Source of the DNA: Epilithonimonas caeni DSM 17710
GTDB taxonomy: Bacteria; Bacteroidota; Bacteroidia; Flavobacteriales; Weeksellaceae
NCBI RefSeq assembly: GCF_000426465.1
Contig: NZ_AUFK01000009.1
Span: forward strand, 248,001-312,000
Length of the DNA stretch: 64,000 bases
Direction: 5' to 3'
The first letter of the stretch is position 1, and each line of letters begins with the position of its first letter. A program made the translations under genes and the position numbers. The notes under the pieces were generated by a model. That model worked only from the letters and a program-made list of their open reading frames with translations. It searched no databases and had not been told where the DNA came from. Shown one piece after another: positions 1-64,000 of this stretch.

Positions 1-1268
1 GCCTCGGCTTCCATAAGATAGGTATCCGCAAGACGTATAGCTACATAATTTTGGTAAAAATTTAATTCCATAGCTCCTGGCTCAGGTGATTTCGCAGCAG
101 TATATGGCGCATATTTTTTAAGGAAGTAACCCGTATCTAAATAAGCTGCAGAATAGCTGATTTTTCCATCTTGCACTAATTTTTTGGCATCTATAATAGT
201 AGCATCAAAACGCGGATCCCCTGTCATGAAATTATATAAATTTTCTGTAATAGTATTAAATGACCAGCCAGCCACCAAATCTGGGGCATCGTTGTTTGGA
301 ACATTTTTTAGTGTATAAGATCTTGGTCCGGTCATAATACAAATAGAGTTACCTTCATCCCTACCTTGGCCCCAGAAATCCCAATCAGAATGTCCTTTGT
401 AGCTATATACTGCCTCCAAAACAGATTCTGTGGTAAATCTGTTATCATATTTAAAAAGGCTGCTGTAATTATCCACTAATTTATATCCATATTGGCTTGT
501 TTGTCCTGGAGTTCCATTTACTTCTGCAAATTGGGCTGCTGCAAGATCATTCTTCTTATCATAGAGATAAATTTTTCCCAGGATTGCTCTTGCACTTCCT
601 TGTGTTATACGCCCCCTCTCAGAAGGTGTAGTGGAAGGAATTATCATTGGTAAATCTGCAATTACTGAAGCAATATCCCCCTCAATCTGGCTATACACAT
701 CTTTAGGGTTCGCTTGTGGTATATTCCAATAATCGTCATTAGAAGTGATAGGTTTAAGAATCAACGGGATATTACCGAACATTCTCACAAGTTCAAAGTA
801 ATACAATGATCGTAATACAGTCACTTCTGCAAAAATCCTTTTTTTGAAGTTTTCTGAAACAGGCGCATCAGGTATTCTACTAATTACCCAGTTTGCTCTC
901 GCAATTCCCTGATAATAATCTTTCCAATAACTTGCAGGCATTGTAATCGGATTAATAGTATAATTATTAAATCCTTGAATTCCTGCTCCATCTCCTGAAT
1001 TACCACCACCAGAATAGAAATCGTCCGATCCGGCATTGAAAAAGGTTACCATATTCTCAAAACCTCCAGCATACTTTTTCATAATATCATATACAGATGC
1101 TGTAGCACTAAGGCATTGTTCTTCGGACAAGAAGTAATTTGTATCATCAAAAGTTCCTGTATTTTCTATATCCCCGATATAATCTCCAGTACAGTTTACA
1201 CTCCCAAAACTTAGTCCGGTTAACATAATTATTGCCAATCCTTTATATATAAATCTTTTATTTTTCAT
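1..1268 (-). CDS. SusD/RagB-type outer-membrane nutrient-binding lipoprotein (C-terminus cut by window edge)
   Basis: This surface lipoprotein would cap the SusC channel and deliver glycan or peptide ligands to it. Translation from the ATG at 1268 gives a signal sequence with a Cys at about residue 26, after the residues FGSVN, followed by SusD-type helical sequence with motifs such as LRSLYYFELVRMFGNIPL, ARAILGKIYLY and, at the edge, RLADTYLMEAEA. About 422 residues are visible, so part of the C-terminal region lies outside the window. It starts 12 bases after the SusC gene on the same strand, which is the standard SusC-SusD operon order. The ligand cannot be told from the sequence. Confidence 0.93.
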   Translation of the reverse strand, partial: MKNKRFIYKGLAIIMLTGLSFGSVNCTGDYIGDIENTGTFDDTNYFLSEEQCLSATASVYDIMKKYAGGFENMVTFFNAGSDDFYSGGGNSGDGAGIQGFNNYTINPITMPASYWKDYYQGIARANWVISRIPDAPVSENFKKRIFAEVTVLRSLYYFELVRMFGNIPLILKPITSNDDYWNIPQANPKDVYSQIEGDIASVIADLPMIIPSTTPSERGRITQGSARAILGKIYLYDKKNDLAAAQFAEVNGTPGQTSQYGYKLVDNYSSLFKYDNRFTTESVLEAVYSYKGHSDWDFWGQGRDEGNSICIMTGPRSYTLKNVPNNDAPDLVAGWSFNTITENLYNFMTGDPRFDATIIDAKKLVQDGKISYSAAYLDTGYFLKKYAPYTAAKSPEPGAMELNFYQNYVAIRLADTYLMEAE

Positions 1269-1280
1269 TTTTTTCTACTA

Positions 1281-4196
1281 TTAAAATTGAATGTTTGCTC
1301 CTAATAAGAATGTTCTTGCCTGTGGATAATAGGCACGGTCTATACCATATTCATTGCCTCCCGCAATTTCTGGGTCATAGCCTGTATATTTTGTAAAAGT
1401 AAATACGTTCTCTCCAGTAATATAAAGCCTTACCTTATTAGATCCAAATTTTTCAGAAACATCTTTTGGAAGTGTATAACCTAACTGAATGAGCTTTAGT
1501 CTCATATAATCTCCTTTTTGAAGATAATAATTAGACATTCTGTTATAATTATGATTGGGATCCTCTCTTGTTATTCTAGGGTTATCATTAGTAGATCCTT
1601 CACCTGTCCATCTATCGAGAATAGAGGTTTGCCAGTTGGCATCCAACATATCAAATCTTCTAAGCCCCTGAACAATTTTATTTCCACCTTGTCCCTGCGC
1701 AAAAACCATTAAATCAAAGTTTTTATAATTCAAATTCACTGTAAAACCATATGTGAATTTTGGAAGGGAACTTCCAAGGTCCACCATATCACCAGCAGAA
1801 TCTAAATCAATTTTTCCATCTCCATCGTTATCTTGCCAAATAAAATCTCCTGGCTTAGCATTTGGTAAAAGCTTTTCTCCATTGGAGTTGACATAAGCGT
1901 TGATTTGTTCCTGATTTTGGAATACACCACTGTATGTATATCCATAAAAAGTCCCCATTGGTTTTCCTACCTGAAGTCTGGAAACTGTTCCCAAAGTGTG
2001 TATAGATGAAAAATCTCTCCATTCAACATCATCTTCGAGACGAAGAATTTTATTCTTATTATAAGAGAAATTACCATTAACCGAAATACTGAAATCCTCC
2101 CAATTCTTTTTGTAACCGAGCTCAAACTCCATTCCCTTATTTTCCATATCACCAATATTGGCAAAAGGATTTACAGGAACACCAACGTATCCTGGAATTG
2201 CAACTCTACGAAGAATATCAGTAGATTTTTTATAATAATAATCCACACCAAGTGTAAAATTATTTAAAAAACGAATATCTGCTCCTATATCAGTTTGTGC
2301 AGTTTCTTCCCATTTTAAATCTGGATTTCCAAGCGTATTAGGCGCATAACCAATTATAATTTCTGTATTATCAGGGTTATTACCATTAGGATAATTACCG
2401 CCCGAAACCAATGAACTTCTAAACATAAAATTATCAATTGCATCATTTCCTAAGACTCCATACCCTCCTCTTATTTTAATTGTATTGATAATATTATTAT
2501 CTCTCCAAAAATCTTCTTTATGTACATTCCATCCTAAAGAAAAAGAAGGGAAATTTCCCCAATATTTAAGGAATTTCGAAGAACCATCACGTCTGAAGGT
2601 TCCAGTAAATAAGTATCGATCTTTGTAATCATAAATTAAACGTCCAAAATAAGAAGCTCTTCTAGTCTGTACGTAGTCCCATGCATCACCTAATTTGTAC
2701 TTGGCATCAACTGCATAAAAAGCGGCATCTTCCCAGTTGTTCACAGGAAGATGGGTATAGGTTATACTTTCTCCTGAGCCTATGTCATATCGATAAACTC
2801 CCTGTCCAACCAATAGACTGAAATTATGATCCTCTAACTTTTTTTGCCAAGTTAAAGTGTTTTCAAAACTCCATTCAAATTTTGTATTAGTTGTTCTGTT
2901 CAGACTATTAAACCCAACATTACTTAAAGTAGAGCTTAGATAGAATAAAGGCGTAAAACCTTGGCTTCCCCAAAAAGATTTTTTACCATTTAATGTCGTT
3001 TTAAAATTCAAACCTTGTAGAAGCTTCAAATCTGCAAATACATTACCTACAAAGTCATCAGACCAATTGTTTTTGCCTTGCTGGGTGTATCTATAGGCTA
3101 AAGGGTTTGACATTTCTTGGTTTACCCAAGGAGAAATTCCATAGGGGTTTCCATTATTGTCTTTTATAATATAAGGATTTGTATAATTATCAGGATCAAC
3201 CTGTGACCAGTCTGTCACTACAGCCGGAGTTGTAGGGTCTAGATTTATCGCTGAACTTAAAGGTCCCCCGAATGTTTCATTGACACCAATTCCCTGGTTT
3301 TTCTGATGTGTATATAAAAATGTCTGGCCAATAGTTAAGTAATCCATTACCTTATGAGTAGAATTTAACCTAGCATTTATTCTTTTATAGTTGGAGATAT
3401 CGCCCATTACAATACCTGTCTGATCAAAATAACCAAAAGAAGCATAATAAGTTGATTTGTCACTCCCTCCATTAATCCCTATTTCGTGGGACTGTCTCTC
3501 CCCTGTATTAAAGATAGTGCTTTGCCAATCTGTACCTACTCCAAATGATGATGGATTTGCAAATCTTGGAGCTTTACCATCATTCACAAAACTTTCGTTG
3601 ATTATCGTCGCGTATTGTGTGGCATTTAGTAGGTCAAGTTTCCTAGCAGCGTGAGATACACCATAACTACCATTATAAGATAGACTTAATAATCCCTTCT
3701 TACCTTTTTTAGTTGTTACCAATATTACACCTCTTGCAGCGGAAACTCCATATATCGCAGAAGAGGCACCATCTTTTAGAACTTCAATACTTTCGATATC
3801 GGATTGATTTAACCATCCAATACCATCTACAATGATACCATCCACAACCCACATTGGATCATTACCTCCAGCTCCAAAACTAGTAATACCACGTACTCTT
3901 ACAGTTGCCGCAGAGCCTGGTTGACCAGAGTTAGTTACAACAGAAACACCCGCTGCCCTACCTTGTAATACCTGTTCCGGCTTACCTGCAGGGATGTCTT
4001 CAATATCCGATGCTTTAATACTGGCAATGGCTCCTGTCACATTGCTTTTCTTTTGAGTCCCATAACCGATAACGACTACTTCTTCTATTACTTTTTCTTT
4101 AGAAGCCGTGTCGCTTACCCGTTGCTGAGCTGAGTAGTTTGCTGTGAAGTAAAGTACAGCTGCTAACCCAAGACATTTTGAATACTTTAAGTTCAT
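1281..4196 (-). CDS. SusC/RagA-type TonB-linked outer-membrane transporter
   Basis: A 971-residue TonB-dependent outer-membrane channel that imports a ligand handed over by the adjacent SusD protein. A signal peptide of about 23 residues is followed by the SusC signature EEVVVIGYGTQKKSNVTGAI at about residues 39-58, a plug domain to about residue 165 (motifs VLQGRAAGVSV, VRVRG, DGASSAIYGVSAARGVILVTTK), and a long beta-barrel that ends in the aromatic residue Phe (GANIQF). The N-terminal carboxypeptidase-regulatory-like extension found in many SusC proteins is absent: the plug follows the signal peptide almost directly. Divergent from an MFS permease and a Nudix-type regulator, which suggests a small nutrient-utilisation locus. 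Confidence 0.95.
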   Translation of the reverse strand: MNLKYSKCLGLAAVLYFTANYSAQQRVSDTASKEKVIEEVVVIGYGTQKKSNVTGAIASIKASDIEDIPAGKPEQVLQGRAAGVSVVTNSGQPGSAATVRVRGITSFGAGGNDPMWVVDGIIVDGIGWLNQSDIESIEVLKDGASSAIYGVSAARGVILVTTKKGKKGLLSLSYNGSYGVSHAARKLDLLNATQYATIINESFVNDGKAPRFANPSSFGVGTDWQSTIFNTGERQSHEIGINGGSDKSTYYASFGYFDQTGIVMGDISNYKRINARLNSTHKVMDYLTIGQTFLYTHQKNQGIGVNETFGGPLSSAINLDPTTPAVVTDWSQVDPDNYTNPYIIKDNNGNPYGISPWVNQEMSNPLAYRYTQQGKNNWSDDFVGNVFADLKLLQGLNFKTTLNGKKSFWGSQGFTPLFYLSSTLSNVGFNSLNRTTNTKFEWSFENTLTWQKKLEDHNFSLLVGQGVYRYDIGSGESITYTHLPVNNWEDAAFYAVDAKYKLGDAWDYVQTRRASYFGRLIYDYKDRYLFTGTFRRDGSSKFLKYWGNFPSFSLGWNVHKEDFWRDNNIINTIKIRGGYGVLGNDAIDNFMFRSSLVSGGNYPNGNNPDNTEIIIGYAPNTLGNPDLKWEETAQTDIGADIRFLNNFTLGVDYYYKKSTDILRRVAIPGYVGVPVNPFANIGDMENKGMEFELGYKKNWEDFSISVNGNFSYNKNKILRLEDDVEWRDFSSIHTLGTVSRLQVGKPMGTFYGYTYSGVFQNQEQINAYVNSNGEKLLPNAKPGDFIWQDNDGDGKIDLDSAGDMVDLGSSLPKFTYGFTVNLNYKNFDLMVFAQGQGGNKIVQGLRRFDMLDANWQTSILDRWTGEGSTNDNPRITREDPNHNYNRMSNYYLQKGDYMRLKLIQLGYTLPKDVSEKFGSNKVRLYITGENVFTFTKYTGYDPEIAGGNEYGIDRAYYPQARTFLLGANIQF

Positions 4197-4218
4197 ATTT
4201 TAATTAATTTTTTGTTAA

Positions 4219-4263
4219 TCTCAAACTGAGACAATAAAAGTATCTTTTTTTTTGATATGACAA
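4219..4263 (-). promoter_or_regulatory. Putative susC promoter with inverted repeat
   Basis: On the minus strand, TTG (4261-4263) is separated by 18 bases from TACTTTTA (4235-4242), close to the Bacteroidota -33/-7 pattern TTG and TAnnTTTG. Just downstream lies the inverted repeat TCTCA-GTT-TGAGA (4219-4231), placed where a repressor could block initiation. Function is inferred from position. Confidence 0.4.
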
Positions 4264-4347
4264 AATAATTTTTCATTTTTTTTAATAACCCTTTTATTTA
4301 TAGGACATTTAACGGTATAATTATCATGAAAATTTATTATTTTTATT

Positions 4348-4355
4348 ATATTTGG
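4348..4355 (+). promoter_or_regulatory. Putative -7 box for the MFS/Nudix-regulator operon
   Basis: TATATTTG matches TAnnTTTG and lies 50 bases before the MFS start codon. No clear -33 TTG is seen at the expected distance. Confidence 0.35.
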
Positions 4356-4405
4356 AATCCCCAAAAATGCACCTTAGTGTTAATTTAAAGTTAATGAACG
4401 TATAA

Positions 4406-5599
4406 ATGAGTGTTAATAAAAACAAAATAAAACTCCCTCTTATGCTCAGCTTTTTGATATTTTCAATGTTGCTGAATAGCATGGGCGTTATCATATTGCA
4501 ATTATCAAATCAGGTTTCTTATAAAGGGCTTGGTATTTTGGAATCTTTCAAGGATATTCCAATGGCGATAGTTTCATTATTATGTGTCAACTGGATCGCT
4601 AAAACAGGTAACAAAAATGCACTCATTTTTGCTTTGGTCTTTATAATGATCAGTTCTATTGCTCTCCCATTGGTTGATGCATTTTGGTTCTTCAAGATAT
4701 GGCTGAGTATTGTAGGTGTTGGGTTTGCACTGGCAAAGATCTCGGTTTTCAGTATTATCAAAAATAATTTCAAGGATAAACAATTGGCAAGCGCTGTTTC
4801 CAGTGTGGATGCATCTTTTATGATCGGAATCTTCTTTGTGAATATAGGTTTTGGAAGCCTGCTGACGAGCAATTATGCACAATATTGGAAGTACGGATTT
4901 TGGGTGATTGCCATTTTAAGCATAATCAATGTATTGATGCTTAGAAATTCTAAAATTGAAGAGGAACAATTCTCTGATACAACAAAAGCATCTGGTGGAT
5001 GGAAGTTTTTTTTGAAACCAAAGCTGCTCTATTTTTTCATCATCGTTTTTTTTATGGTCTTTGTGGAACAAAGTTTTAATTCCTGGCTGCCAAGTTTTTT
5101 CAAAAATAATCTTCATGTCAATTCTTATTTTGCTCTTCAGTCATCGGCTTTTTTGGCTTTGTTCTCATTTCTTGGGAGATTTGTCACAAGCAAATTGATA
5201 CTGAGGTTTCATTGGCTGAAGATGGTTTTCATCTGTCTTTTCATGGTTTTTTTGATATTAGGGATATCCCAGACATTAATATCCTATTTTTATAATGAAT
5301 CCAGATTTTTATTGATATTTATAATCCCTGTAATCGGATTGTTCCTGTCCCCTCTTTTTCCGCTTTACAATTCGGAAGTTTTGAATCAGGTCTCAAAAAA
5401 TAAAACCCATCTTTTTGTTTCATTGATTGTAGTTTGTTCATCTCTGGGAAGTTCTGTAGGATCGCTTTATATGGCTATTATTTTTCACAAAAATGCAAGT
5501 TCTTATTATCCATTGTTTATTTCTTTACCATTATTAATTATATTTGGCCTAACTTTTTTTCTAAATAAAACAAAAATAAACTATGACCGAGATCAATAA
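4406..5599 (+). CDS. MFS permease, probably sugar or other organic solute
   Basis: A 397-residue inner-membrane protein with about twelve hydrophobic helices and a cytoplasmic loop near residue 190 (KIEEEQFSDTTKAS), as expected for a major facilitator superfamily carrier. I cannot identify a specific subfamily from motifs. Its last codons overlap the start of the Nudix-fold regulator by 17 bases, so the two are almost certainly cotranscribed and translationally coupled. Being divergent from SusC/SusD, it is the likely inner-membrane step for the nutrient taken up by that pair. This role is an inference from context. Confidence 0.8.
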   Translation: MSVNKNKIKLPLMLSFLIFSMLLNSMGVIILQLSNQVSYKGLGILESFKDIPMAIVSLLCVNWIAKTGNKNALIFALVFIMISSIALPLVDAFWFFKIWLSIVGVGFALAKISVFSIIKNNFKDKQLASAVSSVDASFMIGIFFVNIGFGSLLTSNYAQYWKYGFWVIAILSIINVLMLRNSKIEEEQFSDTTKASGGWKFFLKPKLLYFFIIVFFMVFVEQSFNSWLPSFFKNNLHVNSYFALQSSAFLALFSFLGRFVTSKLILRFHWLKMVFICLFMVFLILGISQTLISYFYNESRFLLIFIIPVIGLFLSPLFPLYNSEVLNQVSKNKTHLFVSLIVVCSSLGSSVGSLYMAIIFHKNASSYYPLFISLPLLIIFGLTFFLNKTKINYDRDQ

Positions 5600-6350
5600 G
5601 AATAAACAAAATCTAAAAGAGTTAATAGACACCAATGATTTTGTGGAGCACGTATCGGTAGATTGTGTGATATTCGGCTTTCATAAGGATACGCTCAAAG
5701 TTCTCCTGTTGAAATATCACGACCTGGATCTTTGGTCTGTCCCAGGGGGATTTATTTTCAATGATGAGAATCTCAATGATGCAGCAGCCAGAACTTTATA
5801 TGAGAGGACACATCTTTCTGATGTATTTTTGGAACAGTTCTACACATTCGGGGATATTAAAAGAACGGAGAACAATACCCATCAAAAACTTCTGGAAAAT
5901 AAAAATATCGAAGTCGATAAAAACCACTGGATCTACCAACGTTTTATCTCCGTAGGATACTGTGCCTTAATAGATTATACATTGACTTACACGTTTCCGG
6001 ATTCTTTCAATGAGGTTTGCCAATGGTTCAATATAAACGAATTGCCAAATATGGCTTTTGATCACAAAGAAATGATAGAAAAAGGACTACTCTATCTCAG
6101 GAAAAATATTGATTATCAGGTAATGGGAAGTAATCTTCTTCCGGATAAATTCACAATGAAAGAACTTCAGCATCTTTATGAAGCTATTCTTGGAGAACCG
6201 TTGAGAAGAAATAACTTTCAAAGAAAAATATTGAGTATGAATATTTTAGAAAGACTGGAAAAACATTTTACAGGTTCGGCGAACAAAGCACCTTATCTCT
6301 ATCGATTTTTGGAAGGTTCTGAGATCAAACAATCGGATTTTGATAAATAG
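5583..6350 (+). CDS. Nudix-fold winged-helix transcriptional regulator (NrtR/AraR-like)
   Basis: A 255-residue protein with an N-terminal Nudix domain (about residues 20-150) and a C-terminal winged helix (about residues 165-245; motif FTMKELQHLYEAILGEPLRRNNF), the architecture of NrtR and of the Bacteroides arabinose regulator AraR. The Nudix box is degenerate: where active hydrolases read REUxEExGU, this protein reads RTLYERTHL, so metal-binding glutamates are missing and the domain is probably a ligand sensor. It overlaps the MFS gene by 17 bases and lies opposite SusC, so it probably controls this uptake locus in response to a sugar or nucleotide-sugar derivative. The ligand is not known. 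Confidence 0.85.
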   Translation: MTEINKNKQNLKELIDTNDFVEHVSVDCVIFGFHKDTLKVLLLKYHDLDLWSVPGGFIFNDENLNDAAARTLYERTHLSDVFLEQFYTFGDIKRTENNTHQKLLENKNIEVDKNHWIYQRFISVGYCALIDYTLTYTFPDSFNEVCQWFNINELPNMAFDHKEMIEKGLLYLRKNIDYQVMGSNLLPDKFTMKELQHLYEAILGEPLRRNNFQRKILSMNILERLEKHFTGSANKAPYLYRFLEGSEIKQSDFDK

Positions 6351-6370
6351 AATTATGCGCTTACAAATAA

Positions 6371-6400
6371 AAAGACGACAAATATTTGTCGTCTTTTTTA
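6371..6400. terminator. Bidirectional terminator
   Basis: A perfect 26-base palindrome (6371-6396) starting AAAGACGACAAAT and followed by a T run lies between the convergent Nudix-regulator and M28 peptidase genes. A/T tracts on both sides suit termination in both directions. Confidence 0.85.
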
Positions 6401-6421
6401 TTCTTTAATTAGATAAATTTA

Positions 6422-7447
6422 TTATCTGTCATTTTTCCCATCAACTACGATTCTGTCTGGTCTGTTAGCCAGTTCCCAAGCCGTTGTGAAAACCAGTTGC
6501 GTTCTTTTCTGAAGCAATGGATAATCGATTTTATCGGGCGTATCGGTTGGTTTATGATAATCCTCGTGGATTCCGTCAAAGAAAAATGCTACCGGGATAT
6601 TATGCTTTGCAAAGTTGTAATGGTCTGACCTGTAATATAATCTTTGAGGATCTTTTGGGTCATCATATTTATAATTGAGTTCAAGCTTTACTGTCTTGTC
6701 ATTTGCGGCAACATTGATCTTCTTAAGCTCAGAACTCAACATTTCTGAACCGATCACATAAACATATTGTTTGCCTCTATTCTCCTGGTCATCGCGTCCG
6801 ATCATGTCGATATTAAGGTCAGCAACAGTATTGGCCAAAGGAAAAACAGGATGATCCGAATAATACTCTGACCCGAATAGTCCATGCTCCTCACCTGTTA
6901 CGTGCAGGAAAAGGATAGAACGTTTTGGTCCGTAACCTTTTTTCTTTGCTTCCTGAAATGCTTGCGCAATTTCCATCACGGCAACGGTTCCACTGCCATC
7001 ATCATCAGCACCATTATAGATCTCTCCTTTCTTCATTCCTACGTGATCATAATGTGCCGAAACTACAATAACCTCGTCTGGTTTTTCAGAACCTTCTATG
7101 AAAGCCATAATATTCTCAGAATCCGGAAGGGTTTCGCCATATTTCTTCATAGCATCAGATGGAACTTTCTGATAATAGGAACCTAAGCTTGGAGGGAAGC
7201 CAATGCCATTTTTCTTGTATTGCTCGATCATGTAAACACCTGCTTTTTTCTGACCTGCACTTCCCGTATCTCTACCTTCCATATCGTCCCCTGCAATTAC
7301 ATAAAGGTTGGTTTTTAGTTCTTCCAAAGTAATGCTGTTATAAGCATCTTTGAAACCTTTTCCGTCGTAAGAGAAGTTCTTTGTAGAAGCACAGCTATTA
7401 AGAAGCGCAGCGCCTATCAAAAAACCGTATAGTTTTATATTTTTCAT
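6422..7447 (-). CDS. M28-family zinc aminopeptidase lipoprotein
   Basis: A 341-residue exported metallopeptidase. The signal sequence ends in a lipobox (LLNSC, Cys19), so it is a lipoprotein. The co-catalytic zinc ligands of family M28 are visible in order: VVSAHYDHVG (His), NGADDDGSGTVAVMEIA (Asp), TGEEHGLFGSEYY (Glu pair), DMIGRDD (Asp) and SDHYNFAKHNIPVAFFF (His). It probably trims amino acids from peptides outside the inner membrane. It is the last gene of a minus-strand series and is followed by a strong terminator. Confidence 0.9.
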   Translation of the reverse strand: MKNIKLYGFLIGAALLNSCASTKNFSYDGKGFKDAYNSITLEELKTNLYVIAGDDMEGRDTGSAGQKKAGVYMIEQYKKNGIGFPPSLGSYYQKVPSDAMKKYGETLPDSENIMAFIEGSEKPDEVIVVSAHYDHVGMKKGEIYNGADDDGSGTVAVMEIAQAFQEAKKKGYGPKRSILFLHVTGEEHGLFGSEYYSDHPVFPLANTVADLNIDMIGRDDQENRGKQYVYVIGSEMLSSELKKINVAANDKTVKLELNYKYDDPKDPQRLYYRSDHYNFAKHNIPVAFFFDGIHEDYHKPTDTPDKIDYPLLQKRTQLVFTTAWELANRPDRIVVDGKNDR

Positions 7448-7498
7448 AGAATAAATTTAAGATTAAGTCGGAAATAAAAAAATATTGTTACAATAAAT

Positions 7499-7849
7499 TT
7501 ATATTTTTTCTCCGAAACTCAATAGTGTTCCATTGGGGTCTAGCAAAGAAAATTCTTTCATTCCCCACGGTTTTGTTTCGAGGTTTCCGTTGGGATGGAT
7601 TTCTATATTTTTAGCTTTTATCTGTTCAAAAAATTTATCAATATTATTTGAAATCTTGAGATAAAGCATAAAATCTGATTTTGAAGGTACCAATTCCTTA
7701 AACTCAAAAAAATGCAATTCCGAATTGTTATAGGTCGCGATCAGATAATTATCATAATCTGCAACAAACTCGAATCCCAGATTCTTATAATAATCAATTG
7801 TTTTTCCTTTGTCAATAAAAGGGATTTTTGGAATTATCTGTGAGATCAT
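7499..7849 (-). CDS. VOC-superfamily protein (glyoxalase/bleomycin-resistance fold)
   Basis: A 116-residue protein with the beta-alpha-beta-beta-beta layout of the vicinal oxygen chelate fold: IPFIDKGKTIDYYKNLGFEF at the start, SELHFFEF in the middle, and a C-terminal WGMKEFSLLDPNGTLLSFGE characteristic of bleomycin-resistance-like members. The fold recognition is good, but the substrate is unknown. It starts 12 bases after the YciI-like gene on the same strand and is probably cotranscribed with it. Confidence 0.8.
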   Translation of the reverse strand: MISQIIPKIPFIDKGKTIDYYKNLGFEFVADYDNYLIATYNNSELHFFEFKELVPSKSDFMLYLKISNNIDKFFEQIKAKNIEIHPNGNLETKPWGMKEFSLLDPNGTLLSFGEKI

Positions 7850-7861
7850 AATTTAAAAATT

Positions 7862-8131
7862 TTAGGCTAATTCATCGTTCCATTCTCTGATGGTGACTTT
7901 AGCGATTAAACCTTCCTGTACAAAAGGATCGCCATTCACAAATGCTTCTGCAGCTTCTTTGTCCACAAAAATTGCCATTGCGCCTTCGCCAGGATTGCCA
8001 AATGCACCAGTTCCCAAGACTTTTCCAGACTTTATAAACTCTGCTTCGAATTCCTCGTGACGTGGAAAAACTGCCATAAACTCGTCCATAGTTTTGTCTG
8101 TTGCGTGTTCGTAAAAAATTACTGCTTTCAT
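7862..8131 (-). CDS. YciI-like (YCII-related) small protein
   Basis: An 89-residue protein with the ferredoxin-like YCII fold: MKAVIFYEHA at the start, a central segment KVLGTGAFGNPGEGAMAIF, and DPFVQEGLIAKVTIREWN at the end, which matches the family's conserved DPF and W positions. Members are small, mostly uncharacterised enzymes or dimeric binding proteins. It lies between a DUF4299-like gene and the VOC gene on the same strand. Confidence 0.8.
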   Translation of the reverse strand: MKAVIFYEHATDKTMDEFMAVFPRHEEFEAEFIKSGKVLGTGAFGNPGEGAMAIFVDKEAAEAFVNGDPFVQEGLIAKVTIREWNDELA

Positions 8132-8159
8132 ATTTGTCTGTTTTTTAGTTATTAAAATT

Positions 8160-9113
8160 CTATTTCCAAAATTTCCACCATTTTTTAGTTCCTATTTTTT
8201 CAATCTTATTTGTTGGCAACTTGGTTATGGTTTCTATTTTAGATTCTATTTTGATTTCATTTTTTTTATCTTCTAACGACTTAAAATGCAAAAGCATATT
8301 ATAGTGTTTGCTTTCATCTACTGCATAAATTATATATTGTAATTCATCAACTCTTTTAGATTGTGTTGAAATATATTTAATGAAATCATCATAAGCCACT
8401 TGTACAATTGCTTCATTTTTTTTCATTAAAAAAACATAATCAACTTTTGGTAACAAAACTTTGAAGTTAGCCGGAAAAATTGCTATTTTTTTTTCTCCTT
8501 CTGGAAAATCCATTATTCTTGTACTTGGAAACTCTATTTCATCTTCATAATCCTCAATGAATTGAATTTTTCTTATTTCTTCAATAAGTCTATCGTAAAG
8601 CAATTCTTCAGATTCATTATCTTTAGAAAGAGTGTCAATTACATAATTTCCAACATAAAAATGTCTAATACAACCCATAAATGTCATAGCACCACCTCTT
8701 GTCTTATCTTCTTTAAACATTTGTATAATGATACTCATTGAATGATACTTAACACTTTCTACCCAAGCTTCGTTATATTCATTTTCAAATTGTTCTAAAG
8801 TTTTTTCATCATCAAATTCTGGATTTATTAAAGAATCATTTAATTCACCTAAAGCTAAAGAAATTTTCACTGCTAATCTCCAATCTTCTTTTGTAGCTCC
8901 AACATTAACTTCAACATCAAACTCATTTTGAGTTGTAGTAATTGCAACACCTCTCGACGAGAGTTTAGAAATATATAATTTCGAATATCCGTTTAATAAT
9001 TCATTAAAATTAGCTTCAAACGAAATATTTGTATTTTCAGGTAAATATTTGTTTTCTAATAATTGTTTAAAAGAGATATTTTGTTTTTTCTTAATTTTAA
9101 AATGAAAACTCAT
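8160..9113 (-). CDS. Uncharacterised protein, DUF4299-like
   Basis: A 317-residue soluble protein with no signal peptide or membrane helix. The start (FHFKIKKKQNISFKQLLENK) and the segment LSSRGVAITTTQNEFDVEVN followed by KEDWRLAVKISLALGEL resemble the layout of DUF4299 proteins, in which a SARG-like motif precedes a DWE-type motif; this is a judgement by eye. The gene is visibly richer in A and T than polA next to it, which could mean later acquisition. It ends in a lysine/tryptophan-rich tail (KKWWKFWK). No function can be assigned. Confidence 0.6.
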   Translation of the reverse strand: MSFHFKIKKKQNISFKQLLENKYLPENTNISFEANFNELLNGYSKLYISKLSSRGVAITTTQNEFDVEVNVGATKEDWRLAVKISLALGELNDSLINPEFDDEKTLEQFENEYNEAWVESVKYHSMSIIIQMFKEDKTRGGAMTFMGCIRHFYVGNYVIDTLSKDNESEELLYDRLIEEIRKIQFIEDYEDEIEFPSTRIMDFPEGEKKIAIFPANFKVLLPKVDYVFLMKKNEAIVQVAYDDFIKYISTQSKRVDELQYIIYAVDESKHYNMLLHFKSLEDKKNEIKIESKIETITKLPTNKIEKIGTKKWWKFWK

Positions 9114-9156
9114 ATTTTCTGTGTTTTTGTTTTATTACGATTAATATTTTATTAAT

Positions 9157-12000
9157 CTAATGCGCTTCTAACCAATTATCACCTATTCCAACTTCGACCA
9201 GCAAAGGAACTTTGGTTTCAAAAGCAGATTCCATTTCTTTTTTGATGAGTGCTGTTGCAGTTTCAACTTCATCAATTGGAGCTTCGAAAAGCAATTCATC
9301 GTGAACCTGCAAAAGCATTTTGGTTTCCAGTTTTTGAGTTTCCAATTCGTTGTCAATTTTTATCATTGCGAGTTTGATAATATCGGCTGCACTTCCTTGG
9401 ATTGGCGCATTCACCGCGTTCCTTTCAGCGTGACCTTTTACTACAAAATTGGTTGAATTGATATCCTTCAAATGGCGTTTTCTTCCCAAAATTGTTTCTA
9501 CATAACCGAGTTTTCTTGCTTTCTCGATCTGCTCGTTCATATATTCTTTAAGCCTTGGATAGGTCTCGAAATAAGCATCGATCATTTTCTTGGCCTCAGT
9601 TCTGGAAAGTCCGGTCTGATCAGCTAATCCGAACGCACCTTGTCCATAAATAATACCAAAGTTCACTGTTTTTGCCTGACTTCTCTGTGTTTTTGTCACT
9701 TCTTCTAAAGCCACATCGAAGAGTTTTGCTGCTGTAGAAGCATGGATATCTTCCCCATTTTGGAAAGCGGCGATCATATTTTGTTCACCGGAGATCTCGG
9801 CGATCAATCTTAATTCGATTTGAGAATAATCGGCAGAGATAATTTTTTTTCCTTCATCAGAAACAAATGCACCACGGATCTGTTGTCCTCTCAATGTTCT
9901 GATCGGGATATTCTGAAGATTCGGATTAACGCTTGCCAGACGTCCTGTTGCGGCAACTGTTTGTGCAAAAGTCGTGTGGACACGGTTGTCTTTTTTCTCG
10001 ATCTGTGTTGGCAAAGCATCCACATAAGTAGATTTTAGTTTTTGCAACGTTCTGTATTCCAGAATTGAAGTAATAATTTCGTGCTTTGAAGACAATTTTT
10101 GAAGGACATCTTCCGATGTTGCGTATTGTCCGGTTTTGGTTTTCTTTGCTTTCGGGTCAAGCTGCATTTTCTCGAAAAGAATCTCTCCCAATTGTTTTGG
10201 CGAGTTCATATTGAATTCTTCGCCGGATAGTTCAAATATTTTAGATTCAAGAACTTTCAAATCATTTTCAAGGTCTTTACTTTCCTGTGCCAGCCAATTA
10301 TTATCGAGTTTTACGCCTGTCAACTCTATCTTTGCAAGAACTTTCATCAATGGCATTTCGACATTGTAGAACAGTTCCTCCAGATTTTCCTTAGCTAATT
10401 GCGGTGCGAACAATTCGTAAAGCTGGAACGTGACATCCGCATCTTCTGCAGCATAATTGGTCTGAGTTGCGATATCAACTTCACGGAGTGTCAACTGATT
10501 TTTCCCTTTTTTCCCGATCAGGGTTTCGATAGAAACGGGTTTGTAATCCAGATACATCTCGGAAAGATAATCCATCCCATGCCGCCCGTCAGGATTCAAG
10601 AGATAATGAGCGATCATTGTATCGAACAATTTCCCATCGACATCGATATTATAATTCTGAAGGACTTTGTAGTCGTATTTCAGATTATGAGCGATTTTCA
10701 GAACATTCTGGTCTTCAAAAAATGGACGGAAGATCTCAACTGTCTTCTGTGCTTCTTCCTGATCTTCAGAAACCGGGATGTAATAGGCCAAGCCCTTTTT
10801 ATAGGAGAAGCTCATCCCGATCAGTTCAGCTTCCAGTTCATTAAGAGAAGTTGTTTCCGTATCAAAACAAACCGCTTTTTGTTTTAAAAGGTTTTCTAAT
10901 AGGATTTTCTGAGCTTTTGGAGAATCGATGTACTGATAAAGATGGTCATTTTCTGTAATGGTAGATTTGGTCGTCGTTGCCTGTTCCAGTTGTTCGAAAC
11001 TGGCAAAGAGATCCATTGTTCCATTTTTGTGGACAACAACATTTGTGTCAACTATTTCAGTTGTTGCGGTTTTTGTATCATCGCCGTCCATCAATTCTTC
11101 CACATATTCCTTATTGGCAAAAGCACGATAAAGGTTTTCATACAATCTCCTGAATTCTAACTCATCAAAAACCTCTTTTACCTTTTCGAAGTCCGGGATT
11201 TCCAGATCATATTGTTCTTCGATAAATTCAATCGGCGCATCACAAAGAATAGTTGCTAACTTTTTGGATAGCAATCCTCTTTCTGCACTGGCTTCGACTT
11301 TTTCTTTAAGCTTTCCTTTGAGCATGTGCGTATTAGCCAAAAGATTTTCCATCGACCCGAATTCCTGAATGAATTTTTTAGCCGTTTTCTCTCCCACACC
11401 TTCCAATCCTGGGATATTATCCACAGCATCCCCCATCATTCCCAGATAATCGATAATTTGTTTCGGGTCATTGATCTCATATTTGGCTTTAACCTCTTCA
11501 ATGCCAAGAATCTCTATATCGCCACCTTTCAGCCCTGGTTTATAGATTTTAATTTTATCTGTAACAAGCTGTGCAAAGTCTTTGTCCGGCGTTACCATAA
11601 AGACATTATAACCTTGCTTTTCAGCTTTGCAGGCAATAGTCCCGATCACATCGTCAGCTTCATAACCTTCCACCCCTAAAATCGGGATATGCATAGCTTC
11701 TAAAATACTATTGATATAAGGTATTGCTAAAAGAATAGGTTCCGGTGTTTCCAGACGGTTGGCCTTGTAGTCAGCATAATCGTCGTGACGAACATTGGTT
11801 CTTCCCACATCAAAAACAACTGCCAAATGTGTCGGGCGGTCTCTTTTTATCAGTTCTATCAAAGAGTTCGTAAAGCCGAAGATCGCTGAAGTATTTAGTC
11901 CTTTTGTGGAAATTCTGGGATTTTTGATAAATGCAAAATACCCACGGAAGATCATGGCATAAGCATCAATGAGATATAATCTTTTGTCTGTAGAAGTCAT
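9157..12000 (-). CDS. polA: DNA polymerase I
   Basis: A 947-residue three-domain polymerase used in Okazaki-fragment processing and repair. The start is the ATG at 12000 (MTSTDKRLYLIDAYAMIFRG); the reading frame stays open upstream to 12519, but that part has no family resemblance. Visible domains are the 5'-3' exonuclease (residues 1 to about 300; YEADDVIGT, VTPDKDFAQLV), the 3'-5' exonuclease (about 350-530) with all three motifs kept (FDTETT, AHNLKYD, AEDAD), and the polymerase domain with motif A SADYSQIELRLIA, motif B RSQAKTVNFGIIYGQGAFGL and motif C VHDELLFEAP. Proofreading therefore looks intact. It is the first gene of a minus-strand series. Confidence 0.97.
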   Translation of the reverse strand: MTSTDKRLYLIDAYAMIFRGYFAFIKNPRISTKGLNTSAIFGFTNSLIELIKRDRPTHLAVVFDVGRTNVRHDDYADYKANRLETPEPILLAIPYINSILEAMHIPILGVEGYEADDVIGTIACKAEKQGYNVFMVTPDKDFAQLVTDKIKIYKPGLKGGDIEILGIEEVKAKYEINDPKQIIDYLGMMGDAVDNIPGLEGVGEKTAKKFIQEFGSMENLLANTHMLKGKLKEKVEASAERGLLSKKLATILCDAPIEFIEEQYDLEIPDFEKVKEVFDELEFRRLYENLYRAFANKEYVEELMDGDDTKTATTEIVDTNVVVHKNGTMDLFASFEQLEQATTTKSTITENDHLYQYIDSPKAQKILLENLLKQKAVCFDTETTSLNELEAELIGMSFSYKKGLAYYIPVSEDQEEAQKTVEIFRPFFEDQNVLKIAHNLKYDYKVLQNYNIDVDGKLFDTMIAHYLLNPDGRHGMDYLSEMYLDYKPVSIETLIGKKGKNQLTLREVDIATQTNYAAEDADVTFQLYELFAPQLAKENLEELFYNVEMPLMKVLAKIELTGVKLDNNWLAQESKDLENDLKVLESKIFELSGEEFNMNSPKQLGEILFEKMQLDPKAKKTKTGQYATSEDVLQKLSSKHEIITSILEYRTLQKLKSTYVDALPTQIEKKDNRVHTTFAQTVAATGRLASVNPNLQNIPIRTLRGQQIRGAFVSDEGKKIISADYSQIELRLIAEISGEQNMIAAFQNGEDIHASTAAKLFDVALEEVTKTQRSQAKTVNFGIIYGQGAFGLADQTGLSRTEAKKMIDAYFETYPRLKEYMNEQIEKARKLGYVETILGRKRHLKDINSTNFVVKGHAERNAVNAPIQGSAADIIKLAMIKIDNELETQKLETKMLLQVHDELLFEAPIDEVETATALIKKEMESAFETKVPLLVEVGIGDNWLEAH

Positions 12001-12005
12001 AAAAA

Positions 12006-12013
12006 CAAAAGTA
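12006..12013 (-). promoter_or_regulatory. Putative polA -7 box immediately before the start codon
   Basis: TACTTTTG on the minus strand matches TAnnTTTG and ends 5 bases before the polA ATG at 12000, so a transcript from it would be leaderless or nearly so. No -33 TTG is apparent. Confidence 0.35.
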
Positions 12014-12114
12014 ATGATTTGTAACCGATTTTGATAATGAATACATCCAAAATAATAAAAAAAGTTTCTGTTAAAAAATCTTAAATTTTTACTATAAATA
12101 AAGAAATTTGGTTG

Positions 12115-12122
12115 TATTTTTG
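12115..12122 (+). promoter_or_regulatory. Putative -7 box for the 12136 lipoprotein gene
   Basis: TATTTTTG matches TAnnTTTG and ends 13 bases before the ATG at 12136. Confidence 0.45.
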
Positions 12123-12135
12123 CTGCATTAATACA

Positions 12136-12711
12136 ATGAAGAAAAATTACCACTTTTATTCTGTTTTTATGATCTGCTTTTTTGTTTCCTGTGCCAATTA
12201 TGGGGACAGTCTTCTTTATTTCAACAAGGATGCAAAGATCAACGGTATAAAAACAGTCCTTTATTTCGAGCCAGAGGTTTTCCCGGATATTACAGAAATA
12301 AAGGATCCAACTTTTTCTGCCTTTTACAATGCAACATCTGACAAGATGAGATCTATAGGCAGTGTCAAATATCTCCAAGTCAATACCTCTGTTCCTTTTG
12401 ACGATGTGGATTCTAAAATGATAAAAGAGATATGTAAAAATAATAATGCCGACGTTGCTGTGATCCCGAAAGTGAAATATTTCAAAGTAGGCTTTGGCAG
12501 GTATGTATTTTCTAATCAAGTTGTTGTGAGCCTGAAATTGTACGATTCCACAGGGAACTTTGTAATGGAAACTTCTTATGATACTTATAAGGGAAATGCA
12601 AGGCTACTTGGAAGTGCAGAAAACTCTGTGATCATCGGGACAAAAGGTGCCATCAGGAAAATGGAGAAAGAACTCCGAAATCGACAGGTGATTCTAAGAA
12701 AAGCATCTTAA
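12136..12711 (+). CDS. Putative lipoprotein of unknown function
   Basis: A 191-residue protein starting at the ATG at 12136 (MKKNYHF). The signal peptide ends in FFVSC, a lipobox. The mature part has alternating strands and helices, including NADVAVIPKVKYFKVGFGRY and a C-terminal helix of basic residues. The layout (a conserved ADVAVIP-type strand after an IKEICKNNN helix) is reminiscent of small periplasmic lipoproteins of the GNA1162/LpoB kind, but I cannot assign it to a family. It has its own -7 box and lies alone before mgtE. Confidence 0.75.
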   Translation: MKKNYHFYSVFMICFFVSCANYGDSLLYFNKDAKINGIKTVLYFEPEVFPDITEIKDPTFSAFYNATSDKMRSIGSVKYLQVNTSVPFDDVDSKMIKEICKNNNADVAVIPKVKYFKVGFGRYVFSNQVVVSLKLYDSTGNFVMETSYDTYKGNARLLGSAENSVIIGTKGAIRKMEKELRNRQVILRKAS

Positions 12712-12718
12712 TTTACGT

Positions 12719-12758
12719 AATCTTAATACTTTTTTTTCTTAAGATTTTAATACTTTTG
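12719..12758 (+). promoter_or_regulatory. Putative mgtE promoter with upstream inverted repeat
   Basis: TACTTTTG (12751-12758) is an exact TAnnTTTG box. Immediately upstream is the inverted repeat AATCTTAA (12719-12726) and TTAAGATT (12739-12746), which could be an operator or a weak terminator of the preceding gene. TTAATACTTTT occurs twice (12723 and 12748). Confidence 0.45.
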
Positions 12759-12777
12759 CAAAGCAAAATTTTAAAAT

Positions 12778-14097
12778 ATCGAGAATCAAGAGATCATATT
12801 AAATCCTGCGGATATTGCTGAATCCCTGAGCAAGTTGCCAGCGGAAGAACGTATTTTGCAGTTTCTTAAACTTCCAAGATCTGAGAAGGCAGAGGTTTTT
12901 TCGCATCTTGACCCTGATTTCCAGGAAGATACGATCAGAAGCATTGCGAGCCATGAGGTTTCTGATATCTTGAATGAAATGTCTCCCGACGACAGGACCC
13001 AGCTTTTCGAAGATTTTCCGGATGAATTGATCAAATATTCCATCAACCTTCTGAATCCTCAGGAGCGACGGGTTGCTCTTAAATTATTAGGCTACGAAGC
13101 TGATTCTATTGCACGTCTTATGACGCCTTATTATGTTCAGATCAGAAAAGAATGGACCGTTAAAAGATGTTTTCAGCAGATCAAGAAAGTTGGGAAGAAA
13201 GTCGAAACACTCAATTTTCTTTACGTTGTAGATGAAAGAAATCGATTGATAGATGACATTACCATTGGCTCACTTCTATTGGCCGACGAAGAGCAATTGA
13301 TATCTGAGCTTTGTGATGATCATTTTGTGGCGATCAAAACAACGACCTCTAAAGAAAACGCAGTTCCCTATTTCGAAAAATATGACCGAAGTGCATTGCC
13401 GATCATTACTGAAAATGGTGTTTTGGTAGGAATTGTGACCATCGATGATATCCTAGATCAGATCGAATCCCAAAATACGGAAGACATCCAGAAGTTCGGA
13501 GGTCTTGAAGCTTTGGACGTTCCTTATACACAAACGTCCCTTATCGAAATGGTAAAGAAAAGAGGAATGTGGTTGATCATTCTGTTCTTTTCAGAAATGT
13601 TAACCGCTTCTGCAATGGGATATTTTGAAGATGAGATCCAGAAAGCTGTTGTTTTGGCATTGTTTGTACCATTAATTATTTCCAGTGGAGGTAATTCCGG
13701 ATCACAGGCAGCGACATTGATAATCCGGGCAATGGCCCTTCAGGAAATCGGTTTGAAAGACTGGTGGTATGTTATGAAAAAAGAGATTTTCACGGGGTTA
13801 TTTCTTGGCAGTATTCTTGGTATTATTGGCTTTTTAAGGATTATGATCTGGCATGAAGCAGGCTTTTTCAATTATGGGCAATATTGGCCGTTTGTTGGAT
13901 TAAGTGTAGGTGTCTCCTTGATAATGATCGTACTTTGGGGAACACTTTCCGGGTCTATGGTTCCTTTTATTCTTAAAAAATTAAAACTAGATCCGGCTAC
14001 TTCTTCTGCTCCGTTTGTTGCGACGCTTGTAGATGTTACAGGGCTGATCATCTATTTCTCAGTTGCTGGATTGTTTCTTACAGGCAAATTGTTATAA
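12778..14097 (+). CDS. mgtE: Magnesium channel MgtE, probable non-ATG start
   Basis: An inner-membrane Mg2+ channel with the standard order: N-terminal superhelical domain ([24 protein letters not shown]), two CBS domains (about residues 135-260, starting at [15 protein letters not shown]), and a five-helix transmembrane domain with the conserved NSGSQAATL segment that forms the pore. Translation must begin upstream of the first ordinary start, TTG at 12835, to include the conserved NPADIAESL motif. The frame is open from 12775 and contains no ATG, GTG or TTG there; the position matching a Met-Glu-Asn start is ATC at 12778. A rare start codon or a sequence error is likely. The TTG start would remove 19 residues. 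Confidence 0.88.
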
Positions 14098-14112
14098 ACT
14101 AAGAGGTTGTTT

Positions 14113-14134
14113 TTCTCATTGTTTTGAGAATTTC
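14113..14134 (+). terminator. Possible weak terminator after mgtE
   Basis: TTCTCA (14113-14118) and TGAGAA (14125-14130) form a short hairpin followed by TTT, between convergent genes. The T run is short. Confidence 0.3.
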
Positions 14135-14139
14135 AATTG

Positions 14140-15033
14140 TTAACATAAATCATTCAAAGCTTTTTCAAAATCATCATACTTAAACTGAAATCCGTTTCTA
14201 ATAAGAATTTCAGGATAAACATTTCTACTCTTCAGCATCAATTCAGTTTCAGTTTTGATAAAGATCGCAGCGACTTCCAGTAACCAAACAGGACTTGGGA
14301 TTCCGAACGGAATTTTTATTTTCTTACAGAGCAACTTCATCATTGTTTCGTTATACAAAGGGTTTGGAGCGGTGATATTGATTGCACCTTGAAGCTGTTC
14401 ATTTTCAATAATGAAACGAACGGCTTCACAAAAATCATCGATATGAATCCAACTCATCATTTGGTTCCCTCTACCCTGTTTTCCACCGAGTCCGAGCTTT
14501 GAGATCTGTTTGAATTTTGGAAAAGCGCCACCATTTTCTCCTAAAACAATAGAAGTTCTAAGTGCAACTTTTCTGATATTTTGATTATTTTTTTTAAAGA
14601 ATTCTTTTTCCCAGCTTTTACAAATGTTCATAGAGAAATCATCACCGATGATTCCGTTGGCTTCGGTATTAAGATTGGTTTCCGAGTGAATGTAAATGGT
14701 TGCGGAACTTGCATTTATCCAGATTCTTGGTGGATTCTGACATTCATCAATGGCTTGTTGTAAAACTCGTGTTGAATCTATTCTGGAGTCATAGATTTCT
14801 TTTTTATTCTTTTCGTTGTATCTGCAATCTACAGATTTTCCCGCAAGATTAATGAGAATATCTGCATCTTCCAACTCATTTTTCCAATTACCAACGGTTT
14901 TTGCATCCCATAAAATTTCGTTTTTACGTTTTGGATTTCTGGTCAGGATTTTAACTTCATTATTTTTATTGAGAAAATATTGCTCTAAGTTTTTTCCAAG
15001 AAAACCTGTTCCTGCTGCGATGATTATTTTCAT
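14140..15033 (-). CDS. NAD-dependent epimerase-type protein (TIGR01777/YfcH family)
   Basis: A 297-residue Rossmann-fold short-chain-type protein. The start is the ATG at 15033 (MKIIIAAGTGFLGKNLEQYFL), which places the nucleotide-binding GTGFLG at the N-terminus as in the family; the frame is open a little further upstream. Family features include DILINLAGKSVDCRYNEKNKKEI, SRIDSTRVLQQAI, MSWIHIDDFC and a C-terminal domain ending in FQFKYDDFEKALNDL. The biochemical role of the family is not established. It is the last gene of the set that starts with the GbsR-type regulator. Confidence 0.9.
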   Translation of the reverse strand: MKIIIAAGTGFLGKNLEQYFLNKNNEVKILTRNPKRKNEILWDAKTVGNWKNELEDADILINLAGKSVDCRYNEKNKKEIYDSRIDSTRVLQQAIDECQNPPRIWINASSATIYIHSETNLNTEANGIIGDDFSMNICKSWEKEFFKKNNQNIRKVALRTSIVLGENGGAFPKFKQISKLGLGGKQGRGNQMMSWIHIDDFCEAVRFIIENEQLQGAINITAPNPLYNETMMKLLCKKIKIPFGIPSPVWLLEVAAIFIKTETELMLKSRNVYPEILIRNGFQFKYDDFEKALNDLC

Positions 15034-15166
15034 TGTATTTAATGTTTTTAGGTTGACCACATTTATAATATTAAATTTCTGGAAGGAAAAAGAACAGATA
15101 GTAGAATATCAAAGTTATCTTTTAGTAAATAAAAAACAATATGTCTATGTGGTTTAAAATGCTTTT

Positions 15167-15883
15167 TTAATTAATAATAAATTCCAAATTTCTCTTTGTA
15201 TGAACTTCAATTTCAGAACCTTCGGCAAGCATTACTGATATTGGTTTTGAGTTATTTAAAACAGTAAAATCGGTTCCGTAATTTTCTTTGAAATCGACTG
15301 TTATTTCATAATTTTTGACTTCATAGAAATTCCATTTTGGATGTTTAACTTCGTATTCAGAAGTTTGAATTTCGTTTTTGGTAAACCCAAAATAATGTTC
15401 GGTAATAAATTCGAAATCAGAATCTCCAATCATTTCTTCCTGAATATTGGCAACTTTTAAGGCCATTGTATTGAGTTTTGAAGTCTGCCAACTGTAAAAA
15501 ACTGAAATTTCATTATCAGATTCAATAATTAAGTGTGACATCGGTAAAGTGTAATAATTCTCATTATAAAATTTGTTGGCAACCAAACTCAAAGTTTTTT
15601 TAGGAACAATTTCCTTGATAAAAACAACGCCTCTTTTCCAGACCTCATTTTCCAATTTTTTCACATAAAATCTCAAATTAACTTCTTCGAAATTTTTATG
15701 AAACGGAACTGAAATCCCGAGAAGTTTTGTATTGAGAAACATAAACCCGACAAGACTTACCAAACATTTTCCTTGGTAAAGATCAAGTTCAGTTCCTTTT
15801 GGTAAATATGGTAATAGAATTTCCGGATTGATCTCGTAATTGATGATGGCCAGTTTTCGCCATTCTGCTGTTAGGAATTTCAT
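15167..15883 (-). CDS. DUF2071 (YqjF-like) protein
   Basis: A 238-residue soluble protein starting at the ATG at 15883 (MKFLTAEWRKLAIINYEINPEILLPYLPKGTELDLYQGKCLVSLVGF), the typical beginning of DUF2071 proteins. The conserved segment NLRFYVKK...RGVVFIKEIVP and an internal tryptophan-containing strand (VFYSWQTSKLN) also fit. The family has no proven function. It is encoded between the DCC-type protein and the epimerase on the same strand, with the same regulator upstream. Confidence 0.85.
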   Translation of the reverse strand: MKFLTAEWRKLAIINYEINPEILLPYLPKGTELDLYQGKCLVSLVGFMFLNTKLLGISVPFHKNFEEVNLRFYVKKLENEVWKRGVVFIKEIVPKKTLSLVANKFYNENYYTLPMSHLIIESDNEISVFYSWQTSKLNTMALKVANIQEEMIGDSDFEFITEHYFGFTKNEIQTSEYEVKHPKWNFYEVKNYEITVDFKENYGTDFTVLNNSKPISVMLAEGSEIEVHTKRNLEFIIN

Positions 15884-15946
15884 CTTTTTAATTTTTATAA
15901 TGCTCTTACAGGTCAAGATAATTGTACAGATTTGCTCCTTGAATTT

Positions 15947-16765
15947 TTAGCTATTCGTGACAATATACAGAAGAACCGCTCCGAAAGTAAGTCGGAAGAT
16001 CATCCAGGAAATCGTAGGAACGATCCCAAATTGTAAGATTCTGCATCGTCTCAAATGTTCCAGAAACATGATGAACACAACAATTCCGAAGTAAATAAAA
16101 TAGAAAATCTGACTAAAATGAAAAAATAAAGTTGGAATTAAAAGTAAAGTTCCGAGTAGAGAAACTGTCATCATATTACCGAGATAATCCCAAATTCTAT
16201 TTTTAAGATAGATCCCCATAAATGTACTCTGCCAAACGATTTGCATACAACAAATGAAGAATTCTATCCCGAAGTTGTTTTTAGAATCCGGAAACAATCT
16301 TTGATTATAAAACCCTAGAACATAAGTGGAAAGCATTAAAACAAATCCAAGATAGAAAAGTCTATATTTCAGATTGAAATCCGGAACACAATTGTCTTTT
16401 GTCAAATCTTTTGCCGAAGGAATGATTTGTTTTCTGTTGAAAGACACAAATTTGTAAAGCCTTTGAAAAAACCAATGCAAAGGTTTTACTCTCGCGATTT
16501 TTCCCAAAGTCGGAAAAGAATTACCAATGATCGTCAAAAGACTTTCTAATCCATAAATAACTTTATTTTCTTTGGTATTGATCAATGCTATTTCGTTTTT
16601 TGAACGATGAAAATCAATCATATTTTTGATTTCTGGAGAAATCTCAGAGAAAGCCTCTCTTCCATTCTCATCAAGCATTCTGCTTTTTATAAATCCTTTG
16701 GAATAGATATTACACATTGGACAATCGTTGTCGTAAAGCAGAACGTGGTTTTGTAAAGTTTTCAT
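15947..16765 (-). CDS. DCC-motif (DUF393) membrane protein
   Basis: A 272-residue protein that begins with a thioredoxin-like DCC domain: VLLYDNDCPMCN near residue 10 has the family's DxDCPxC pattern and IYGLESLLTIIGN follows. The C-terminal half (from about residue 130) carries four or five transmembrane helices and a short basic loop (LEHLRRCRILQFG). DCC proteins are predicted thiol-disulfide oxidoreductases, although the function is mostly unproven. It precedes the DUF2071 and epimerase genes and follows the GbsR-type regulator by about 200 bases. Confidence 0.82.
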   Translation of the reverse strand: MKTLQNHVLLYDNDCPMCNIYSKGFIKSRMLDENGREAFSEISPEIKNMIDFHRSKNEIALINTKENKVIYGLESLLTIIGNSFPTLGKIARVKPLHWFFQRLYKFVSFNRKQIIPSAKDLTKDNCVPDFNLKYRLFYLGFVLMLSTYVLGFYNQRLFPDSKNNFGIEFFICCMQIVWQSTFMGIYLKNRIWDYLGNMMTVSLLGTLLLIPTLFFHFSQIFYFIYFGIVVFIMFLEHLRRCRILQFGIVPTISWMIFRLTFGAVLLYIVTNS

Positions 16766-16962
16766 TGTATTTGATTTTAAAGGTTTAGGAAATCGCCTTT
16801 TGTTCTTCGGTTTGTTCTGAAAAGGAAGAACATTATGATTTTAAATATCAGGTTTTTCATAATTATTAATATTTTTATATTTTCAGTAATTTTTGAAATT
16901 TAAATTGAAATAAAAAAGGATAATGATTTCCTTTAGATTCTTCGGCAGGCTCGTAATGACAT

Positions 16963-17463
16963 TTACTTCAGTAAGTTGGTAATTTTTCCGACCAACCAAT
17001 GGTCATCGCTTTTTATGGCTAAATCCATTATGTTGTTAATTTTGTTGGTTACGTTTCCAAAATCTTCCATGAGCTTGATAAATTCCTTTGCTTCATCAGA
17101 ATCGTCATCTACATTTTTCAGTTCTTCCAAAAACGCGACAACCGGTTCTATTTCTCGTTTTCTACGTTCTTTTGTGATCTGTTTGAATAGAAACCAGACA
17201 TCTTTTTCAGCAATGAAATATTCTTTCCTATCCCCTTTCACGAATTCTTTTTTTACAATCCCCCAATCCATCAGAGCACGAAGATTCATATTGGCATTGC
17301 CTCGCGAAATTTCCAATTGCTCCATCACATCATCTGTTGACAAAGGTTTGCCACTTGCCAGAAGAAGTGCATGAACCTGAGCCATTGTTCTGTTGATTCC
17401 CCAATTGGTGGCAAATGTTCCCCAGGTTTGGATGTATTTTTCTTTGGCTTCGTCTAGTTTCAT
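16963..17463 (-). CDS. GbsR/MarR-family transcriptional regulator
   Basis: A 166-residue winged-helix DNA-binding protein starting at the ATG at 17463 (MKLDEAKEKYIQTWGTFATNWGINRTMAQVHALLL). The recognition region is DDVMEQLEISRGNANMNLRALMDWGIVKKEFVKGDRKEYFIAE, typical of GbsR-like regulators (the SRGNANMNLR motif), and a C-terminal helical dimerisation part follows. It probably represses itself and the three genes downstream on the same strand. The palindrome TTGTACAA (17483-17490), just downstream of its -7 box, is a plausible operator. Confidence 0.9.
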   Translation of the reverse strand: MKLDEAKEKYIQTWGTFATNWGINRTMAQVHALLLASGKPLSTDDVMEQLEISRGNANMNLRALMDWGIVKKEFVKGDRKEYFIAEKDVWFLFKQITKERRKREIEPVVAFLEELKNVDDDSDEAKEFIKLMEDFGNVTNKINNIMDLAIKSDDHWLVGKITNLLK

Positions 17464-17482
17464 ATTTGTAATGACTAAATTC

Positions 17483-17517
17483 TTGTACAAATATAATTAA
17501 ATTTTCTAAACTTTCAA
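17483..17517 (-). promoter_or_regulatory. GbsR-operon promoter with palindrome
   Basis: On the minus strand, TTG (17515-17517) is followed after 19 bases by TATATTTG (17488-17495), a full match to the Bacteroidota promoter. TTGTACAA (17483-17490) overlaps the -7 box and is a candidate autoregulatory operator. A further inverted repeat TTTCAA/TTGAAA overlaps the -33 region. Confidence 0.55.
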
Positions 17518-17618
17518 AAATTATTGAAAATAATTAAATAAATTTTCTGAATTAAAAACAAATACTTTTTAATAAAAACTTAATTATAAGTTAACCAATA
17601 ATAACGGTTTATTAATGT

Positions 17619-17626
17619 TAAATTTG
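17619..17626 (+). promoter_or_regulatory. Putative -7 box for the 17640 gene
   Basis: TAAATTTG matches TAnnTTTG and ends 13 bases before the ATG at 17640. Confidence 0.45.
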
Positions 17627-17639
17627 CTGAAAACAAACT

Positions 17640-17900
17640 ATGAAATACACTTTAATAAAAAGAAAAAAAAGTTTCCGTACAAAATCGGAAACCGAATTCG
17701 TGAGCTGGATGAAAAATATGGACCATCAAAAATGGATTGATAACCGGGATTTTATGGAAGGCTACTCCTATAGAAAAGCCACTTTTGAAAATATTCTGAT
17801 CCGTTATGATAACGAACAGAATTTTATAGAAGACCTTCAAAAAAATAACCTTTTGAAAATAGAATCTTCAAAAGGTTTTTTAGGTTTATTTAATCTTTAA
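17640..17900 (+). CDS. Small hypothetical protein
   Basis: An 86-residue, strongly basic protein with a helical, charged composition (KRKKSFRTKSETEFVSWMKN, then DNEQNFIEDLQKNN) and no signal peptide or membrane helix. I do not recognise a family. Support for coding is its own -7 box at the short distance used by neighbouring genes and the soluble composition. Its last 18 or so codons contain a terminator-like hairpin, so the coding end and a transcription stop share sequence. Confidence 0.6.
   Translation: MKYTLIKRKKSFRTKSETEFVSWMKNMDHQKWIDNRDFMEGYSYRKATFENILIRYDNEQNFIEDLQKNNLLKIESSKGFLGLFNL
17847..17882. terminator. Terminator hairpin inside a coding 3' end
   Basis: AACCTTTTGAA (17847-17857) and TTCAAAAGGTT (17867-17877) form an 11-bp stem with T runs on both strands. 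It lies within the 3' end of the small gene and just past the stop of the convergent E1 dehydrogenase gene, which it most likely terminates. Confidence 0.75.
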
Positions 17901-17903
17901 AAA

Positions 17904-20336
17904 TTAGTAAACAGCAGGATTTTTAATCGGATCAAGCTCATTGAAAATTGCATAAACTTTTTCTACGATATCATCAGCAGATGGCTTACTGAAATAATCA
18001 CCATCACTGGCATAGGCTGGCCTGTGATTTTTCGCGGCGATAGTCAAAGGTTCCGAATCCAAATATCTGAAAGCTTTTTGTTTTTCTAAAATCTGTTGAA
18101 GAATAAACGCGGAAGTTCCTCCCTCCACATCTTCATCTATAACTACCAATCTGTTGGTTTTCTTCACACTTTCCGCAATCTCATTTGTCAAATCAAAAGG
18201 AATCAATGACTGGACATCGATAACTTCAGCCGAAATTCCTAATTTCTCTAATTCCTTAGCCGCTTCTGTCACCACTCGCCAGGTAGAACCATAGGTCACC
18301 AAAGTCACATCCTTACCTTCTTTTGTAACTTCGATCTTCCCGACGGGAACTGTGAATTCGCCTAAGTTATCAGGTTGTTTCTCTTTTAATCGATAACCAT
18401 TCAGGCATTCTACGATCAAAGCAGGTTCATCACTTTGCAGCATTGTATTATAGAATCCTGCAGCTTTTGTCAGGCTTCTTGGAACTAAGATGTTGATACC
18501 TTTAGAAAGATTTAGAATTCCTGCCATCGGTGAGCCGGAGTGCCAAACGCCTTCCAGCCTATGTCCTCTTGTTCTGATGATTACCGGTGCTTTTTGTCCT
18601 CCCTTTGTCCTATACTGAACGGTTGCCAGATCATCGCTCATCCCTTGGAGACAATACAAAATATAGTCCAGATATTGTATTTCAGCAATTGGCCTTAAAC
18701 CCCTCATTGCCAAACCAATTCCCTGCCCAAGAATAGTCGCTTCACGGATTCCTGTATCGGCAATTCTCACATTACCATATTTTTCCTGAAGTCCTTCCAA
18801 ACCTTGATTCACATCTCCGATATTTCCGGCATCTTCACCAAAAACAAGAGTTTCAGGGTATTTTTCAAAAATTTTATCGAAGTTATTTCTGACAACAACT
18901 CTTCCGTCCACATCTTCCGAACTTTCAGAGAATATTGGTTTGATTTCTTTTACATTTGTTGCTTTCCATTCAGATTCCGAATATAAATGGGAAGAATAAT
19001 TATCTTTTTCAACTTTCAGGATTTCATTGTAAATATTCTGAAGCTGTTGCCTCTCTGAAGAATGATTGGTTCTTGTCACCATCAAAGATTTCCTTACCAA
19101 TGAAAAAACATCTTTTTTGGAAACCGAAATTATTTTTTTGAAATTCTCAATCAAACTGCTGATTTCAGAATTCTGGTTCTGAAGCACTTCAATTAATGGA
19201 AGTACTTTATTTTTGATATCAGAAATTGTTTTCTGATAATATTCCCAAGCTCTCTTCTGTCCTTCTTTCACTAATTTTTTAGCTTCAGCATCAATTGAAT
19301 CCAATTCTTCAATAGTCGCTAAAACCTCTTCCTGACCTTCGATTTCGATATTGTAGTCCAAAATCCACTCTCTGAATTTTAATAATCCGTCAAATTCGGA
19401 TTCCCAATTCAGTCTATCTTCCGATTTGTAACGTTCGTGCGAACCGGAAGTAGAATGTCCCTGAGGTTGGGTCACTTCAGTCACATGAATCACAACAGGA
19501 ACGCTCTCGTATCTTGCGAAATGTTCTGCTTTTGCATAAGCCTCCATCAATGCGGGGTAGTCCCAAGCCTTCACCTGAATAATTTCGCAACCTTGTTTTT
19601 CATCTTCATTTCTTTGAAAGCCGGAAAGCATCTCAGAAATGTCCGCTTTAGCTCTTTGGTTTTGTGTAGGTACTGAGATCCCATAACCGTCATCCCAGAT
19701 CGAAACAATCATTGGAACCTGCAAAGCGCACGCTGCATTCAGGGTTTCCCAGAAATGACCTTCGGCCGTAGAAGCATCGCCAATTGTTCCAAAAGCAACT
19801 TCGTTTCCGTCTTTTGAAAATTTCTCAGAACCTTCGAATTTTACAGATCTATAAACTTTGGAAGCTTGGGCCAATCCTAATAACCTTGGCATTTGTCCTG
19901 CGGTTGGAGAAATGTCTGATGAAATGTTCTTCTGGGCTGTCAGGTCTTTCCAGCTTCCATCTTCATTCAAACTCCTTGTCGCATAATGGCCGTTCATTTG
20001 CCGGCCTGCGGAAGCCGGTTCTCTTTCTACACTTGTATCAGCGTACAATTGTGCAAAAAAACTTTCTATGGAAACAGCATCAATCGCCAAAGCAAATGTC
20101 TGGTCACGATAATAGCCCGAACGGAAATCCCCGTTTCTGAAAACTTTTGCCATTGCCAATTGTGGCAACTCCTTACCGTCTCCAAAAATTCCGAATTTTG
20201 CTTTACCCGTAAGTACCTCTCGCCTTCCCAAATATGACATCTCACGAGAAATTCTTCCCAGACGGTAATCATGGATCACGCTATTTTTGAAGTCCTGAAA
20301 TGATACTTGTTGAGTTTCTATATAAGTTGATTGCAT
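17904..20336 (-). CDS. Fused alpha/beta E1 of a branched-chain 2-oxoacid (or pyruvate-type) dehydrogenase
   Basis: An 810-residue thiamine-diphosphate enzyme in which the E1 alpha and beta subunits are joined. The alpha part (to about residue 370) has the ThDP motif GDASTAEGHFWETLNAACAL and the DGYGISVPTQNQ segment; the beta part (about 470-810) has FGEDAGNIGDVNQGLEGLQEKYG, DTGIREATILGQGIGLAMRG and QYLDYI. It decarboxylates a 2-oxoacid and passes the acyl group to an E2 lipoyl enzyme. Fused E1 proteins are common in Flavobacteriia and are usually named 2-oxoisovalerate dehydrogenase, but substrate choice cannot be read here. No E2 or E3 gene is in the window. Confidence 0.92.
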   Translation of the reverse strand: MQSTYIETQQVSFQDFKNSVIHDYRLGRISREMSYLGRREVLTGKAKFGIFGDGKELPQLAMAKVFRNGDFRSGYYRDQTFALAIDAVSIESFFAQLYADTSVEREPASAGRQMNGHYATRSLNEDGSWKDLTAQKNISSDISPTAGQMPRLLGLAQASKVYRSVKFEGSEKFSKDGNEVAFGTIGDASTAEGHFWETLNAACALQVPMIVSIWDDGYGISVPTQNQRAKADISEMLSGFQRNEDEKQGCEIIQVKAWDYPALMEAYAKAEHFARYESVPVVIHVTEVTQPQGHSTSGSHERYKSEDRLNWESEFDGLLKFREWILDYNIEIEGQEEVLATIEELDSIDAEAKKLVKEGQKRAWEYYQKTISDIKNKVLPLIEVLQNQNSEISSLIENFKKIISVSKKDVFSLVRKSLMVTRTNHSSERQQLQNIYNEILKVEKDNYSSHLYSESEWKATNVKEIKPIFSESSEDVDGRVVVRNNFDKIFEKYPETLVFGEDAGNIGDVNQGLEGLQEKYGNVRIADTGIREATILGQGIGLAMRGLRPIAEIQYLDYILYCLQGMSDDLATVQYRTKGGQKAPVIIRTRGHRLEGVWHSGSPMAGILNLSKGINILVPRSLTKAAGFYNTMLQSDEPALIVECLNGYRLKEKQPDNLGEFTVPVGKIEVTKEGKDVTLVTYGSTWRVVTEAAKELEKLGISAEVIDVQSLIPFDLTNEIAESVKKTNRLVVIDEDVEGGTSAFILQQILEKQKAFRYLDSEPLTIAAKNHRPAYASDGDYFSKPSADDIVEKVYAIFNELDPIKNPAVY

Positions 20337-20352
20337 AGCTTGAGTATTTTGA

Positions 20353-20360
20353 CAAATATA
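20353..20360 (-). promoter_or_regulatory. Putative E1 dehydrogenase -7 box
   Basis: TATATTTG on the minus strand matches TAnnTTTG and ends 16 bases before the start codon at 20336. Confidence 0.45.
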
Positions 20361-20488
20361 AAATTTTTTCGCTAATTTTTACGAAAATGATATTTTGAGT
20401 TTTAAAGATTTTTTCAAATATTTGCAAACTCTCATAAATACTATTTGATTTGTATAATATTTGATAAATTTAATCAAATTTATTTTTA

Positions 20489-20782
20489 ATGAATAAAACT
20501 GCACCACACATACTTAATGCTTCCACCAATCTTTTGGGATTCTGCCTGGTAATATTGACCTCTTTGAAGATCACCAAGTTCAACCACCATTCCTATTTGG
20601 ACGAATTTGCTGTGGGAGCCATTTTTTGTCTTTCTATAAGTTGTATTTTGTCATTCTTGGCAATAAAATCAAAAAAGGAGAAAACATCCAATATTTTAGA
20701 GAACATTGCTGATATACTTTTCTTTGTTGCTCTACTCTGTATAATACTTTCTGTTTTGATCGTCAGTATTGATGTGGTTTAA
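20489..20782 (+). CDS. Small membrane protein, unknown
   Basis: A 97-residue protein with three hydrophobic helices (about residues 13-28, 40-58 and 74-95) and short charged loops (KSKKEKTSN). I do not recognise the family. The inverted repeat ATTTGAT/ATCAAAT (20459-20479) lies 10 bases before the start and could be an operator. The gene is alone on its strand and convergent with the acyl-CoA reductase gene, with only three bases between the two. Confidence 0.7.
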   Translation: MNKTAPHILNASTNLLGFCLVILTSLKITKFNHHSYLDEFAVGAIFCLSISCILSFLAIKSKKEKTSNILENIADILFFVALLCIILSVLIVSIDVV

Positions 20783-20785
20783 ATA

Positions 20786-21820
20786 TTAAATCACGGCCAA
20801 AAAAGCCATCGTATCGACATTATCAGCATAAGTATCCAATGAAGGATTTTGCGTCTCTCCAAAACCAATCGATTCCAATCCCAATTCTGGTTTTGCAACA
20901 ATAGTTTGGATTTCGTCTCTGTTGCTTTCTAAGAATTGTTTTACTTCTTCCAAAGTTTCATAACGGGAAAAATTAATCACAGACAACGGGCTGAATAACC
21001 TCTCATCTTCCTTCATCATCACAAAATTATTGTCCCAGAAAAGATCTCTGTTCAGTAAATAAATAGCTTTGTTATAGTCATAATTATTGGCATATTTATT
21101 ATGATTAATGACTTCCTGGTAATTGATGAAATTCTCAAATAATCTGTCTAGCTTAAAGTCCTTGGGAATCAATATTTTTGTTACATTTCTGCAGCCAAGC
21201 CCAAAATACCGGAAGATGTCATCAGCTAATAACTGCAATTCCCCATTCAATTCATCGCCTTTCAAAACCGCAATAGAGGTTCTGTTTTTTCTGATAATGC
21301 TTAAACTATTTTTAAAATAATATTCCAGATATCTTGCGGTGTTGTTGCTTCCTGTGGCAATTACAGCATCGAAGTTTTCTAATCTTTCTACGATGTGATA
21401 TTCAATTTCATTATTAGAGAATTCGTTCCATAATTCTAACAAATAGGGTAAAACCAATCGGTCTTTTGATGATAATTTGATGACAGGAACATGATTACCC
21501 AAAACCACTGAAATAATATCGTGAAACCCGACGAACGGAATATTACCTGCTAATATCAATCCCACCCTTTTTGGAGCACTGGAAAGCTGATATTTTGAAA
21601 GCCAGTTTTCTATGTTCTCTTTGGTGAAAAGTCCCGACCATTGTTTTAAATTGTATTGTTGGTTCTCTTTTGTGAACCAAGGATTTTCAATCTCAGAACG
21701 CGTCATCAGATAAGCCAATCGTTCCTCTTTTTCATTATAATTATCTTCCTCTTTTTGAAAGAAATCTTTGATGAAATTCCCCAATTTTTCGAGCCCCAAA
21801 ATTTTGTTTTCGTTCAGCAT
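20786..21820 (-). CDS. Acyl-CoA reductase (LuxC-like)
   Basis: A 344-residue enzyme of the aldehyde-dehydrogenase-like acyl-CoA reductase family. The start is the ATG at 21820 ([19 protein letters not shown]); an open extension upstream overlaps the promoter and the ferredoxin start and is rejected. Visible family segments include [37 protein letters not shown] (cofactor-binding), [17 protein letters not shown], and [14 protein letters not shown] with a Cys that is the likely acyl-accepting residue. The gene is divergent from a ferredoxin-serC-serA set and shares a symmetric promoter with it. Substrate chain length is not known. Confidence 0.85.
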
Positions 21821-21837
21821 AGCTGGCTTTTTTTTTG

Positions 21838-21855
21838 TAATTTTGCACAAAATTA
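21838..21855. promoter_or_regulatory. Symmetric bidirectional promoter (acyl-CoA reductase / ferredoxin-serC)
   Basis: TAATTTTG (21838-21845) points right to the ferredoxin gene, and its mirror image CAAAATTA (21848-21855) is the same TAATTTTG box on the minus strand, pointing left to the acyl-CoA reductase. Only two bases separate them. Each start site would fall inside the other's -7 box, so the two directions should compete. Confidence 0.55.
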
Positions 21856-21869
21856 AAAATAAAATAGCA

Positions 21870-22220
21870 ATGGCTATCAAGATAACTGATGAATGTATAA
21901 ATTGTGGTGCTTGTGAACCGGAATGCCCAAACACCGCTATCTATGAAGGAGCTGTAGATTGGAAAGCGTCAGAAGGTACAGAACTGAGAGGAATGGTCGT
22001 TTTATCGTCGGGCCTTACCGTAGATGCAAATGCTGCCCAGGAACCAGTTGCAGATGATTACTATTTCATTGTAACTGATAAATGTACCGAGTGTAAAGGC
22101 TTCCACGAAGAACCGCAGTGTGCGGCTGTCTGCCCCGTGGACTGTTGCGTACCGGATGAGGACCATGTAGAAACCGAGGAGCAGCTTCTAGCTAAAAAGG
22201 CTTTCCTTCATAACGAATAA
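21870..22220 (+). CDS. Ferredoxin with two [4Fe-4S] motifs
   Basis: A 116-residue ferredoxin starting at the ATG at 21870 ([21 protein letters not shown]). The first cluster motif is CxxCxxCxxxCP near residue 9; the second is [22 protein letters not shown], with a longer spacer as in the Allochromatium/Azotobacter-type ferredoxins. Between the two is an insertion of about 40 residues ([19 protein letters not shown]), typical of Bacteroidota members. It is the first gene of the set with serC 27 bases downstream, and is a plausible electron donor for reductive enzymes; the partner is unknown. Confidence 0.92.
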
Positions 22221-22247
22221 TCTAAATCACTTAATCAAAATAAACTA

Positions 22248-23303
22248 ATGAAAAAACATAATTTTAGCGCAGGTCCAAGTATTTTACCACAGGAAGTTTT
22301 CCAAAAGGCTTCGGAAGCCATCCTTGATTTCAACGGAATCGGTTTATCTCTTTTGGAGATCTCCCACAGAAGTAAAGATTTCGTTGCGGTAATGGATGAG
22401 GCTCGTGCTATTGTAAAAAGGCTGATGGATATTGGCGATGATTATGAAGTGCTATATCTGCAAGGAGGAGCAAGCCTTCAGTTTTTGATGGTTCCTTACA
22501 ATCTATTGTCTGTGGACGGAAAAGCCGCTTATACCAACACGGGAACTTGGGCGTCAGGCGCAATAAAGGAAGCTAAAATGATTGGCAATGTGGATGTTGT
22601 TGCTTCTTCTAAGGAATCTAATTATAACTATATCCCTAAAGACTTTACAGTGGGTTCAGAGTACGATTATTTCCACTGTACTTCCAACAATACGATTTTT
22701 GGAACTCAGATGAAATCTTTCCCAAAGGTAGATACACTTTTGGTTTGCGATATGTCTTCTGATATTTTCAGCAGAGAGTTGGATTTTTCCCAGTTTGATC
22801 TGATCTATGCAGGTGCCCAGAAAAATATGGGTCCGGCAGGAGCAACTTTGGTAGTGGTAAAAAAATCGATCCTCGGAAAAACCGGAAGACAAATTCCAAC
22901 TTATCTGGATTACTCTGTTCATATCGATAAAGAATCAATGTCTAATACACCTCCGGTATTTGCTGTTTATGCGTCTTATCTGACTTTGAAACATTTGGAA
23001 GAAAATGGCGGAATTGCGGCTGCCGAAGCCAAAAACAATGCAAAAGCCAAATTGCTTTACGACGAGATCGATCGCAATCCAAATTTCCAAGGTGTGGCAG
23101 CTGTAGAAGACCGTTCTTTTATGAATGTCACTTTCACTTTAACAGATGATTCTAAGCAGGAAGCATTTGACAAAGCTTGGAAGGCTGCAGGGATCAGCGG
23201 ACTGAACGGTCACAGAAGTGTTGGCGGTTACAGGGCAAGTATCTATAACGCAATGCCAATCGAAAGTGTACAGGTTTTAGTAGGTGTGATGAAGAGTATA
23301 TAA
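22248..23303 (+). CDS. serC: Phosphoserine aminotransferase
   Basis: A 351-residue PLP enzyme that converts 3-phosphohydroxypyruvate and glutamate to phosphoserine in serine biosynthesis. The start KKHNFSAGPSILPQEVFQ, the segment YLQGGASLQFLMVPYNL, and the Schiff-base lysine in YAGAQKNMGPAGATLVVV are all characteristic, as is the C-terminal HRSVGGYRASIYNAMP. The length is normal for the family. It follows the ferredoxin gene closely; a terminator separates it from serA, which has its own promoter region. Confidence 0.97.
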   Translation: MKKHNFSAGPSILPQEVFQKASEAILDFNGIGLSLLEISHRSKDFVAVMDEARAIVKRLMDIGDDYEVLYLQGGASLQFLMVPYNLLSVDGKAAYTNTGTWASGAIKEAKMIGNVDVVASSKESNYNYIPKDFTVGSEYDYFHCTSNNTIFGTQMKSFPKVDTLLVCDMSSDIFSRELDFSQFDLIYAGAQKNMGPAGATLVVVKKSILGKTGRQIPTYLDYSVHIDKESMSNTPPVFAVYASYLTLKHLEENGGIAAAEAKNNAKAKLLYDEIDRNPNFQGVAAVEDRSFMNVTFTLTDDSKQEAFDKAWKAAGISGLNGHRSVGGYRASIYNAMPIESVQVLVGVMKSI

Positions 23304-23329
23304 TTACTTTTCTCCTTATAAATCAGAAG

Positions 23330-23357
23330 CGTCCTAGTTAATTCAGGACGTTTTTTT
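23330..23357 (+). terminator. Terminator after serC
   Basis: CGTCCT (23330-23335) and AGGACG (23345-23350) form a stem followed by seven T residues. Confidence 0.8.
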
Positions 23358-23389
23358 GTTAATATAATGTTAATTAGGATAAAAAGTCG

Positions 23390-23430
23390 TATCTTAGCCA
23401 ACCTTGATTTTTAACTCAAACAAGTCAAGG
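23390..23430 (+). promoter_or_regulatory. Putative serA promoter and leader hairpin
   Basis: TATCTTAG (23390-23397) is one mismatch from TAnnTTTG. The downstream leader holds a possible hairpin, CCTTGA (23402-23407) with TCAAGG (23425-23430), before the start at 23465. Regulation through it is speculative. Confidence 0.3.
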
Positions 23431-23464
23431 AAACTCAATAACTAAAGGTTTTTTGAATTAAACA

Positions 23465-24421
23465 ATGATTGTATTAGCTAATGATGGAATCTCCGAAAAG
23501 GGCGTTCAGCTTCTGAAAGAGGCAGATATTACGGTTCTCGAAGCCAGAGTATCTCCGGAACATCTGAGCAAATTCATCAATGATAACAATGTTGATGCTC
23601 TTTTGGTGAGAAGTGCTACTCAGGTCAGAAAAGATCTGATCGATGAATGTCCGAATCTTAAAATCATCGGACGTGGCGGAATCGGGATGGATAACATTGA
23701 TGTAGAGTATGCTATTGATAAAGGTCTCTATATCATCAATACTCCAAAAGCCTCCTGCAAGTCTGTTGCAGAATTGGTTTTTGCTCATTTTTTTTCATTG
23801 GCAAGATTCCTTCATGAGAGCAACAGATTGATGCCTCTGGAAGGGGAAACCAATTTCAATGCCCTTAAAAAATCATTCAACAATGCGACTGAGCTTTCCG
23901 GAAAAACCCTTGGTGTTATCGGAATGGGAAATATTGGGATCGAAGTGATCAAAATAGGTATTTCTCTCGGAATGAAAATCTTAGCTTACAACAGAACACC
24001 AAAAACTGAGAAAATTCAGCTTACCTTTTTTGATGGGCAATCTTTGAATTTCGAAATTAAATCTGTAAATTTAGATGAAGTTTTAAAAAATGCTGATTTT
24101 ATAAGCCTAAATACAGGTAAAACAGATGAATACTTGATCGATTCTAAAGAATTGGAACTGATGAAAGAAGGTGTTTTCATTGCCAATACAGCAAGAGGTG
24201 GTGTCATCAATGAAGTAGCTCTTCTAGATGCTATCGAAGGTGGAAAAGTTTATGGAGCTGCATTGGATGTCTTCGAAAAAGAACCCGTACCGGAAGTATT
24301 GATCCTCATGAATCCTGCTCTATCTCTTTCTCCTCACGTTGGTGGCAATACATTGGATGCCCAAAACAGGATCGGGGAAGAATTAGCTCAACAAATTATT
24401 AAAATAAAAGCTCAACTATAA
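23465..24421 (+). CDS. serA: D-3-phosphoglycerate dehydrogenase-type D-2-hydroxyacid dehydrogenase
   Basis: A 318-residue NAD-dependent D-2-hydroxyacid dehydrogenase. The NAD motif is GVIGMGNIG (about residue 155), and the catalytic set is visible: Arg in NTARGGVINE, Glu in DVFEKEP and His in SPHVGGNT. It is the short form without the C-terminal ACT regulatory domain, so feedback control by serine through ACT is not expected. Its position between serC and a DUF1015 gene supports the assignment to the first step of serine synthesis. DUF1015 starts 3 bases after its stop. Confidence 0.9.
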   Translation: MIVLANDGISEKGVQLLKEADITVLEARVSPEHLSKFINDNNVDALLVRSATQVRKDLIDECPNLKIIGRGGIGMDNIDVEYAIDKGLYIINTPKASCKSVAELVFAHFFSLARFLHESNRLMPLEGETNFNALKKSFNNATELSGKTLGVIGMGNIGIEVIKIGISLGMKILAYNRTPKTEKIQLTFFDGQSLNFEIKSVNLDEVLKNADFISLNTGKTDEYLIDSKELELMKEGVFIANTARGGVINEVALLDAIEGGKVYGAALDVFEKEPVPEVLILMNPALSLSPHVGGNTLDAQNRIGEELAQQIIKIKAQL

Positions 24422-24424
24422 TAT

Positions 24425-25666
24425 ATGCCAGTATTTAAACCATTTAGAGGAATCAGACCAAACCCTGACCTTGTTGATGTTTTTCCTACTTATTCTTTGG
24501 ATAATTTTACTCAGGAAGAGATCAACAAGAAGGCACAACAAGATGATTCTTACATCCAAATGATAAAACCTGCTGTTGTTAGCAAGTCAAAAGATGTAGA
24601 TAGAAACCTTCGAAAGATCAGATCTAATTTTGAAGAGATGCTGGAGGATAAAAAATTAATGCAGGATGATTCTGCATATTATCTCTACGAACAAACAATG
24701 CCGGATAAAACGACCTTCAGAGGGCTCATGGGTCTGGTGAGTGTAGATGATTTTTGGGAAGGAAAGATCAAGAAGCACGAATCTACAATCACCGAGAGAA
24801 GAATGAAAATGGCGCATTACCTTGAAAAAGTTGGTGTTCAGGCTGAGCCTGTTCTTCTGACCTACCATTCCAACTCGAAAGTAGAATTACTGATGACCCA
24901 TGAACAAAAGAATGTTCCGATTATCAATTACAAAGATGAAAAGGGTGTAAAACATAAGATCTGGAGAATTGACAATCGGCTGAAACTTCAGCAATTCAAG
25001 GAAGTTCTCGACCCTATTGATTCGTTCTACATTGCTGATGGCCATCATCGTATAGGTTCTGTTGCAGAATATGCAAAAAAACAAAGAGATAAAAGTAAAA
25101 GATCGCACGGTACGGAGCATTATAACTTTGTTTACAGCTTTATAGTTTCTAACCAATCGATAAAGATCAATGACTACAATCGTCTTCTTAAGGATTTGAA
25201 CGGCCTATCAGAGGAAGATTTTTTAGAAAAGCTAAAAGAGGATTTCCAAATCCACGAAAAAGGGGAAGCTCCCTATTTCCCTTCACAGAAGTTCCACATT
25301 AGTATGTATCTGAATGGTAAATTTTATAGCCTGCACGTGAAGCACAACATCCGTGAGGAAAATAGAAATGGAAATGATTTGGATCATCATCTGGTCGACA
25401 AATATATTTTCGAAAAGATCTTCGGAATAGAGAATGCAAAACATACCGATAAGATCACCTATCAAAAAGGAACATCTGATATAAATGGGATCAATGATCT
25501 GAAAGAAAGAGTTGACAACGGAGAGTATAAGGTAGGATTCGGGATCTATCCCATCAGTTTTACGGATCTATTGAAAGTTTCTGATAAGGAGATCAAAATG
25601 CCTCCAAAATGCACCCTGATCGAACCGAAACTCATCACCGCCTTGATTATGTACGATATGAAATAA
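24425..25666 (+). CDS. DUF1015 family protein linked to serine biosynthesis
   Basis: A 413-residue soluble protein that starts MPVFKPFRGIRPNPD, as DUF1015 proteins do, and contains the family motif IADGHHR (about residues 203-209). The DGHHR segment resembles the motif of the ParB/sulfiredoxin-fold free-serine kinases, so a phosphotransfer role on serine or phosphoserine is conceivable; this is only an inference. It starts 3 bases after serA, so the two are surely cotranscribed, and a strong terminator follows. No serB phosphatase is in the window. Confidence 0.88.
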   Translation: MPVFKPFRGIRPNPDLVDVFPTYSLDNFTQEEINKKAQQDDSYIQMIKPAVVSKSKDVDRNLRKIRSNFEEMLEDKKLMQDDSAYYLYEQTMPDKTTFRGLMGLVSVDDFWEGKIKKHESTITERRMKMAHYLEKVGVQAEPVLLTYHSNSKVELLMTHEQKNVPIINYKDEKGVKHKIWRIDNRLKLQQFKEVLDPIDSFYIADGHHRIGSVAEYAKKQRDKSKRSHGTEHYNFVYSFIVSNQSIKINDYNRLLKDLNGLSEEDFLEKLKEDFQIHEKGEAPYFPSQKFHISMYLNGKFYSLHVKHNIREENRNGNDLDHHLVDKYIFEKIFGIENAKHTDKITYQKGTSDINGINDLKERVDNGEYKVGFGIYPISFTDLLKVSDKEIKMPPKCTLIEPKLITALIMYDMK

Positions 25667-25689
25667 CCCTTCGAGGAAATAGAATGAAG

Positions 25690-25714
25690 AGTGGCTTTTT
25701 TGCCACTTTTTTTA
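25690..25714 (+). terminator. Terminator after the DUF1015 gene
   Basis: AGTGGC (25690-25695), loop TTTTTT, GCCACT (25702-25707), then a T run. Confidence 0.85.
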
Positions 25715-25798
25715 TTACCCTATATCTGTTAATTTAACTTTTTAAATTGAAATCCAACACCTTAAACAAAATTTTTTTAATATAAAACTCAAATTCCA

Positions 25799-25837
25799 AA
25801 TATAATTAACAATTGTTAATTATATTATATATCTTTA
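25799..25837 (+). promoter_or_regulatory. Phytochrome operon promoter with 28-base palindrome
   Basis: A perfect 28-base palindrome (25799-25826) centred on TTAACAATTGTTAA lies directly before TATCTTTA (25830-25837), a near match to TAnnTTTG, 41 bases before the phytochrome start. The palindrome covers the region where the -33 element would be, so it is a strong operator candidate. Confidence 0.55.
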
Positions 25838-25878
25838 CTAGACAAAACACAAAAGGTATATCAAATTAACAATCAATT

Positions 25879-28083
25879 ATGTACCCCAAGGAATATGTCA
25901 ATTGTGATCAGGAGCCCATTCATATCTGTGGAGAAGTCCAGGAATATGGATTTCTGATCAGCACTCAAAATTCTAAAATAGTTTCTTACAGTCAAAATGT
26001 TTTGGAGCTGTTTTCTTTAAATTCTGATTCTATTATTGGAACAGACATTCATACATTTTTCAAGAATTATGATATTGATGTTAATTGGGAAAATTATTCA
26101 TCCAACGAAAACCTTGCAATACAGCATATTGATTTCAAGAATGAAAAATATACTTTAAGTATTCACACCAATAATGAGATTACTTTTTTTGAGATAGAGA
26201 AAGTCCTTCCAAATCATAAGATCAACAAGGAATACGAAGCCGTTCAAAATATTCTGAGAATGTCCAATGATAATAATGTCTGGACTGTTTTGCTAAAAGA
26301 AGTTCAGGAAATCATAGATTTTGACCGTGTGATGATCTATCAGTTTCTATATGACGGAAGTGGCGAAGTGATAGAAGAATTGGTAAAGCCAAACCTTGAT
26401 AGTTATCTGCATCTTCATTATCCGGAGTCTGATATTCCTGCACAGGCCCGTGCGCTGTATCTTAAAAACCCTGTTAGGATCACGTCTCATGTTTCCGGGA
26501 AAACATTTCCTATTGTTGGGATCATTCCAAAAGAACAGATAGACCTTACCTACAGTGTAACGCGTTCCACCTCTCCTGTTCACAGAGAATATCTTAAAAA
26601 TGCTCATGTGGAATCGAGTTTCAGTACATCTATTATTGTCAATGGACAACTATGGGGAATGGTAGCTTGCCAAAATGCAGAACCAAAACATTTGGACCTA
26701 CAGTCCAGGTTATTGGTGGAAACGCTGACCAGAACATCAGCCAATACCTTTGCTGCGAACAGATCTCTACAAACCTTGGAAGAATATCAGAGAATCAATC
26801 TTAATAATATTTCCCTTCGTCAAAATCTTCTAAATGAAGAGAGTTTTAAAAAAGGCCTGGAGAATAACATCCAGGATATAAAGGAGGCTTGTACTGCCGA
26901 TGGTCTAATCATTAAAATAAACAATGAGATACTAACGTCAGGAAATATTCCGAATAATCTTGACATAGAAAAGATCATCAAATGGAGCATAGACCACAAT
27001 CAGGATTTCGAGGAAAATATGTTTGTTTCTGATACTTTCTGCAAAAAAATAGATACAGACCTGGACAATCCTGAGACCAGTTGCGGAGTTATCATTAGCG
27101 TTTTGGGAAATAACACTTCCGATATGCTGATCTGGTTGAGAAAGGAACAAGGTCAAAAAATAAAATGGGCAGGAAAACCGGAAAAAGAAATTGTTTCAGA
27201 AATAAAAGATGGTGTAGAGATCATCAGATTCTCTCCAAGAAAATCTTTTGAGGTATGGAAAGAATATGTCAAAGGAACATCATTGCCTTGGAAGATCAAA
27301 GAAATAGAAGCGGCGAAATGGATCACATCTATTATTCTGAAAGCATCTCATACCAAATCATCGCAGATACAAGACCTTAATAGTCAATTAAAGGAACTGA
27401 ACCAAGAATTGGATTCTTTTTCTCACACGATCTCACACGATCTAAATACACCCTTAACCGTCATAAGACTGAACGCACAATTAGCAAAAAGAATCTCTGA
27501 TCCGGAAAACCTGCAAAAAAGTCTAGACAATATCATTGCTCAGGTTGATACCATGAGCGAGATGATCAGAAATGTACTAGAGCTAAGTAAAATCAAGAAA
27601 TCTGAAATAGAACTCAAGCGAGTTGAGGTGGAGTCATTGATCAATAAGTTAGCCGAGGATTCTAAAATAAGTTTCAACTCTCCCAATACAGAGATTATTA
27701 TAGAGAATACTCCGGAGGTTTTGGGTGATCAGACAATGGTTTATCAGGTTTTTGTGAATATCATTGGCAATGCTGTGAAATATTCTTCAAAATCAAAAAA
27801 GCCTCAGGTCAAGATCGTAGGAGAAGTTTATGAAGATGATGTAACTTACAGGATATCCGACAACGGAATAGGGATTAAAAAAGAGGATTCTAATAATATG
27901 TTCAAGATCTTCAGTAGAATGAGTAACGCAAAGGATTTCCACGGAAACGGTGTCGGACTAAGCATTGTTCATCATCTGATGGATAAAATGGGTGGAGAAA
28001 TAAGCTATGAGAGCGAAAGTGGAAAAGGGACAACATTTATATTAAAATTTCAAAAACCCAATTATGATTTCAGCATTTCTTAA
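25879..28083 (+). CDS. Bacteriophytochrome sensor histidine kinase
   Basis: A 734-residue red/far-red photoreceptor kinase with PAS (about 1-110), GAF (about 125-300), PHY (about 310-490), HisKA and HATPase domains. Near the N-terminus, Cys9 in NCDQEPIHICG is the expected biliverdin attachment site. The GAF domain keeps DIP (Asp185, PESDIPAQAR) and the chromophore-pocket His235 (SPVHREYLKN). The PHY tongue motif PRKSF is at about 453. The phosphoacceptor is His520 in SHDLNTPL, and the ATPase shows NAVKYS, DNGIGI and GNGVGLSIV. It overlaps the heme oxygenase gene by 20 bases, so bilin supply is coupled. No response regulator is adjacent. Confidence 0.95.
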   Translation: MYPKEYVNCDQEPIHICGEVQEYGFLISTQNSKIVSYSQNVLELFSLNSDSIIGTDIHTFFKNYDIDVNWENYSSNENLAIQHIDFKNEKYTLSIHTNNEITFFEIEKVLPNHKINKEYEAVQNILRMSNDNNVWTVLLKEVQEIIDFDRVMIYQFLYDGSGEVIEELVKPNLDSYLHLHYPESDIPAQARALYLKNPVRITSHVSGKTFPIVGIIPKEQIDLTYSVTRSTSPVHREYLKNAHVESSFSTSIIVNGQLWGMVACQNAEPKHLDLQSRLLVETLTRTSANTFAANRSLQTLEEYQRINLNNISLRQNLLNEESFKKGLENNIQDIKEACTADGLIIKINNEILTSGNIPNNLDIEKIIKWSIDHNQDFEENMFVSDTFCKKIDTDLDNPETSCGVIISVLGNNTSDMLIWLRKEQGQKIKWAGKPEKEIVSEIKDGVEIIRFSPRKSFEVWKEYVKGTSLPWKIKEIEAAKWITSIILKASHTKSSQIQDLNSQLKELNQELDSFSHTISHDLNTPLTVIRLNAQLAKRISDPENLQKSLDNIIAQVDTMSEMIRNVLELSKIKKSEIELKRVEVESLINKLAEDSKISFNSPNTEIIIENTPEVLGDQTMVYQVFVNIIGNAVKYSSKSKKPQVKIVGEVYEDDVTYRISDNGIGIKKEDSNNMFKIFSRMSNAKDFHGNGVGLSIVHHLMDKMGGEISYESESGKGTTFILKFQKPNYDFSIS

Positions 28084-28600
28084 AGAACAAACGAAACAAC
28101 AGCACGACGATACGGAAGCGAAATTGCAATCTCAAAAGATCTTCGATAAGTCTTATACTTTAGATGATTATAAAAAATTACTGATTCATAATTATCAACT
28201 GATCAGCAGGTATGAACCTCAGATTCAGGAACAATTGAAAGGTTATCCTGAATTGAAATTGGATATAAGAAGTAAGGTCAATGCTCTTAAAGTTGACCTG
28301 AATAATCTGAACATTGAGCTAAAACCAGAAGCTCCAGCTCAAGACCTTGAAAATGAAGCAGAGGCTTTTGGTGCTTTGTATGTTATGGAAGGTTCTACTT
28401 TGGGCGGGAATGTTATTGCAAAGCAACTGAAAAGAAATCCGGAATTCGAGAATGTTGAGTTCAATTATTTTGGGGTCTACGGAGAGAATACCGGACCGTT
28501 TTGGCAGGAATTCAAATCTATTATTGATGAGAAAATTACCGAAGAGCAATATGATGCTTGTGTGGCCGGAGCTAAAAAGGCTTATCAGTTATTAACATAG
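28064..28600 (+). CDS. bphO: Biliverdin-producing heme oxygenase (BphO-type)
   Basis: A 178-residue all-helical heme oxygenase that opens heme to biliverdin, iron and CO. His14 in KQQHDDTEAKL is the likely proximal heme ligand, and ALYVMEGSTLGGNVIAKQL matches the distal helix of bacterial BphO/HmuO enzymes with its flexible glycines. It begins inside the 3' end of the phytochrome gene (20-base overlap, different frame), so its main job is most likely to provide the chromophore for that receptor rather than iron scavenging. A perfect terminator palindrome follows. Confidence 0.93.
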   Translation: MISAFLKEQTKQQHDDTEAKLQSQKIFDKSYTLDDYKKLLIHNYQLISRYEPQIQEQLKGYPELKLDIRSKVNALKVDLNNLNIELKPEAPAQDLENEAEAFGALYVMEGSTLGGNVIAKQLKRNPEFENVEFNYFGVYGENTGPFWQEFKSIIDEKITEEQYDACVAGAKKAYQLLT

Positions 28601-28624
28601 AATATCAATATCTCTATCATAAAA

Positions 28625-28652
28625 AAAGGAGCGAAATCGATTTCGCTCCTTT
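28625..28652. terminator. Bidirectional terminator
   Basis: A perfect 28-base palindrome beginning AAAGGAGCGAAATC lies between the convergent heme oxygenase and peptidylprolyl isomerase genes. Confidence 0.85.
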
Positions 28653-28679
28653 CCTGTTTTATATGGATTATAGAATAGA

Positions 28680-29786
28680 TCAACCTCCGATCTTAACTAA
28701 TTCTACATCGAAGATCAACCAGGCATTCGGTGGGATAACACCTCCTGCTCCTCTTTCTCCGTAACCCAAAGCTGGTGGGATCAACAATGTTGCGGTTTCA
28801 CCTTCTTTAAGAAGCATGATTCCTTCGTCCCAACCTTTGATAACTTGTCCAACACCAATTGGAATATCGATAGGCTGCCCCCTTTTGAAAGAATTGTCAA
28901 ACTCTTCCCCATTTACCAATTTTCCGGCATAATGCACAGCAACAGTCTGTCCTGCAGTTGGAGCTGCTCCAGTCGTTGTTTTTGTGATTTTATAGAATAA
29001 CCCGGAAGGTGTAGATTGCATTCCTGCCTTCAGGTCATCAACCAGTTTTTGTTGATTGGCTTTGAACTCCTCTTCCTTTCTCTTCTTCTCTTCTTCAGCT
29101 TTAGCTAAATATGCTTTATTTTTTTCTTCGATCTTATCTTTTCCTTCAGTGAAAATTTTTGCAGCGTCATAATGTTTGTACTTGTCCCCTTTACCGAAAA
29201 CAGCAACTTTAGTAAGAACAACGTCGGTTTTAGGTTTGTCTTGAGCGCCCTTCTCTACATTCGCAATAGAATCGATAACAGCTTCACCACCCACAACTTT
29301 TCCGAAAATCGTATGCCTTCCGTCTAACCAAGGCGTTGCTACTTCTGTAATGAAGAATTGTGAACCGTTGGTGTTAGGTCCCGAATTTGCCATAGATAAA
29401 ATTCCCTTTCCTGTATGCTTAAGATCATTTTTCTCATCAGCAAATTTATAACCTGGGTCACCCATACCAGTTCCCTGAGGATCCCCGCCTTGGATCATGA
29501 AATCTTTGATCACTCTGTGGAAGATCGTCCCATCATAGAAGGGTTCTCCCTTTTTCTTGGATTTGTTTTCGATCTTACCTTCAGCAAGACCTACAAAATT
29601 AGCAACGGTAACCGGAGATTTCTCATCTTCGAATTTTACAAGAATATCCCCCTTGCTTGTTACAAAATTTCCATAAAGCCCGTCTGGCAGACTTTTATAA
29701 ACTTCTTTGTCTATTTCCAATGTTTTACAATTTAATAATGTTAATAATGTTAATAATGTTATAGAAAGTGCTATAATTTTCTTCAT
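28680..29786 (-). CDS. Dual-domain peptidylprolyl isomerase lipoprotein (cyclophilin plus FKBP)
   Basis: A 368-residue exported isomerase. The signal sequence ends in a lipobox (LLNC, Cys20). Residues about 38-205 form a cyclophilin domain (FHRVIKDFMIQGGDPQGTG, MANSGPNTNGSQFFIT, WLDGRHTIFGKV), followed by a charged helical linker (KNKAYLAKAEEEKKRKEEE) and an FKBP domain (about 260-368; VHYAGKLVNGEEFDNSF, GQVIKGWDEGIMLLKEGE, PPALGYGERGAG). It probably helps folding of exported proteins outside the inner membrane. It starts 22 bases after gldI on the same strand. The signal-peptide codons contain a 9-base tandem repeat. Confidence 0.93.
   Translation of the reverse strand: MKKIIALSITLLTLLTLLNCKTLEIDKEVYKSLPDGLYGNFVTSKGDILVKFEDEKSPVTVANFVGLAEGKIENKSKKKGEPFYDGTIFHRVIKDFMIQGGDPQGTGMGDPGYKFADEKNDLKHTGKGILSMANSGPNTNGSQFFITEVATPWLDGRHTIFGKVVGGEAVIDSIANVEKGAQDKPKTDVVLTKVAVFGKGDKYKHYDAAKIFTEGKDKIEEKNKAYLAKAEEEKKRKEEEFKANQQKLVDDLKAGMQSTPSGLFYKITKTTTGAAPTAGQTVAVHYAGKLVNGEEFDNSFKRGQPIDIPIGVGQVIKGWDEGIMLLKEGETATLLIPPALGYGERGAGGVIPPNAWLIFDVELVKIGG
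29732..29761. repeat. 9-base tandem repeat in signal-peptide codons
   Basis: TTAATAATG is repeated three times plus three bases. On the coding strand it encodes alternating Leu-Leu-Thr units in the hydrophobic core of the isomerase's signal peptide. A slip would change the length by three residues without a frameshift. Confidence 0.85.
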
Positions 29787-29808
29787 TGTTTATAATATCG
29801 TTGTTTTT

Positions 29809-30321
29809 TTATAATACTTTTACTTTAATGATCAAAGGGGTATCGTTGGTTATTTTTTTGTTATCACCATACGTTCCGTAAGCTAAAACGGATGGAATAA
29901 GAAGTTCAGCTTCTTGTCCTTTTTCCAGATATCTTATGGCATCTTCCACAGCGTCCATTTCGTTGAAACGTCCCAAGGTGACATTTGTATTTCCTACAGG
30001 CGTATCGTAAACTTTGGTCCTGTCAAAATCATAGATATAATATTCATAGGATACCTTTTCCCCGTCATTCTTGCGGTGTCTGTTTTCAAGATTGGGGATG
30101 TTTACCCAATAATTCATACCCATTGGGTAATATTTTATAGGCTGGGCCTTGATCCAATCCTGTATCTGTAATCTTTCCAGGTCATTAAGTTCTTTGGTCC
30201 TGTTTTTGGAGATTTCCAAATCGCTTTCCGTCATGGTCCGTTCTTCGGATGGATGGATATTTGGTTGCTTTGCGCAAGCTGCCAACACTACCAGAGATGC
30301 TATAAAAATTACTTTTTTCAT
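29809..30321 (-). CDS. gldI: FKBP-type peptidylprolyl isomerase lipoprotein, GldI-like
   Basis: A 170-residue lipoprotein (lipobox VLAAC) with a long helical N-terminal part and an FKBP-like C-terminal domain (VTLGRFNEMDAVEDAIRYLEKGQEAELLIPSVLAYGTYGDNKKI). The overall plan, including the YWVNIPN strand before the FKBP core, matches GldI, a folding factor associated with gliding motility and type IX secretion in Flavobacteriia. The tie to T9SS is supported by T9SS cargo elsewhere in the window. It leads a two-gene unit with the cyclophilin/FKBP protein. Confidence 0.75.
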   Translation of the reverse strand: MKKVIFIASLVVLAACAKQPNIHPSEERTMTESDLEISKNRTKELNDLERLQIQDWIKAQPIKYYPMGMNYWVNIPNLENRHRKNDGEKVSYEYYIYDFDRTKVYDTPVGNTNVTLGRFNEMDAVEDAIRYLEKGQEAELLIPSVLAYGTYGDNKKITNDTPLIIKVKVL

Positions 30322-30375
30322 TGATTAGATTAATGATTCTCCAGCAATTAAACAAAAAAGACCGGAGGACAGATG

Positions 30376-30383
30376 CAAAAATA
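30376..30383 (-). promoter_or_regulatory. Putative gldI -7 box
   Basis: TATTTTTG on the minus strand matches TAnnTTTG and lies 54 bases before the gldI start. Confidence 0.4.
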
Positions 30384-30409
30384 AGAATTTTAATAGACTT
30401 AATGAGCAT

Positions 30410-30439
30410 TAAAACAAAAACCGGAAAATAATTTCCGGT
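30410..30439 (-). terminator. Terminator after ilvE
   Basis: On the minus strand ACCGGAAA and TTTCCGGT (30420-30439) form a stem followed by TTTTTGTTTT. It lies downstream of ilvE. Confidence 0.8.
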
Positions 30440-30469
30440 CTTTGTTCTTCAATTTACTTTTATATAATT

Positions 30470-31540
30470 CTATAGACTATAGACATTTTCTTCAACCAAA
30501 ACTCTCCATCCGAAAGGGTCTTCTGCATTGTTGGTCTGGATGTTGACAAGGTCATTTTTCAGTTGGTCAGCAAAGCTTTCTACCGCTGGAAGTTTCGGTA
30601 ATTCGAGATGTTCGCCCTGATAACCTAAAGCTTCAAAAACACTTGTTACAACTGCTGTTCCTACACCCCATACCTCTTTCAGGGTCCCATTTTTCTGAGC
30701 AGCAATAACATCTGAAACCTTTACATCGTCTATAACAACTTCAATCCCTCTTTTTTTAGCTAACTGAATGAAACTATCTCTTGTAACACCATCTAAGATC
30801 TTATCAGAAGTTTTAGGTGTATAGATGGTATCATTGATTCTTACAAAAACATTCATTGTTCCACTTTCTTCGAAATACTCGTGAGAACAATCGTCTGTCC
30901 AGATAATTTGTTCATATCCTTCCTGAATTGCCAATTGCGTCGGGTAAAAAGATGCAGCGTAATTCCCCGCAGCTTTGGCTGCACCAACGCCCCCACTCGC
31001 AGCTCTGGAATAGTGATCCGATATTTTCACGGAAACCGGGGCTGTATAATAGCTTTTTGCGGGTGTTGCCACAATAGCGAACATATATTTTTCAGAAATT
31101 CTTGCCTTTAGGGCTTCTTCTGTTGCAAACAGAAGAGGTCTTATATATAAAGACATACCTTCTCCGTGTGGGATCCAGTCTCTGTCTATATCTACCAAAG
31201 CTTTGAGACCTTCCAGGAATATTTCTTCGGAAATCTCAGGAATTGCCAATCTTTTTGCGGATTTGTTAATACGTTGAAAGTTCTTTTCCGGACGAAAAAG
31301 GAATACCTGCCCATCTTTATCTTTGTAAGCTTTCATTCCCTCGAAACATGCTTGTCCATAATTGACCCCCATCATTGCAGGGGTAAACCCGATTGGACCG
31401 TATGGTACTAATTTAACATCCCCCCATTTTCCATTCTCGTATTCACAAATTATCATATGGTCGATAAAAGTGTTTCCAAATGAAAAATTATTGGGATCGA
31501 ATGTTGTGATTCTTGGGTTGGTAGATTTTTGAATTATCAT
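30470..31540 (-). CDS. ilvE: Branched-chain amino acid aminotransferase
   Basis: A 356-residue fold-type IV PLP enzyme that transaminates leucine, isoleucine and valine with 2-oxoglutarate. Characteristic segments are FGNTFIDHMIICEYENGKW, the substrate strand GVNYGQACFEGMKAY, the PLP lysine in GVGAAKAAGNYAASF, and the cofactor motif DGVTRDSFIQLAKKRGI. The length is that of the bacterial/eukaryotic large subgroup. It may supply 2-oxoacids to the fused E1 dehydrogenase encoded at 17904-20336. It has its own -7 box and terminator, so it looks monocistronic, divergent from mnmD. Confidence 0.96.
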   Translation of the reverse strand: MIIQKSTNPRITTFDPNNFSFGNTFIDHMIICEYENGKWGDVKLVPYGPIGFTPAMMGVNYGQACFEGMKAYKDKDGQVFLFRPEKNFQRINKSAKRLAIPEISEEIFLEGLKALVDIDRDWIPHGEGMSLYIRPLLFATEEALKARISEKYMFAIVATPAKSYYTAPVSVKISDHYSRAASGGVGAAKAAGNYAASFYPTQLAIQEGYEQIIWTDDCSHEYFEESGTMNVFVRINDTIYTPKTSDKILDGVTRDSFIQLAKKRGIEVVIDDVKVSDVIAAQKNGTLKEVWGVGTAVVTSVFEALGYQGEHLELPKLPAVESFADQLKNDLVNIQTNNAEDPFGWRVLVEENVYSL

Positions 31541-31565
31541 TTTTTAATTTTTTGTTGAGGTATTA

Positions 31566-31611
31566 CAAATATATAATAATTTTTTAATAATAAAAATTTA
31601 GTTTAAATTTG
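31566..31611. promoter_or_regulatory. Divergent -7 boxes for ilvE and mnmD
   Basis: TATATTTG on the minus strand (31566-31573) would serve ilvE. TAAATTTG on the plus strand (31604-31611) would serve mnmD, and its last three bases coincide with the upstream TTG start candidate at 31609, which favours the later TTG at 31624. Confidence 0.45.
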
Positions 31612-32298
31612 AAAAAAAATACTTTGAAAAGACAATTAATTCAAACTCAGGATGGTAGTAAAACATTGTTAATCAATGATTTGAATGAGAGTTACCATTC
31701 TATACATGGCGCTTTACAAGAAGCTAATCATGTATTTATCAAAAATGGACTTAATTTAATAAATGATTACGAAATTAATATTTTAGAGTTAGGTTTTGGA
31801 ACAGGTCTTAACGTTTTGGTAACATTTGATGAATATTTGAGAAATGACAAAAATCATATGATCAAATATTTTGGCGTAGAAAAATACCCAATTATTTTTG
31901 AGGAAGTGTCAGAATTGTCTTATTCTGAATTATTTCCGAACCAAATCGTCAAAGACCTATCTCTAAAAATTCATGAAACGGAATGGGAAAAGTTAGTTGA
32001 ACTAGATGTTAATTTTCATCTCAAAAAAATCAAAGACGACTTTTTTAATATAAAAAATATGGATTTGCCTCCTATGGATTTGGTTTATTTCGATTGCTTT
32101 GGAGCCAGGGTTCAGCCCGACCTTTGGGAAAAGGAAATATTTGAGATCGTTGCAGACAAAATGAAAACCGGAGGATTATTGACAACTTATTCATCCAAAG
32201 GGAGTATGAGACGAGCCTTAATAGAATTAGGCTTCGAAGTCGAAAAAAAGCAAGGGCCTCCCGGAAAAAGGGAAATGCTGATTGCTTGGAAAAAATAA
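31609..32298 (+). CDS. mnmD: tRNA (mnm5s2U34) methyltransferase MnmD
   Basis: A 229-residue SAM-dependent methyltransferase that finishes the 5-methylaminomethyl-2-thiouridine modification at the wobble base of some tRNAs. It equals the methyltransferase half of MnmC, without the oxidase half. Motifs: SAM loop ILELGFGTGLNVL, DLVYFDCFGARVQPDLW, TTYSSKGSMRRALIELGF and the C-terminal GPPGKREMLIA. The frame has no ATG at the start; TTG at 31609 gives this length, but TTG at 31624 gives MKRQLIQTQDGSKTL, which matches the usual family beginning better and lies 12 bases after the -7 box. Confidence 0.92.
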   Translation: MKKNTLKRQLIQTQDGSKTLLINDLNESYHSIHGALQEANHVFIKNGLNLINDYEINILELGFGTGLNVLVTFDEYLRNDKNHMIKYFGVEKYPIIFEEVSELSYSELFPNQIVKDLSLKIHETEWEKLVELDVNFHLKKIKDDFFNIKNMDLPPMDLVYFDCFGARVQPDLWEKEIFEIVADKMKTGGLLTTYSSKGSMRRALIELGFEVEKKQGPPGKREMLIAWKK

Positions 32299-32300
32299 CA

Positions 32301-32331
32301 AAAAGCAGGACTCGATCGAGTCCTGTTTTTT
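32301..32331. terminator. Bidirectional terminator after mnmD
   Basis: CAGGACTCGATCGAGTCCTG (32306-32325) is a perfect palindrome flanked by A and T runs, between convergent genes. Confidence 0.85.
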
Positions 32332-32348
32332 GTTGATCAACTAATATT

Positions 32349-33155
32349 CTATTCTTTTATAATTTTAAATGTCTTAACTGAATCATCAAAATTATAAACC
32401 TTAATGATGTAAACTCCGGTAGAAAGTGTTGATAAGTTAATTTTAGAAGTATTAGAATTAGTCATTAGTATTCTTCCATCGGTGCTTAGCAATTCGAGTT
32501 TTTTATAATCCTTAGAATAATAGAGATAATCCTTAGTCGGATTTGGGAAAATCTGAAATTTCTTATTTTGAATATCATTAACCGACAAAGAATTACTTTC
32601 CAGAATCACATTATCCAATTGACCTGTGTCCGGACCAGATTCGAATTCTCCTCTTATTCTAAGACTTATAATGTTGGATAACACTTCTTGAATGTCATCA
32701 TTAGTTGCAAGATCACCTTCAAAAGTGCTGATCTTCCAAGCAACAGAATTATCCAATTTCACAACATACTGCGTCCAAGTTGCAAGAGGATTTGGAGATA
32801 GATCTATGACCAAGGTTTTATTATTTCCTTCGATAATCACATCATAATAGTCGAATGGACTAGAAAAATTGTTCTGAGTCAGCTGGAATTTCAAATTCTT
32901 ACCAAAAGACGCCAATTGGTTTCCTTTGTATTTATCTGGAGCTTCCCAATACCAGACCCCGCCGGCAACTGTGTCATCTGCAGAAATATAACCATTGGGA
33001 TTTCCATTTGTCGGATGCCAATCCGGAGCACTGCTTGTGGCATCTCCTACAACCAACCAGCCTTCGTCATCCGTATCAAAAGTGCTGACGATATCCTGCG
33101 AAAAAATTAGTGTAAAACTAATAAGTCCTAAAAAAGAAAATAATTTTGTTTTCAT
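32349..33155 (-). CDS. Secreted protein with type IX secretion sorting tail
   Basis: A 268-residue exported protein starting at the ATG at 33155 (MKTKLFSFLGLISFTLIFSQ, signal peptide). The mature N-terminal domain (FDTDDEGWLVVGDATSSAPDW and GVWYWEAPDKYKGN, then LKFQL, VIIEGNNKTLVIDL) has the look of a laminin-B/carbohydrate-binding jelly roll. The last 75 or so residues form a type A T9SS sorting domain: FQIFPNPTKDYLYYS, STLSTGVYIIKVY, KTFKIIKE. It is therefore exported by the Sec and T9SS pathways and attached or released at the surface. It stands downstream of a two-component system on the same strand. Confidence 0.88.
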   Translation of the reverse strand: MKTKLFSFLGLISFTLIFSQDIVSTFDTDDEGWLVVGDATSSAPDWHPTNGNPNGYISADDTVAGGVWYWEAPDKYKGNQLASFGKNLKFQLTQNNFSSPFDYYDVIIEGNNKTLVIDLSPNPLATWTQYVVKLDNSVAWKISTFEGDLATNDDIQEVLSNIISLRIRGEFESGPDTGQLDNVILESNSLSVNDIQNKKFQIFPNPTKDYLYYSKDYKKLELLSTDGRILMTNSNTSKINLSTLSTGVYIIKVYNFDDSVKTFKIIKE

Positions 33156-33237
33156 TGTACTAAAGTTTGAATCATTATTGATGTAAAATTCAAACAAATT
33201 GAAAATCAAAACAATACGACATTGTGCGTATATAAAA

Positions 33238-34968
33238 TCAAATAGGAACTATGATAATTGCTGTTAATCCATTACTATTCTGAAAAGAAACGTTGCCATT
33301 CAAACTTTTCACTCTGTTTTTAATGTTCGTCATTCCGTTTCCGAATTGGTTTTCCTTTGTCAATCCGGTTCCGTCGTCAGAAATTATAATTTCCAGATTT
33401 TTCTTGTCAATGATGTTCACAGAGATTTTAATTGTTTTTGCGGAAGAATGTTTCAGGGAATTATTAAGGATTTCTTTGATGCAGAAGAAAAGATTTTTTC
33501 GGATTTGTCCGTCCAATTCTTTTGACAAATCCAAAGTTTCCGATTTTGTACAAATTAATTTGATATCCGTTTCTTCCGTAAGATTGTTGGCGTAGGAAAA
33601 AACATACTCGCAGAAGCTTCTCAAATCATTATTTTCATTGCTCAAAGACCAAATAAACGTATTGAGTTTTTGTGAAATTTCTTTCCCAACTTCATAGATT
33701 TTTGAGGATAATTTCTGTTGTTGTTCACTCGAAATCTTATTGGAAAGCAGTTGAGAATGGATAAGAATACTTCCCAAACCACTCCCGATATCATCGTGCA
33801 AATCTTTGCTGATGTCTGTTTTCTGCTGGAGAAGTTTCTGTTGTATCTTATTTTTCCTCCTGAAAATGATGATTGTCAAAGCCATAATTACAATTGTAAG
33901 ACCAGCGACCAGAAGCTGAAGGACAGAGATTTTTCTCTTTCTTTTGAGTTTCTCGATTTCGAGATTCAAAAGTTTGTTTTCATTTTTAATGTATTGATTG
34001 CTGATGTCTTGGATGTAAGCGTTATTCTTTGATTTTTCTTCGTTGACAAGAGAAATTATTTTGGACTGAATTTTTCTGACATCTTCCGAAGAATTCATTT
34101 TTTCAAACGCTTGCAAAGCATATTCGTAGAAAGTCCTTCTGAAAAAAAGGTTGACATTTTGTTGTTCAATAAGTTTTTCTCCTTGATCGAAATAATCTTT
34201 ACAAACTTTTGGATTTTGGATTTCATTTTTCAAAAGCAAACCGTAACTCAACAAAGCAACATCAAAGTTTCTAAAACGTTTCGCCGATTCTATACTTTTC
34301 AGGAAAAATTGGTTGGATTGAATCAAATCTCCCTTGGACTGATAGATTTCACCAAAGGTTTGTTCGCAGTTTGCAATAGCTCTTTTGCTGTTCTTTTTCA
34401 GAGCAATATCGTAAGCTTTTTGATTGTAATACAAAGCAGAATCCGCTTCTCCAATTGTCCGTTTTAACTGAGAAATATTATTGAGAATATGTTCATTTCC
34501 AATCGTTTCAAAAAGTGATTTTTTAGGATTTTCAGGATAAAATTTCAATGACAATCTGAATGATTTTTCCGCTTCTTGATTTTTACCTAATTCATAAAGA
34601 TTGAGTCCTTCGAAAAAATAAGCATCTGCAATCATCAGACTGTCATTCAGAATTTTTGCTTTTTTCACAGCTTTCTTCGCTTCCTGATTTCCAAATTGGG
34701 ACAATCCAACGTAATAAAAAATCTCTGACTGCAGACTCAAAATATGAAAAGACAAAGCATTGTTACTATTTTCCGGATGATAATCTTTGGTTATGTCAAG
34801 CCATTTCTGAGAAAGATTGATGCTATCGATTTCCAGATAATATTTTGAGATTTTGAATGATCCTTTAGCCTTACATTCATTCGTTTTACAACCATCAAAG
34901 CCTTTAGTTATTTGCCCATTATAATCCGCAAACAAAAACAAAAGTATAATGATTAGAAATGATTTCAT
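33238..34968 (-). CDS. TPR-containing sensor histidine kinase (NarL-system type)
   Basis: A 576-residue membrane kinase. A signal peptide is followed by a periplasmic array of tetratricopeptide-like helical repeats (about residues 60-310; YFEGLNLYELGKNQEAEKSF, YNQKAYDIALKKNSKRAI), a coiled segment, one transmembrane helix (about 342-364), and a HisKA_3-type dimerisation box with the phosphoacceptor His in KDLHDDIGSGLGSILIHS. The ATPase domain shows NNSLKHS, SDDGTGL and GNGMTNIKNRV. It pairs with the LuxR-type response regulator whose gene ends 3 bases upstream. The stimulus is unknown. Confidence 0.92.
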   Translation of the reverse strand: MKSFLIIILLFLFADYNGQITKGFDGCKTNECKAKGSFKISKYYLEIDSINLSQKWLDITKDYHPENSNNALSFHILSLQSEIFYYVGLSQFGNQEAKKAVKKAKILNDSLMIADAYFFEGLNLYELGKNQEAEKSFRLSLKFYPENPKKSLFETIGNEHILNNISQLKRTIGEADSALYYNQKAYDIALKKNSKRAIANCEQTFGEIYQSKGDLIQSNQFFLKSIESAKRFRNFDVALLSYGLLLKNEIQNPKVCKDYFDQGEKLIEQQNVNLFFRRTFYEYALQAFEKMNSSEDVRKIQSKIISLVNEEKSKNNAYIQDISNQYIKNENKLLNLEIEKLKRKRKISVLQLLVAGLTIVIMALTIIIFRRKNKIQQKLLQQKTDISKDLHDDIGSGLGSILIHSQLLSNKISSEQQQKLSSKIYEVGKEISQKLNTFIWSLSNENNDLRSFCEYVFSYANNLTEETDIKLICTKSETLDLSKELDGQIRKNLFFCIKEILNNSLKHSSAKTIKISVNIIDKKNLEIIISDDGTGLTKENQFGNGMTNIKNRVKSLNGNVSFQNSNGLTAIIIVPI

Positions 34969-34971
34969 TGC

Positions 34972-35601
34972 TTATCGTTTAAGGTAGATATTCACGGCTT
35001 CTACTCGGGTATTAACGTGCAGTTTGGTGTAGATATTCTGGATATGTTTACGAACCGTTCCCTGGCTTATTTCCAGAATGGCTGCGACTTCCTTATTCAT
35101 CAAACCTTTTGAAAGCAAGTCGAGGATTTCCTGTTCTCTTACGGTCAATCCTTCAGAAACCAGTTTTTTATTTTCGAGATTACAGAAGCTGGCCACTACT
35201 TTTCTGGCAATACTGCCGCTCATCGGACTTCCGCCTTCAAAGAGTTCATCCAAAGCATTGATAATTTTTGCAGGACCTTCGGTTTTTAATATATATCCGG
35301 TTGCACCTTCCTGAAGACTTGCGAAAATCTTGTCCTCGTCTTCATAAGAAGTACACATCAAAATAAGAATCTGCGGTAGCTTGGATTTTATTTTTCTGAC
35401 ACAGATGATGCCGCTTTCACCAGGTAAATTGATATCCATCAAAACAGCATCAGGAGAGAGGGTCGAAATGTTCATCAAAACTTCTTCTGAGTTTCGGAAA
35501 CTCCCGCAAAGTTCATAATTCTGCGTGTACTGAATCATTAGTCCCAGTGCCTCCCGCAGATCGGAATCATCTTCAACGATACAAATTTTCTTTTTTACCA
35601 T
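34972..35601 (-). CDS. LuxR/NarL-type response regulator
   Basis: A 209-residue regulator with an N-terminal receiver domain (acidic pocket EDD at 10-12, phosphoacceptor Asp56 in LMDINLPG, Lys in GYILKTEG) and a C-terminal LuxR helix-turn-helix (LTVREQEILDLLSKGLMNKEVAAILEISQGTVRKHIQNIYTKL). It is the first gene of a two-gene unit and is followed after 3 bases by its TPR histidine kinase. Targets are unknown; the T9SS protein gene just downstream is a possibility only by position. Confidence 0.95.
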   Translation of the reverse strand: MVKKKICIVEDDSDLREALGLMIQYTQNYELCGSFRNSEEVLMNISTLSPDAVLMDINLPGESGIICVRKIKSKLPQILILMCTSYEDEDKIFASLQEGATGYILKTEGPAKIINALDELFEGGSPMSGSIARKVVASFCNLENKKLVSEGLTVREQEILDLLSKGLMNKEVAAILEISQGTVRKHIQNIYTKLHVNTRVEAVNIYLKR

Positions 35602-35732
35602 TACAGCTATAAAACAACGAATTTAAAGTTATTAATTAATTATTGAAATACGTAAAAAAGCGTATAAAGTATCAAATAGGCCTTGCTATTAAAAACAAAA
35701 ATCATAACTTTAAAATTCGAAATCAATAACTG

Positions 35733-36149
35733 ATGATAGACAAGATCAACATTCGGGTGTATGCGCTTTGTATAAAAGATAGCAAAGTTCTGGCGCTTCA
35801 CGAGGAATATGCCGGAGACCACCTTTTAAAATTGCCGGGAGGCGGATTGGAATTTGGAGAAAGCACCCTAGAATGCCTTAAAAGGGAGTTTCAAGAAGAA
35901 CTGAATCTTGAGATCGAGATCAAGGAGCATTTTTATACACAAGATGATTTTTTGGTTTCCCGATTCAGAGATAATGAACAACTTTTAACGGTTTATTATT
36001 TGGCAGAAATCCTAAATGAAGAAGACCTATTGATTCTTGACCCTTGTATCGAAAAAACAGAATGGATTCCGCTGGAAGGAGAAAATCCTTTCCCATTACC
36101 AATTGATAAACGTGTTTTTGACATAGCAAAACAAAAATTCCAGAATTAA
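35733..36149 (+). CDS. Nudix hydrolase
   Basis: A 138-residue Nudix enzyme with an almost intact catalytic box: GGGLEFGESTLECLKREFQEELNLEI keeps the first Gly, the Glu at position 6, and the REFQEE core, with Asn in place of the last Gly. It therefore should bind metal and hydrolyse a nucleoside-diphosphate-linked substrate, unlike the degenerate Nudix regulator at 5583. The substrate is not predictable. A terminator hairpin overlaps its stop codon. Confidence 0.9.
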   Translation: MIDKINIRVYALCIKDSKVLALHEEYAGDHLLKLPGGGLEFGESTLECLKREFQEELNLEIEIKEHFYTQDDFLVSRFRDNEQLLTVYYLAEILNEEDLLILDPCIEKTEWIPLEGENPFPLPIDKRVFDIAKQKFQN

Positions 36150-36166
36150 GATCCTGGAATTTTTTA
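36134..36166. terminator. Terminator overlapping the Nudix gene stop codon
   Basis: AAAATTCCAG (36134-36143) and CTGGAATTTT (36154-36163) form a stem with a T run on the plus strand; the left arm is within the last codons of the Nudix hydrolase. Confidence 0.8.
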
Positions 36167-36179
36167 TTTAATTTTATAA

Positions 36180-36635
36180 TTATTGAACTTCTTCAAAATT
36201 GACATCGCCTTCGTACTTCCTGTCAATAATCAGGATCATTGCTGTCTGGGTCGTATAGGATTGATTTTCACCGGCGATCCTTTTATATTTTATTTCAAGG
36301 ATATTGCTATTTTTTCTTATTGAAACAGGTTTCAGTTCTATGGTCTGAGTTGAAGGATCTTCGATTTGAGCCACCACAAATTCTTTAGAAAAATCAATTG
36401 GTGTCGGTTTTCCGTTCTCTCCCATTGTTGTCGCCATTCCGAAAACCTTTTCAAATTCCTGTTGTGTTTCAAACTTGGGACTGCCAATGGCTGCATCAAT
36501 ATTACTTTTTACAAAATAATTCTTCGCTTCTTTATAAGGAACCTCTTCATTAAGCGTTGAGTCGCCGGACTTAACTGACGAATTGCAACCAATTAAAAGT
36601 AATATTGAAAATAAGATAAATACGTTTTTCATCAT
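36180..36635 (-). CDS. Putative lipoprotein of unknown function
   Basis: A 151-residue lipoprotein (ILLLIGC, lipobox at about residue 17) with a mature domain of alternating strands (FSKEFVVAQIEDPSTQTIELKPVSI, NILEIKYKRIAGENQSY). The pattern is a little like PrcB-type protease-complex subunits, but I cannot confirm that. It is the last gene of the recQ-led series, starting 20 bases after the glycosyltransferase gene. Confidence 0.7.
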   Translation of the reverse strand: MMKNVFILFSILLLIGCNSSVKSGDSTLNEEVPYKEAKNYFVKSNIDAAIGSPKFETQQEFEKVFGMATTMGENGKPTPIDFSKEFVVAQIEDPSTQTIELKPVSIRKNSNILEIKYKRIAGENQSYTTQTAMILIIDRKYEGDVNFEEVQ

Positions 36636-36655
36636 AACTTAATTAATTTGAATTT

Positions 36656-37726
36656 TTAAATATTCCAAAGAAGGTCCTCATATTTTTGCAGGATAATATC
36701 CTTAGAAAATCTGTTTTTGATTGATTCTTTTATATTTTCTTTGTTATTATTTTTATGTACAGCATGTTTTATTTTTTCAGCAAAGCTATCATAATCGTCG
36801 ATATTTGCTATCTCACCATTGATTTGATCCAAGATGATTTCATCAATACCTCCTGGACAATTATTTGCCAAAGAATAGATCCCACAAGCTCCAGCTTCTA
36901 AAAGGACATTGGGAAAACCTTCATAACGCGAAGACAGAACAAACAGATCGGCATATTTGAGATATTGGTAAGGATTGCTTTTCTTTCCGTGAAAGATCAC
37001 GTGATCCAATCCCAGCATCTCTTTCATCTGCAAAAGCATTTCCTTATCTTTTCCATCACCAAGAATATGAAGCAAAATATTCTGATTCTTAAGCCTGGAG
37101 AAAACTTTCAAAAGATTGTCAAATCCTTTTCTGGCAGAAAGATTTCCAATAGCAACCACATTTTTGTACTGATGAGAGAATTCAATTGGACGTTCTGATC
37201 CATTCAGTTTTTCTTCGATGAAATTGATATCAACCGGATTGTTGATCTTAACCAATTTTTTTTTCTTGATACCAAAATTTTTAACAAGGTCATGTTGCAT
37301 ATCGTTACTTTGAGCAATGATCTTATCATAACCATTATAGAATTTGTAGAAAAATCTGATCTCTTTTCTGGTAACGTGCTGAGAAACGACATTGGTCTCT
37401 CTGGCTATGAATTTTGTTTTAGGAAATAATCTTATGAATAATGACAAATAAGCATTCACCTCTCCAAATCCAGAAAATACAATATCAGGTTTTCTGCGTT
37501 TGATCTCCAGAAGAATTGGTTTTAGAGAATGTCTGATCCTTGGTGTTTGAATATCAATGATCTCAACGTCCGGTTTCAAAAAATCAAGATATGCACCTTC
37601 TTTTCTCAACAAAAGAATTGATGGAGAAAATCGGTCTCTCGGAAGATGATTTGCGATCGTTGTAATAATGCGCTCTGCACCTCCGGTCTCCAAATCGGGC
37701 AATATGAAAATGATTGATTTTTTCAT
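36656..37726 (-). CDS. GT4-family glycosyltransferase
   Basis: A 356-residue GT-B glycosyltransferase with two Rossmann-like halves. The N-terminal half begins IIFILPDLETGGAERIITTIANHL, whose GGAER loop is typical of GT4 acceptor domains. The C-terminal half has VAIGNLSARKGFDNLLKVFSRL, LHILGDG and the nucleotide-sugar site SSRYEGFPNVLLEAGACG with the E-x7-E pattern. It likely adds a sugar to a surface glycan or lipid carrier on the cytoplasmic side. It is encoded 9 bases after the PH-like membrane protein, downstream of recQ; no other polysaccharide genes are adjacent. Confidence 0.9.
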   Translation of the reverse strand: MKKSIIFILPDLETGGAERIITTIANHLPRDRFSPSILLLRKEGAYLDFLKPDVEIIDIQTPRIRHSLKPILLEIKRRKPDIVFSGFGEVNAYLSLFIRLFPKTKFIARETNVVSQHVTRKEIRFFYKFYNGYDKIIAQSNDMQHDLVKNFGIKKKKLVKINNPVDINFIEEKLNGSERPIEFSHQYKNVVAIGNLSARKGFDNLLKVFSRLKNQNILLHILGDGKDKEMLLQMKEMLGLDHVIFHGKKSNPYQYLKYADLFVLSSRYEGFPNVLLEAGACGIYSLANNCPGGIDEIILDQINGEIANIDDYDSFAEKIKHAVHKNNNKENIKESIKNRFSKDIILQKYEDLLWNI

Positions 37727-37735
37727 CTATCAAAA

Positions 37736-38278
37736 TTAATAAAAAGTTTTATTAATTTTTAATGACAGGTTTTTAAATATGGATACAATTTCATTGATAT
37801 TTTCAACACTTAAAAATGCATATTTATCTTCCGAGAAATTCATACCATATCTTTTAAAAAGAGAAAAAGGTTCATCATTACATCCGAAAATATTTTCAGG
37901 TTCTCCAAAAATAATATTTCCAAAAAAATGTTTATTCATTTCTATATTTACTTGGTCAATTTCCTTGATATTTTTATATTTTTCAATTTCATCATTCTTC
38001 TTATTAGCAATAATTATTCTTTGATTTGTGATAACATAATAATTATTTTTTAAATCAAAATATCTTAAAACCCATCTAAAAATTGTAATATACAAGGCTG
38101 TAAAAAACACAATAATTGCAAAAAAGAAAAGAGGGAAAACCATATTAAAAAGAAGTACTACGGAAATAGCTAAATAAAAAAATGAGAAGACTATTCTGAT
38201 TTTTTCTGTTAAATTAAAAAAGAAACTCTTTTTGGGAAGAATTTCTTTTAAAATAATTTCGTTGTCGTTGAGATGCAT
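37736..38278 (-). CDS. Membrane protein with bacterial PH-like domain (putative)
   Basis: A 180-residue protein with two transmembrane helices (about residues 28-70) followed by a soluble domain that starts YYVITNQRIIIANKKNDEIEKYKNIKEIDQVNIEMN, the layout of bacterial PH (bPH2/YdbT-like) domains. No closer family is recognised. The coding sequence is markedly richer in A and T than recQ upstream. It sits 8 bases after recQ and 9 bases before the glycosyltransferase, so it is probably cotranscribed. Confidence 0.7.
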   Translation of the reverse strand: MHLNDNEIILKEILPKKSFFFNLTEKIRIVFSFFYLAISVVLLFNMVFPLFFFAIIVFFTALYITIFRWVLRYFDLKNNYYVITNQRIIIANKKNDEIEKYKNIKEIDQVNIEMNKHFFGNIIFGEPENIFGCNDEPFSLFKRYGMNFSEDKYAFLSVENINEIVSIFKNLSLKINKTFY

Positions 38279-38286
38279 ATTTTATT

Positions 38287-40497
38287 CTAATTAGCTACGT
38301 CACTTATGAACTTGATCCTAAGAATCCGCACTTCTTCATCGGTAAGGTCATCTCCATACTCTGCCAGAAGGGTTTTCATACTGTCGCTTTCAGAATTTTT
38401 CATAAAGTCCATAAATTCTTCTACGATATCTTCATCAAAATTTTCATCAATATAATAATCGATATTCAGTTTTGTGCCTTGATAAATAATGCTTTCCATT
38501 TCGGAGAGAAGCTCTGTCATGCTAAGATTTTTAGCTTTTGCAATATCTTCCAGATCGATCTTCTTATCCGTATTCTGAATGATAAAAACTTTGTGACTGG
38601 ATTTGTTTGCCACTTGTTTCATCACCATATCCTGAGTTCTTTCTATCTCATTATCTTCAACATACTTCTTGATGAAATCAGCGAATTCTTTTCCATATTT
38701 TCTGGCTTTACCCTCTCCTACGCCATAGATTTTCGCTACTTCTTCTACAGTTATCGGGTATTGGACCGTCATATCTTCCAGACTTGGGTCCATAAAAACC
38801 GTGTACGGTGGGATCCCATGTTTTTTAGCCACGGTCTTACGAAGTTCCTTCAATTGTCCAAACAATAACTGGTCAAGTCCGCCACCAGCTTGGGTCTGTA
38901 CCTGTTCACTATCTGCTTTTGATTTGATCTGGGAAAGGTCGTATTCTCTATCTTCTGCGATCAGGAATGTATTTTTGGACTTTCCATCGATGACCTCCTT
39001 CCCTTTTTCAGAAAGTTTCAGTACGCCGTAGGTCTCTATATCCTTTTTAAGATAATCCTGAACGGTAGCTTGTCTGATAATCGATTTCCAGTAATTATCA
39101 CTTTCTGCTTTTCCAAAACCAAAAAAATCAGTCTGTTCTAATTTGTAAGATTTGGTAACAGCAGATTCTTTTCCTGCAATAATGGAGATCAGATCTTTTG
39201 TACGGAATTTTTCACCCAAAGACTTGATCATTTCCAAAACTTTTTTCAGGTCTTGTGTCGCATCTTTTAGTTTTGGTGGATTTTGTGAATTGTCACACAT
39301 CTTTGCACCTTCACCTTTTACCGGATCGAATTTTTCCCCGAAGTAATAAAGAAGGTATTGTCTCCTGCTCATCGATGTCTCGGCATAGCCAACAACTTCG
39401 TTCAGCAATTGCAGTCCGATCTCTCTTTCGGAAACAGGTTTCTGAGCTAAGAATTTTTCTAATTTTTCAATATCCTTAGGGTCATAAAATGCCAGGCAAT
39501 AACCTTCTCCTCCATCTCTGCCTGCACGACCGGTTTCCTGGTAGTAACTTTCCAGAGATTTCGGAATATCATAATGAATTACAAACCTAACATCAGGCTT
39601 ATCGATTCCCATTCCGAAAGCTATGGTTGCAACGATCACATCCGCTTCTTCCATTAAGAATTTATCCTGATGGAGAACCCTTGTTTTTTGATCCAAACCT
39701 GCGTGGTAAGGTAAAGCATTGATACCGTTGACCTGCAAAAGCTGAGCAAATTCTTCTACTTTTCTTCGGCTAAGGCAATAGACTATTCCAGATTTCCCTT
39801 TATGCTGATTGATGAATTTTACAATCTCTTTATCCACGTTCACTTTTGGACGGATCTCATAGAACAAATTGGCCCTATTGAAGCTTTCTTTGAAGACCGA
39901 AGCATTGTTCATTCCCAAAGTTTTCTGAATGTCGTCTTGTACTTTAGGTGTTGCAGTCGCAGTTAAAGCGATGACAGGCACATTGGCAATTTTATCGATA
40001 ATGCCTTTCAGATTTCTATATTCCGGGCGGAAGTCGTGTCCCCATTCCGAGATACAGTGTGCTTCATCAATAGCAACAAAAGATATTTTAACAGCTTTCA
40101 GAAACTCGAGATATTCTTCTTTGATGAGAGATTCCGGAGCAACATATAACAGCTTGGTTTTACCAGCCGTTATATCATCCATAACCTGCTTTGTCTGTGA
40201 TTTGTTGAGAGACGAATTAAGAACATGAGCTACACCTTCATCGGACGACAGTCCATTAACAGCGTCAACCTGATTTTTCATTAATGCAATAAGAGGGGAA
40301 ACAACAATAGCTGTTCCTTCCGAAATAAGTGCAGGCAACTGATAACAAAGAGATTTTCCGCCTCCAGTCGGCATCAATACAAATACATCATTATTTCCCA
40401 AAAGAGTTTTGATAATCTGTTCCTGCTGTCCCTTGAACTTAGAAAAACCAAAATATTTTTTCAGTTCTGCAGATAAGTTGATGTCTTTTGTGTCCAT
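38287..40497 (-). CDS. recQ: RecQ-type ATP-dependent DNA helicase
   Basis: A 736-residue superfamily 2 helicase for recombination and fork repair. Motifs in order: Q-motif region [14 protein letters not shown], Walker [17 protein letters not shown] ([20 protein letters not shown], including the aromatic-rich loop), [25 protein letters not shown], and [11 protein letters not shown] winged-helix RQC region and an HRDC-like domain ([26 protein letters not shown]) follow, then an acidic tail. The zinc-binding cysteines of E. coli RecQ are mostly absent: the site reads [13 protein letters not shown]...[10 protein letters not shown] with a single Cys. It leads a four-gene series. Confidence 0.96.
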
Positions 40498-40515
40498 CCT
40501 TAAGATATTGTTTGC

Positions 40516-40523
40516 TAAATTTG
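40516..40523 (+). promoter_or_regulatory. Putative kdsD -7 box
   Basis: TAAATTTG matches TAnnTTTG and would give a leader of about 150 bases before kdsD. No -33 TTG at standard spacing. Confidence 0.3.
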
Positions 40524-40580
40524 CATTTTGTTGAAAGTTAAACGACTAAGATCTAACAAGAGAATCCTTGATTTTAGTGG

Positions 40581-40614
40581 ATAAAAAAATGAAGCCCTAA
40601 AACTTCATTTCTTG
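40581..40614 (-). terminator. Isolated hairpin between divergent recQ and kdsD
   Basis: AAATGAAG (40587-40594) and CTTCATTT (40603-40610) form an 8-bp stem. The T run (TTTTTTT) follows it on the minus strand, ahead of recQ. It is either an attenuator of recQ or the end of a short unannotated transcript. Confidence 0.5.
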
Positions 40615-40683
40615 TTAAAATTATTAGCGTGAAGATACAAAATAAATATTAGTAAAAAAAATAATCAAACATTTTTAAAAGTT

Positions 40684-41643
40684 TTGAATCCAAAAGAAAT
40701 CATTTCCAATGCCCATCAGGCATTAGATATAGAAATTAGTGAATTACAAAAACTGCGTGACAGATTAAACGACAGCTTCATCAAAAGCGTTTTGGCGATC
40801 AATGAGTCAAAAGGAAAACTGATCGTTGTCGGAATCGGTAAATCGGCACATGTTGGAAATAAAATTGTTGCAACACTTAATTCCACAGGAACACCTTCTC
40901 AGTTTTTACACGCAGCAGAGGCTATTCACGGAGATCTGGGAGTGATTCAGAAACAGGATATTGTTTTGTGCATTTCATATTCGGGGAATTCTCCGGAGAT
41001 CGTTAATCTTTTACCATTTCTGAAAGAGTATTCTTCTGTTTTGATCGGAATGACAGGAAACCCGGAAAGCAAACTTGGAAAAGCGTCTGATATTATTCTC
41101 AATACCCACGTTGACAAAGAAGCTTGTCCAAATAAATTAGCCCCAACCAGTTCTACAACTGTTCAAATGGCTCTTGGCGATGCTTTGGCGGTTTGTTTGA
41201 TGGAGCTGAAAGGTTTTAAGGATATTGATTTTGCGAAGTTTCATCCCGGAGGAAGTCTTGGTAAAAACCTGACGGCAAAAGTGGAGCAATTTGTTTCTCA
41301 GAATAAACCGGAAGTTTCTCCGGAATCAAGCATCAGAGATGTTATCATATCGGTAAGTGGTTCAAAACACGGGATCACTGTTGTTATTGAAAACGAAACC
41401 ATTGTCGGCGTGATCACGGATGGGGACATCAGAAGAATGCTCCTTGACCAAGATGATATTTCCAAAGTAAAAGCTTCTGACATCATCAGCAAAAATCCCA
41501 AAAGCATCGATAAGGACCATCTTGCAAAAGAAGCCATGCAAATTTTGAAACAATATAATATTGGTCAATTGATCGTTACCGACAAAGGGAAATATTACGG
41601 CATCATTGATATCCACACTTTATTGGACGAAGGAATCAATTAA
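40684..41643 (+). CDS. kdsD: Arabinose-5-phosphate isomerase (KdsD/KpsF/GutQ family)
   Basis: A 319-residue enzyme that makes D-arabinose 5-phosphate for Kdo synthesis in lipopolysaccharide assembly. The N-terminal sugar isomerase domain (IVVGIGKSAHVGNKIVATLNSTGTPSQFLHAAEAIHGDLG, CISYSGNSPE, ACPNKLAPTSSTTVQMALGDALA) is followed by FHPGGSLGKNL and two CBS domains (about 205-319). The apparent start codon is TTG at 40684; no ATG fits better. It is followed by tatC after 37 bases. Confidence 0.94.
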   Translation: MNPKEIISNAHQALDIEISELQKLRDRLNDSFIKSVLAINESKGKLIVVGIGKSAHVGNKIVATLNSTGTPSQFLHAAEAIHGDLGVIQKQDIVLCISYSGNSPEIVNLLPFLKEYSSVLIGMTGNPESKLGKASDIILNTHVDKEACPNKLAPTSSTTVQMALGDALAVCLMELKGFKDIDFAKFHPGGSLGKNLTAKVEQFVSQNKPEVSPESSIRDVIISVSGSKHGITVVIENETIVGVITDGDIRRMLLDQDDISKVKASDIISKNPKSIDKDHLAKEAMQILKQYNIGQLIVTDKGKYYGIIDIHTLLDEGIN

Positions 41644-41680
41644 AATCATTCATCAATAATCATTTATCTTTTATAAAATA

Positions 41681-42499
41681 ATGAGTGAAGAAAAGGAAAT
41701 GTCCTTTCTTGGACATATCGGAGAACTAAGGGCACATTTGGTAAGATCTATTCTGGCGATTGTGATTTTGGCGGTTATCGTCGGGTTCAATATCAATTGG
41801 GTAATGGACCATATTTTTTTCGGACCTACAAGAAATGACTTCTTGACATTCCGGATTGTGAATCATTTTTCCAGAGAACTGACGGGCAATGACAGTTTTG
41901 TTCTACCGGCACAGTTCAGTGTTCAGCAGAAGCAGTTGTTTCAACAGTTCAATGTCATGATGGCGGTTTCCATTTTCTCCGGATTGGTTTTAGCTTTTCC
42001 TTACATCGTTTGGGAAATTTGGAAATTCATAAGTCCGGCATTGATGCCTAAAGAAAAAAAGAATTCTATTTTCTATATCAATTCTATTTGGATCCTGTTT
42101 ATGTGCGGTGTTTTGACGGGCTATTTTCTGATCTTGCCATTCGCGATCAATTTCGGGTTGCTGTTCAAGGTTTCAGATAATATCGTTCAGCTTTTCGATC
42201 TGTCAGATTACACTACTCTATTCTTGCAAGTTACACTAGGGATGGGTGTTGTATTTCTATTTCCAATTGCGGTTTATATTTTAACATCAATCGGAATACT
42301 GACACCAAAATTCCTCAGAACTTACAGACGACACGCTATTGTCCTGATAATGGTAGTTGCAGCGATCATTACACCTGCTGATGTTCTGAGTATGATGGCA
42401 GCCGCACTTCCTCTCGTCATTCTTTACGAGATAAGTGTTCTGATGTCGAACTTTATTTATAAAAAAATCCAAAGGCAGGATCTGAAAAACGAAAATTAA
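41681..42499 (+). CDS. tatC: Twin-arginine translocase subunit TatC
   Basis: A 272-residue inner-membrane core subunit of the Tat pathway, which exports folded proteins. The N-terminal cytoplasmic segment MSFLGHIGELRAHLVRSI is diagnostic, and the conserved first-loop motif FVWEIWKFI-like sequence appears as YIVWEIWKFISPALMPKEKK. Six transmembrane helices are visible. A longer periplasmic first loop (residues about 45-85) is common in Bacteroidota. It follows kdsD on the same strand; tatA is not in the window. Confidence 0.95.
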   Translation: MSEEKEMSFLGHIGELRAHLVRSILAIVILAVIVGFNINWVMDHIFFGPTRNDFLTFRIVNHFSRELTGNDSFVLPAQFSVQQKQLFQQFNVMMAVSIFSGLVLAFPYIVWEIWKFISPALMPKEKKNSIFYINSIWILFMCGVLTGYFLILPFAINFGLLFKVSDNIVQLFDLSDYTTLFLQVTLGMGVVFLFPIAVYILTSIGILTPKFLRTYRRHAIVLIMVVAAIITPADVLSMMAAALPLVILYEISVLMSNFIYKKIQRQDLKNEN

Positions 42500-42515
42500 A
42501 ACTCAGGTATAAAAT

Positions 42516-42548
42516 AAAGATCAGCAGTTATATTGCTGATCTTTTATT
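42516..42548. terminator. Bidirectional terminator
   Basis: AAAGATCAGCA (42516-42526) and TGCTGATCTTT (42534-42544) form an 11-bp stem with A/T flanks between convergent tatC and the Crp-like gene. Confidence 0.85.
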
Positions 42549-43119
42549 ATCCTTTCACGATCTCTTTTCTGATCCTGCTGAGAGACGTATCTGTAATTCC
42601 CAGATAAGAAGCTATATTTTTAAGTGGTGCAAATTTCAGGACATCGGGTTTTTCTTGAATTAAGTTCAGATAACGTTCTGTAGCTGATTTGGTTATCATT
42701 TCTACAGAACGGTTTTTCAGATAGAATAATTGATAAGACATCCACGCTCTTCCCCATTCCGTAAGTGCGGGAATGGTCAAAAACAATTCCTGAAAATCAT
42801 CATAACCGATCCTCCAGACCACACAATCTGTCTCTGCCTGGATGTTTTCTATCGATGGAATTCTTTGGAACAAAGATGATGCTTCTATGATAATATCATT
42901 AATCGTGAAAAAATTGATCGTGATATCATCATTATTAATATCATAAACAAAAGAACGTACAACGCCACTTTCCAAAACAAAATAATCATCGGAGATCTCA
43001 TTCTCTTTCAGAAAGAAATCACCTTTTTTACAATTGATTTTTTGGTGTTTGTTGAAGATAAGATTAAGGTCTTCTTCGGAAAATGCGGGATGCTGATAAA
43101 TATTTTTTAAAACGTCCAT
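42547..43119 (-). CDS. Crp/Fnr-family cyclic-nucleotide-binding-type regulator
   Basis: A 190-residue protein with an N-terminal cNMP-binding-like beta roll (KKGDFFLKENEISDDYFVLESGVVRSFV) and a C-terminal helix-turn-helix (FAPLKNIASYLGITDTSLSRIRKEI). The phosphate-binding RxS signature of true cAMP binders is not apparent, so the ligand is open. No iron-sulfur cysteine cluster is visible. It lies downstream of tpx on the same strand but is separated from it by a terminator. Confidence 0.9.
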   Translation of the reverse strand: MDVLKNIYQHPAFSEEDLNLIFNKHQKINCKKGDFFLKENEISDDYFVLESGVVRSFVYDINNDDITINFFTINDIIIEASSLFQRIPSIENIQAETDCVVWRIGYDDFQELFLTIPALTEWGRAWMSYQLFYLKNRSVEMITKSATERYLNLIQEKPDVLKFAPLKNIASYLGITDTSLSRIRKEIVKG

Positions 43120-43127
43120 AAATGAAA

Positions 43128-43161
43128 AAAACGGAAAATCTAAAATAATAGATTTCCCGTT
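43128..43161 (-). terminator. Terminator after tpx
   Basis: An imperfect stem (43130-43142 with 43149-43161, core AAATCTA/TAGATTT) is followed by a T run on the minus strand, between tpx and the Crp-like gene. Confidence 0.65.
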
Positions 43162-43186
43162 ATAAAGAATAATTTTATTAAAATTT

Positions 43187-43684
43187 TTATTTCAAGGCAT
43201 TTACAGCCGCTTCGTAATTTGGTTCCTGTCCTATTTCCGGAACTTGTTCTGTGTAGATTACCGTTCCTTTTTCGTCCAAAGCAATCACAGCTCTGCTCAA
43301 TAACCCCCTCAATGGAGAATCATCCAGGGTCACACCATAATCCTCCCCGAAATTTCCTCTGAAATCTGACAATACTTCTACATTATCGAGACCTTCGGCT
43401 GCACAGAATCTGTTCAATGCAAAAGGCAGATCTCTAGAAACATTGATAACAACAGTATTTTCCAAAGAACTCGCTTCTTTGTTGAATTGTCTTGCAGAAG
43501 CAGCGCAAACACCGGTATCAATGCTTGGAAAGATATTCAGCAACACTTTTTTGCCTGTATAATCTGCTAAGTGTTTTTCTGATAGATCAGCTCCAACTAA
43601 TGTGAATTCCTGAGCAGTGGCTCCAACTTCCGGCAAAGTTCCAACAGTATGGATCGGATTCCCTTTGAATGTAATTTGTGACAT
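43187..43684 (-). CDS. tpx: Thiol peroxidase, 2-Cys peroxiredoxin Tpx
   Basis: A 165-residue peroxiredoxin that reduces alkyl hydroperoxides using thioredoxin. Peroxidatic Cys60 is in PSIDTGVCAASARQF and resolving Cys94 is in FALNRFCAAEGL, as in E. coli Tpx. The N-terminal TFKGNPIHTVG and the LSDFRGNFGEDYGV segment are also typical. The -7 box TAAATTTG (43704-43711, minus strand) and a downstream terminator suggest a single-gene unit. Confidence 0.96.
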   Translation of the reverse strand: MSQITFKGNPIHTVGTLPEVGATAQEFTLVGADLSEKHLADYTGKKVLLNIFPSIDTGVCAASARQFNKEASSLENTVVINVSRDLPFALNRFCAAEGLDNVEVLSDFRGNFGEDYGVTLDDSPLRGLLSRAVIALDEKGTVIYTEQVPEIGQEPNYEAAVNALK

Positions 43685-43703
43685 AATAATTTATATTGAA
43701 TTC

Positions 43704-43711
43704 CAAATTTA
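43704..43711 (-). promoter_or_regulatory. Putative tpx -7 box
   Basis: TAAATTTG on the minus strand, 19 bases before the tpx start. A TTG lies 23 bases further upstream. Confidence 0.45.
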
Positions 43712-43777
43712 GAGAATTTTTATAATTAAAGCACCAACAAAATTCCTTATTTTCGCACCCGAACTATTATGTACACA

Positions 43778-44227
43778 ATGAGAAAATTCAATCTAGGTGT
43801 ATTACTGGTTTTTCCTTTGTTAGGAAGCGCTCAGTCGGTCATTGGGAATATTAATTCCGGTGCTGTTTCTGAGAATTCCTTCAACCATTCTGTAGGAGAA
43901 ATCTATGTAATACCGTCTAATCCGGACGATGCAAGTTCCGGAACAATGGGAATCTTATACCAAACAACTCTAAAGGTTTTAGGAATTAATGAAATTTTGA
44001 AGGATGAAATTAGAATCTATCCTAATCCAACAACCGATTTTATCAATCTAAAATTAAGCTCAAAAAATAAAATTGATGAAGCTGTGATTTATGACAATTC
44101 CGGCAGAATGATTTTAAGAACAAGAATCGAATCGGATAAAATAGATTTGCGTTCGCTTAATACAGGAATCTATCTGCTTTATTTCACAAACACGGACATC
44201 AAACCTATTAAAATTATAAAAAAATAA
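43778..44227 (+). CDS. Small secreted protein with type IX sorting tail
   Basis: A 149-residue protein from the ATG at 43778 (an ATG at 43769 is also possible) with a signal peptide ending GSAQ. The short mature part (GNINSGAVSENSFNHSVGEIYVIP) is followed at about residue 72 by a type A T9SS sorting domain: IRIYPNPTTDFINLKL, NTGIYLLYF, KPIKIIKK. Almost all of the mature protein is the sorting domain, so it may be a small surface adhesin or one member of a set with the next gene, which starts 7 bases downstream. Confidence 0.82.
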   Translation: MRKFNLGVLLVFPLLGSAQSVIGNINSGAVSENSFNHSVGEIYVIPSNPDDASSGTMGILYQTTLKVLGINEILKDEIRIYPNPTTDFINLKLSSKNKIDEAVIYDNSGRMILRTRIESDKIDLRSLNTGIYLLYFTNTDIKPIKIIKK

Positions 44228-44234
44228 AAACCAA

Positions 44235-45587
44235 ATGAAAAAACTCTACACCGCTTTAAGTTTATTTTTAGCTTCATTCGCATACTCTCAAGTTCCACAG
44301 GCTTTCAGTTATCAGACAATTGCTTTCAATTCTGCAGGTGCTCCAATTGCTAATGGAAACGTCAAATTAAGAATTAGCATTCTGGACAATTCTGCAACAG
44401 GAACTGTTTTATATACTGAGACTCATACAAAAACAACCAATTCCAAAGGTTTGGTTAACCTTAATATCGGACAAGGAACTGCAACTACAGGAAACTTCAG
44501 CGGAATCAATTGGGGAACGAATACCAAATTTGTAAAAGTAGAAATGGACCCAGCTGGTGGAAGTAATTATACTAATGTTGGCGTAAATCAGCTGATGAGT
44601 GTTCCTTATGCTCAGGTCAGTAAAACTGTTGTGACTGGTCCGGGGCAAGGAATTACTTTGGTTTCTCCAAATGGAACTCCTTATGAGCTAAATGTCAACG
44701 ATAATGGTCAATTATCTTTACCAACTTCCAATTCTTCAAGCACAGCGGCTTCTAATTTATATCTTTATGGTTCTTTTAATAATTGGTCACCAGCTTCTGC
44801 ATTAGAATTTGGAAAGAACGTACAACCATTTGGCTCGGGTTATAATGGTTTTATTTATTTAAAAGCAGGAGACCAAATTAAATTCTTAGCAGATAAAACA
44901 GGAAATGTTATATATGGTGGAAATGATGGATTAAATGGAAATATTGTTAAGAATGGAAATGCCATCACAATTCCTTCTAATGGTTATTATCGAATCGCAA
45001 TTGACCAAAATAATAGTTATTATCAAATTTTTTCTATAAATGTAAAATTTGGATATGATTACACCATGAAATTAGACAACTCTACTCCTTCTTATACAAA
45101 TTTTAATATGCAGAATGTATATCCAAGCAGTATGAGTTATTATGTGGAAATTGGCAGTAATGATTTTGGAGATAATCTAGCGGATGGAAGCTTAGATTAC
45201 AATGGGCCAAAGATTGTCCTGCCTGGAAATAATGTATTAAAAACTAAAATTAATTTCAACGGCTCTGGTAGTTATTCTTATGTCCCTTGGTACACTCCAC
45301 CATCAAATCTTTATATGAAGGTATATTATACCAATGGAACAAGTGGTAATCAGTCAATAACAATGTCTTCTCCTGCCGCAAGCATTTACAATGGAACTTT
45401 TACGACAGCTCATCCTGCTGTAATATATTTTACAGATTCTTATTCTGGGAATGGTACAATTCAATATGGAGGGCAAAATAATATTATTACTCCTGCTGGA
45501 CAAGGTTTTATTAACATTCCAGAACCTGGTAGTTATTCTGTAAAACTAGATTTCACAACATCAAGTTATACGGTTCAAAAACAATAA
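44235..45587 (+). CDS. Secreted surface protein with SusE/SusF-like central domain
   Basis: A 450-residue exported protein. After the signal peptide (ending FAYSQ) comes an N-terminal domain that starts VPQAFSYQTIAFNSAGAPI and ends MSVPYA, a module found at the start of many Bacteroidota surface proteins. Residues about 172-270 (LYLYGSFNNWSPASALEF, FIYLKAGDQIKFLADK) resemble the carbohydrate-binding repeats of SusE/SusF. The C-terminal half is rich in Ser, Asn, Gly and Tyr beta strands. No T9SS tail is recognised, so its anchoring is unclear. It is paired with the small T9SS gene just upstream. Confidence 0.75.
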   Translation: MKKLYTALSLFLASFAYSQVPQAFSYQTIAFNSAGAPIANGNVKLRISILDNSATGTVLYTETHTKTTNSKGLVNLNIGQGTATTGNFSGINWGTNTKFVKVEMDPAGGSNYTNVGVNQLMSVPYAQVSKTVVTGPGQGITLVSPNGTPYELNVNDNGQLSLPTSNSSSTAASNLYLYGSFNNWSPASALEFGKNVQPFGSGYNGFIYLKAGDQIKFLADKTGNVIYGGNDGLNGNIVKNGNAITIPSNGYYRIAIDQNNSYYQIFSINVKFGYDYTMKLDNSTPSYTNFNMQNVYPSSMSYYVEIGSNDFGDNLADGSLDYNGPKIVLPGNNVLKTKINFNGSGSYSYVPWYTPPSNLYMKVYYTNGTSGNQSITMSSPAASIYNGTFTTAHPAVIYFTDSYSGNGTIQYGGQNNIITPAGQGFINIPEPGSYSVKLDFTTSSYTVQKQ

Positions 45588-45619
45588 ACACAATGAGACT
45601 GCAATAAGCAGTCTTTTGT
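45588..45619 (+). terminator. Long terminator hairpin
   Basis: AGACTGC (45596-45602) pairs with GCAGTCT (45608-45614) around AATAA, and the flanking ACACAA and TTGTGT extend the stem. Confidence 0.8.
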
Positions 45620-45684
45620 GTATAATTAACAAGAAAAACACTCAAAAATCATATTTCAGTATCATAAAATTATTATAAAAACAC

Positions 45685-45692
45685 TAAATTTG
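45685..45692 (+). promoter_or_regulatory. Putative icd -7 box
   Basis: TAAATTTG matches TAnnTTTG and lies 38 bases before the isocitrate dehydrogenase start. Confidence 0.45.
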
Positions 45693-45712
45693 TATGTTTT
45701 GAAAAACAGTAA

Positions 45713-47950
<2,238 letters not shown>

Positions 47951-47974
47951 TCCGATTCTTGTTAAAATTAATAT

Positions 47975-48007
47975 AAAACCCTCGACAAATGTTGAGGGTT
48001 TTCTTTT
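47975..48007 (+). terminator. Terminator after icd
   Basis: AAAACCCTC and GAGGGTTTT (47975-48002) form a strong stem followed by a T-rich tract. Confidence 0.85.
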
Positions 48008-48061
48008 GTTTAATTAATTTGCAGAGGGAAATTAAAATTAATATTTATGACGCTTTTTGAT

Positions 48062-50467
48062 ATGAAAAAAATCTTTATTTTTTTTATTTATGTTGTTGGA
48101 ATTTTGCCGTTTAAAGCTCAGGGAAGAATAGATAAAGCTATTCAGAATCTGGAACAGAATTACACTCAAGAGAAAGTCTATGTTCTCTTGGACAAAGACA
48201 ACTATGTAGTTGGAGATAATATCTATTTTAAGTCATTCGTTTTTGATGGCTACAGGCGTTCGGCCATTTCTAATACACTATTTGTTGAATTATATGACCA
48301 CAATAAAAATCTGGTAGACAAAAGAACAATTGCACTCAAAAACGGCGAAGGCGATGGCTCTTTTGCATTGACCGAAGCTTTAAAGGAAGATGTTTATTTT
48401 TTTCGGGCCTACACGGCCTGGATGGCAAATTTTCCTGAGGAGTTCAATTTTATGAGGCAGGTTCCGATTTACAACCCGAAATCTGAACAAAGATTGATTC
48501 TTGATAAAAACATAAAATGGACGGCCAATGTTTTTCCAGAAAGTGGAACTTTTGTTGAGAATATCAATACGAAAATTGCTGTAAGATTATTCTCACAAGG
48601 TACTCCGCCTGCGAGCTGGAGCGGATATGTTATAGATGCTGAAAAACCTGCTGAAAAAATTGTCAGTTTCAAAGGATTCGACCAAAATGTGAGTGCATTC
48701 AATCTTACACCAAAAGCAGGAAAAACTTACAAAGTCATTATTGAGGACAATAAAGGAACCAAACAAACCATTGCTTTGCCAGCTGTTTCTGATTCTGGAG
48801 TTAATCTTCAGATAGCGAGTGATAACGACGGAATCAATTATGCATTAAAAAGTAATAATCTTCCGGAAGGTCTGAAGGGCCACAGCATTGTTGGAATCAT
48901 TAATAATCAAATGGTCTACAGAGCTAACATCAAAAATACTTCAGCAGAAATTTCCAGTAAAATTCCTACAAAGGTCAGTGATGACAAAAATGCGGTTTTA
49001 CAATTGGTGATATTCAATGACAAGGAAGAAGTGGTTGCTAAAAGGCTTTGTTTCATTAAACCAAAAAACCTGATAATTGAACAACCGACTTTTGTTTCAA
49101 CATCGTTCAACAATGACCCACGTGCCTTTAACAGTTTTGAATTAGAACCGGATACAGATTATCCAAGTTATACCGTCTTAATCAAAGAAAATACAAAAAC
49201 AGAAAGCACAAACAACAATAATATCTTGAGTTCTCTCTGGCTGACAGGCGATTTTCCATCTCCTGTTTTTTCACCCGCTCAGTATTTTTCAAAAAATGCT
49301 AATACTGATGCTTTGGATGCTTTGTTAATTTCGGAAAGTTGGAAACGATTTGATTGGGATTCTCTTCTAGCAGGAAAAACGCCTGAAATCAAATACAAAC
49401 CGGAATCCAATTTGTCTTTCAAAGGAAAAGTCACCAATAATGGTCGTATTATTCCAAATAAAAGTGTCAATTTATTATTTAATACGGGCGGAACCGACAA
49501 AGGGATTTCTCAAGCTGTAACGGATGATAATGGTTTTATTTATCTCAATAATATTTATTTTGATGAGCCTTTGACGGTTTCTTATTACCTGAATCAGGAG
49601 AAAAATAAAGCTTCAGAATCTGATAATGTGAATATCTATTTCCAGCCTTTGACAAACAATATTATCTACAAAGGCAATTTACCAGCTACCAATTATCGTT
49701 TGGTAGATCCTGGGCAGAATTCCCAAGTGAGTTCTGACGTTGCCAAAGCGCTTCAAAACAAGAAAAATCAACAAATCCTCAAAACCGCAAACGAGGAAAC
49801 CCTAATTGAAGAAGTTAAGGTAACAGCAAAGAAAGTCGATTTAAAAGAAAAATTAGATAAAGAACTATCCAGTGGAAGATTCAGCAGTATGAATGCAACT
49901 ATTTTTGATCTGGTCAATGAGAATCAAGATGCCCAAACTTCCCTTAACATTATGCAATGGTTGCAGGGAAGAGCGGCAGGGCTAACTTTTACTATGGATA
50001 ATTCCGGCAATTATGTCCCAAGCATCCGTGGTTCACAAGCAAAGTTGTTTTTGGATGAAATGCCTGTTGATGCAAGTATGATTAACTCACTTCCTGTCAG
50101 CAATATTGCAATGGTAAAAATTTTGAAGAACGATGGTCTGGTTGGTAATGCAGTTGCTATTTATACAAAAAGAGGGAATATGTTGGCCGACCAAAAAGAC
50201 GATAAAAAAGAACAGACCAACAAAACCATTCTAAGAGGCTATGATAAAGCAACTGAATTCGAACAGCCTGATATTACCAGTGATGCTTACAAGAAAGTTG
50301 CAAAGGACACACGTGAACTACTATATTGGAATCCTAATCTAACTCAAGAATCAGGACTTCCTGCGAGAGCCATATTCTTCAATAATGATGAAGCAAAAAA
50401 CAGAGAAATCATGATCATAAGTTTTGACAAAGATGACAGGCTTCTTTATTATGATGAAATAAAATAA
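48062..50467 (+). CDS. Secreted MG2-domain protein with TonB plug domain but no barrel
   Basis: An 801-residue exported protein from the ATG at 48062 (an in-frame ATG at 48047 is possible), with a signal peptide ending FKAQ. Residues about 25-130 (KVYVLLDKDNYVVGDNIYFKSFVFD, FFRAYTAWMANFPEEF) look like an MG2 macroglobulin domain. The middle is a series of beta domains. Residues about 580-720 hold a carboxypeptidase-like linker and a TonB-receptor plug (VTAKKVDLKEK, IMQWLQGRAAGLTF, SIRGSQAKLFLDEMPVD, NIAMVKIL, AVAIYTKRG). No beta-barrel follows; the protein ends about 90 residues later. It is therefore not a transporter by itself; it may bind a partner in the outer membrane. The role is unknown. 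Confidence 0.85.
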   Translation: MKKIFIFFIYVVGILPFKAQGRIDKAIQNLEQNYTQEKVYVLLDKDNYVVGDNIYFKSFVFDGYRRSAISNTLFVELYDHNKNLVDKRTIALKNGEGDGSFALTEALKEDVYFFRAYTAWMANFPEEFNFMRQVPIYNPKSEQRLILDKNIKWTANVFPESGTFVENINTKIAVRLFSQGTPPASWSGYVIDAEKPAEKIVSFKGFDQNVSAFNLTPKAGKTYKVIIEDNKGTKQTIALPAVSDSGVNLQIASDNDGINYALKSNNLPEGLKGHSIVGIINNQMVYRANIKNTSAEISSKIPTKVSDDKNAVLQLVIFNDKEEVVAKRLCFIKPKNLIIEQPTFVSTSFNNDPRAFNSFELEPDTDYPSYTVLIKENTKTESTNNNNILSSLWLTGDFPSPVFSPAQYFSKNANTDALDALLISESWKRFDWDSLLAGKTPEIKYKPESNLSFKGKVTNNGRIIPNKSVNLLFNTGGTDKGISQAVTDDNGFIYLNNIYFDEPLTVSYYLNQEKNKASESDNVNIYFQPLTNNIIYKGNLPATNYRLVDPGQNSQVSSDVAKALQNKKNQQILKTANEETLIEEVKVTAKKVDLKEKLDKELSSGRFSSMNATIFDLVNENQDAQTSLNIMQWLQGRAAGLTFTMDNSGNYVPSIRGSQAKLFLDEMPVDASMINSLPVSNIAMVKILKNDGLVGNAVAIYTKRGNMLADQKDDKKEQTNKTILRGYDKATEFEQPDITSDAYKKVAKDTRELLYWNPNLTQESGLPARAIFFNNDEAKNREIMIISFDKDDRLLYYDEIK

Positions 50468-50471
50468 AACC

Positions 50472-50502
50472 AAAAGCTTCTCAAATCTGAGAAGCTTTTT
50501 TT
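50472..50502. terminator. Bidirectional terminator overlapping a stop codon
   Basis: AAAAGCTTCTCA (50472-50483) and TGAGAAGCTTTT (50488-50499) form a 12-bp stem. The minus-strand hydrolase gene ends within the left arm (stop at 50481-50483). Confidence 0.85.
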
Positions 50503-51125
50503 ATAATATTTTCAATCTCTTTCGCTTTGTTCACAGTCATAAAATGTCCGCCGTTCTCAATCATAACATCAGCTTTTATATTTTTAATTGGAATAATTCT
50601 GTTTCTATTCCCATGGATATGAAAACAGTTTTCAGGATAAGTTTCATTTTTCCAATTTGCGATTTCATTGATTGCCCAGGAGAAAAAGTCAAGGTTCGTA
50701 TCTCGTAAAATTTCTTTTAAAAGTTGTTTTTCAGAATCAGATTCGATTCCTAAAAGCCAATTGGTTATTGAGTTTTGTTGTTTGAAAATCTTTTTTGGAA
50801 TTAATTTGATGAGATTCAATTTTCCAAATATTCGATAGATCAATGGAAGTTCAAACTTATTTTTTGCAGAAGCAATCAGAATCAATTTTTCGACTTTAAT
50901 GATTTTGGAAATTTCAACAGCTAACATTCCACCAAAAGATAACCCTATCAAAATTGGATTTACATAATTAATTTTCTTCGAAATTCTAAGAGCATAATTT
51001 TCCAGGCTTTCATTTTCCAAAGGTTCAATCCAATCTATAAATTCAACATCCAAAGTTTCGAAGTTAATATTGTCAAAAACTCTTTTATCAACACCTAAAC
51101 CACTGAAAACATAAATCTTACTCAT
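50481..51125 (-). CDS. Alpha/beta-fold hydrolase
   Basis: A 214-residue serine hydrolase-like protein. The nucleophile elbow is GLSFGGMLA (Ser at about residue 64), preceded by the oxyanion strand IYVFSGLGVDKRVFDNI and followed by a His in ENGGHFMTVN; the acidic member is probably in the HIHGNRNRIIPI region. The family is large and the substrate is not known. It lies downstream of the pseudouridine synthase gene on the same strand, with 44 bases between them. Confidence 0.82.
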   Translation of the reverse strand: MSKIYVFSGLGVDKRVFDNINFETLDVEFIDWIEPLENESLENYALRISKKINYVNPILIGLSFGGMLAVEISKIIKVEKLILIASAKNKFELPLIYRIFGKLNLIKLIPKKIFKQQNSITNWLLGIESDSEKQLLKEILRDTNLDFFSWAINEIANWKNETYPENCFHIHGNRNRIIPIKNIKADVMIENGGHFMTVNKAKEIENIIKKASQI

Positions 51126-51169
51126 ATCCGAATATAAAAAAAGACTGAAAATTTCAGCCTTTTAATTTT

Positions 51170-52189
51170 TTATAACATTTTCAGGTTGTTCACTTCCTGT
51201 TCCGTAAGGATCCTCCAGTGTCCGCGTTTGATATTTTTCTTGGTAAGTCCGGCAAACATTACTCTGTCAAGCGCTTCAACCTCATAACCTAGTTTTTGAA
51301 AAATTCTTCTGATAACTCTGTTCCAACCAATATGAATCTCGATTCCGATTTCATTCTTAGGTTTCCCTTCTATGAAAGAAATACTGTCAACTTCTGCAAC
51401 ACCTTCTTCCAAACGGATTCCTTCACCAATTGCTTTCATATCATCGTTAGTCAGTTTTCTGTCCAGCGTTACATGATAGATTTTTCTCATATTGAAAGAT
51501 GGATGCGTCAGCTTCTTTGTCATATGACCGTCATTCGTCAAAAGAATGACACCCGTTGTTTGTCTGTCCAATCTTCCAACAGGGAAAATCCTGTATGGAG
51601 AAGCATTCGCAGTCAAATCCATAACCGTTTTTCTCGCCTTATCATCTTTGGTTGTCGAGATGTAACCTTTTGGCTTGTTCAATAGAACATACACTGGCTT
51701 TTCAGGCGTGATGTTTTGTCCGTCAAAAACGACTCTGTCCGTTTTCTGAACCTGATAGCCCATTTCGGTTACCACTTTTCCGTTCACTTCTACAAGACCT
51801 TGCGTAATCAGTTCATCTGCCTCTCTCCTACTGCAAATCCCAGAATTTGCAATATATTTATTAAGTCTGATGGTATCTTTGAAAACCTCTTTGCTTATTT
51901 TCTCGAATCTTCTTCTCTGAATAAAAGATTTCGTTTTATCTTCGTCTTTTTCGGCTCTGCTAAAAGGTTTTTTCGGTCCGAATTTTCTATCGCCATTTTC
52001 ATATTTGTCACGGCTGTCAAATCGGTCTGCACCTCTTTTAGTTTTTGGTCCGCGAGAATTGCCTGTTGGTCTGCTTCCTCCAGAATTTCCTCTACTGTCG
52101 CTGGAGCTACGGGAGTTTCCGGAAGGTCTGCTACCTCCAGATGGTCTTGGTTTTTTGTTTCTACCTGATTGATTTCCGTCTCCGCTCAT
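51170..52189 (-). CDS. 23S rRNA pseudouridine synthase, RluB/RluF-type, with basic N-terminal tail
   Basis: A 339-residue enzyme. The first 100 or so residues are a disordered, Gly/Ser/Arg/Lys-rich tail (SGGSRPTGNSRG and similar). An S4 RNA-binding domain follows (IRLNKYIANSGICSRREADELI), then the RsuA/RluB-type catalytic domain with VGRLDRQTTGVILLTND (the catalytic Asp is in GRLD) and WNRVIRRIFQKLGYEVEALDRV. RluB and RluF types are hard to separate by eye, so no symbol is given. Such tails are usual in Bacteroidota RNA-modifying enzymes. Confidence 0.9.
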   Translation of the reverse strand: MSGDGNQSGRNKKPRPSGGSRPSGNSRSSSDSRGNSGGSRPTGNSRGPKTKRGADRFDSRDKYENGDRKFGPKKPFSRAEKDEDKTKSFIQRRRFEKISKEVFKDTIRLNKYIANSGICSRREADELITQGLVEVNGKVVTEMGYQVQKTDRVVFDGQNITPEKPVYVLLNKPKGYISTTKDDKARKTVMDLTANASPYRIFPVGRLDRQTTGVILLTNDGHMTKKLTHPSFNMRKIYHVTLDRKLTNDDMKAIGEGIRLEEGVAEVDSISFIEGKPKNEIGIEIHIGWNRVIRRIFQKLGYEVEALDRVMFAGLTKKNIKRGHWRILTEQEVNNLKML

Positions 52190-52204
52190 TTTCTAAAATT
52201 TTTG

Positions 52205-52212
52205 CAAAGATA
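52205..52212 (-). promoter_or_regulatory. Putative -7 box of the pseudouridine synthase gene
   Basis: TATCTTTG on the minus strand matches TAnnTTTG and ends 15 bases before the start codon at 52189. Confidence 0.5.
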
Positions 52213-52347
52213 GTGATTTAGTTAAGAGTTACGAATTCTTAGCTAATATTTAAGAAATTTGAGAATAATGTAAAACTTTATTTTATTCTAAGATGGCAAA
52301 TTATGAACAAAATATTTACCTCATAGACACATAGTTCTTTCAGAAAA

Positions 52348-52376
52348 TATAGATTGAATAGTTTTCAAAGTCTATT
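52348..52376 (-). terminator. Possible weak terminator after dinB
   Basis: TAGATTGAA and TTCAAAGTCTA can pair with a two-base bulge, downstream of the DinB-like gene. The T run is poor. The rest of 52213-52409 shows no gene; it contains the phrase CATAGACACATAG, reminiscent of repeats scattered in flavobacterial intergenic DNA. Confidence 0.3.
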
Positions 52377-52409
52377 TTTATTTACTAATAGAAAAAAGTA
52401 TTTCATTTT

Positions 52410-52856
52410 CTATATATTTCTCTTGTAAAAAATATAATCCGTATTGATTGGCTCCAATCCGGCCTGCTTCATCAGCATTGCAATCTGACCACGGTGATAG
52501 GTAGAATGATTGATAAAATGGAACAAAATCTCTTGAATCGAGTTTTGAAAATCATCCCCTTTTGAATTTCTGTAAGCGATGATTTCATCAAAATTTCTTT
52601 CGTTCAGAATTTTGATGCTATTTTCGAAATTAGATTGATTGATGTCCAAAAGTTTTCCATCGGAATTGATTTGCCAAACTCCAAATGTATCTTGATTAAG
52701 GATTCTTGCATTCCAGATTTGATGTGCATTCAGAATGTGATTGAGAAGATTCTTGCTCTTCTCAGTCCACACATAATTATTTACCAGAAAATTCTGAATC
52801 AATAATTGATTATAATGCAGATTATATTCTAAAAGGTTTTGAAAATATTCTTTCAT
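52410..52856 (-). CDS. DinB-like four-helix protein
   Basis: A 148-residue helical protein of the DinB/YfiT metal-binding superfamily. The likely metal ligands are His in LNHILNAHQIWNARI and the pair in FHFINHSTYHRGQIAMLMKQAGLEP, the latter being the family's clearest signature. Such proteins are often damage- or thiol-related enzymes, but the function here is unknown. Its ATG overlaps the mutA stop codon (TAATG at 52858-52854 on the minus strand), so the two are translationally coupled. Confidence 0.85.
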   Translation of the reverse strand: MKEYFQNLLEYNLHYNQLLIQNFLVNNYVWTEKSKNLLNHILNAHQIWNARILNQDTFGVWQINSDGKLLDINQSNFENSIKILNERNFDEIIAYRNSKGDDFQNSIQEILFHFINHSTYHRGQIAMLMKQAGLEPINTDYIFYKRNI

Positions 52857-54022
52857 TATTCAAACATTTCCGCCAGACGGACAGCTTTTATTTCATTAAG
52901 GTCATAAAGCTCTTCAATAGATTTCTTTACTTCAAATTTAGGATAAAGATTAACACCAATTAATTTGATTTTTCCTTCTTCAACCCAGCTTTGTTCTTTC
53001 ACAGCTTGTTCAAAAATCATTTTATGGATTTCACCTGATCTTAAAAGTTCAAGATAACCACCTTTTTCTTCGATTTCAATGAATAATTTCCAAGATTTTT
53101 CGGCAAATTGCTGCGTGATATCTTCCACAAAATAACTTCCGGAAGAAGCATCCTCAAATACATTGATAATACTTTCGTAAGCTAAAACGATCTGTTGTTT
53201 GAAAGAAATTTCTTTTGAAAGCTCTGTTTGATTTTCAATTTTATAATCATTAGAAAAAACAGCATCAGCTCCGCCAATCATTGCAGAAGCCAATTCCAGG
53301 GTTGAACGAATCAGATTATTATCTGCATCATTTTTAGCTTTATTTCTGAATGAAGTTTCAGCAAAAATATAAGGAACCAAATCTTTTTCAAATTCTTTAG
53401 AAAGCTGATTGAACAGATATTTGAAAGCTCTGATTTTAGCAATTTCAAAGAAATAATTAGAACCAATTGCAAATCGGAAAACCAATTTTTCAAGAATCTC
53501 CTGACCAAATTTTTCTACTAATTCTTTAGATTTCGCTAATGCAAAAACCAATTGGTGAATGATAGAAGCCCCGGCATTTTGATGTAAACTAACATCAACG
53601 CCAATCTGTCTTTCAAATGATTTTGATAATAATTCACCAGCCAAATGTTCATTGATTTTCGCATTTTTATCATCAGAAAAAACATCGATCAAAGAAAAAT
53701 ATCGATTGGTTCCTTCTGTTAAAATGTGTTCTGCTAAATCCGGATTGTTGATGAAAATTGCTTTTTCCTCTAAACCTTCAACATTTTCATTCAAGAGAAA
53801 AGCAAAAGCCTGTTCTTCCAGACCATCCTGATACTCTGCAACAAGATGTGTGCTTTCTTCAACTTTTGGAAGGATTTTTGTCTCAAGATTATTTTGATAA
53901 TATGGTTTTACAATGATATTTTCCAGATTATCTTTAGTAAGAATTTCATAAATATTTTCTGTTTTGAGCTGCTTCTTTACAAGCTGTTCCCAATCTTCCA
54001 GCGTATTTTCTATGAAACTCAT
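52856..54022 (-). CDS. mutA: Methylmalonyl-CoA mutase small (beta) subunit
   Basis: A 388-residue protein with the TIM-barrel domain of methylmalonyl-CoA mutase and no cobalamin-binding DxHxxG motif, as expected for the non-catalytic small subunit. Segments: EDWEQLVKKQL at the start, NRYFSLIDVF, VDVSLHQNAGASIIHQLVFALAKS, FRFAIGSNYFFEIAKIRAFKYLF and SGSYFVEDITQQFAEKSWKLFIEIEEKGG. It partners with the large catalytic subunit, usually encoded next to it. Here the next gene is dinB and the large subunit is not in the window. It starts 6 bases after the DivIC-like gene. Confidence 0.93.
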   Translation of the reverse strand: MSFIENTLEDWEQLVKKQLKTENIYEILTKDNLENIIVKPYYQNNLETKILPKVEESTHLVAEYQDGLEEQAFAFLLNENVEGLEEKAIFINNPDLAEHILTEGTNRYFSLIDVFSDDKNAKINEHLAGELLSKSFERQIGVDVSLHQNAGASIIHQLVFALAKSKELVEKFGQEILEKLVFRFAIGSNYFFEIAKIRAFKYLFNQLSKEFEKDLVPYIFAETSFRNKAKNDADNNLIRSTLELASAMIGGADAVFSNDYKIENQTELSKEISFKQQIVLAYESIINVFEDASSGSYFVEDITQQFAEKSWKLFIEIEEKGGYLELLRSGEIHKMIFEQAVKEQSWVEEGKIKLIGVNLYPKFEVKKSIEELYDLNEIKAVRLAEMFE

Positions 54023-54028
54023 TTTGTA

Positions 54029-54379
54029 TTATTTTTTTGCGATTTTAGAACTGTCGACTACCAATATGAAAATCTCCTCGTTCGGCTTTTTCATAAAGTA
54101 ATTTTCACGGGCGTATTTTTCTTTTTCCTGCTTGTTATTCATCAGTTTACGATAGAATTTATCATTCTTTTCGTATTCTGTTTTGTAGAATTCACGCTGG
54201 TTTTCATAACGCGAAATTTCTCCATTCAGTTCATTGATAACCAGAAAAGAAGTGCTGTCAAAAAATATCATCCAGACCAAAAATCCAACCAATGTCAACA
54301 CATATTTGTTGAAAATATAAGTCTGGAAAAACTTCAGCGTTGGCGATTTTTTCTTGATATCTTTTATCAGTTCTTTCAT
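54029..54379 (-). CDS. Septum-formation initiator (FtsB/DivIC-like)
   Basis: A 116-residue bitopic cell-division protein. A cytoplasmic stretch is followed by one transmembrane helix (about residues 29-48, YVLTLVGFLVWMIFF), then a coiled coil (ELNGEISRYENQREFYKTEYEKNDKFYRKLM) and the conserved segment EKYARENYFMKKPNEEIFIL, which matches the YAREKYxMKKxNEDIF-like signature of Bacteroidota FtsB/DivIC. It acts in the divisome with FtsL and FtsQ. It lies between udk and mutA on the same strand, a common arrangement in this group. Confidence 0.9.
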   Translation of the reverse strand: MKELIKDIKKKSPTLKFFQTYIFNKYVLTLVGFLVWMIFFDSTSFLVINELNGEISRYENQREFYKTEYEKNDKFYRKLMNNKQEKEKYARENYFMKKPNEEIFILVVDSSKIAKK

Positions 54380-54395
54380 AATGAATGAATTAAGA

Positions 54396-55013
54396 TTAAT
54401 GAACTTTTTTAAGCGAATTGTTAATCACAGTCGTCAAGAAATCAATGGCTACAGAATTCTGCTTCATATTCGGAACTATCAGATCCGCCTCGTTTTTAGA
54501 GGGCTCGATAAATTCCTGATGCATCGGTTTCAAAGTCGTCTGATATCTATGCAAAACTTCCTGCAAATCCCTTCCTCTTTCCTGTGTATCTCTACGGATT
54601 CTGCGGATCAATCTTTCATCCGAATCTGCGTGGACAAAAACTTTCAGGTCAAATTCTTTCAGCAATTCTTTGTTTGTCAGAACTAAAATCCCTTCCACGA
54701 TCAGAACACTTCTTGGCTCCACTGTTACATGGTCGCCCGTTCTGGAATGGGTTACGAAAGAATAAATCGGCTGTTCTATGCTCTGATGGTTTTTCAGGGC
54801 TTTAACGTGTTCTAACAGAAGTTCAAAATCGATAGATTTTGGATGGTCGTAATTGAGAACTTCTCTTTCAGATAAAGTAAGGTTTGGATTGTCGTGATAA
54901 TAATTATCTTGAGAAAGCACATTAACACCTTCTAAATTAAGTTGTTGAAGAATTTTGTTAACAACCGTTGTCTTTCCGGAACCTGTTCCTCCGGCAATTC
55001 CTATCACGAGCAT
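54396..55013 (-). CDS. udk: Uridine kinase
   Basis: A 205-residue kinase of the pyrimidine salvage pathway, phosphorylating uridine and cytidine. The start is the ATG at 55013 (MLVIGIAGGTGSGKTTVV), which places the P-loop GGTGSGKTT at the N-terminus; the frame is open for 21 more codons upstream but without family resemblance. Other family segments are LSQDNYYHDNPNLTLSEREVLNYDHPKSIDFELL, VEGILVLTNKEL, ERLIRRIRRDTQERGR and FIEPSKNEADLIVPN. It leads the udk-divIC-mutA-dinB series. Confidence 0.95.
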   Translation of the reverse strand: MLVIGIAGGTGSGKTTVVNKILQQLNLEGVNVLSQDNYYHDNPNLTLSEREVLNYDHPKSIDFELLLEHVKALKNHQSIEQPIYSFVTHSRTGDHVTVEPRSVLIVEGILVLTNKELLKEFDLKVFVHADSDERLIRRIRRDTQERGRDLQEVLHRYQTTLKPMHQEFIEPSKNEADLIVPNMKQNSVAIDFLTTVINNSLKKVH

Positions 55014-55079
55014 CTCTACATTTTTTACAAAAATAGTATAATTTTTTTTCGGACTCAAATAAAAAATTGATTTCACAAA

Positions 55080-55101
55080 AAAAGCTGCAATTTGCAGCTT
55101 C
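55080..55101 (-). terminator. Terminator after the repeat lipoprotein gene
   Basis: AAGCTGC and GCAGCTT (within 55082-55100) form a stem with a T run on the minus strand. Confidence 0.8.
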
Positions 55102-55106
55102 CTTTA

Positions 55107-55673
55107 TTATCGTCGTCCGGAATTATCATTATTCCTGATTTGCGGTTGTGACTGTTCCTGCTTCTGAGGTGTAACTTTGATTTTATTAGACTCTCTTCTA
55201 GTTGGCTGGACCCTAATGTTATTATTCTGTTGGGTTCTTCCATTGTTCGGCTGAACTCTAATGTTGTTATTCTGCTGAGTTCTCACGTTGTTCGGTTGAA
55301 CTCTAATGTTGCCATTCTGCTGATTTCTCACATTATTGGGTTGAACTCTTATACTATTCGATTGAGAACGGGCGTTGTTAGGGATTTGATTCTGCAAGGA
55401 ACTACTTCTTTTTGGAGAAACAATTACCGTATTCCTGCTTCTATTATTGTAATTGTAAACGTTACCATTCCTATAGTAACTTCCATTATAGTCATAATAA
55501 ACTATGTTTGGAGCATACCAATAGCCATCTGGTGATTGATAATATCCTGCTCTGTACCCATCTGAATAACCTTGTGAATAGGGATCATTGTATCCATAAG
55601 AATCTGTCGTTGCAACACATGAGACTAAGCTCATTGCAAAAACTGTCATTAATATTTTGATTGAATTTTTCAT
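55107..55673 (-). CDS. Asn/Gln-rich repeat lipoprotein
   Basis: A 188-residue protein from the ATG at 55673 (MKNSIKILMTVFAMSLVSC), a lipoprotein with Cys19. The N-terminal mature part is rich in Tyr and Gly (GYNDPYSQGYSDGYRAGYYQSPDGYWY). The C-terminal part holds three full and one partial 15-residue repeats with the core NIRVQPNN(V/G)RTQQNN, then a basic tail. The composition suggests a surface or matrix-associated disordered protein. No known domain is recognised. Confidence 0.8.
   Translation of the reverse strand: MKNSIKILMTVFAMSLVSCVATTDSYGYNDPYSQGYSDGYRAGYYQSPDGYWYAPNIVYYDYNGSYYRNGNVYNYNNRSRNTVIVSPKRSSSLQNQIPNNARSQSNSIRVQPNNVRNQQNGNIRVQPNNVRTQQNNNIRVQPNNGRTQQNNNIRVQPTRRESNKIKVTPQKQEQSQPQIRNNDNSGRR
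55215..55355. repeat. 45-base tandem repeat encoding NIRVQPNNVRTQQNN
   Basis: Three full copies and a partial fourth of a 45-base unit lie in the 3' half of the lipoprotein gene; copies differ at a few positions. Confidence 0.8.
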
Positions 55674-55798
55674 TTCTTCGATTTTTATATTTTCCAATAT
55701 ATAAGTTACAAAGAATCTGCCAAGATGGAATTAATTATAAAATCATAGAATGATCTATATTATTTTCATCCAAAATACAACTTTTGTGAGACAGTTTT

Positions 55799-56398
55799 TT
55801 AATAGACTATGCAATTCTTAGATTTATAATAATATCCTAAGTCTTTTACTTTTGATAATATTCCATTCTTTTGTACAGATACAATAAAAGCTTCTTTTGA
55901 TTCAGGACAATTGACGTATTTGTTTACTTTAAGTTTATAGCCATAATCTGTTTTCACAAAACCATTCCCTTTTGAAGACCAAGTATCAATATCATAATCA
56001 TTAATACGAGCAATCAAAAAAGCTTCTTTTTCATTATCTATTTCTCCAATAAATTTGCTTAGTTCTTCTGTATCTTGAACATAATACCAAATCTTATTTT
56101 TTAAATATAGAATTCTGTAATTACAATAACTTGGCTGACATCCTGAAAAGAATCCGTTTTCAGTTTTAGCTTCGGGAATGGGAATTTTTTTTGGAAGTTC
56201 CACATTACCTTTAGAAAATATTTTTTTAGGTGAAAAACCATACACATAATCAACTTGCCAATATTCCACATTTTTATTTGGAATTATAAACTTCAATAAT
56301 TCCTCATCATAAGTTTCTTGTTCGGGTAATTTTTTAAAACTTTCATTACAAGAATTTAGAAAAAATATTAGAATTAATATAGAAAGTATTTTATACAT
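55799..56398 (-). CDS. Putative lipoprotein of unknown function
   Basis: A 199-residue protein from the ATG at 56398 (MYKILSILILIFFLNSC), a lipoprotein with Cys17. The mature part has a Cys-containing loop (FFSGCQPSYCNYRILYLKNKIWYYVQD) and a C-terminal segment with two further Cys residues, so disulfides are possible. No family is recognised. The gene is AT-rich compared with the two genes upstream and starts 10 bases after sanA. Confidence 0.7.
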   Translation of the reverse strand: MYKILSILILIFFLNSCNESFKKLPEQETYDEELLKFIIPNKNVEYWQVDYVYGFSPKKIFSKGNVELPKKIPIPEAKTENGFFSGCQPSYCNYRILYLKNKIWYYVQDTEELSKFIGEIDNEKEAFLIARINDYDIDTWSSKGNGFVKTDYGYKLKVNKYVNCPESKEAFIVSVQKNGILSKVKDLGYYYKSKNCIVY

Positions 56399-56408
56399 TA
56401 TCAATCAT

Positions 56409-57032
56409 TTATTCTTCAGGAGAAATTCCCAAAACATAATAGAACACTGCCAAAACTCTGGCAAAGAATTCACGGGTGTGATTTCTGTAGAAACTTTCAT
56501 TCTTACTGACATCCTGCGCATCAAATCCAAGCGCATTCATTCCATTGTTTCGAGCAAAGAACAAAGCTCTCAGGTTATGAAAACCTTGTGAAACGATGAT
56601 GACATTTTTCTGCTTATAAACATTTTTACAACGAAGAATGCTTTTATGTGTATTGAAACCTTTCGGGTCTTTGATAATGATATTTTCCGGAACGCCTTCG
56701 TTATAGACAAGAAATCTTGTCATAGCTTCTGTTTCATCGTAGTTTTCACTTTTCTCTCCACTTACGATGATCTTTTTTATTTTGCCATGATGATAAAGCG
56801 TTCCGACCGCGTCCATTCTTGCCACAAAATAGGGATTTGCGACACCGGAACGCATCTTCGGGGAAGTTCCCAGAACCAAAGCACAATCTCTTGGTGGAAC
56901 TTTGCTGATTTTTGTATAAGTTCTCCCGCTGGTAAGCGCATACACCCAGAAATTTGCTAAAACCATTAGCAAGATCCCAAGTTCCAAAAGTCTGAAAAGA
57001 ACTTTTAAAATGTTTGTAAGCGCTTTCAACAT
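56409..57032 (-). CDS. SanA-like DUF218 membrane protein
   Basis: A 207-residue protein with one N-terminal transmembrane helix (about residues 14-34) and a DUF218 domain: DCALVLGTSPKMRSGVANPYFVARMDAVGTLYHHGKIKKIIVSGE, then YDETEAMTRFLVYNEGVPENIIIKDPKGFNTHKSILRC and VIIVSQGFHNLRALFFAR. This matches the SanA (vancomycin-exclusion) branch rather than YdcF or ElyC. It contributes to envelope barrier function in E. coli; the reaction is unknown. It starts 3 bases after the PaaE-like reductase gene. Confidence 0.88.
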   Translation of the reverse strand: MLKALTNILKVLFRLLELGILLMVLANFWVYALTSGRTYTKISKVPPRDCALVLGTSPKMRSGVANPYFVARMDAVGTLYHHGKIKKIIVSGEKSENYDETEAMTRFLVYNEGVPENIIIKDPKGFNTHKSILRCKNVYKQKNVIIVSQGFHNLRALFFARNNGMNALGFDAQDVSKNESFYRNHTREFFARVLAVFYYVLGISPEE

Positions 57033-57035
57033 ATT

Positions 57036-58163
57036 TTAATGTAAATCAAAATCTAAATATACGTCTTTACTCATCGCTATGGAAACACAAGGCAAAATTT
57101 TCCCTTGAAGTTTCTCTTTTTCCGTCAAATATTCGTCTTCTGTCATATCCACCTCTCCATTTTTCAAATAGCAGAGACAGCTTCCACATATTCCGGATTT
57201 GCAGGAATATGGCAGTTTGTAACCCAGATCCAATAATTGCTGTAGAATTTTTCGTTCGTTATTTTTTAGAATGATTCCGTCCTTTTCAATATGATTGAAT
57301 TTGATTTTGACATTCACATTCTCGATCAGAGGAAATTCTTTTTCAGTAGGATAAATATCTTCATTAAAAGCTTCAAACAATTCAAAATGAATGTTTTTTT
57401 TTGGAATCCCATGGTTGTAACAAGCATTCGCAACAGATTTTATCATTGCGCCGGGACCACATATCAAAACCTTGTCTGTACTATCCCAAATTGTCGATTC
57501 TTCGTCCTCTTCATCCAAATGGAGAATCTGATTGATGATCAAAGAAATTTTTCTCTCATCCAATCTTCCCTGGAAAAGTTTGTCTTTAATTGGTTCTTGT
57601 GACAGAAAATAATAAACCTGGAATCTTCCGACATTTTCTTTCTGCAGATCTTCCAGTTCCTGTTTCAGAACAATATCTTCATAACTTTTGTTGCCATAGA
57701 AAAGAAAGATCCTGGCAAACTGTTCATTATGAAGAATATTTTTGATATGACTTATAATTGGTGTAATTCCAATTCCGGAGGCGAAAGCCAGAATTGTTCT
57801 TTTCTCGTTCGGCCTTGAGGGAATAAAAAAACGTCCCAAAGGTTCACTCACAGAGATTTCATCATCAATCTGATAACTTTCGAATAAGAAGTTGGTTGAA
57901 CTTTCGTCGCCATTGATTTTGATGGCCAATTCAATTTTATTTTCAAAAGGTGCGGATGTGAAAGAATAATCATTCTGAATTTCCTTTTCGTTGAAATGAT
58001 ATTTCAGCGTCACATATTGCCCGGCCTGATATTGATATTGCCGTTTCAGTTCCGCAGGAATCGCTAATTCCAACGCAAATGCATTTTTGGTAAGTTGACG
58101 TTTTTTAGCTATTTTTAGCCTGTGAAACTGAGGTTGATTCGCGATCGTTAATTGATTCTCCAT
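57036..58163 (-). CDS. Flavin oxidoreductase with C-terminal 2Fe-2S domain (PaaE-like)
   Basis: A 375-residue ferredoxin-NADP-reductase-family protein from the ATG at 58163. The N-terminal flavin domain has QYQAGQYVTLKYHFNEKEIQNDYSFTSAP, the nucleotide-binding domain has ILAFASGIGITPIISHIKNIL and KVLICGPGAMIKSV, and the C-terminal plant-type ferredoxin domain has the cluster motif SCKSGICGSCLC...PC. The layout is that of PaaE and related reductases. No paaABCD oxygenase genes are adjacent, so the electron acceptor is probably another protein, for example a desaturase or hydroxylase. It is the first gene of a three-gene series with sanA. Confidence 0.9.
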   Translation of the reverse strand: MENQLTIANQPQFHRLKIAKKRQLTKNAFALELAIPAELKRQYQYQAGQYVTLKYHFNEKEIQNDYSFTSAPFENKIELAIKINGDESSTNFLFESYQIDDEISVSEPLGRFFIPSRPNEKRTILAFASGIGITPIISHIKNILHNEQFARIFLFYGNKSYEDIVLKQELEDLQKENVGRFQVYYFLSQEPIKDKLFQGRLDERKISLIINQILHLDEEDEESTIWDSTDKVLICGPGAMIKSVANACYNHGIPKKNIHFELFEAFNEDIYPTEKEFPLIENVNVKIKFNHIEKDGIILKNNERKILQQLLDLGYKLPYSCKSGICGSCLCYLKNGEVDMTEDEYLTEKEKLQGKILPCVSIAMSKDVYLDFDLH

Positions 58164-58247
58164 TGTCAAGAATCAAATTTAATCAAATTTGGGAAAAGAA
58201 AAAATCTAAATAGCAAAGCTTGGTTTCAAATTTAAATAAAATAATCT

Positions 58248-58883
58248 ATGAAAAAATTCCTGATATATTCCGTTTTGTCAATCAGCCTTTTAGCTTGTAA
58301 AAAGAACGACGAAAAAGTAGCTGAAACCGAAGCAAAAGAAGATTCGATACAAGTTAAGCCGACAAAATCGGAAGCTGATGTTGCAGGACTGACAGAACTT
58401 TCTCCTGAAAAAATCACGGAAGTTTTGAAGTCCAATCATTCTGATACACTTTATGTAACTAACTTCTTCGCAACTTGGTGTGGGCCATGTATGCAGGAGA
58501 TTCCGCATTTCAGAAAAAAAATGGATGAATTGACCAATCAACCCGTGAAATTTACGTTTGTGAGTCTTGATAACAAAACGGATTGGGCAAGCAAAGTCAG
58601 TGATTTTGCAGACGAATATGATATTAGAAAAAATGTGATCCTTCTTGACGGAATGCTTTTGAAGCAGGAATTTTTCAAGCAAAATTTCCAATCCTGGAAT
58701 GGAGAGGCAATTCCTTTTACATTAATCAGAAAAGGCGATAGATCTGATGAAACTGTTGGTTCTATGACCGAAGAGATGCTAAATCAGAAAATCGAGAAAC
58801 TCTTAGCCAACAATAGTTCTTCTAAAATGATTGATAATAAGGAAAAAGCTATGATTGCCAGTCCGAAAAAATCTTTGAAATAA
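58248..58883 (+). CDS. TlpA/thioredoxin-fold lipoprotein
   Basis: A 211-residue lipoprotein (LSISLLAC, Cys17) with an acidic linker and a thioredoxin fold whose active site is WCGPC in FFATWCGPCMQEIPHFRKKM. The cis-proline region is GEAIPFTLI. It is expected to act as a thiol-disulfide reductant outside the inner membrane, as TlpA and ResA do. It starts the ABC transporter set: the FecCD permease begins 13 bases later. A Lys-rich C-terminal tail follows the fold. Confidence 0.9.
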   Translation: MKKFLIYSVLSISLLACKKNDEKVAETEAKEDSIQVKPTKSEADVAGLTELSPEKITEVLKSNHSDTLYVTNFFATWCGPCMQEIPHFRKKMDELTNQPVKFTFVSLDNKTDWASKVSDFADEYDIRKNVILLDGMLLKQEFFKQNFQSWNGEAIPFTLIRKGDRSDETVGSMTEEMLNQKIEKLLANNSSSKMIDNKEKAMIASPKKSLK

Positions 58884-58896
58884 TAATTAATTCTTG

Positions 58897-59865
58897 ATGA
58901 AACGTTTTCCTGTTTTGGTAATTTTAATAATCCTCTTTGCGGTTATTGCGTTTTTCATCAATCTCAATATTGGTTTTGCAAAACTCAATTTTTCTGATTT
59001 TATCAATTCAGAATCTGAGAATTTTCAAATTGCCGGATTTAGGATCAATCGTGCTTTGGCAATGCTTTTGGCTGGAGTTGCGATTCCGACAAGCGGATTT
59101 CTTTTGCAGGAATATTTCAAGAATCCTTTGGCTGGTCCGGACGTCTTAGGAATCACTTCGGTTTCCAGTTTGTTTGTGGCGATCTACATTTTCTTTTCAC
59201 AGGATATTCTAATTCCGGATTTTTTGCAGAATAGTTTTATCAGTTTATCATCGATCATAGGAAGCATTGCTTTGATGATGATTTTACTGTTATTTTCGAA
59301 TCGGTTTCGGGATAGAAGTTTCATCATTATTTTCGGATTTTTGATTTCGGCTTTGGCTGGTGCTGTTGTTTCCTTTCTCCAGTTTTATGTGGAAAGTCAA
59401 AGTTTAAAGAATTATATGCTCTGGACTTTCGGAGCGAATAATCAGGCGAGTTTGATTCAGATTTCAATTCTTACAGTTTTAATAATTATTGGACTGATTT
59501 TCACTTTCAAATCCATAAAACCATTAATTGGGAATGCTCTTGGAGCAGCTTATGCAAAGAGTTTCGGAATCAGTCAATCTAAGCTTAAAATCAGTATTAT
59601 TATAGCTTCTTCACTACTTTCTGCTTCGGTTACAGCGTTTTTAGGGCCGATTTTGTTTATTGGTGTTGTAGTTCCACATTTTTGCAGAATGATCTGGAAT
59701 CCTGCGCAGCTTTGGCATCAATGGATCCTGAATATGATTTTGGGTATTTTCATCATGCAGGTCTTTTCGATTATTTCAGAATTAAGTCAATTTCCGATTA
59801 ATATCATAACAACTTTCTTTGGGATTCCGGTGATTTTGTTGATGTTGATGAAAAATAAAGTTTAA
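58897..59865 (+). CDS. FecCD-type ABC permease (siderophore, heme or cobalamin class)
   Basis: A 322-residue inner-membrane permease from the ATG at 58897, with about nine hydrophobic helices. Family segments are FRINRALAMLLAGVAIPTSGFLLQEYFKNPLAGPDVLGITS and GPILFIGVVVPHFCRMIWNP, typical of BtuC/FhuB/FecD permeases. Its ATPase partner is encoded downstream at 60515, but a GxxExxY gene with flanking repeats lies between. A periplasmic binding protein is not encoded in the set. Confidence 0.92.
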   Translation: MKRFPVLVILIILFAVIAFFINLNIGFAKLNFSDFINSESENFQIAGFRINRALAMLLAGVAIPTSGFLLQEYFKNPLAGPDVLGITSVSSLFVAIYIFFSQDILIPDFLQNSFISLSSIIGSIALMMILLLFSNRFRDRSFIIIFGFLISALAGAVVSFLQFYVESQSLKNYMLWTFGANNQASLIQISILTVLIIIGLIFTFKSIKPLIGNALGAAYAKSFGISQSKLKISIIIASSLLSASVTAFLGPILFIGVVVPHFCRMIWNPAQLWHQWILNMILGIFIMQVFSIISELSQFPINIITTFFGIPVILLMLMKNKV

Positions 59866-60488
59866 CACAAAGGCACAATTGTTTTTTATTAAACATCATG
59901 CTTTAAGGCACAAGTAATTTTAGCTAAGAAAACTTTGTGCCCTAAAACATGAAGGTGTTAAGTAAATTTTTGTGTCTTTGTGTTAAAACTGCGATTTTAT
60001 TATCTTCGATAAAAAATACAAATGACAGAAAATGAATTATCAAAAATAGTTTTTGATGCTGGACTCAAGATTCACAAGAAATTGGGACCTGGATTATTTG
60101 AAACAGTTTATGAAGAATGTATGTTTTACGAACTACAAAAGCAAAATTTAAAAGTTGAAAAACAAATAGTTCTACCAATTGTTTATGAAGAATTGAAAAT
60201 AAATAATGCATTTCGGATTGACATTATCATTGAAGATAAATTAATTTTAGAAATCAAAGCTGTTGAGTTTATAAACCCTTCGCATAAAGCACAATTATTA
60301 ACTTATTTAAAAATGACAGGTTGCAAGTTGGGACTTCTAATCAATTTCAATGAAGAAACTTTTAAATCAGGAGTTACAAGAGTAATCAATGGTTATTTCT
60401 AAAATAAAAAATCAACTTTAAAAATTAACAAAGTTAATCCTCGTGCCTTAAAATACAATATTGTAATAAAATTATTTGTGCCTTTGTG
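59866..60488. mobile_element. GxxExxY insertion with terminal inverted repeats
   Basis: The segment starts with CACAAAGGCACAA (59866-59878) and ends with its exact inverse TTGTGCCTTTGTG (60476-60488). A second inner pair, TTAAGGCACAAG on the left and its near-inverse CTCGTGCCTTAA on the right (near 60439), and an internal TTTGTGTCTTTGTGTT near 59970, make it highly structured. It encloses only the GxxExxY gene. No transposase is encoded. Mobility is an inference. Confidence 0.55.
60022..60402 (+). CDS. GxxExxY protein (PD-(D/E)XK fold)
   Basis: A 126-residue protein with the family signature GLFETVY (GPGLFETVYEECM, about residues 24-36) and a nuclease-fold core FRIDIIIEDKLILEIKAVE, in which Asp and the E-x-K residues are the expected metal site. 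GxxExxY proteins are common in Bacteroidota and cyanobacteria, often as scattered copies in intergenic repeats; their function is unproven. Here the gene stands between the permease and ATPase genes of one transporter, flanked by inverted repeats. Confidence 0.93.
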   Translation: MTENELSKIVFDAGLKIHKKLGPGLFETVYEECMFYELQKQNLKVEKQIVLPIVYEELKINNAFRIDIIIEDKLILEIKAVEFINPSHKAQLLTYLKMTGCKLGLLINFNEETFKSGVTRVINGYF

Positions 60489-60514
60489 ATAAATTTATCT
60501 TTGCTAAAATAAAT

Positions 60515-61456
60515 ATGTTTTTAAAAATAAATCAAGCAACAATCGGTTACACGAATCCATTGGTTTCGGAGATTAATTCGTCTTTGGAATTAGGCGAAGT
60601 TTGTTTGTTAATGGGAAATAACGGCATCGGGAAAACTACTTTAATCAAATCAATTCTTGGCCAAAATAAACTTTTAAAAGGCAAAATTTCTATCAATGGA
60701 AAATTGATTCAAAAACTAGACTCCAACGAAATAGCTTCCCAGATTGCCATTGTTTTTTCTAAAGCGGAAATCCCGGATAATTATACGGTTACCGATTTGA
60801 TTTCGCTCGGAAAATATATTCATTATCCCTATTATTTTAAATTAAATGAAACTGATAAACAGGAAATTTTCGAAATCATTAATAAACTCAATCTATCAGA
60901 ATATCAGAACAAAAAACTAACTGAATTATCTGACGGAAATCTTCAAAAAACCTTTATTGGAAGAGCTTTAGCTCAGAATTCTCCTTTTATCATTCTGGAC
61001 GAACCAACAACACATTTGGATGAAGAAAATAAACTGATGATTCTTTCATTGCTTAGAAATCTAGCAAGATCAGAAAACAAACTCATTCTTTTATCATCTC
61101 ACGATTGGCGATTGGCAAAAGAATTTTCCGATAAGATCTGGTGGATCAAAGAAAAAAAACTCATCAGCGGAATCTCGGAAGAAGTCATTCTCAACAATCC
61201 TGAACTGATTACGCCTAAGATTTTAAACTTCAATCAGACATTTCATTCGCCAGATATTGATGCCCCGAAATTGGAAAAAGAAATGATGTTTTCTTACCTC
61301 CAAAAAAACTTCTCCCAGGATTTAAGAAAATTTAAATTGACGTTTAAAAATGATTTTTGGGAACTGAATTCGGAGAATTTTCATGATAATTGTCATGGTT
61401 TCCTAGAAATTAAACAGTCTTTGCAAACAGTGATTGAAACAAGTATTTCTAACTAA
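60515..61456 (+). CDS. ABC transporter ATPase, iron/siderophore type
   Basis: A 313-residue ATPase from the ATG at 60515 (MFLKINQATIGYTN); an open frame upstream reaches into the terminal repeat and is rejected. Walker A is GNNGIGKTT, the signature is LSDGNLQKTFIGRAL (Asp and Asn at places usually Gly and Gln), Walker B is FIILDEPTTHLD, and the H-loop is LSSHDW. About 90 residues after the canonical domain form a tail with no recognised family. It is the partner of the FecCD permease gene at 58897. Confidence 0.9.
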   Translation: MFLKINQATIGYTNPLVSEINSSLELGEVCLLMGNNGIGKTTLIKSILGQNKLLKGKISINGKLIQKLDSNEIASQIAIVFSKAEIPDNYTVTDLISLGKYIHYPYYFKLNETDKQEIFEIINKLNLSEYQNKKLTELSDGNLQKTFIGRALAQNSPFIILDEPTTHLDEENKLMILSLLRNLARSENKLILLSSHDWRLAKEFSDKIWWIKEKKLISGISEEVILNNPELITPKILNFNQTFHSPDIDAPKLEKEMMFSYLQKNFSQDLRKFKLTFKNDFWELNSENFHDNCHGFLEIKQSLQTVIETSISN

Positions 61457-61538
61457 ATAGATTTTTATCAATTTTATTTAATAAGAGTCGCATAATAATT
61501 AATCACTTGTAAATCAGTATTTTAAATAACTTAACATC

Positions 61539-61575
61539 AAAATACTATGCATGCATAGTATTTTTTTTATATTTG
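61539..61575 (+). promoter_or_regulatory. MarR promoter and operator
   Basis: A perfect 26-base palindrome (61539-61564) centred on ACTATGCATGCATAGT is followed by the -7 box TATATTTG (61568-61575), 16 bases before the ATG at 61592. The palindrome covers the -33 to -12 region, the expected place for a repressor site, most likely that of the MarR protein itself. Confidence 0.7.
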
Positions 61576-61591
61576 TAAAAAGCACTTCAAT

Positions 61592-62053
61592 ATGCCAGTT
61601 ATGGAAAAGAAAAATTCAGAAAAAGTCGAAAGTATTGACTTGATGTTAAAGTCGGCTTGGTTAGCGGTCTCGAAAATGTATTCGGACCAGGCATCTCTGT
61701 ACAATTCAACTGCAGTTCAAGCACTTACATTACTTAAAATTGATCCAAAGGAAGGAACCAGGAGCACAAACCTTGGCCCTAAAATGGCAATAGAACCGAC
61801 TTCTCTTACAAGAATCATCAAGCTTCTTGAAGACAATGGTTATATCTACAAAGAAAAAACCACAACCGATAAACGGGAAGTCATTATCAAATTAACTGAT
61901 AAAGGTATCAATTCCAGAAACTTATCAAAGGAAGTTGTTATTAATTTCAATAAGAAAGTATTGGAAAGAATTGCGCCTGAGAAATTTGAAGTTTTCAAGG
62001 AAGTGATGACAGACATCTTAAAAATCGCAAACGAACTGAATCACAAAAAATAA
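61592..62053 (+). CDS. MarR-family regulator of a fatty-acid oxidation operon
   Basis: A 153-residue winged-helix regulator (ATG at 61592; an in-frame ATG at 61601 is possible). Central DNA-binding part: GTRSTNLGPKMAIEPTSLTRIIKLLEDNGYIYKEKTTTDKREVIIKLTDKG, with the wing DKREV typical of MarR proteins. It is followed by a multifunctional beta-oxidation gene, so an acyl-CoA or fatty acid is a likely effector. The 26-base palindrome on its own promoter suggests autoregulation. Confidence 0.93.
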   Translation: MPVMEKKNSEKVESIDLMLKSAWLAVSKMYSDQASLYNSTAVQALTLLKIDPKEGTRSTNLGPKMAIEPTSLTRIIKLLEDNGYIYKEKTTTDKREVIIKLTDKGINSRNLSKEVVINFNKKVLERIAPEKFEVFKEVMTDILKIANELNHKK

Positions 62054-62060
62054 AGATAAA

Positions 62061-62120
62061 CTCTCGCTGATTAAGCAAATCGAGCAGATTAATCTGCAAT
62101 ATCAGTGAAATCTGCGAGAG
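62061..62120. repeat. Structured intergenic element
   Basis: CTCTCGC (62061-62067) and GCGAGAG (62114-62120) are an inverted pair that encloses the perfect 14-base palindrome GCAGATTAATCTGC (62084-62097) and a further AATCTGC. It lies between the MarR gene and the beta-oxidation gene and resembles repeats seen between genes in this group. Confidence 0.6.
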
Positions 62121-62165
62121 AAAACTCTTCTGTAAAATATTAAATCATAAAAATATCTTCTAATA

Positions 62166-64000
62166 ATGAACAGAAAAATAAAACACGTTACGGTTCTCGG
62201 TTCCGGCGTGATGGGTTCCGGGATTGCCTGTCATCTCGCAGGTAACGGCATTCAGGTTTTGATGTTGGATATGCCTCCGAAAGATTCGGAAAATGCCGAC
62301 AAAAAAACAAGGAACAGCGTTGCACAAGGTCATCTTGACAACGCTTTGAAAAGTAATCCTTCACCAATCTATGACAAATCTTTTGCCTCCAGAATTACGG
62401 TTGGAAATTTCGAAGATGATTTGGAGAAAATCAAAAATTCGGATTGGGTCATTGAGGTGATTGTCGAGAGACTGGACATCAAACAATCGATGTTTGAGAA
62501 AGTGGATAAACTTCGTAAAGAAGGAACTTTGGTAACTTCTAACACATCGGGAATCCCGATTCATCTGATGTCGGAAGGAAGGTCAGAAGATTTCCAGAAG
62601 CATTTCTGTGGAACGCATTTCTTCAATCCACCGAGATATCTGAAATTATTTGAAGTAATTCCTGGTCCGAAAACAGACAAATCTGTGATTGATTTCTTTA
62701 TGTCTTACGGTGAAAAGTTCCTTGGGAAAACAACGGTTCTTTGTAAAGATACACCAGGATTTATCGGAAACAGAATCGGAGTTTATTCGATGGCGAAAAT
62801 TATGGAATTGACGGAAGAAATCGGTTTAACGATTGAAGAAGCCGATTCTTTGACCGGAGATTTGCTGAATCGTCCTAAAACCGGGACTTTCAAATTGGGA
62901 GATTTGGTTGGATTAGATACGGCTTTCAACGTAACCAAAGGACTTCAGGCGAATCTTAAAGACGATGAGATGGTTCAGGCACTTAAAGACTCGAAAACTC
63001 TGAATTTCCTGATTGAAAATAAATTTCTTGGTGATAAAGCTAAAAAAGGATTCTATTATAAAGAAAAAGATGCTGGCGGCAATGTGAACCGTTTCGTTCT
63101 TAACTATGAAACGTTGGGCTACGAACCGACAAAACAACCTAAACTTCCTATCGTTACAACAGCGAAAGAAGCCGGAAGTTTGAAAAACCGTTTGCCGATT
63201 TTGTTGAAAGACCAATCCAAAGCCGGAGAATTGATTAGAAAACATTTTGCTTCATTGTTCGCTTACGTTTCTCAAAGAGTTCCGGAAATCACGGATGTAT
63301 TCTACTCTATCGATGATGCAATGAAAACCGGTTATGCCTGGAAATACGGACCGTTCGAAAACTGGGATTTTGTTGGTGTTCAGAAAGGAATTGATTTGGT
63401 AGAAAGTGAAGGCTATAAAGTCGCTGATTGGGTAAAAGAAATGCTGGCTTCCGGAAACGAATCTTTCTACAAGCTGGAAAACGGAAAGCAATTATTCTAC
63501 AATCAGAATACAAAATCGTACGAACCAATTCCTGGTCAGGATGCTTTCATTATACTTAATAATATCAGAAAAGAAAAAACAGTTTGGTCTAATTCCGAAT
63601 CTGCATTAATTGACCTTGGTGACGGTATTTTGAACTTTGAGTTCCGTTCAAAAATGAATTCTCTTGGAGGGGGTGTTTTGGAAGGTCTTAATAAATCCAT
63701 AGACATTGCTGAGAAAGATTACAGAGGTTTGGTTGTTGGAAATCAGGCTGACAATTTCTCAGTCGGCGCTAATCTCGCAATGGTAATGATGATGGCTGTT
63801 GAACAGGATTGGTACGAACTGAATATGGCCATCGCAATGTTCCAACAGACTTCTATGAAGCTAAGATATTCATCAATTCCTGTCATCGCTGCACCTTTCG
63901 GAATGACGCTTGGTGGCGGATGTGAATTCTCGATGCACGCGGACAAAATCGTTGCTGCAGCGGAAACTTACATCGGTTTGGTAGAAGTCGGCGTTGGTTT
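62166..64000 (+). CDS. Multifunctional 3-hydroxyacyl-CoA dehydrogenase/enoyl-CoA hydratase (cut by window edge)
   Basis: The first 611 or so codons of a beta-oxidation protein. An N-terminal 3-hydroxyacyl-CoA dehydrogenase (VTVLGSGVMGSGIACHLAGNG as the NAD site; CGTHFFNPPRYLKLFEVI with the catalytic His; CKDTPGFIGNRI; NRPKTGTFKLGDLVGLD) is followed by a hydratase-like crotonase domain (about residue 480 on; NFEFRSKMNSLGGGVLEGL, VGNQADNFSVGANL, PFGMTLGGGCEF). The order is the reverse of E. coli FadB and matches Bacillus FadN. The C-terminus lies past the window. It follows the MarR regulator. Confidence 0.95.
   Translation, partial: MNRKIKHVTVLGSGVMGSGIACHLAGNGIQVLMLDMPPKDSENADKKTRNSVAQGHLDNALKSNPSPIYDKSFASRITVGNFEDDLEKIKNSDWVIEVIVERLDIKQSMFEKVDKLRKEGTLVTSNTSGIPIHLMSEGRSEDFQKHFCGTHFFNPPRYLKLFEVIPGPKTDKSVIDFFMSYGEKFLGKTTVLCKDTPGFIGNRIGVYSMAKIMELTEEIGLTIEEADSLTGDLLNRPKTGTFKLGDLVGLDTAFNVTKGLQANLKDDEMVQALKDSKTLNFLIENKFLGDKAKKGFYYKEKDAGGNVNRFVLNYETLGYEPTKQPKLPIVTTAKEAGSLKNRLPILLKDQSKAGELIRKHFASLFAYVSQRVPEITDVFYSIDDAMKTGYAWKYGPFENWDFVGVQKGIDLVESEGYKVADWVKEMLASGNESFYKLENGKQLFYNQNTKSYEPIPGQDAFIILNNIRKEKTVWSNSESALIDLGDGILNFEFRSKMNSLGGGVLEGLNKSIDIAEKDYRGLVVGNQADNFSVGANLAMVMMMAVEQDWYELNMAIAMFQQTSMKLRYSSIPVIAAPFGMTLGGGCEFSMHADKIVAAAETYIGLVEVGVG

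Follow-up and report, generated by a model that had tools for sequence, protein, structure and literature searches.

The RAYT genes and their REPIN repeats are the closest described counterpart of the association reported here. According to two papers on this system (PMC2817692, PMC3116915), the gene lies between inverted copies of a palindrome that is also dispersed through the genome in gene-free form, enzyme and repeat co-vary, the presence of the enzyme is linked to repeat abundance, and inheritance is largely vertical at the species level. The former paper reports rayt genes as fast-evolving (PMC2817692). Genes of the GxxExxY family are also bracketed by inverted repeats with dispersed gene-free copies, although not at every locus. 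Co-variation and mostly vertical inheritance are found for GxxExxY as well, and a link between enzyme and abundance may exist, being clear for one of the two repeat types compared (CATAG) and weak for the other (AAAAG). However, RAYT is an HUH tyrosine transposase whereas GxxExxY belongs to a PD-(D/E)XK nuclease family, and the GxxExxY arms, unlike those of RAYT/REPIN, consist of repeated units of about 8 bases. The median dN/dS of 0.05–0.10 across ten GxxExxY clades indicates purifying selection, in contrast to the fast evolution reported for rayt.

The GxxExxY-linked units also resemble MITEs in being short and gene-free, with inverted ends, tens of copies and presence or absence at matching sites. 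They differ in that the loci examined showed no transposase gene bearing these ends, no target-site duplication was seen at five sites, and the arms are matched to nuclease clades.

The window locus and its junction in related genomes

The window is the whole stretch of DNA that was analysed, 64,000 nucleotides from Epilithonimonas caeni DSM 17710. Within it, the permease and ATPase genes of a transporter are split by a 623-base segment (59866–60488) with exact 13-base inverted ends and inner repeats, in which GxxExxY is the sole gene, as a sequence-only reading of this DNA had described. The end coordinate given in that reading, 61456, is that of the ATPase gene and not of the element. The features, all on the + strand, are as follows.

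58897–59865, +: FecCD-type ABC permease gene, left neighbour (PF01032, E 3.7e-53)
59866–59878, +: left outer arm CACAAAGGCACAA, at the left edge of the 623-base segment
59897–59914 (about), +: inner left arm, upstream hairpin (predicted fold)
59933–59951 (about), +: inner right arm, upstream hairpin (predicted fold)
59970–59982, +: outer right arm TTGTGTCTTTGTG, upstream hairpin
60001–60008, +: TATCTTCG, putative -7 box of the GxxExxY gene promoter
60022–60402, +: GxxExxY gene, 126 aa, PD-(D/E)XK nuclease family (TIGR04256, PF13366, conservation, AlphaFold2)
60440–60454, +: inner right arm, second copy, 3' of the GxxExxY gene
60476–60488, +: right outer arm TTGTGCCTTTGTG, at the right edge of the 623-base segment
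60515–61456, +: ABC ATPase gene (ABC_tran), right neighbour
62062–62119, +: type-B repeat (TCTCGC...GCGAGA), gene-free unit

On its 5' side the segment carries a 117-base hairpin, complete and with two levels of arms, in which the pair 59866–59878 and 59970–59982 forms a complete unit resembling the gene-free copies. The inner and outer right arms are repeated downstream of the gene (60440–60454 and 60476–60488). The word TATCTTCG, which may be the -7 box of a Bacteroidota-type promoter, also lies 5' of the GxxExxY gene at loci L008, L012, L016 and L017. The type-B repeat family also brackets another GxxExxY gene of the same genome (L002).

The transporter junction was compared in 23 congeneric genomes. 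Ten carry a full-length GxxExxY gene there; six of these genes are of the window's type (one with an in-frame stop) and the remaining four are of a second type, 62–64% identical. In different species, two GxxExxY clades occupy this junction. One genome has a GxxExxY fragment, and 12 have no GxxExxY at the junction, five of them with only 11–21 bases between the aligned coding parts of the transporter genes.

These are the empty sites that the sequence-only reading had proposed to look for, and its search for further copies of the ends was also borne out, nine of them being gene-free hairpins. The other GxxExxY genes with the same ends that it proposed to look for were not found: each of the four GxxExxY genes in the host genome has inverted ends of its own sequence. 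It had named two observations that would speak against it, GxxExxY at this place in all relatives and ends confined to this site; neither holds, because some relatives have an empty junction and the ends also occur at other places. Its idea that GxxExxY genes travel as small units stands in part. The empty junctions and the ends elsewhere agree with it, but the genes mostly stay in place and it is the gene-free hairpin that disperses.

The GxxExxY protein

The window protein is a clear member of the GxxExxY / PDDEXK_3 family, matching TIGR04256 (E 4e-42, 143 bits against a cut-off of 35) and PF13366 (E 8.7e-41, 139 bits against 22). These were the only profile matches, with no HUH motif or Y1 transposase family on the protein. 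The PD-(D/E)XK motif is complete (E27 of the GxxE motif, D67, E77-x-K79, Q91xxxY95), and G24, E27, Y30, D67, E77 and K79 are invariant among 65 aligned sequences. An AlphaFold2 model (mean pLDDT 96.6) and its structural matches indicate a PD-(D/E)XK fold, which by this model would be held in common with Cas4-like nucleases and Hjc resolvases. Matches include Cas4 4r5q (Foldseek, E 5.7e-4), the Cas4-like 4ic1_G (Z 9.8, rmsd 5.1, 104 aligned) and Hjc 1gef (Z 7.4, rmsd 3.2, 88 aligned, a Z that may mean a common arrangement only). A Cas4b model matched residues 55–98 only (E 1.9e-4), and the best match by sequence among solved structures was a designed repeat protein (E 0.016).

A reading of GxxExxY as a defence gene was rejected, as it has only weak Cas4-like and other matches. 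Cas4 chains are larger than GxxExxY, and the three other genes scanned around the window gene comprise a thioredoxin-like gene and two genes of the transporter. The family name itself conveys no function. In the open-licence PubMed Central literature no link between GxxExxY and repeats was found; the papers that name GxxExxY mention it once each, in passages from which repeats are absent. Six repeat words retrieved no paper there, and a further search gave one unrelated paper.

Repeats in the host genome and around GxxExxY genes

The ends of the window segment belong to a dispersed family whose frequency exceeds chance. With at most one mismatch, TTGTGYCTTTGTG (type A) has 50 matches in the genome compared to 14 for the reversed pattern, and nine gene-free hairpins exist besides the one at the window GxxExxY gene. 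The type-A units examined are predicted to fold into hairpins. Type B has 36 matches against 2 for the reversed control (1 mismatch), type D 22 against 0 (3 mismatches), and type C 6 against 1 (3 mismatches), two of the six being its own arms. Inverted type-A pairs within 4 kb were all in one orientation (13/13, none opposite), as were the A, B and D pairs taken together (25/25). Only three A, B or D pairs of the host genome (G000) lie 200–1000 bases apart (610, 515 and 545), and all three enclose GxxExxY; no other gene was found between such arms at these distances. Three further pairs are wider (1.2, 2.6 and 3.3 kb). No GTAG was seen by eye at the ends of the units inspected.

Inverted flanks are a feature of GxxExxY genes from many phyla. 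At 78 loci (two of 80 were dropped for short flanks), 59 exceeded the 95th percentile and 30 the 99th percentile of a control of 644 ORFs from the same contigs (Mann-Whitney p 4e-31). Fresh loci from the host's phylum, judged by the same thresholds and possibly overlapping the first set in species, gave 21/30 and 9/30, leaving 19/78 and 9/30 loci below the 95th-percentile threshold. Inward-facing unit pairs on both sides, a motif chosen after looking, occurred at 31/78 loci compared to 2/632 controls, and at 11/30 fresh loci. The arms are often made of units of about 8 bases, such as CGCAAAG, CACAAAG and CGCAGAG. No clear arms were seen in clades 19 and 20 or at some of the single loci. A complete hairpin beside the gene is not supported as a general layout (12/77 loci against 62/658 controls, hairpin on either side).

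Of 296 genomes sampled from the phylum, 149 have GxxExxY genes, up to 11 each, and the genus is rich in short palindromes with CGCAAAG/CACAAAG-type arms. Triple CGCARAG units, counted in GxxExxY-bearing genomes only (n = 18), had more than 20 matches in eight genomes from several phyla, with 118 against 0 for the control in one example. Nine genomes had 9 or fewer, two of them none; in G329 the count was near the control (14 against 11).

The arm sequence tracks the GxxExxY protein clade, most clades having their own arms, which rules out one pair of ends common to all GxxExxY genes. The correspondence was significant by permutation (p 0.003, from three within-clade pairs at different sites) and by Mantel test (rho 0.44, and 0.27 for pairs below 60% identity; p 0.001; 108/110 loci). 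Repeat frequency was tested for two repeat types, with p values that ignore kinship of the genomes. CATAG had 25–69 matches in seven genomes with clade 18 and 0–26 in 16 without it (p 1.3e-4), while AAAAG was weakly associated with its cognate clade (p 0.018). CATAG was also weakly associated with the non-cognate clade 17 (p 0.03), because the clades share genomes.

Genome G015, which has no GxxExxY, still bears 16 CATAG and 42 AAAAG matches. In 400-kb samples, G015 was compared to G019, which has eight GxxExxY genes. Type A (5 against 27.5 matches per Mb) and CATAG (0 against 15) were rarer in G015, AAAAG was similar (7.5 against 10) and CGCAAAG was commoner (15 against 5). Per 100 kb, perfect inverted repeats were about as frequent in G015 as in G019 (5.5 against 6.2), and G015 had more hairpins with unit-like arms (0.8 against 0.2). 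The samples therefore show no general difference in repeats.

At 9 of 17 sites one or both of two relatives lacked the unit, indicating gain or loss between species. Aligned empty sites differ by a few to 50 bases. At five aligned sites (L331, L334, L337, L342, L344) the flanks were AT-rich, the ends fuzzy and no target-site duplication was seen, and a plain MITE with target duplication was not favoured for these sites. In the genus, 76 GxxExxY loci fall into 17 context groups (paralogous neighbours may merge groups), and each protein clade is found mainly at one site. No recent gene jumps were seen among these loci; DNA identity between non-orthologous genes reaches 81% at most, and GxxExxY as a recently mobile cargo unit was rejected for this genus. 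Carriage by phages or plasmids was also rejected: 50,697 phage records gave 0 matches, and the seven plasmid records with GxxExxY are all predicted to be non-mobilizable.

A proposed nuclease-repeat partnership and its alternatives

The association of GxxExxY genes with the surrounding repeats is well supported. The recurrent pairing suggests that the nuclease spreads or maintains the repeats, as is thought of RAYT for REP, with GxxExxY looking like an enzymatic partner of the repeats, not like cargo that they carry. The best reading is a nuclease-repeat partnership that would be organised as RAYT-REPIN is, with an unrelated enzyme. We lean, with some reserve, towards the view that the nuclease recognises its own palindrome family and promotes its dispersal in trans. 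The small PD-(D/E)XK nuclease would recognise the arms of that family, inverted and built of about two to four units of about 8 bases (CACAAAG, CGCAAAG, CGCAGAG or CGCAGAT), and would act in trans on the gene-free hairpin copies, leading to their excision, insertion or copying. It may bind or cut the arms, cutting being the putative driver of dispersal, and the substrate could be single-stranded or cruciform DNA. Each clade would serve its own repeat sequence, the gene remaining mostly at a fixed chromosomal site under vertical inheritance while the repeats come and go.

GxxExxY could also be a passenger. Another enzyme, for example an HUH transposase of the RAYT/TnpAREP kind, would then move the hairpins, with the gene as cargo between two copies. 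TnpAREP subclass 2.6 is found mostly in Bacteroidetes and G015 retains its repeats without any GxxExxY. However, no other gene lies inside the 200–1000-base arm pairs of the host genome, and the arms recur around GxxExxY across phyla and track its clades, a clade-by-clade match to the carrier that is not expected of cargo. We consider this unlikely. Somewhat less probable still is a guardian role, in which the host would retain GxxExxY as a structure-specific nuclease that processes long palindromes or cruciforms and spreads no repeats. The genes would then persist beside palindromes because these regulate or protect them. Purifying selection, vertical inheritance and the Cas4-like and Hjc-like folds among the structural matches are consistent with it, but a general palindrome nuclease has no need of clade-specific arms and would not predict the frequency of one repeat type.

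The position of the gene between arms of its own repeat family, and the junction held by two clades in different species, would also fit a homing-like process in which GxxExxY cuts gene-free copies and repair copies its own gene into them. This is very improbable, as the 76 loci of the genus include no recent gene copies at new sites despite tens of gene-free copies. Equally improbable is a chance association with hairpins that are ordinary terminators or regulatory RNAs. The predicted folding of the type-A units and the lack of strong arms at many loci would agree with chance, but such flanks are rare around control genes of the same contigs and the arm sequence follows the protein clade.

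The partnership may extend further. It is possible, though the odds are slightly against it, that GxxExxY proteins are dedicated mobilisers of an unrecognised palindrome superfamily (CRCAAAG, CRCAGAG, CRCAGAT) ranging from Bacteroidota to Cyanobacteria, Chloroflexota and Desulfobacterota. They would then be a second, chemically unrelated RAYT-REPIN-like solution, in which a 126-residue PD-(D/E)XK nuclease and host repair are enough to spread hairpins.

GxxExxY is widespread in the phylum, and no role for it was found in the searches made. If the link to the palindromes is true, gene and repeats would each gain a function open to testing, and a nuclease class would join the enzymes that can disperse DNA. 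There would then be many lineage-specific nuclease-repeat pairs, natural replicates in which to follow how an enzyme and its DNA site co-vary.

The GxxExxY segment and its junction

The sequence-only reading had placed between two transporter genes a segment with exact 13-base inverted ends, several inner repeats and only a GxxExxY gene, and on each of these points it was borne out. Letters A to D denote the inverted-end types round the four GxxExxY genes of this genome, A being that of the window locus.

59866-60488: 623-base segment that separates the FecCD-type permease gene from its ABC ATPase gene
62062-62119: type B hairpin without a gene (TCTCGC...GCGAGA), following a MarR-family gene (PF01047, E 3.9e-11)

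The sole gene of the segment encodes a GxxExxY protein of 126 residues. A full hairpin, two-level and 117 bases long, lies 5' of it. The inner right arm recurs 3' of the gene, together with the outer right arm.

Junction content is variable among 23 genomes of the genus. The window's GxxExxY type is present in six (the G005 copy has an in-frame stop), a second type, 62-64% identical to it and with CGCAAAG ends, in four, and a GxxExxY fragment in one (G016). A different palindrome (GTCATTC...), which at a guess is perhaps a RAYT-type REP, occurs in four (G017, G003, G012 and G020; loci L009, L020, L025 and L028), and three (G022, G015 and G013; loci L011, L024 and L027) have a small, related 104-codon ORF, the product of which is probably membrane-bound. 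The empty site sought in relatives was found in five genomes, where the aligned coding parts of the transporter genes are 11-21 bases apart. Thus, in some relatives the two transporter genes lie next to each other, and this gap has served repeatedly as a landing place. Repeated loss is indicated by GxxExxY copies that are only fragments or have an in-frame stop (G002:C33, G005:C74, G008:C4, G018:C5 and G016:C24).

Inverted ends and their cognate repeats

Copies of the segment's ends are present across the window's genome, as had been anticipated: the type A end TTGTGYCTTTGTG, at up to one mismatch, has 50 matches as compared to 14 for the reversed pattern. All 13 inverted A pairs within 4 kb have one orientation. 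Ten arm pairs have start-to-start distances of 104-138 bases; one of them adjoins the gene, and the other nine are gene-free and lie elsewhere in the genome. The expectation that other GxxExxY genes would share these ends failed, since the other three have different ones; a fifth weak match sits in a longer, different protein. Type B ends (TCTCGCAGATTTTGC) surround one gene. The type C locus is flanked by genes for a SufBD-family protein and an ABC ATPase (probably sufB and sufC). The type D locus is before ftsA, the gene preceding its GxxExxY having no Pfam match. Matches number 36 for type B at one mismatch (control, 2), 22 for type D at three mismatches (control, 0) and six for type C at three mismatches (control, 1), two of the six being the locus's own arms. 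In the range of 200-1000 bases, every pair of A, B or D arms has a GxxExxY gene between its members; three further pairs are wider (1.2, 2.6 and 3.3 kb).

Arms were compared at 76 of 77 GxxExxY places in the genus (the G016 fragment excluded; one locus with flanks too short to read). Most protein groups have their own arm sequence (CACAAAGGCACAAAG, TATCGCAAAGGCGC, CGCAAGGTTAGACAAAG, TCTCGCAGATTTTGC, ACCACAAAAGTCACAAAAG, ACCACATAGGCACATAG and others); among these loci, no clear arms were seen in some single ones (e.g. L304, L256, L259) or in groups 19 and 20. Since most groups are found at a single site, inheritance in place accounts for much of this match. Only three within-group pairs are at different sites (mean arm similarity 68.7 vs 44.5, permutation p 0.003). 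Arm similarity also tracks protein identity in 108 of 110 wider loci (pairs below 60% identity: rho 0.27, p 0.001), a correlation to which shared genome ancestry may add.

Two repeat types, CATAG and AAAAG, are paired with clades 18 and 17, respectively; arms were counted, so that a complete unit (a palindrome copy without a gene) scores two. CATAG has 25-69 matches in the seven genomes with clade 18 compared to 0-26 in the 16 without (p 1.3e-4), and AAAAG 31-92 in the six with clade 17 compared to 3-53 in the 17 without (p 0.018). Cross-checks with the wrong clade gave p 0.03 (CATAG, clade 17) and p 0.13 (AAAAG, clade 18); the two clades share genomes. G015 is without GxxExxY yet has 16 CATAG and 42 AAAAG matches. 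No clade-18 GxxExxY was found in the window's genome, despite single CATAG-type arms in the window at 52318-52334 (one mismatch) and 15137-15153 (two mismatches).

Mobile units and stable genes

CATAG units (21) were read in G004, and 17 were compared with the relatives G019 and G005, the four nested in another repeat being excluded. Six (L331, L338, L339, L340, L342, L343) are missing from both relatives and a further three (L334, L337, L344) from one, which makes nine in all. Three are kept in both (L333, L345, L346), and the other five are undecided or found in one only. The L338, L339, L340, L342 and L343 sites are less clean because their flanks are only ~74-92% identical. The clearest case is L331, a nesting of repeats in which a CATAG unit (1288-1402) sits in the loop of a type A hairpin that both relatives have in uninterrupted form. 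Unit conservation, with the four nested units included, extends ~17 bases past ACCACATAG, and no target duplication was seen at the five unit sites aligned. The nested units (L336, L341, L348, L350) lie within a larger repeat, the inverted ends of which resemble AGAGCCTGTTTAAA; this is apparently a separate MITE carrying them.

The proposal that GxxExxY genes are travelling units was not upheld: no recent gene jumps were seen among the genus loci, and it is instead the CATAG units that come and go. Across ten clades of GxxExxY genes the median dN/dS is 0.05-0.10, and the single pair with the highest value has 0.44.

The GxxExxY nuclease and inverted flanks across bacteria

E27, D67, E77, K79 and Y95 are invariant in 65 GxxExxY sequences, and Q91 nearly so. 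The structure model is confident (mean pLDDT 96.6), and its best matches are Cas4-like nucleases: 4r5q (E 5.7e-4) and 4ic1_G (Z 9.8, rmsd 5.1, 104 aligned), which we take to be a Cas4 protein. Next come folds of the restriction-enzyme kind and Hjc 1gef (Z 7.4, rmsd 3.2, 88 aligned). For none of these matches does a common fold demonstrate function.

GxxExxY is present in 149 of 296 searched genomes of the phylum. Across many phyla, the best 80 of at least 571 confirmed relatives, from named genomes, were used; for 78, an inverted-repeat alignment was made of the 300 bases up- and downstream, with 644 other ORFs from these contigs as controls. The median score was 34, as compared to 19 for controls, with 59/78 loci above the control 95th percentile and 30/78 above the 99th. 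By the same thresholds, taken over from these controls, 21/30 and 9/30 of a second locus set scored above these percentiles; this set holds the strongest matches of the 296-genome search and may share species with the first. On inspection by eye, the arms often consist of a repeated unit of ~8 bases. A motif picked after viewing the data, strict pairs of inward-facing units on both sides, occurs at 31/78 loci and 2/632 controls, and at 11/30 of the second set. A triple-unit pattern, counted in 18 GxxExxY-holding genomes, has at least one match in 16 and none in two; of the 18, eight have more than 20 matches and nine have nine or fewer. Examples are 118 matches (control, 0) in a Dolichospermum genome and 87 (control, 1) in a Roseiflexus genome; one genome is near its control (14 vs 11).

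The main arguments for RAYTs (PMC2817692; PMC3116915) are a gene between inverted REPs, coevolution, and gene presence correlating with repeat abundance, and the GxxExxY pattern repeats these three. However, the enzyme is unrelated, and the GxxExxY system is therefore not a RAYT. The chief competing candidate as mover of the units is the Bacteroidetes TnpAREP; these genes have their own repeats, according to one report (PMC6006769). In one survey of palindromic repeats, no transposase is known for a second class of REPs (PMC3733652), so repeats may exist without an HUH partner. A description of the association of GxxExxY with palindromes was not found in searches of the open-licence PubMed Central literature. 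There is good support for an association between GxxExxY and cognate dispersed palindromes, and its best explanation, one that we consider somewhat more likely than not, is that the nuclease would mobilise these palindromes.
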